Assembly: GCA_002495465.1 (NCBI GenBank)
Contig: DAFN01000016.1
Location: 23,679 to 40,089, forward strand
Length of the DNA: 16,411 nucleotides
Direction: 5' to 3'
From: an archaeon UBA55
Lineage (GTDB): Archaea; Undinarchaeota; Undinarchaeia; Undinarchaeales; Undinarchaeaceae
This document shows positions 1 through 16,411 of the stretch, one piece after another (within the stretch, counting starts at the first letter, position 1; the number at the start of each line of letters is the position of its first letter). The translations under genes and the position numbers were made by a program. The notes beneath the pieces are model-generated. The model had not been told where the DNA came from and ran no database searches. It saw only the letters and a list, made by a program, of their open reading frames with translations.

Positions 1-536
1 TCAACCCCAAGCTCACGGGCAAGGTAAGCGCATACTCGGTCGCCATTAACATTTAGGGGTTCTCCATTGTGACCAATTGCGAGAGGAGGTATAACTGGAA
101 TTTTTCCTTTAGAAAGTACTGAATTTAGACCATCAGAATCTATTCTCTCAATTTTTCCGCTTTGGTCTCCTCTCAGAATATACTTTTTCTCATTTTCAAT
201 AACTTTGATGGCTTCTTTTCTTTTAGCAAAAATTATTGGGCTTTCAGCGAAGCTGACTGCATCCATACCATTAGTTTTTAGGAGTTCAACGAGTTTTGAA
301 CTTTGCTCTCTGCATACTTCCTGATGAAGCAAGATAACTTCAGAGTCAGTATATCTGCACTTTATTCCGCTGACCGAATATACCCAGCGTGGCTCTTTTC
401 CGAGCCTCTCCTTAGTTAGTTTGTCAACTTGGGGACCGCTTCCATGAACGACAATAAAATCTTTATAGTTTGCAAGGTCTTTTACAATTTCCTCGCTCTG
501 GCTCAAAACACTACCACCGATTTTGACTATGAACAT
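1..536 (-). CDS. lysZ: LysZ/ArgB-type [LysW]-aminoadipate/glutamate kinase, partial (3' end outside window)
   Basis: Amino-acid kinase family enzyme that phosphorylates the side-chain carboxyl of alpha-aminoadipate (lysine) or glutamate (arginine) while the substrate is held on the carrier LysW. About 178 residues are visible. The N-terminal KIGGS loop, the glycine-rich VHGSG loop (families often have HGGG) and an LNVNGD motif late in the visible part mark the family. The ATG at 536 lies one base after the stop of the reductase gene, and no Shine-Dalgarno is visible, so translation probably depends on coupling. It is fourth in lysW-lysX-lysY-lysZ order. Substrate choice between lysine and arginine cannot be read from this piece; single-set archaea often use one enzyme for both. 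The C-terminal part lies left of position 1. Confidence 0.88.
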   Translation of the reverse strand, partial: MFIVKIGGSVLSQSEEIVKDLANYKDFIVVHGSGPQVDKLTKERLGKEPRWVYSVSGIKCRYTDSEVILLHQEVCREQSSKLVELLKTNGMDAVSFAESPIIFAKRKEAIKVIENEKKYILRGDQSGKIERIDSDGLNSVLSKGKIPVIPPLAIGHNGEPLNVNGDRVCAYLARELGV

Positions 537-537
537 C

Positions 538-1530
538 CTACGCTGGATATAGAGGCAGTGCTTCCAATCCAGTCTCCTCCTTTAATCCAAACATCAAGTT
601 CATGCACTGGATAGCCTGTCCGGATGCGCCTTTAACAAGATTGTCGATAGCGGAGAATACTACTGTTCTTTTGTGCTCTTCATCAGTCACGACACCGATA
701 TCGCAGTAGTTTGAGCCGACAACATATTTTGGATTTGGAAGGAATTTTGGATCCTTTGGTGTAATTCTGATGAAGGGAGAATCTTTGTAGAAATCTCTGT
801 AGAGTTTTGAAACATCTTCAGAAAAATCGGGTATGTGGCAGGTCGCCAGGATTCCTCTGACTAAATCAACCGCATGAGCTGTCATTGAAACCTCAAAGCC
901 GGTTTCCTGTTTAATTTCCTCTTGGTGTCTGTGGCTGGTGGGAGCGTAAGGACGAACGTTCCCTGCTCTGGCAGGATAGTGAGTTCCTGCATTTCCTGTA
1001 GATCCGGCAGCTGAGCCTCCGACTTTTACATCGATAATTGCTTTGTCAGCCTTTCCTTGAAGAGGAGCTAGAGCTAAGATACCTGCAGTTGCTTCACATC
1101 CCGTTCCTGAAACAAAATCTGCTTTCTTAATTTCTTCACGGTGAAGCTCAGGAAGTCCGTACACTGCTTTCTCAATAAGATTTGGAGCAGTGTGCTTTGC
1201 TCCGTAGGTTTTTTCCCAAATTTTGATGTCTTTAAGCCTGAAATCTGCGCTCAGGTCAATAACCTTAACACCAGTTTCTAGAAGTTCCGGGACTTTTTCC
1301 ATTGAAGCGGTATGAGGCAGAGCTAAAAATACAACATCTGCGTCTGCATCTTTTGTGTATTCAGTAAATCTTAGATTCAGATTTCGCATGCTGGGATGAG
1401 CCTTCCAGACGGATTTTCCAAGATACTTCCTGGATGTGATAGCGCTTATTTCGATATCAGGATGGCTATCAAGAATCCTTATTAAGTCCGCTCCTGTGTA
1501 ACCAGATGCGCCAATAATTGCTGCTTTCAT
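538..1530 (-). CDS. lysY: LysY/ArgC-type [LysW]-aminoadipyl/glutamyl phosphate reductase
   Basis: NADPH-dependent reductase that converts the carrier-bound acyl phosphate made by LysZ to a semialdehyde. The 330 residues match full family length. The N-terminal Rossmann motif GASGYTGADL begins at about residue 7, and the catalytic cysteine is in SGTGCEATAG in the middle of the protein. The genetic context with lysW and lysX points to the carrier-protein pathway rather than N-acetylglutamate metabolism, although the fold is that of ArgC. The ATG overlaps the lysX stop as ATGA, and the stop is one base from the lysZ start, so the genes are translationally coupled. It probably serves lysine, arginine or both. 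Confidence 0.9.
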   Translation of the reverse strand: MKAAIIGASGYTGADLIRILDSHPDIEISAITSRKYLGKSVWKAHPSMRNLNLRFTEYTKDADADVVFLALPHTASMEKVPELLETGVKVIDLSADFRLKDIKIWEKTYGAKHTAPNLIEKAVYGLPELHREEIKKADFVSGTGCEATAGILALAPLQGKADKAIIDVKVGGSAAGSTGNAGTHYPARAGNVRPYAPTSHRHQEEIKQETGFEVSMTAHAVDLVRGILATCHIPDFSEDVSKLYRDFYKDSPFIRITPKDPKFLPNPKYVVGSNYCDIGVVTDEEHKRTVVFSAIDNLVKGASGQAIQCMNLMFGLKEETGLEALPLYPA

Positions 1531-2369
1531 TTCCGTGCCTTCTCCACGACGTAGTCAATTACCTTTTTAGGGATATCAACGCCAGTCGGTTCAACAGAAT
1601 TTTTGAATTCCATTGTATAATTAACTTCATTCATCATTAAGCCATCTTTTCCTTCGAAAACATCCATTGCAAGAACTCCGCCACCGACTGCCTCTGCCGA
1701 TTTGAGACAAATTTCATTTAATTCCTCAGTAATTTCGCAATTTCTGGCGATTGCTCCGCGGGAAGTGTTAGTAATCCAGTGCTCTGATTCCCTGTAAATG
1801 GCTGCAATAGTGTCATCACCGACTACGAAGGCTCTTATATCTCTGCCAGGCTTCTCTATGTATTCCTGAATGTAGAAAATTGAGTGCATATATTCTCCAA
1901 GAACTTTTTTGTGCTCAAGAACTGCTTCCGCAGCATCTTTGTCATTGAGTTTTGCGCACATTCTTGCCCATGAACCAGTTACAGGTTTTATGACGCAGGG
2001 CCAGCCAAGCTCTTCCATAGCCTGGATAGCTGTTTCTTCTGTCAGAGCAACCCTTGTTTTAGGTGTTGGAATATTATGGTTCTCAAGTGCTAGTGAAGTA
2101 TATGCTTTGTCACCGCAGACCGTGGCAACATCAAAGGTGTTTACAGTGGGAATTCCGTAACTCTGGAAGAATTTTAGCGCATATAATGCGCGGGAATGAC
2201 TCACACTTCTTTCTAGTAAGATATCTATTCCAAAGTCTTGCTTCTCCAGACTCAAGTTTAGCTCTTTGTCATCTATCTTGACGATTTCTAAATTCCTTTT
2301 TCTCATCTCCTCTAGGAGCAGTTTTTCATCCTGCCTTATCTTGGAGTAGAGAAAGCCTACACGTAGCAT
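1527..2369 (-). CDS. lysX: LysX/ArgX, LysW--alpha-aminoadipate (or glutamate) ligase, ATP-grasp
   Basis: ATP-grasp ligase that joins the amino group of alpha-aminoadipate or glutamate to the C-terminal residue side chain of LysW, the first committed step. The 280-residue length fits the family. Visible family features are GDKAYTSLALE, PCVIKPVTGSW (ATP lysine), the FYIQEYI strand, EHWITNTSRGA in the substrate region and the metal-binding MNEVNYTMEFKN near the C terminus. The ATG at 2369 directly follows the lysW TAA with no gap. The codons for the Trp-Gly of the LysW tail supply a GGGGA sequence that can act as its ribosome site. The next gene overlaps by 4 nt. I cannot tell LysX from ArgX by motif with confidence. 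The partner carrier here ends in Gln, which bears directly on this enzyme's chemistry. Confidence 0.92.
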   Translation of the reverse strand: MLRVGFLYSKIRQDEKLLLEEMRKRNLEIVKIDDKELNLSLEKQDFGIDILLERSVSHSRALYALKFFQSYGIPTVNTFDVATVCGDKAYTSLALENHNIPTPKTRVALTEETAIQAMEELGWPCVIKPVTGSWARMCAKLNDKDAAEAVLEHKKVLGEYMHSIFYIQEYIEKPGRDIRAFVVGDDTIAAIYRESEHWITNTSRGAIARNCEITEELNEICLKSAEAVGGGVLAMDVFEGKDGLMMNEVNYTMEFKNSVEPTGVDIPKKVIDYVVEKARK

Positions 2370-2534
2370 TTATTGTCCCCAATCTTCGCCTTCAACTTCA
2401 GCGACTCTTAGTTCTCCCTTTTCAGCATTGACTACTTCTAGCTCGACACCGCATTCTGGGCAGTCGATGACTTCTCCTTTTTCAAGGCCTGCTGGAAGAC
2501 TTATTTCTGCTTCACATTCGATGCATTTGGTCAT
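2370..2534 (-). CDS. lysW: LysW/ArgW amino-group carrier protein, 54 aa, with C-terminal Gln
   Basis: Small acidic zinc protein that carries biosynthetic intermediates of lysine and/or arginine and shields their amino group. It is 54 residues long, the same as the characterised Thermus carrier. Four zinc ligands are visible: C4 and C7 (CIEC), C25 and C28 (CPEC). The tail is acidic and ends E50-D51-W52-G53-Q54. In the known family the tail is EDWGE and the gamma-carboxyl of the last Glu is the attachment point; here the last codon is CAA (Gln), read directly from positions 2373-2375 of the opposite strand. A strong ribosome site precedes the ATG. It is the first gene of the lys operon. The identity is secure; the terminal residue is the odd point. 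Confidence 0.93.
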   Translation of the reverse strand: MTKCIECEAEISLPAGLEKGEVIDCPECGVELEVVNAEKGELRVAEVEGEDWGQ

Positions 2535-2538
2535 TTTT

Positions 2539-2547
2539 ACCTCCTTT
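2539..2547 (-). promoter_or_regulatory. Strong Shine-Dalgarno of lysW
   Basis: AAAGGAGGT lies four bases before the lysW ATG and is a near-perfect anti-16S match. It is the strongest ribosome site in the window and implies that lysW has a 5' leader, unlike many neighbouring genes that look leaderless. Confidence 0.85.
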
Positions 2548-2560
2548 GAATAAAATTTGC

Positions 2561-2598
2561 TTAGAGTGAAAAGGTTTGAAAAACATAGAACACTCTAA
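2561..2598. repeat. 8-bp inverted repeat upstream of lysW
   Basis: TTAGAGTG (2561-2568) and CACTCTAA (2591-2598) are perfect inverted copies with centres 30 bp apart, about three helical turns. They lie 27-64 bp upstream of the lysW start, where a leadered promoter would sit. A smaller pair, ACTAG (2600-2604) and CTAGT (2611-2615), follows. This could be an operator for a lysine-responsive regulator such as an Lrp/LysM-type protein, or a leader hairpin. No regulator gene is visible nearby. Confidence 0.4.
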
Positions 2599-2673
2599 AA
2601 CTAGCTGATTCTAGTATCGCTTTGATTTAGATATTTCTGAACGCATTTGCTTCCCCTGAACCTAGTTACTATT

Positions 2674-2682
2674 ATATTTAAA
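2674..2682 (+). promoter_or_regulatory. TATA box of rnhB, likely leaderless
   Basis: ATATTTAAA ends 22 bp before the rnhB ATG at 2705, and no ribosome site is seen between them. This spacing puts the archaeal transcription start at or within a few bases of the ATG. Confidence 0.55.
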
Positions 2683-2704
2683 CTATTCCATTAAAGTATG
2701 CGAT

Positions 2705-3364
2705 ATGACCAGGATTCTTGGAGTGGACGAAGCTGGGAGGGGTGCTGTGATAGGACCTTTAATTGTTGCCGGAGCTCTTATTGATGAGAAAGATGAGGGG
2801 AAACTAATAGAAATTGGAGTTAAGGATTCTAAGTTGCTTACTCATAAAAGAAGGGGTGAATTACACCAGCAATTAGGTCAAATTCTCGCAGAATCTAGGC
2901 TTGAAGTAATTTCTGCGGCAGAAATTGATAGTTCTAAAGAAGAAGGAATAAATCTCAATGAGCTCGAAGCAATTAAAAGTTCTGAAATAATAAATAATCT
3001 CAAACCAGACACCGCCTTTATTGATGCAGTTGATACTACTCCTTTAAAATATAAAGGAAGACTTGCGAATCACCTTAGTGTTGATCCAAAACTTGTTATT
3101 GAGCACAAGGCGGATTCGACATATCCGATAGTAAGTGCTGCCTCAATACTTGCAAAAGAAGCGAGAGAGGATGCTATTTCTGAATTGAAGAAGAAAGTAG
3201 GCGATTTTGGAAGTGGTTATCCTAGTGATCCATTAACGAAAGAGTTTTTAACACGCTGGCTCAATGAACATAATAGCTTCCCTACATGGGTTAGGCATAG
3301 TTGGAAAACTATTTCTACGAAATTGGGAAATAAGACGCAGAAAAATTTAGAGGAGTATAAATGA
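2705..3364 (+). CDS. rnhB: Ribonuclease HII, archaeal type
   Basis: Endonuclease that cleaves the RNA strand of RNA-DNA hybrids and removes misincorporated ribonucleotides. The 219-residue length is usual for archaea. GVDEAGRG at residues 6-13 supplies the first two acidic residues (D8, E9), FIDAVD near residue 105 the third, and KADSTYP near residue 135 the fourth, followed by the VSAASILAKEARE helix. The start is the first ATG, about 25 nt after a TATA box, with no ribosome site, so the message looks leaderless. It heads a plus-strand run with a small membrane protein (ATGA overlap) and aspS. Confidence 0.95.
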   Translation: MTRILGVDEAGRGAVIGPLIVAGALIDEKDEGKLIEIGVKDSKLLTHKRRGELHQQLGQILAESRLEVISAAEIDSSKEEGINLNELEAIKSSEIINNLKPDTAFIDAVDTTPLKYKGRLANHLSVDPKLVIEHKADSTYPIVSAASILAKEAREDAISELKKKVGDFGSGYPSDPLTKEFLTRWLNEHNSFPTWVRHSWKTISTKLGNKTQKNLEEYK

Positions 3365-3627
3365 AATTTGGTATAGAACAAAAAACCGCACTGATTCACG
3401 TTGGGCTTGGAGCTATTGTAGGTTTTACTTCTAATTTAATGGGAGGAGGACTAACAAGTGTTCTTGTTGCAATCATTTTTCTTGCTGTATCATCCCAGCT
3501 TAGTTCTAGACTTATACCAACACTTTATCCTGAAGTAGATTATAATAAAAAATGGTGGCTGGCTAATGCCCTATACCCCTTTGTAAGCTTCTGGCTGTTT
3601 ACGTGGGTTCTTCTCTTCAATATCTAA
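3361..3627 (+). CDS. Small membrane protein, three predicted helices, unknown function
   Basis: I do not recognise this 88-residue protein. Three hydrophobic segments are visible at about residues 11-28, 30-50 and 66-88. The first two are joined by a glycine-rich MGGG turn, and a charged loop with YPEVDYNKKWW precedes the third. It has no signal peptidase site and no cysteines. The ATG overlaps the rnhB stop as ATGA, with AGGAG at 3351-3355 five bases ahead, and its TAA overlaps the aspS ATG as TAATG. It is therefore certainly translated with its neighbours. The linkage to rnhB and aspS may be mere operon packing. Confidence 0.75.
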   Translation: MKFGIEQKTALIHVGLGAIVGFTSNLMGGGLTSVLVAIIFLAVSSQLSSRLIPTLYPEVDYNKKWWLANALYPFVSFWLFTWVLLFNI

Positions 3628-4940
3628 TGGACTTGGACAATATAGGAAAGCTCAGAAAGACGCATTATGCTGCTGAAATAGTTCCGACTCTGGACGGAAA
3701 GGATACTGTGCTTATGGGTTGGGCAAGAGAAATACGACTTCTAGGGAATTTGGTATTTGTAGTTCTTGCTGATAGAAGCGGGGATTGCCAGGTAACTTTT
3801 CTTCCGAAGACAACGAAGGTATTTGAAAGGGCTCAGAAGCTGAACCGAGAGGATGTAATTGCAATTAAGGGGAAAGTAAAGAAGAGTGAGAAAACTACAA
3901 GAGGCGTTGAAGTCCTTGCTTCTGAAATTCTTGTTCTCAACAAGTCGAAAACTCCACTCCCATTGGAAATAACTGAAAAGACTCCTTCAGACCTTGATAC
4001 ACGGCTGAACTCTAGAGTTCTTGACCTACGGAAGCCCAGGAATATTGCTGTTTTCAAGATAAGAAACCAGATTCTTGAATCTGCCAGAGAATACTTCACA
4101 GAGCAGGGATTTATGGAAATTGAATCTCCGAAAATAATTGCATCAGCTTCAGAAGGGGGAGCAGCACTTTTTCCGGTGTCATATTATGATAAAGAAGCAT
4201 TTCTGAGGCAGAGCCCTCAGCTGTATAAAGAACTGATGACAGCTTGTTTTGAAAGAGTCTTTGAGATAGGACATGTTTTCAGAGCGGAACCGTCTGATAC
4301 AATACACCACCTTTCTGAAGTTACACAGATGGATATTGAGATGGCTTTTGCAACAGAAGAAGATACTTGGGAAATTTTAGAGGGACTTATAAATAGAATC
4401 TACTCAGATATTTCAAAAAAGCAGAAAGATGCGCTTGGAGTGCTTGGACAAAAAATAAAGGTTCCGAAAATACCGTTTAAAAAAATGAGTTATGATGACG
4501 CAGTTAATCTTCTAAATAAGAAAGGAACAAAATTCAAGTGGGGAGATGATACAAGTCGTGAACAGGAAAAAATGCTGACAGACCACAGTAAGGGTCCAGT
4601 TATTGTTCATGATTATCCAATGGAGATGAAACCTTTCTACATAGCACAGCATGAAAATAATCCTAAGCTCTCCTATGGATTTGACCTTCTTATTGACGGT
4701 ATTGAAATCTGCTCAGGTGGAAGAAGAATTCACGAAGCAGAGCAGTATATTGAAAACCTTAAGGCGAAGGACCTAAATCCAGATAGCTTCGCTGATATAA
4801 TAAAATTCTACGAATATGGAATGCCACCCCATGCGGGATGGGCGATTGGTGTTGACAGGCTTACAATGCTTATCAGCGGAGTGGACAACATAAGAGAAAC
4901 AGTTCTATTTCCGCGGGATTTGAAGAGACTCCATCCTTAG
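3627..4940 (+). CDS. aspS: Aspartyl-tRNA synthetase, archaeal type
   Basis: Class II synthetase that charges tRNA-Asp. The 437 residues lack the bacterial insertion, giving the compact archaeal/eukaryotic form. An N-terminal OB-fold (about 1-105) starts with THYAAEI and GWAREIRLLGN. The catalytic core shows LRQSPQLYK, motif 2 in VFRAEPSDT, FDLLIDGIEICSGG, and motif 3 in GVDRLTMLI with a terminal LFPRDLKRLHP. The ATG at 3627 shares its A with the preceding TAA; an in-frame codon at 3603 would extend into the upstream gene and is less likely. No ribosome site is seen, so coupling is likely. At the position where archaeal discriminating enzymes carry Trp and non-discriminating ones His (GWVW/GWVH), this protein has Arg, so tRNA-Asn specificity is open. 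Confidence 0.95.
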   Translation: MDLDNIGKLRKTHYAAEIVPTLDGKDTVLMGWAREIRLLGNLVFVVLADRSGDCQVTFLPKTTKVFERAQKLNREDVIAIKGKVKKSEKTTRGVEVLASEILVLNKSKTPLPLEITEKTPSDLDTRLNSRVLDLRKPRNIAVFKIRNQILESAREYFTEQGFMEIESPKIIASASEGGAALFPVSYYDKEAFLRQSPQLYKELMTACFERVFEIGHVFRAEPSDTIHHLSEVTQMDIEMAFATEEDTWEILEGLINRIYSDISKKQKDALGVLGQKIKVPKIPFKKMSYDDAVNLLNKKGTKFKWGDDTSREQEKMLTDHSKGPVIVHDYPMEMKPFYIAQHENNPKLSYGFDLLIDGIEICSGGRRIHEAEQYIENLKAKDLNPDSFADIIKFYEYGMPPHAGWAIGVDRLTMLISGVDNIRETVLFPRDLKRLHP

Positions 4941-4955
4941 CTGCCAAGTAAGAGA

Positions 4956-4961
4956 TTTAAA
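4956..4961 (+). promoter_or_regulatory. Probable TATA box of smc
   Basis: TTTAAA lies in the 51-nt gap after aspS and ends 31 bp before the smc ATG. That predicts a leader of about 5-10 nt, too short for a ribosome site, and none is seen. Confidence 0.4.
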
Positions 4962-4991
4962 CAAATACTAACTATAGGATTCCCTGGTACT

Positions 4992-7481
4992 ATGATAAAA
5001 CGACTAGAGCTTGAGGGTTTCAAGTCTTTTGATAAGAGATTATCTATTCCACTTTCTAAAGGATTCACAGCAGTAGTTGGTCCAAACGGCTCCGGGAAAT
5101 CAAACATAAGCGATGCTATTTGTTTTGTTCTTGGAAAGACCTCAGCAAAATCCATGCGAGCCGGAAAGCTGACTCAGTTAATTTTCAACGGAGGGAAAGG
5201 GAAAAAACCTGCAGCAAAAACGGAAGTTGCCCTGATTCTTGATAATTCTTCAAAGAAACTCCCTTATGACGAGGATGAGGTCTGCATAAGCAGAAGACTC
5301 ACCCAGAAAGGAACAATGAGTTATCGAATAAATGGGAAAAAGGTGACGAGAGCCGAGCTTGTAGATTTATTGTCATTCTCCGGTTTTGATCCAGAAGGTC
5401 ATAATATAATCCTCCAAGGAGATGTTACGAATTTTATTGACATGGATCCAATAGGGAGGCGCCAGATACTTGATGATATTTCAGGGATATCCGAATATGA
5501 TGATAAAAAGTTAAAAGCCCAAAAAGATCTCGATGTAGTAGAATCACGTGTAAAGGAGCTTATAATAGTGATGGGAGAGCGGAAGAAGCATCTGAGCGGA
5601 CTCAAGAAAGAGAGAGAGGATGCGGAAACTTATCTTTCTCTTAAAGACGAGCTCTCTGAAACTGAGGCAAATCTACTCTATACAAAGCTTAAGAATATTG
5701 AGAAGGAGGATGCCCGCTTCAAAGAGAAGTTGTCATCTGAGGAGGAAAAACTTTCCGAAGTAGAAACCGAATACTCACAGACAGGCTCAAATCTGGATAG
5801 CAAAGAAGAACACCTTTCTGATATAGATTCGAAACTCATAAAAGAAGGAGGGGAGGACCGTGTCAACATAGGGACGGAGATAGAGCACTTTATCGGGCAA
5901 ATTTCTATCAATAAAAGCAAGACTGAGTCAAAACAGTCAGAAATATCCCACCTCGACGGACTTATAGCAAAGCTTCAGTCTATGAGTGGAGAGAGGACGA
6001 GCGCGATTTGCAATACTCTGAAAGATGAGGTAGATGGAGTTTATGGAACTGTTGGCTCACTCTTTACAGTGGATCAGAAATACGCAGTAGCTATTGAATC
6101 AGCTCTTGGGAGCAGAAACAATTTTATTATTGTTGAAAATGAGGACACTGCTATAAAATGTGTCAACTTCCTGAAATCTGAAAAAATGGGAAGAGCGACC
6201 TTCCTCCCAATTAATAAGATGCGAGGTCCCAAGCCCGAGCCAAGAAGTGGAAGTGGAATAGTAGGTCCGGCCAGGAAGCTCATAAGCTGTGATGATCGCT
6301 ACAGTAATGTGTTCAGCTATGTTCTTGGAAATACCTATATTGTCAACAGTCTGAAGGAGGTACGGAGTCTCATAGGAAAGATGAGAATGGTGTCACTCGA
6401 CGGAGATGTGGCTGAGAGGAGCGGGGCAATAACTGGCGGATTTAAGAAGAGAAGGAAAACCGCTACATCAGAAATAGATGAGTACGTAAAGAGTAGGGAC
6501 AAGCTTCTGGATGAAATAGGGGAGCTACAACTGCAGACTTCTGAGATTGAAAAAGAACTGAAACATAAACAGGTACAGTCTGAGCAGCTTGGCCAGGATT
6601 TTGAAGGATTACAGAAAGAGCGGGAAACACTTCTCGAAGAGATAAGTAGCCTCAAGGTTAAAAGAGATGATTTGTCTTCCCAGCGTGACAATGCCCGAAG
6701 ATCCATTGGGGATCTCAGAATAGAAAAAGCCAGGGTAGATGCCGGACTTACTGATTTACAGATAAGTATGAAAAAATTTGAGGGTCGTGAAATGCGGGAG
6801 ATAGATGCTGACAAAATGGAGAAATCTCTTTCTACGATAAAAAGGCAGATGGAAACCTTAGAGCCTGTAAATATGAAAGCGATAGACTTATACAAAACTT
6901 CTCTTGCTGATTTTGAGTCCTTTAATGAGCGCTTTACAACCTTACAGGATGAACGAAATGCAGTTCTTAATTTCATAGAAGATATTGAGCTAAAAAAGAA
7001 AGGTGTGTTTATGAAAGTCTTCGATAAAGTCTCAGAGGAATTCAGCACAATTTTCCCCAAGCTATCTATGAAGGGAGAAGGAAGATTGTATCTTGAAAAT
7101 GAGGAGGATCCTCTTTCTGGAGGTCTGAATATAGAGGCAAGCCCCGCAGGGAAGAAAATCACAAGTCTTGAACTTCTCAGCGGAGGGGAAAAGGTTGTGA
7201 CAGCTCTGGCGTTCATCTTCGCTCTGCAGAGATACAAGCCAGCGCATTTCTATGTTCTTGATGAAGTTGATGCTGCTCTCGACCAAAACAATTCAATGCG
7301 CTTCATAAATCTTCTAACTGATATTATGAAAGATTCTCAGGTTTTGTTGGTCAGTCACAATAATGCTGTAATTAAAAAAGCGGACAGACTATTTGGTGTT
7401 TCAATGACTGAGAGAGGGACCTCCCAGCTTGTAGGTATGGAAATGGGAGAACTGGAGGAAAAGGGAGGACAGGTAAATTAA
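4992..7481 (+). CDS. smc: Chromosome segregation SMC ATPase with short coiled-coil arms
   Basis: Ring-forming ATPase that organises and segregates the chromosome with kleisin partners. Walker A GPNGSGKS is at residues 30-37. The first coiled coil runs from about 165 to 335 and the hinge from about 337 to 485 (DGVYGTVGSL near 347, GAITGGF near 478). The second coil runs to about 655 (LEPVNMKA near 623), then the C-terminal ATPase lobe with LLSGGEKVV and Walker B FYVLDEVDAALD. The head and hinge motifs are all intact, but the total is 829 residues against roughly 1,150-1,200 for typical SMC, so each arm is about half length. It has no zinc-hook CXXC, so it is not Rad50. Its TAA overlaps the scpA ATG as TAATG. 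Confidence 0.95.
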   Translation: MIKRLELEGFKSFDKRLSIPLSKGFTAVVGPNGSGKSNISDAICFVLGKTSAKSMRAGKLTQLIFNGGKGKKPAAKTEVALILDNSSKKLPYDEDEVCISRRLTQKGTMSYRINGKKVTRAELVDLLSFSGFDPEGHNIILQGDVTNFIDMDPIGRRQILDDISGISEYDDKKLKAQKDLDVVESRVKELIIVMGERKKHLSGLKKEREDAETYLSLKDELSETEANLLYTKLKNIEKEDARFKEKLSSEEEKLSEVETEYSQTGSNLDSKEEHLSDIDSKLIKEGGEDRVNIGTEIEHFIGQISINKSKTESKQSEISHLDGLIAKLQSMSGERTSAICNTLKDEVDGVYGTVGSLFTVDQKYAVAIESALGSRNNFIIVENEDTAIKCVNFLKSEKMGRATFLPINKMRGPKPEPRSGSGIVGPARKLISCDDRYSNVFSYVLGNTYIVNSLKEVRSLIGKMRMVSLDGDVAERSGAITGGFKKRRKTATSEIDEYVKSRDKLLDEIGELQLQTSEIEKELKHKQVQSEQLGQDFEGLQKERETLLEEISSLKVKRDDLSSQRDNARRSIGDLRIEKARVDAGLTDLQISMKKFEGREMREIDADKMEKSLSTIKRQMETLEPVNMKAIDLYKTSLADFESFNERFTTLQDERNAVLNFIEDIELKKKGVFMKVFDKVSEEFSTIFPKLSMKGEGRLYLENEEDPLSGGLNIEASPAGKKITSLELLSGGEKVVTALAFIFALQRYKPAHFYVLDEVDAALDQNNSMRFINLLTDIMKDSQVLLVSHNNAVIKKADRLFGVSMTERGTSQLVGMEMGELEEKGGQVN

Positions 7482-8158
7482 TGGAACTTAATCTGGACCA
7501 AATATTGCAAAGTGAGAGAGCCTGGGAGTATGTTCTTCTGGATATTGTTCGCTCGGAAAATTTGGATCCGTGGGATATTGACATATCACGGCTTACAGCA
7601 AAGTATACAGAAAGAATTAACCAGATGAAGGAGTTTGATCTCAAAGTTCCGGCCAGGCTTCTCTTAGCAGCGGCAATCCTGCTCAGAATGAAGTCTGACA
7701 GGCTGGTTGACTCTGAGGAGAGAGAAGCATATGAGGAACTTCTCAGAGGAGATGAAGAATTCCTCTTTGGAGACGATGACGAGGAAAGCGGGCCAAGTGA
7801 GGAAGTTCCTCTTCTTACTTTAATCACTAAGAGAAAGCATCTCCGAAAAATAACGCTTGAAGATCTTATAGGGAAACTTGAAGTTTCTATGCGACCCAAG
7901 GAAAGGAAGGTGAAGATAGAGCCCTTTGTCTTGGTATTTGATGAAGTTGATATAACTGAACAGATAGAGGCACTTTATACAAAAATAATGGGAAGTACGA
8001 AGGATAAAATACCTTTTGACGACCTTTTACCTTCGAAAACTAGGGAAGACCTGATAAACACTTTAATGCCACTTCTTCATTTGGCAAATGACAGTAAGGT
8101 AAAGCTTGTTCAAGAAAAGCTTTTTGAAGAGCTTTATGTTCTTTCTGAGAAAAATTAG
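7481..8158 (+). CDS. scpA: Segregation and condensation protein A (kleisin)
   Basis: Kleisin subunit that bridges the two heads of the SMC dimer. The 225-residue length is normal for archaeal ScpA. The N-terminal helical region contains LLDIVRSENLDPWDIDIS, typical of the SMC-neck-binding part, then PARLLLAAAILLRMKSDRL. An acidic linker of Glu/Asp/Gly spans about residues 84-108, and a C-terminal winged-helix region ends in LFEELYVLSE. The ATG shares its A with the smc stop, and AGGT (7471-7474) and GGGAGG (7463-7468) precede it. No scpB follows: the next gene is on the opposite strand, with its stop only 2 nt away. ScpB may be encoded elsewhere or missing. Confidence 0.93.
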   Translation: MELNLDQILQSERAWEYVLLDIVRSENLDPWDIDISRLTAKYTERINQMKEFDLKVPARLLLAAAILLRMKSDRLVDSEEREAYEELLRGDEEFLFGDDDEESGPSEEVPLLTLITKRKHLRKITLEDLIGKLEVSMRPKERKVKIEPFVLVFDEVDITEQIEALYTKIMGSTKDKIPFDDLLPSKTREDLINTLMPLLHLANDSKVKLVQEKLFEELYVLSEKN

Positions 8159-8160
8159 CT

Positions 8161-9249
8161 CTAAAGACCTATGTTGAGGACTAGGGTATCGCCAACTTTT
8201 CCGAAGCCGACCATTTTTCTTTTTATTTTGTGAATTGCCACAGTCAGGTCGGGTTTTACGTGGACCTTGGTACCTATACCAGAGGGGACATCAACAGAAA
8301 CTATCACTGCCTTTGAATTGTTTATTTTAGATATTGCACTTTTTATTGGGTCTTTTACAGATCCTTCTGAGCCAGTTCCCAGAAGACAGTCAAGAATTAT
8401 GTCGGCTTTTATATTTTCAAGATCCTTTGAACTAAGAACGACTGCAATATTTGTCTTTTTTTCAAGAGAGAGGCTTTTGAACTCTTTTGATTCAGGGCTG
8501 TGTGGTTCTCCAAAGGAGAGAACTTCTATATTTGCTCCCTTTTCCTTCAGATAAAGCGCTGCCGAATAGCCGTCTCCTCCATTATTTCCGGGACCGCAGT
8601 AAATAGCTATCTTTTTTCCTTCGACTCCGAATCTTTTGTCAAGAATTTCTGCGAGGCCTTTTCCGACATTATCCATAAGCTGGCGGACAGGAATTTCGGA
8701 AGCTTGTTCAGCATTTAGCATTTCATCACAAGTTATGAAATCAGCTAGCTCAGAATGGAGGAGGTCGCTCATTGCAACCTGTGTTGAAACTTCTCCGAAT
8801 TTTTCTACAAAACCGGCTCTGAATTCTGTGTAGCTTGTTATTTTGTCAAAGGCCACCAGATTATCTCCGTATGCAACTATTTTTTGCTCAAGTGTTTCAG
8901 GTATGAAATCTTCATCAGGCAGTCCTTTTACAACTGCTTCTTCTTTTGGGATTCCTGAACCGACGTGGTTTCTTGCGCAGAGTGCAACTTCTTCAGGGAC
9001 ACCGAGTTCAAGAAGTATCTTGTAACCTTCGAAACCTTGTCTTACACCGCCATCGATGACTCTTCCGACATCATGGAGAAGAGCGCCGTAATTTACAATT
9101 TCTTTGTCAGGATAAATGCCTCTAGCTTCCAATGCCTTTACGACCTTGTCACAGCTTTTTTTGACAGTTTTGCAATGCGTTCGGAGAGGCTTGGGCATTT
9201 CTACGGCGTCCCAAATAGCCTCGACATCAATTTTCGTTTTTCTTTTCAC
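8161..9249 (-). CDS. HD-domain hydrolase fused to NAD(P)HX epimerase (YjeF_N) domain
   Basis: Two-domain protein of 362 residues. Residues 1 to about 150 carry an HD phosphohydrolase pattern: H25, H59-D60 (LLHDVGR), H95 (RNHVG) and D129 (YGDNL). The His usually following the HD in the glycine-helix segment is not seen. Residues from about 172 form a YjeF_N/NnrE-type domain with GPGNNGGDG at 219-227, an Asp in DCLLGTG and VSVDVPSGI. The latter family epimerises damaged NAD(P)H hydrates. In most archaea YjeF_N is fused to the ADP-dependent dehydratase; that domain is absent here. The start is GTG at 9249, inside the glutaredoxin gene (23-nt overlap), with GGAG seven bases upstream. The combined function is unknown; a nucleotide or cofactor clean-up role is inference. 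Confidence 0.85.
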   Translation of the reverse strand: MKRKTKIDVEAIWDAVEMPKPLRTHCKTVKKSCDKVVKALEARGIYPDKEIVNYGALLHDVGRVIDGGVRQGFEGYKILLELGVPEEVALCARNHVGSGIPKEEAVVKGLPDEDFIPETLEQKIVAYGDNLVAFDKITSYTEFRAGFVEKFGEVSTQVAMSDLLHSELADFITCDEMLNAEQASEIPVRQLMDNVGKGLAEILDKRFGVEGKKIAIYCGPGNNGGDGYSAALYLKEKGANIEVLSFGEPHSPESKEFKSLSLEKKTNIAVVLSSKDLENIKADIILDCLLGTGSEGSVKDPIKSAISKINNSKAVIVSVDVPSGIGTKVHVKPDLTVAIHKIKRKMVGFGKVGDTLVLNIGL

Positions 9250-9469
9250 GCAGGTACTCCATTATATCAGAACTTTCATACATCATAGTCTCTCCGTCTA
9301 TGAGAAAAGGAACTTGAAGCTTTCCACCGAGTTCTATGAGTTCCTTGGCGTTTTCCTCCGTGTTGGCATCAAGGAGAATGATATCTTTACCTTCCTCGTA
9401 GCCAAGCTCCTTCAGTGTATTTCTGACGTTTATGCAATAGGGGCATGTTTCGTATATGTACAGTTTCAT
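9227..9469 (-). CDS. Glutaredoxin-like thioredoxin-fold protein
   Basis: Small redox protein of 80 residues. The CPYC active site is at residues 9-12, followed by NVRNTLKELG. The cis-Pro motif VPFLIDG and the ESSDIMEYL helix complete a glutaredoxin fold, which uses glutathione or another low-molecular thiol. It lacks a signal peptide, so it is cytoplasmic. The ATG at 9469 lies only 6 nt after the 3' end of tRNA-Gln and no separate promoter fits, so it is probably made from the tRNA precursor transcript. Its 3' end overlaps the HD-YjeF_N gene by 23 nt. The actual reductant in this organism is unknown. Confidence 0.9.
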   Translation of the reverse strand: MKLYIYETCPYCINVRNTLKELGYEEGKDIILLDANTEENAKELIELGGKLQVPFLIDGETMMYESSDIMEYLREKKNEN

Positions 9470-9475
9470 TTGAAT

Positions 9476-9547
9476 AGCCCCGCTCGGATTCGAACCGAGG
9501 TCGCCGGGACCAAAACCCGGTATGATTGACCACTACACCACGGGGCT
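9476..9547 (-). tRNA. trnQ-UUG: tRNA-Gln(UUG)
   Basis: A 72-nt cloverleaf on the minus strand. The acceptor is AGCCCCG/CGGGGCT (7 bp), the D stem is GTG/CAT, and the anticodon stem CCGGG/CCCGG encloses loop TTTTGGT with anticodon TTG. The variable loop is 4 nt, and the T arm is CTCGG-TTCGAAT-CCGAG. No intron is present and CCA is not encoded. The first acceptor pair is A1-U72, the feature by which archaeal GatDE recognises tRNA-Gln for amidation of Glu-tRNA-Gln, so an indirect route is likely. Glutaredoxin starts 6 nt downstream. Confidence 0.96.
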
Positions 9548-9570
9548 GCAACTATTGGGTGGTTCTGCCT

Positions 9571-9580
9571 GTATAAAAAC
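9571..9580 (-). promoter_or_regulatory. TATA box of the tRNA-Gln / glutaredoxin / HD-epimerase unit
   Basis: GTTTTTATAC on the minus strand lies about 24-33 bp before the tRNA 5' end at 9547, ideal for archaeal initiation at the tRNA. It abuts the dtdA stop (9581-9583), so the whole promoter occupies the 33-nt intergenic gap. Confidence 0.7.
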
Positions 9581-10330
9581 CTACAGTTCTGAGCTCTTTT
9601 TCCAATCAATTCCGGCCCCGTCAAGGACTGAAATTACTCGTCCCCTGGCCTCGCTTTTGAGACCTTTCCAGTCGATTATAGCCAGTTCTGCACTGCTTTT
9701 TGTGGCAGCTTCCAGTACAATTTTTTCGTCAAGGAATTCAGAAGCATATCTTGGAGCGATGTGGCCTATTGCGATATTTGGGTTTTCTATTTGTATTCTG
9801 TTGAAGCTGGGACAGTAGTGTGTTCCGCCGAAGGCTACGGCGCTGTCGTACTCGTCAGAATCATCTATTATTTCTGAAATTGCAGATGCTACTAGCTCAC
9901 CAGCCTCTTTTATTTTCCATTCTCTTTCTGAACTACCTATTTCTATGAAAAATAATGGCTTTTCCCAGTTCGTAGGACCGTGGTGGCTTACTTCCATTGT
10001 TACTTCGAAGACTTCCAGGGGATTTTGCGCAAAGTATTGGAGTCCTTTTTTCTGACCTGCTGGATAAGACATGGAAAGAGTTCGCTCTTCCCCTCCAAGC
10101 TCCGCTTTGCCCCAATTACCTGTTGGATGAGTTACGAGAGCAGGTTTTCCTGCAGAACTGAAGTGACTGGAAGCGGCTATGAAGACTTTTGCTGAAGACT
10201 CTGGCTCATCAAGGAACATAGCCTCGTTTTCTAATTTTAGGCATATATCTTCGAGCCCTAGCTCTGAGCAATGCTCAAAAATATTCATCGACGCAGTATT
10301 GTCCCAGTAGAGTATAGAGAATTTAGACAA
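9581..10330 (-). CDS. dtdA: D-aminoacyl-tRNA deacylase (DTD2/DtdA family)
   Basis: Archaeal and plant-type deacylase that hydrolyses D-aminoacyl-tRNAs and so recycles mischarged tRNA. Its 249 residues fit the family. Conserved segments visible are THPTGNWG, EVSHHGPTNW, AFGGTHYCPSF and IGHIAPRYA. The start is a TTG at 10330 that overlaps the end of the upstream gene by 8 nt; an ATG start at residue 15 would delete the first beta strand (KFSILYWDN), so TTG is preferred. A GGTGA is seven bases upstream. It is third in the mscS, CBS/ParB-like, dtdA overlapping set and is followed by the tRNA-Gln promoter. Confidence 0.9.
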   Translation of the reverse strand: MSKFSILYWDNTASMNIFEHCSELGLEDICLKLENEAMFLDEPESSAKVFIAASSHFSSAGKPALVTHPTGNWGKAELGGEERTLSMSYPAGQKKGLQYFAQNPLEVFEVTMEVSHHGPTNWEKPLFFIEIGSSEREWKIKEAGELVASAISEIIDDSDEYDSAVAFGGTHYCPSFNRIQIENPNIAIGHIAPRYASEFLDEKIVLEAATKSSAELAIIDWKGLKSEARGRVISVLDGAGIDWKKSSEL

Positions 10331-11120
10331 GTTTCTTCACCTCGCCATTTTCAAGAACAAGTGGCAAGGTATAAGGAGAATATCCGTCGACAACTTCAAT
10401 ATCTTTCGGGTTTTTTAGTCCTTGTTTTTCGGCGTTTTTTTCGAGACCCAGAGATACCTCTTTGTCGAGAGTGATAACATAGGCTTTCATTTTTTCTATT
10501 TTTAGGTTTCCAGCGGCAACGACTCTGTGATGACCATCAACTAATATTTCTCTGGAACCATTTCTGATAATGAGGATTGGTTCTGCAAGACCCTTTTGTA
10601 ATTCGTATTCTCTGGCACGGAGCTCATCTAAATATACTTTTAGCTGGGTCGGGATTAGTGTTTGAATTTTTATTTCTTCTATCTTTGTTGATATGCCGAC
10701 TTTGTGGATGGCTGAAATCATTTTTTTTGTTGTTTCTATCTTCCTTGGCGTTACGCGCTCTATACTTGCTCTTATGACATCATAGTTTCTCAGAAGTCCA
10801 AGAAGTTTTCCCTGTTTATCAACGACTGGAAGTCTTGAAAAGCCTCTTCTAAACATGAGCCTTGCAACTCCTTGCATATCCATTTCGGGTGGAACTGCAA
10901 CAACTTTTTTCTCCATAATTTCATTGACTTTTGTTTTTGGACTCTGAAGAAGTGTGTCAACATAAAAGAGGATTCCGACGAGGCTTTTTCCCTTGACAAC
11001 AAGAAGGCCGTCACGTCTTCGTTCTTTCATTTTAAGGAGAATATCTTCTAAGACTGCATCCGGACTTACAGTCTCCGGATTCTTTGTCATGAAATCTTCT
11101 GCTTTGTTATTTGGACTCAT
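10323..11120 (-). CDS. CBS-domain pair fused to ParB/SerK-like domain
   Basis: Protein of 265 residues. Two CBS motifs (about residues 8-60 and 67-122, the first with AEDFMTKNPETVSPD, the second with GFSRLPVVDKQGKLLG) form a likely adenosine-nucleotide sensor. The C-terminal part from about 150 has a ParB/sulfiredoxin-like fold with LVDGHHRVVAA, the motif shared by ParB N-terminal domains and the archaeal ADP-dependent serine kinase SerK. The glutamate that acts as base in SerK is not clearly aligned, so kinase activity is unproven. No DNA-binding HTH of true ParB is present. The ATG overlaps the mscS stop as ATGA and the stop overlaps dtdA by 8 nt. Regulation by nucleotide levels is inference. 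Confidence 0.75.
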   Translation of the reverse strand: MSPNNKAEDFMTKNPETVSPDAVLEDILLKMKERRRDGLLVVKGKSLVGILFYVDTLLQSPKTKVNEIMEKKVVAVPPEMDMQGVARLMFRRGFSRLPVVDKQGKLLGLLRNYDVIRASIERVTPRKIETTKKMISAIHKVGISTKIEEIKIQTLIPTQLKVYLDELRAREYELQKGLAEPILIIRNGSREILVDGHHRVVAAGNLKIEKMKAYVITLDKEVSLGLEKNAEKQGLKNPKDIEVVDGYSPYTLPLVLENGEVKKLV

Positions 11121-12157
11121 TTTTTCAGATGTACGTCCATCTGCGGGAATGGTATTGCAATCTTTGCTTTATTGAGATCTTTGTATATTGCTGTATTAGC
11201 AACGTCTTTCACAGAGAATTTGTTTTGGAAGCGGTTTATCCAGATGTAAACTTTGAATTCGAGAGCGCTGTCTCCCATGTTGGTGAACCTGACCATTGGC
11301 TTTGGCTCTTTTAGGACGTTTTCAATTTTTGAAACGGCCTTGATAACTATTTTCTTTACTTTGTCAACATCGCTACCGTATTCCACACCGAAGGGGATGG
11401 TGAGACGAACTCTCTTGCTTGGAAGTATGTGATTTATGATTTTTGCGTCAGCTACCTGTCCGTTTGGAATTACAATAAGCTCGTTTGAGAAAGTCCTTAT
11501 TCTTGTGCTTCTCAGTCCGACGTCCTCGACAGTTCCCATTGTTGTGTCAATTTCAATAACGTCTCCGGGTCTGACAGACCTGTCAACTATAATTGAAACG
11601 CCACCGAAGAGATTTCCGAGGGTGTTCTGCATTGCAAAGGCAATTGCAAGACCGGCTATTCCAAGAGATGCTAGTAGAGGACCTATATCTGCTCCCCATA
11701 TATCAAGTATTATTACAACAACAATTATTATTCCAATAGCTTTCGTCAGTTTATGAAGAAGTGCTATTATCTGGTCGTCTGTTGTGTCCTCTGTTTTTTC
11801 TGCCCACTTCTTTACCCAGCGATCTATCGCTTTGTCAGTGAGGAGCATCACGACTCTGATGGTGATTATTATAATTACGGTATAGAGTACTTTGTTGATT
11901 AATGAAAGATATGGCGCAAGTACTGTTAGAGGTGAAAGTGACACGCTAAGACCAAAGAGGAGAATTATGAATGAGAGAATTGAACCGACTTTGGCCACGA
12001 GGACACGACCGCTGCCGAACTTTCCGAGAAGAGTACCTAAGAGATTTCCGGTAAGGTATCGCATAGCTATCGCGGCGATGACAGTTATCATCGCATAAAA
12101 AGAAGACTGTATGTATTCATTACCAACCGCCAATACTAGGTCTGAGGCTAATACCAT
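11117..12157 (-). CDS. mscS: MscS-family small-conductance mechanosensitive channel
   Basis: Membrane channel of 346 residues that opens under membrane tension and releases solutes during osmotic downshift. Hydrophobic helices lie at about 18-36, 54-80 and 85-105. An amphipathic loop with a KTEDTTDDQ stretch follows, then helices at about 137-160 and the pore helix LGIAGLAIAFAMQNTLGNLFGG. The beta domain shows GDVIEI and IVIPNG, then a C-terminal alpha/beta region ending in FPQMDVHL. The pore helix is Gly/Ala-rich as in MscS. The gene starts at ATG 12157, about 25 nt from a TATA box shared with the divergent gene at 12211, and looks leaderless. Its stop overlaps the next gene as ATGA. Confidence 0.92.
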   Translation of the reverse strand: MVLASDLVLAVGNEYIQSSFYAMITVIAAIAMRYLTGNLLGTLLGKFGSGRVLVAKVGSILSFIILLFGLSVSLSPLTVLAPYLSLINKVLYTVIIIITIRVVMLLTDKAIDRWVKKWAEKTEDTTDDQIIALLHKLTKAIGIIIVVVIILDIWGADIGPLLASLGIAGLAIAFAMQNTLGNLFGGVSIIVDRSVRPGDVIEIDTTMGTVEDVGLRSTRIRTFSNELIVIPNGQVADAKIINHILPSKRVRLTIPFGVEYGSDVDKVKKIVIKAVSKIENVLKEPKPMVRFTNMGDSALEFKVYIWINRFQNKFSVKDVANTAIYKDLNKAKIAIPFPQMDVHLKK

Positions 12158-12181
12158 AGCTAGGACTATAGATTCCTCACT

Positions 12182-12187
12182 TATATA
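12182..12187. promoter_or_regulatory. Shared bidirectional TATA box, mscS / HExxH gene
   Basis: TATATA in the symmetric context TTATATATTT lies between divergent ATGs at 12157 (minus) and 12211 (plus). The distances are 25 and 24 nt, each matching archaeal TATA-to-start spacing. The 53-nt gap has no second TATA box and no ribosome sites, so both messages are probably leaderless and may share one TBP site. Confidence 0.6.
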
Positions 12188-12210
12188 TTTCAGTATTGCT
12201 AATCACTGTT

Positions 12211-12558
12211 ATGGTTATTAAGTACGAGCCTGCTCCTGACGTGAAAAAGCGCCTTGTTGAGCTTATCACGGAGAATGGTTTTTCTAATGTAGATCCGAGC
12301 AAAATATACTGCTTTCGGAGTCGTGGCTCAAAATCGAAGAGAATATTAGCTAGAATTTGGAGTTTTCCGAAAATTTGGCAGATGGCCCTCTTCATGCCGC
12401 CACGTTATGTGATAGAAGTTCTCTCTGAAAGATATGACAAACTTTCGAAGGAAAAGCAGGACTATGTTTTGATACATGAACTAAAGCATATTCCAAAGAA
12501 GTTCAGTGGCGGCTTGAGAACGCATCATACAGAAAATCCGAAGCATTTGCGGAAGTGA
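12211..12558 (+). CDS. Small putative zinc metallopeptidase (HELKH)
   Basis: Protein of 115 residues. A HExxH zinc motif is at 89-93 (VLIHELKHIP), followed by H105/H106 as a candidate third ligand in RTHHTENPKH. This layout resembles the small archaeal and phage metallopeptidase-like families; the substrate is unknown. The N-terminal half is basic (SRGSKSKRILAR) and mentions no membrane helix or signal. ATG 12211 is preferred over an in-frame TTG at 12196 because it lies the right distance from a TATA box and fits a leaderless message. The gene is divergent from mscS and converges on a small membrane-peptide gene with only 10 nt between; T-rich CCTTTTTATTT follows its stop. Confidence 0.65.
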   Translation: MVIKYEPAPDVKKRLVELITENGFSNVDPSKIYCFRSRGSKSKRILARIWSFPKIWQMALFMPPRYVIEVLSERYDKLSKEKQDYVLIHELKHIPKKFSGGLRTHHTENPKHLRK

Positions 12559-12568
12559 GAATTCCTTT

Positions 12569-12670
12569 TTATTTGAAACGTTTTAAAATAGAGAGTCCGA
12601 TAGCGAAAAAAAGAACGAATAGGATTAATTTTCCGGAAAATATTGCGTAGGCAAGCAAGTCAATACTCAT
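12569..12670 (-). CDS. 33-aa single-helix membrane peptide
   Basis: A short open frame read directly from the sequence. ATG at 12670 lies 3 nt after the UDG stop (TAA ATT ATG) and TAA is at 12569-12571. The peptide begins MSIDLLAYAIFSGK, continues as an uninterrupted hydrophobic stretch (LILFVLFFAIGLSIL, residues 15-29) and ends in basic KRFK. This is the charge pattern of a small membrane protein with the C terminus on the cytoplasmic side. It has no recognised family. The tight spacing to the glycosylase gene suggests co-translation. It could be chance, but hydrophobicity and placement favour a real gene. Confidence 0.5.
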   Translation of the reverse strand: MSIDLLAYAIFSGKLILFVLFFAIGLSILKRFK

Positions 12671-12673
12671 AAT

Positions 12674-13294
12674 TTACGATTGTTCACCACTGTACTTATC
12701 TTTTTCCTGTAGAAACTTTCCGATTTTTTGGAAATCTTCTTCAAGCTGTTCTCTCCAAGCAGGTCTGTAGAGTATTGCAGCAGGATGATAAATTGGGATT
12801 ACTGTGAATTCAGCGCTATCGACAGAGATTTTGACAGGAGTTCCTCGGAGTTTTGTGATTCCATCTATTTCCTTCATTTTACTTGAGTCAAAGCCGGCGA
12901 GGACAAATTTTGTTGCGAAATTACCGAGAGTTACTATCACTTTTGGCTCTATCACCTTTATCTGTTCTATTAAGTAAGGTGTGTGCTCTTCTATTTCGCT
13001 TTGCATCGGATCTCGGTTCTTTGGAGGTCTGTATTTTAGAATATTAGCGATGTAAACCTCTTCGAGAGAGAGATTTATCATGTGAAGAAGTTTGTCGAGC
13101 TCTTTTCCGGCTCGACCGACGAAAGGAATTCCCTGCAGGTCCTCTTTTTCTCCGGGGGCTTCGCCGATTAGAAGTATTTCAGCATCTGAATTTCCTTTTC
13201 CAAAAACGAGATTTGTGGCGCTTTCTCTGAGAGCCAAGTTTGTGTTTTCAAGAATGTTTTTCCGTATCTGATCTAATTTTTCTTGATTGTTCAT
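12674..13294 (-). CDS. udg: Uracil-DNA glycosylase, family 4, cysteine-free
   Basis: DNA repair enzyme that removes uracil from DNA. The 206 residues from ATG 13294 contain the family motifs GEAPGEKEDLQG (active site), FVGRAGKELD, KYRPPKNRDP and HPAAILY. Family 4 normally binds a [4Fe-4S] cluster through four Cys. The N-terminal pair (CxxC-x-L) is replaced by N-T-N-L, KCRPP is KYRPP, and the last Cys before PYL is His. The whole protein has no cysteine. Catalytic motifs are intact. A TTG at 13330 would extend it into serS and is less likely; ATAAAAAT at 13313-13320 could be a TATA box. It lies between serS and a membrane peptide. Confidence 0.9.
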   Translation of the reverse strand: MNNQEKLDQIRKNILENTNLALRESATNLVFGKGNSDAEILLIGEAPGEKEDLQGIPFVGRAGKELDKLLHMINLSLEEVYIANILKYRPPKNRDPMQSEIEEHTPYLIEQIKVIEPKVIVTLGNFATKFVLAGFDSSKMKEIDGITKLRGTPVKISVDSAEFTVIPIYHPAAILYRPAWREQLEEDFQKIGKFLQEKDKYSGEQS

Positions 13295-13316
13295 TTTGCT
13301 AAAAACTGGAGAATTT

Positions 13317-14588
13317 TTATTTCTTGCCAATTACTTTTGTAGACATGTAGGGATGCAGAACTTTGGGAACTTTTATTGTACCGTCCGCTTGCTGGTGGTT
13401 TTCGAGAATTGCGACGATGGTTCTTCCGAGGGCGAGAGCTGTACTGTTAAGTGTGTGAAGAGGAATTCCCCTTTCTCCGGCTTGTGGTCTGTATTTGATA
13501 TTGAGGCGACGTGCCTGGTAGTCTGTGCAGTTAGAGCAGGAAATTATTTCTCTGTACTTGCCCTGTCCAGGCAGCCATGCTTCTATGTCGTATTTCTTTG
13601 ATGCGATATTTCCCAAATCTCCTGTGCAGATGTTTACAAGTCTGTACGGGATTTCAAGGTCCTTTACCAGTTTTTCGGCTATTGCCAGGAGTTTTTCGTG
13701 TTCTTCCCAGGACTTTTCGGGCTCTGTGAATGAAAACATCTCAACTTTCTGAAATTGGTGAACTCTGAAGATTCCTTTTGTGTCGCGACCGTGGCTTCCC
13801 GCTTCTGTACGGAAACAGCTGGATAGGCCGGCAAGGCGAATTGGGAGCTCCGTCTTTTCGAAGGTTTCGTTCATTAAGTAGCCTCCGAGGGAGTGCTCTG
13901 ATGTCAAAACGAGGTAGAGGTCTTCATTTTCTATTTTAAAAATCTCATTTCTGGACTTGGGAAGCATTCCAACGCCGTACATTACCTCTTCTCTTACGAG
14001 GACTGGGGGAATCATTGGAGTGAAGCCCTCTTTTATCATGACTTTCATTGCGTACTGAGCAAGAGCCATTTCAAGTTCGGCGCCTTCGTTTTTTAGGAAG
14101 TAGAATCTTGCCCCGGAAGTTTTTGCGGCTCTTTCTGTGTCGAAAAGATCGTGTTTCAGACCAAGGTCTATGTGGTCTAGAGGATTTTTTATTGCCGGTT
14201 TTTTGCCGACTGTTCTTATGACTACATTGTCCTTGTCGTCTTCGCCAGGGAGGACAGAGTCGTGCATCAGATTTGGAAGTGTGCAGAGAAGTTCATCGCG
14301 TTCTGCGAGTTTTTTCTCGGTTTTTTCATCTGCCTTCTTGATTTTAGAAGCAATAGCCTGCATTGCCTTTATTTCCTTTTCTGCTGGCTTTTTGGCCTGT
14401 TTGAGCTTCGCTATCTCAAGATTTACCTTGTTCCTCTCTGCTTTGAGATTGTCTCGGTCTGTAAGAAGGTTTCTCCATTCCTTGTCGAGTTTTAGGACAT
14501 CGTCGACGATGTTTTGTGGCTCCTTTCTCTTGCGAAGGTCGTCCTTGAAAAGCTCAGGATTGTCTCTGAGAAGGCTGATATCAATCAT
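13317..14588 (-). CDS. serS: Seryl-tRNA synthetase
   Basis: Class II synthetase that charges tRNA-Ser. The 423 residues match the common (bacterial-like) form, not the rare methanogen form. An N-terminal coiled-coil tRNA-binding arm of about residues 30-110 carries DRDNLKAERNKVN. The catalytic core shows LTSEHSLGGYL, motif 2 in SSCFRTEAGSHGRDT, VHQFQKVEMF, EISCSNCTDYQ-like residues with CSNC, and motif 3 in LNSTALALGRTIVAILE. It starts at ATG 14588, about 23 nt from a TATA box shared with the divergent zinc-ribbon gene, with no ribosome site, so it looks leaderless. Its stop is 23 nt before the udg ATG. Confidence 0.96.
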   Translation of the reverse strand: MIDISLLRDNPELFKDDLRKRKEPQNIVDDVLKLDKEWRNLLTDRDNLKAERNKVNLEIAKLKQAKKPAEKEIKAMQAIASKIKKADEKTEKKLAERDELLCTLPNLMHDSVLPGEDDKDNVVIRTVGKKPAIKNPLDHIDLGLKHDLFDTERAAKTSGARFYFLKNEGAELEMALAQYAMKVMIKEGFTPMIPPVLVREEVMYGVGMLPKSRNEIFKIENEDLYLVLTSEHSLGGYLMNETFEKTELPIRLAGLSSCFRTEAGSHGRDTKGIFRVHQFQKVEMFSFTEPEKSWEEHEKLLAIAEKLVKDLEIPYRLVNICTGDLGNIASKKYDIEAWLPGQGKYREIISCSNCTDYQARRLNIKYRPQAGERGIPLHTLNSTALALGRTIVAILENHQQADGTIKVPKVLHPYMSTKVIGKK

Positions 14589-14610
14589 AGAAAATGTATT
14601 AGGAGAAGTG

Positions 14611-14618
14611 ATATAAAT
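14611..14618. promoter_or_regulatory. Shared bidirectional TATA box, serS / zinc-ribbon gene
   Basis: ATATAAAT (ATTTATAT on the other strand) lies between divergent ATGs at 14588 (minus, 23 nt away) and 14640 (plus, 22 nt away). Only this AT-rich element fits either gene, and no ribosome site precedes either ATG. It repeats the layout seen at 12182-12187. Confidence 0.6.
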
Positions 14619-14639
14619 GTTAGTGGGTTATTGTGTTTC

Positions 14640-14897
14640 ATGGAAGGAAATCCCTGTGAATCTTGTAACAAGCCGATGCATAGCGAAAAGCATCATGGTG
14701 GCGGCTTTGCGGGCAATCCATACTGCGATTTTTGTACAGATGGAGATGGAAATTTGAATAGTTTTGAGGAAATAAAGAAGGGGATGGTAGATTTTGCTGT
14801 CAGCAGGGATGATATAGGAACTAGGGAAGCTGCGGAAATGGCCAATCAACATTTGCGGAAGATGCCGGCGTGGAGGCATCTTTATGAAGCTGAGTAG
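14640..14897 (+). CDS. Small zinc-ribbon protein
   Basis: Protein of 85 residues. Four cysteines form a zinc ribbon: C6 and C9 (CESC), C29 and C32 (CDFC), with KPMHS after the first pair, a spacing typical of the putative Zn-ribbon_2 type domain. A helical region with EEIKKGMVDFA and RDDIGTREAAEMANQHL follows, then a C-terminal WRHLYEAE. The function is unknown; such domains are often found alone or with regulators. The start ATG 14640 is chosen over longer in-frame starts because it is about 22-25 nt from the TATA box and upstream codons run into serS. It is divergent from serS. Confidence 0.7.
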   Translation: MEGNPCESCNKPMHSEKHHGGGFAGNPYCDFCTDGDGNLNSFEEIKKGMVDFAVSRDDIGTREAAEMANQHLRKMPAWRHLYEAE

Positions 14898-14968
14898 AGT
14901 TTTTCGGATATTTTAAATCGCTATGCTGCGCTTGAAAAACTTACTTTCTTGGAAAAGGTCGGTTTAAG

Positions 14969-14986
14969 TCTCACATTTTTGTGAGA
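14969..14986 (+). repeat. TCTCACA-TTTT-TGTGAGA hairpin / inverted repeat
   Basis: A perfect 7-bp inverted repeat with a TTTT loop. GTCTCACATTT is repeated exactly at 15134-15144, and CTCACA recurs at 15032 and 15342. It could be a protein-binding dyad or an RNA hairpin. Confidence 0.5.
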
Positions 14987-15060
14987 TTCCTCTGCCAGGC
15001 CCTTTGAGAGCTATATTTTTTAGATTCTTCTCTCACAAAGCATTTCGTGCTTCTGATTTT

Positions 15061-15099
15061 GCTGGGCTCTAGCTGCACCGGGCTTCAGAGCTCTCCAGC
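15061..15099 (+). repeat. GC-rich imperfect hairpin
   Basis: GCTGG (15061-15065) pairs with CCAGC (15095-15099), and GCTCT (15066-15070) pairs with AGAGC (15087-15091). The result is 10 bp with a 3-nt bulge and a 16-nt loop. Local GC is far above the surroundings. Confidence 0.3.
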
Positions 15100-15313
15100 T
15101 TCTTCGGCTCAGCGCATAAACTGCTTGACTTATGTCTCACATTTGGCTTTTCGATGTATATAGGAAGCATATGCACGCTGTTTTCGACTTGCTCTACAGC
15201 TATCGGTTTTCCCGAATCTTTCGTTTCTCGGACTCCGGCTTTATTTGGAAATCTATTTTTTGATTAGGATTTCTTTAATATTGTGTTTGAAAAGTATGTT
15301 CTGAAAATACATA

Positions 15314-15322
15314 AAGTATAAT
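15314..15322 (+). promoter_or_regulatory. Likely TATA box of the winged-helix gene
   Basis: AAGTATAATA-like element ending 24 nt before the ATG at 15347, with no ribosome site, so a leaderless message is likely. A second AT-rich element, CTTAAAT (15334-15340), is too close to the ATG to serve this gene. Confidence 0.4.
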
Positions 15323-15346
15323 AGGAACCGAAACTTAAATCCTCAC

Positions 15347-15700
15347 ATGGGAACAGAAACGCTCGAGGAAAACCAGCATCAAGCGACGCTGGAGAACCTT
15401 TTTTTGAGGCCAAAGCCGGCAAGGCTTCTTGTCAGCGTCGGCTCAGGTGAGAAGCCCTATGCTCTTGCGCTCGCAAAAGAGATAGACTGCACCTATGCTC
15501 ACACTGTAAAACTTCTTATGAAAATGGAGGAGCTCGGTTTAGAGACCTTCAACAAGAAAGGCAGGACTAAGTTTGTTGAGCTGACAGATCACGGTAAGGA
15601 CTTGGCTGATGAGTTTGAGATACTGCTGACTAGGAGAATTCCAAAGAGAATGCTTCCGGCAGAGAATGTTGTTGAGGAGTCTGAAGGAGAAGCAGAATAA
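15347..15700 (+). CDS. Winged-helix DNA-binding protein (MarR/ArsR-like)
   Basis: Protein of 117 residues, probably a small transcription regulator. Residues about 22-95 form a winged helix: RLLVSVGSGEKPYALALAKE, a recognition region with DCTYAHTVKLLMKMEELGL, and a wing with NKKGRTKFVELTDHG. The N terminus is polar and the C terminus acidic (EESEGEAE). No effector domain or cysteine sensor is visible. ATG 15347 overlaps a CTCACA element, one of four in the upstream 400 nt, which could be its own operator; that is inference. A hairpin with a T6 tract follows the stop. A second winged-helix-like gene begins about 217 nt downstream on the same strand. Target genes are unknown. Confidence 0.8.
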   Translation: MGTETLEENQHQATLENLFLRPKPARLLVSVGSGEKPYALALAKEIDCTYAHTVKLLMKMEELGLETFNKKGRTKFVELTDHGKDLADEFEILLTRRIPKRMLPAENVVEESEGEAE

Positions 15701-15726
15701 CACCATAATGGTGTTATAGATTTTTT
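15698..15726 (+). terminator. Hairpin plus T-tract after winged-helix gene
   Basis: TAACACCAT-A-ATGGTGTTA is a 9-bp palindrome (15698-15716) that starts at the stop codon itself and is followed within 4 nt by TTTTTT (15721-15726). This is a bacterial-style intrinsic terminator shape; the T-tract alone would serve in archaea. It could also be an operator dyad. Confidence 0.6.
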
Positions 15727-15776
15727 CGCTTTATTGAGTCGGGAGACCCTATATTTTTGTTAAAAACGCTGTTTTA

Positions 15777-15865
15777 GGCGCTTTTTTGGTACTTCAAGTG
15801 CCTGGGCAAGCCCCCAGCACTGAGATTTCCAGTAGCACATCATTACAATAGGCCGCTGGTTTTTT
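15777..15865 (+). ncRNA. Candidate small RNA or leader RNA with alternative stems
   Basis: GGCGCTT (15777-15783) can pair with AAGTGCC (15796-15802), but the latter also begins a stem AGTG-C-CTGGG (15797-15806) with CCCAGCACT (15813-15821). The two are mutually exclusive. CCAGTAGC (15829-15836) pairs with GCCGCTGG (15852-15859), one mismatch, directly followed by TTTTTT (15860-15865). CTATATTTTT at 15749-15758 would place transcription start near 15775-15780. No known RNA family is recognised. It may be a free sRNA or an attenuator-like leader of the gene at 15917. Confidence 0.3.
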
Positions 15866-15916
15866 AGAAAGCTGAATTTGGTTAAAGTTAAATAGTCCAA
15901 GGCATTAGGAGAGACT

Positions 15917-16411
15917 ATGGCAGAAAAACATCATAGTGGTATGCAGCCTGCTTCAAGAGGAATTCCAAGCAAGGAAGCTCTCTGGCTGTCGGACATAAGA
16001 AAACTCCGGGATCAGTGGAAGTACGGAAAGAATGTTCGGCTTGAGATGGAGCAGATACTGCAGATTGTGTTTCCAGACCAGTATCAAGCGAAGTATTATG
16101 AAGTTTCTAATGCCTTTATGGCCCTCCTTCTTGAAAAGCTCGAGCTTGAAGGGGACGATGTCGGAGCTTTTCTGAGGGATAATAACTTTTCGAAGGCGAC
16201 ATTTTATAATGTGATATTGCCCAGATTGAGGCGCGTCGGTATGGTGAAAACCGAGAGGCGGCGCTTCCATCATTCTAAGTCGACGCAAAAACATTATCAG
16301 AATATTATAAGGCCGAGTACTCAATTTTCAAAGTTCTTTGGGCATCTTGCGAAGGAGTACGAGAGCATTGTGGAAACTGCAAAAGCGAGAGCAAGCGACG
16401 CATCTGAAGGA
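15917..16411 (+). CDS. Winged-helix/HTH-like protein, partial at right edge
   Basis: The open frame runs from ATG 15917 for 165 codons to the window end with no stop. GGAG (15908-15911) precedes the ATG by 5 nt. The N terminus is basic and disordered-looking (MAEKHHSGMQPASRG). Residues about 25-78 are helical. An HTH-like segment DVGAFLRDNNFSKATFYNVI is followed by RLRRVGMVKTERRRF at about 81-117, with a wing-like loop and basic patch. IRPSTQFSKFFGHLAKEY follows at about 131-148. I do not recognise the family; a DNA-binding role is inferred from the HTH-like segment. It follows the smaller winged-helix gene on the same strand, separated by a possible terminator and RNA-like hairpins. Confidence 0.65.
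   Translation, partial: MAEKHHSGMQPASRGIPSKEALWLSDIRKLRDQWKYGKNVRLEMEQILQIVFPDQYQAKYYEVSNAFMALLLEKLELEGDDVGAFLRDNNFSKATFYNVILPRLRRVGMVKTERRRFHHSKSTQKHYQNIIRPSTQFSKFFGHLAKEYESIVETAKARASDASEG

What the first reader, a model, noticed from the sequence alone, without database searches (positions are those of the whole stretch)
2370..2534. LysW carrier ends in Gln instead of the acceptor Glu
The 54-aa carrier ends EDWGQ. In characterised LysW the gamma-carboxyl of the last Glu (also residue 54) is the attachment site for aminoadipate or glutamate. A terminal Gln cannot be joined directly by the usual acyl-phosphate chemistry. Either a deamidation step comes first, as Dop does for the Gln-ended Pup of actinobacteria, or LysX here uses another reaction, or a base error exists. 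LysX, LysY and LysZ look intact, so decay of the pathway is unlikely. A carrier matured by deamidation would be a new regulatory step in this pathway.
Basis: partly seen in the sequence, partly recalled or inferred. Interest (0 to 1): 0.78.

Follow-up and report, generated by a model that had tools for sequence, protein, structure and literature searches.

The report
Carrier protein with amide-capped attachment end
A small protein that archaea use as a handle for building amino acids ends in glutamine where the textbook handle has glutamate; the change is real, recurs in several archaeal groups including ammonia oxidisers, and points to an extra activation step that I did not find described.

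Summary
The one LysW found (2370-2534, minus) ends EDWGQ, codon CAA. The three genomes of its genus that were searched all have it; a neighbouring family ends EDWGE. lysW, lysX, lysY and lysJ are under purifying selection.

In 150 genomes drawn from one class, EDWGQ-stop occurs in 107 of 110 genomes of three ammonia-oxidiser families and 0 of 40 of nine others (hand count); at least three more archaeal lineages have it. Ammonia oxidisers often have an arginine-type and a lysine-type carrier; Gln occurs on either or both. G407, a single-contig genome, shows one LysW, Gln-ended, near two ligases. Glu and Gln swap at least nine times on the ligase tree, and no ligase column clearly follows.

Best reading: Gln is an amide-capped acceptor, deamidated to Glu before LysX acts, perhaps by the hydrolase that later releases the product: LysK, or in Undinarchaeota a class-I glutaminase-fold enzyme ending the operon. 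The sequence facts are shown; deamidation and its enzyme are inferred.

The parts
2370..2534 (-). lysW, 54 aa zinc-ribbon amino-group carrier ending EDWGQ
2373..2375 (-). terminal codon CAA (Gln) where characterised LysW has Glu
   Evidence: Gln also in G001 and G002, Glu in G003
1527..2369 (-). lysX, ATP-grasp ligase of the carrier (TIGR02144 348.2 bits, cut-off 275.6); carries GSWAR where most relatives have GSWGR
538..1530 (-). lysY/argC-type reductase (TIGR01850 392.1 bits)
1..536 (-). lysZ-type kinase, part of it; the rest lies left of the window behind two Ns. lysJ and a class-I glutaminase-fold gene follow in the same contig (L018 6306-7466 and 5641-6309)
9475..9547 (-). tRNA-Gln, anticodon TTG (decodes CAA); bears on the decoding rival only

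Best explanation
The carrier is made with its acceptor masked as an amide (Gln54). It is deamidated once to Glu54; LysX then joins the amino acid to the freed gamma-carboxyl as in ordinary LysW, and the carrier is reused. The most economical maturase is the enzyme that later cuts the product off the same gamma-glutamyl bond: LysK (M20) in ammonia-oxidising archaea and Jordarchaeia, and in Undinarchaeota the class-I glutaminase-fold enzyme that ends the operon and seems to stand in for LysK. Shown: the Gln, its spread, its switching with Glu, the operon parts, purifying selection. Inferred: deamidation, its timing and its enzyme. My split: deamidation before ligation about 0.65; the release hydrolase as the maturase about 0.4.
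For: Gln is kept by G000, G001, G002 with dN/dS 0.09-0.13 over lysW, lysX, lysY, lysJ and the glutaminase-fold gene. Gln-ended LysW is general in ammonia-oxidiser families (107 of 110 genomes). Genomes with Gln on both carriers exist (11 of 42 genomes or records with both carriers read), and G407, G400 and G267, each one contig, show a single LysW, Gln-ended; ammonia oxidisers grow as chemoautotrophs (PMC7490402, start of abstract in listing), and a Nitrosocosmicus enrichment was kept over five years in mineral medium with antibiotics (PMC6657660, passages). Glu and Gln swap at least 9 times on supported branches of the LysX tree without a LysX column that clearly follows (best net 4.5 of 9 pairs), as expected if LysX always meets Glu. 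EDWG-x-stop hits with other last codons in 76 genomes of the class were not LysW where fetched (6 of 7). E54A abolishes arginine synthesis in Natrinema (PMC10433800, passages), so the side chain matters. lysK stands beside Gln-ended lysW in ammonia oxidisers and in the Jordarchaeia operon. In G003 no M20 protein was found and the glutaminase-fold gene ends the lys operon; its best fold match is gamma-glutamyl peptidase 1. Dop sets the precedent of one enzyme doing both jobs.
Against: No deamidation was observed and no maturase is proven. The glutaminase-fold gene also accompanies the Glu-ended LysW of G003, so it is not tied to Gln. G000-G002 keep one M20 protein each, 26% identical to LysK in G000, which could be a release enzyme. 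The fold model is of moderate confidence (mean pLDDT 67), and by sequence GMP synthase subunits score better than gamma-glutamyl peptidase. The covariation test has little power (9 pairs). A few bacterial-type LysW-like proteins end in Lys, Gly or Ala (4 of 113). Dop homologues were not searched.
Confidence: 0.5

Rival explanations
1. No deamidation: LysX in these lineages joins the substrate to the main-chain alpha-carboxyl of the last residue, as some RimK-type relatives do (recalled), so Glu and Gln are equivalent.
For: Glu and Gln interchange often, and no LysX column clearly follows; LysX belongs to the RimK family.
Against: E54A is not tolerated in Natrinema, and the known linkage is to the gamma-carboxyl (PMC9303977, passages; PMC10433800). 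If the side chain did not matter, residues other than Glu and Gln would be expected; none was seen in the class among the hits read. Glu- and Gln-ended carriers of one genome stand with one set of lysY, lysZ, lysJ and lysK at the loci read.
Confidence: 0.12
2. No dedicated maturase: a fraction of the carrier ends in Glu because of leaky decoding (archaea make Gln-tRNA by way of Glu-tRNA-Gln, recalled) or slow spontaneous deamidation, and this suffices because the carrier is recycled.
For: It explains why only Glu and Gln occur in the class and why LysX is unchanged. A tRNA-Gln with anticodon TTG is in the window, which shows only that the decoder exists.
Against: General conservation of Gln in whole families is odd for a costly leak, and the genomes with a single, Gln-ended LysW would depend on it fully.
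Confidence: 0.1
3. The Gln-ended protein is not an acceptor but a decoy, regulator or structural partner, or a relic of a dying pathway.
For: Many ammonia oxidisers also have a Glu-ended carrier (22 of 42 cases with arginine-side Glu and lysine-side Gln). In G002 the operon behind lysW is gone. No homocitrate-synthase-type gene (PF00682) was found in G000-G002.
Against: Both carriers Gln-ended in 11 of 42 cases and a single Gln-ended LysW in G407, G400 and G267; purifying selection in G000/G001; complete operon behind the Gln-ended lysW of Jordarchaeia (L068).
Confidence: 0.06
4. Sequencing or assembly error.
For: None found; read data were not available.
Against: Gln in two further assemblies of the genus and in 104 named archaeal stretches, with both CAA and CAG codons.
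Confidence: 0.01

Closest known systems
LysW/ArgW amino-group carrier (Thermus, Sulfolobus, Thermococcus, Natrinema)
   Same: Zinc-ribbon domain, length, acidic tail with EDWG, and the following ligase, reductase, kinase and aminotransferase genes
   Different: The acceptor Glu is encoded as Gln
Pup with terminal Gln and its deamidase/depupylase Dop (Actinobacteria)
   Same: A small protein tag whose gamma-carboxyl acceptor is encoded as Gln in some species and Glu in others; a deamidation step is known there
   Different: No family match to Pup was found for this protein in the Pfam and NCBIfam scans; the role is amino acid synthesis; Dop homologues were not searched; for LysW the deamidation is hypothetical
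Gamma-glutamyl peptidases of the class-I glutaminase fold (e.g. Arabidopsis gamma-glutamyl peptidase 1)
   Same: Fold and hydrolysis of gamma-glutamyl amides, compared with the last gene of the Undinarchaeota operon
   Different: The substrate here would be the LysW tail; untested; by sequence GMP synthase glutaminase subunits score better

Membership tests
LysW/ArgW carrier | LysW zinc-ribbon domain with four Cys | tested here: met
   PF21344 56.3 bits over cut-off 27; two CxxC pairs
LysW/ArgW carrier | Curated NCBIfam cut-offs | tested here: not met
   NF041070 61.1 of 75; TIGR01206 35.3 of 53.2
LysW/ArgW carrier | Encoded C-terminal acceptor Glu (EDWGE) | tested here: not met
   EDWGQ. I therefore call it a LysW homologue, not a standard LysW
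LysW/ArgW carrier | Operon with LysX, LysY, LysZ and LysJ | tested here: met
   lysZ split by two Ns in this assembly, open in G001
LysW/ArgW carrier | Carries substrate on the gamma-carboxyl of residue 54 | not testable with these tools
   needs biochemistry
Pup/Dop-type system | Encoded Gln or Glu at the acceptor in different lineages | tested here: met
Pup/Dop-type system | Dop/PafA homologue in the genome | not tested
Class-I glutaminase fold (operon's last gene) | PF00117 over cut-off with Cys, His and Glu of the triad (triad recalled) | tested here: met
   68.4 bits, cut-off 22.8; C87, H172, E174 invariant in 3 of 3
LysK (M20) as release enzyme | M20 protein in the genome | tested here: inconclusive
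   None found in G003; one each in G000-G002, none shown to be LysK

The most novel reading that the evidence does not exclude
Ammonia-oxidising archaea, Undinarchaeota, Jordarchaeia and others make an amide-capped LysW pro-carrier that must be unmasked by deamidation, done by the hydrolase that also releases the product: an independent invention of the Pup-Gln/Dop logic, in the core amino acid synthesis of some of the most abundant archaea.
Probability: 0.4. Interest if true: 0.85.

Novelty: new variant of a known kind. Interest (0 to 1): 0.73.

Why it matters
The terminal Glu is the attachment site of the whole LysW pathway in the descriptions I saw (PMC9303977 and PMC10433800, passages). 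That ammonia-oxidiser families generally encode Gln on at least one carrier, and some genomes show no Glu-ended copy, means either that a maturation step is missing from the pathway map or that the linkage differs. Natural switching between Glu and Gln gives ready-made pairs for testing. It also bears on annotation: this LysW falls below the curated LysW cut-offs; whether the Gln is the cause was not tested.

Tried and rejected
Glutaminase-fold gene as a Gln-specific deamidase: rejected as a simple rule, since G003 with Glu-ended LysW has it too.

A LysX residue adapted to Gln: an Arg near the N terminus looked associated (kept column 11) but follows clades, not the switches (about 1.7 same way, 7.3 no difference, of 9 pairs). 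The GSWGR motif does not differ by tail in ammonia-oxidiser-type ligases: found in 128 of 130 LysXb with Gln, 14 of 14 LysXb with Glu, 27 of 28 LysXa with Gln, 26 of 36 LysXa with Glu; the rest were not caught by my expression. In the class nearest the window's LysX: Gln rows 2 GSWAR and 2 GSWGR; Glu rows 1 GSWAR, 3 GSWGR, 2 not caught. G000 has GSWAR and G003 GSWGR; not followed up.

A rule that at least one carrier must be Gln: rejected by G315, Glu on both. G440 showed a single LysW, Glu-ended.

Other last residues in the class: seven EDWG hits with other codons; six fetched, none LysW; the seventh (G380) has TGG, not a stop. LysW with a changed EDWG would escape this pattern. Of 120 proteins from the Gln-biased profile search, 112 end in Gln, 3 in Glu and 5 run on past EDWG, mostly as if the stop read Trp. 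Of 113 further bacterial-type proteins (P0133-P0245), 107 end in Glu, 2 in Gln, 2 in Gly, 1 in Lys, 1 in Ala. Only the best 120 of thousands were listed in each search.

G090 looked Gln-ended by pattern, but the hit lies outside any LysW. G532 and G267:C1:1952672 are hits that read on into Trp.

Literature: no paper on Gln-ended LysW was seen in the searches LysW + C-terminal glutamine (0 papers); LysW + lysine biosynthesis (27 listed; passages read in PMC10433800 and PMC9303977); LysW + Nitrososphaer (1, on DNA polymerases, listing); amino group carrier protein + C-terminal (3 listed); LysW + archaea + Asgard (1, the same polymerase paper); Nitrosopumilus maritimus + lysine biosynthesis + aminoadipate (1, listing); Undinarchaeota + lysine (12, 8 listed); LysW + glutamine + deamidation (1, PMC4745020, passages, not about this). 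The library holds open-licence papers only, so absence there is weak.

Full report
WHAT IS THERE. The window lies in a 613 kb archaeal genome, 75.6% complete. Its closest relative G001 has a contig equal in length to DVAE01000035.1, titled Candidatus Undinarchaeales archaeon SRR5007147.bin71, and identical to it over the 8000 bases held; the lineage is therefore taken as Undinarchaeota. On the minus strand lie lysW (2370-2534), lysX (1527-2369), lysY (538-1530) and the start of lysZ (1-536); left of the window follow the rest of lysZ, lysJ and a 222-aa class-I glutaminase-fold gene. lysW ends GAA GAT TGG GGA CAA TAA and the lysX start codon follows at once. The encoded tail is EDWGQ.

IS IT REAL. 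LysW of G000, G001 and G002, the three genomes of the genus searched, end EDWGQ; G003, same order but another family, ends EDWGE; G004 and G005 gave no LysW match. dN/dS between G000 and G001 is 0.13 for lysW (six changes only), 0.09 lysX, 0.09 lysY, 0.12 lysJ and 0.11 for the glutaminase-fold gene, like aspS 0.10 and rnhB 0.125. So the genes are under constraint in these two species. The operon is not safe in the genus: in G002 lysW is followed by a 27-residue match to LysX and the rest is not there.

HOW WIDE. Read one by one, 104 are LysW or cut pieces of it and 15 are chance, 14 of these in bacteria and one in a record titled Euryarchaeota. The LysW hits are in records titled Nitrosopumilus, Nitrosarchaeum, Nitrosotalea, Nitrosotenuis, Nitrosopelagicus, Cenarchaeum, Nitrososphaera, Nitrosocosmicus, Nitrosocaldus and the like, two Jordarchaeia and the Undinarchaeales record. 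In 150 genomes drawn from the class, 107 have EDWGQ-stop; by my hand count these are 107 of 110 genomes of families f7, f80 and f83 and 0 of 40 of nine other families. That is pattern presence, not each read, and the pattern lets TGG pass for a stop. I equate f7, f80 and f83 with the Nitrosopumilus-, Nitrosocaldus- and Nitrososphaera-type families by sequence likeness. In a broad draw of 394 archaea, 18 match: 3 of the own genus, 11 of f7, 2 of f183, 1 of f168, and 1 (G532) that reads on into Trp and is no LysW. G167 (f74) has one Gln-ended and one Glu-ended copy.

TWO CARRIERS. In the ammonia-oxidiser loci read, one LysW follows argG and precedes an ArgX-type lysX, and the other stands with a second lysX and lysK, mostly after a homocitrate-synthase-type gene. 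The ligase specificity motif agrees: Gly-Leu or Gly-Ala beside the first, Asn-Thr or Asn-Val beside the second; Asn-Thr marks Sulfolobus LysX and Gly-Phe its ArgX (PMC10433800, passages). In the 42 genomes or records for which both carriers were read: arginine side Glu and lysine side Gln 22; both Gln 11; Gln and Glu 7; both Glu 1; one with both kinds on the lysine side. So Gln is tied to neither product. G154 has the length that I recall for Nitrosopumilus maritimus SCM1 (1,645,259 bp) and has Glu on the arginine side and Gln on the lysine side. G407, G400 and G267, single-contig genomes of genus g138 (Nitrosocosmicus by sequence likeness), gave one LysW each, Gln-ended; around it G407 has argG, two lysX, lysY, lysZ, lysJ, a homocitrate-synthase-type gene and lysK. 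A Nitrosocosmicus enrichment was kept for more than five years in mineral medium with antibiotics (PMC6657660, passages), and ammonia oxidisers are described as chemoautotrophs (PMC7490402, start of abstract in a listing). Unless another route exists, the Gln-ended carrier works.

SWITCHING. From the loci held I took 218 distinct LysX sequences behind a LysW, 56 with Glu and 162 with Gln, a sample biased to Gln by how loci were fetched. On a tree of 119 dereplicated LysX, Glu and Gln change at least 10 times, 9 of them forced by well supported branches. No LysX column clearly follows these changes: the best reaches a net 4.5 of 9 independent pairs. With nine pairs a weak effect could be missed. 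Among EDWG-x-stop hits of 76 genomes of the class, those with last codons other than Glu or Gln were not LysW where fetched (6 of 7; the seventh has no stop).

MECHANISM. A gamma-amide is not the usual substrate of ATP-grasp activation (established chemistry of the family). The restriction to Glu and Gln, the auxotrophy of Natrinema E54A, the single set of later enzymes at the loci read, and the lack of visible ligase adaptation all fit Gln being turned into Glu before LysX acts. The same bond type is cut at the end of the pathway by the release enzyme, and Dop shows that one enzyme can do both (PMC8223512, PMC7947786, passages). In ammonia oxidisers and Jordarchaeia lysK stands in the cluster. 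In Undinarchaeota the operon ends in a glutaminase-fold gene instead: G003, 98% complete, gave no M20 match at all, and in 197 archaea the gene was strongly matched only in G000, G001 and G003, with one weaker partial match in G549 and none in G002, which lost the operon. By sequence it is closest to GMP synthase glutaminase subunits (1e-14) and reaches gamma-glutamyl peptidase 1 at 2e-10; its model, of moderate confidence, matches gamma-glutamyl peptidase 1 best, narrowly before other glutaminase-fold proteins. I take it as the likely release enzyme of this lineage, able in principle to deamidate Gln54. That is inference.

AGAINST. No deamidation has been observed. The glutaminase-fold gene also accompanies Glu-ended LysW. 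G000-G002 keep one M20 protein each. Dop homologues were not searched. Alpha-linkage, leaky decoding and spontaneous deamidation remain possible. No homocitrate-synthase-type gene was found in G000-G002, 75.6 to 86% complete, so what the pathway makes in this genus is unclear.

VERDICT. Observation confirmed and much enlarged; deamidation likely but unproven; a new variant of a known carrier system.

Noticed in passing
L018 5641-6309 (minus); L019 11684-12352 (plus); L021 4529-5200 (minus): Class-I glutaminase-fold gene ending the lys operon of Undinarchaeota, a candidate replacement of LysK (no M20 match in G003).
   Followed up: partly
L020 about 7368-7620 (G002): In a sister species lysW with its Gln tail is kept, but only a 27-residue LysX stub follows and the rest of the operon is missing there.
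   Followed up: partly
L273 (G407): A Nitrosocosmicus-like single-contig genome shows two LysX-type ligases but only one LysW, which is Gln-ended.
   Followed up: partly
G000-G002: No homocitrate-synthase-type gene (PF00682) found in the genus although LysX has an Asn-type motif; the pathway product is unclear.
   Followed up: partly
window 4992-7481 (plus): SMC-type protein of 829 aa with N-terminal and hinge domains, which I think short for an SMC (usual length recalled).
   Followed up: no
window 8161-9249 (minus): One ORF with an HD domain match followed by a YjeF_N (NAD(P)HX epimerase-type) domain.
   Followed up: no
window 12196-12558 (plus): Small protein matching PhageMetallopep (PF18894).
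   Followed up: no
P0026, P0032, P0087, P0120, P0096: Five LysW-like metagenome proteins run on past EDWG, four as if the stop after Gln or Glu were read as Trp.
   Followed up: no
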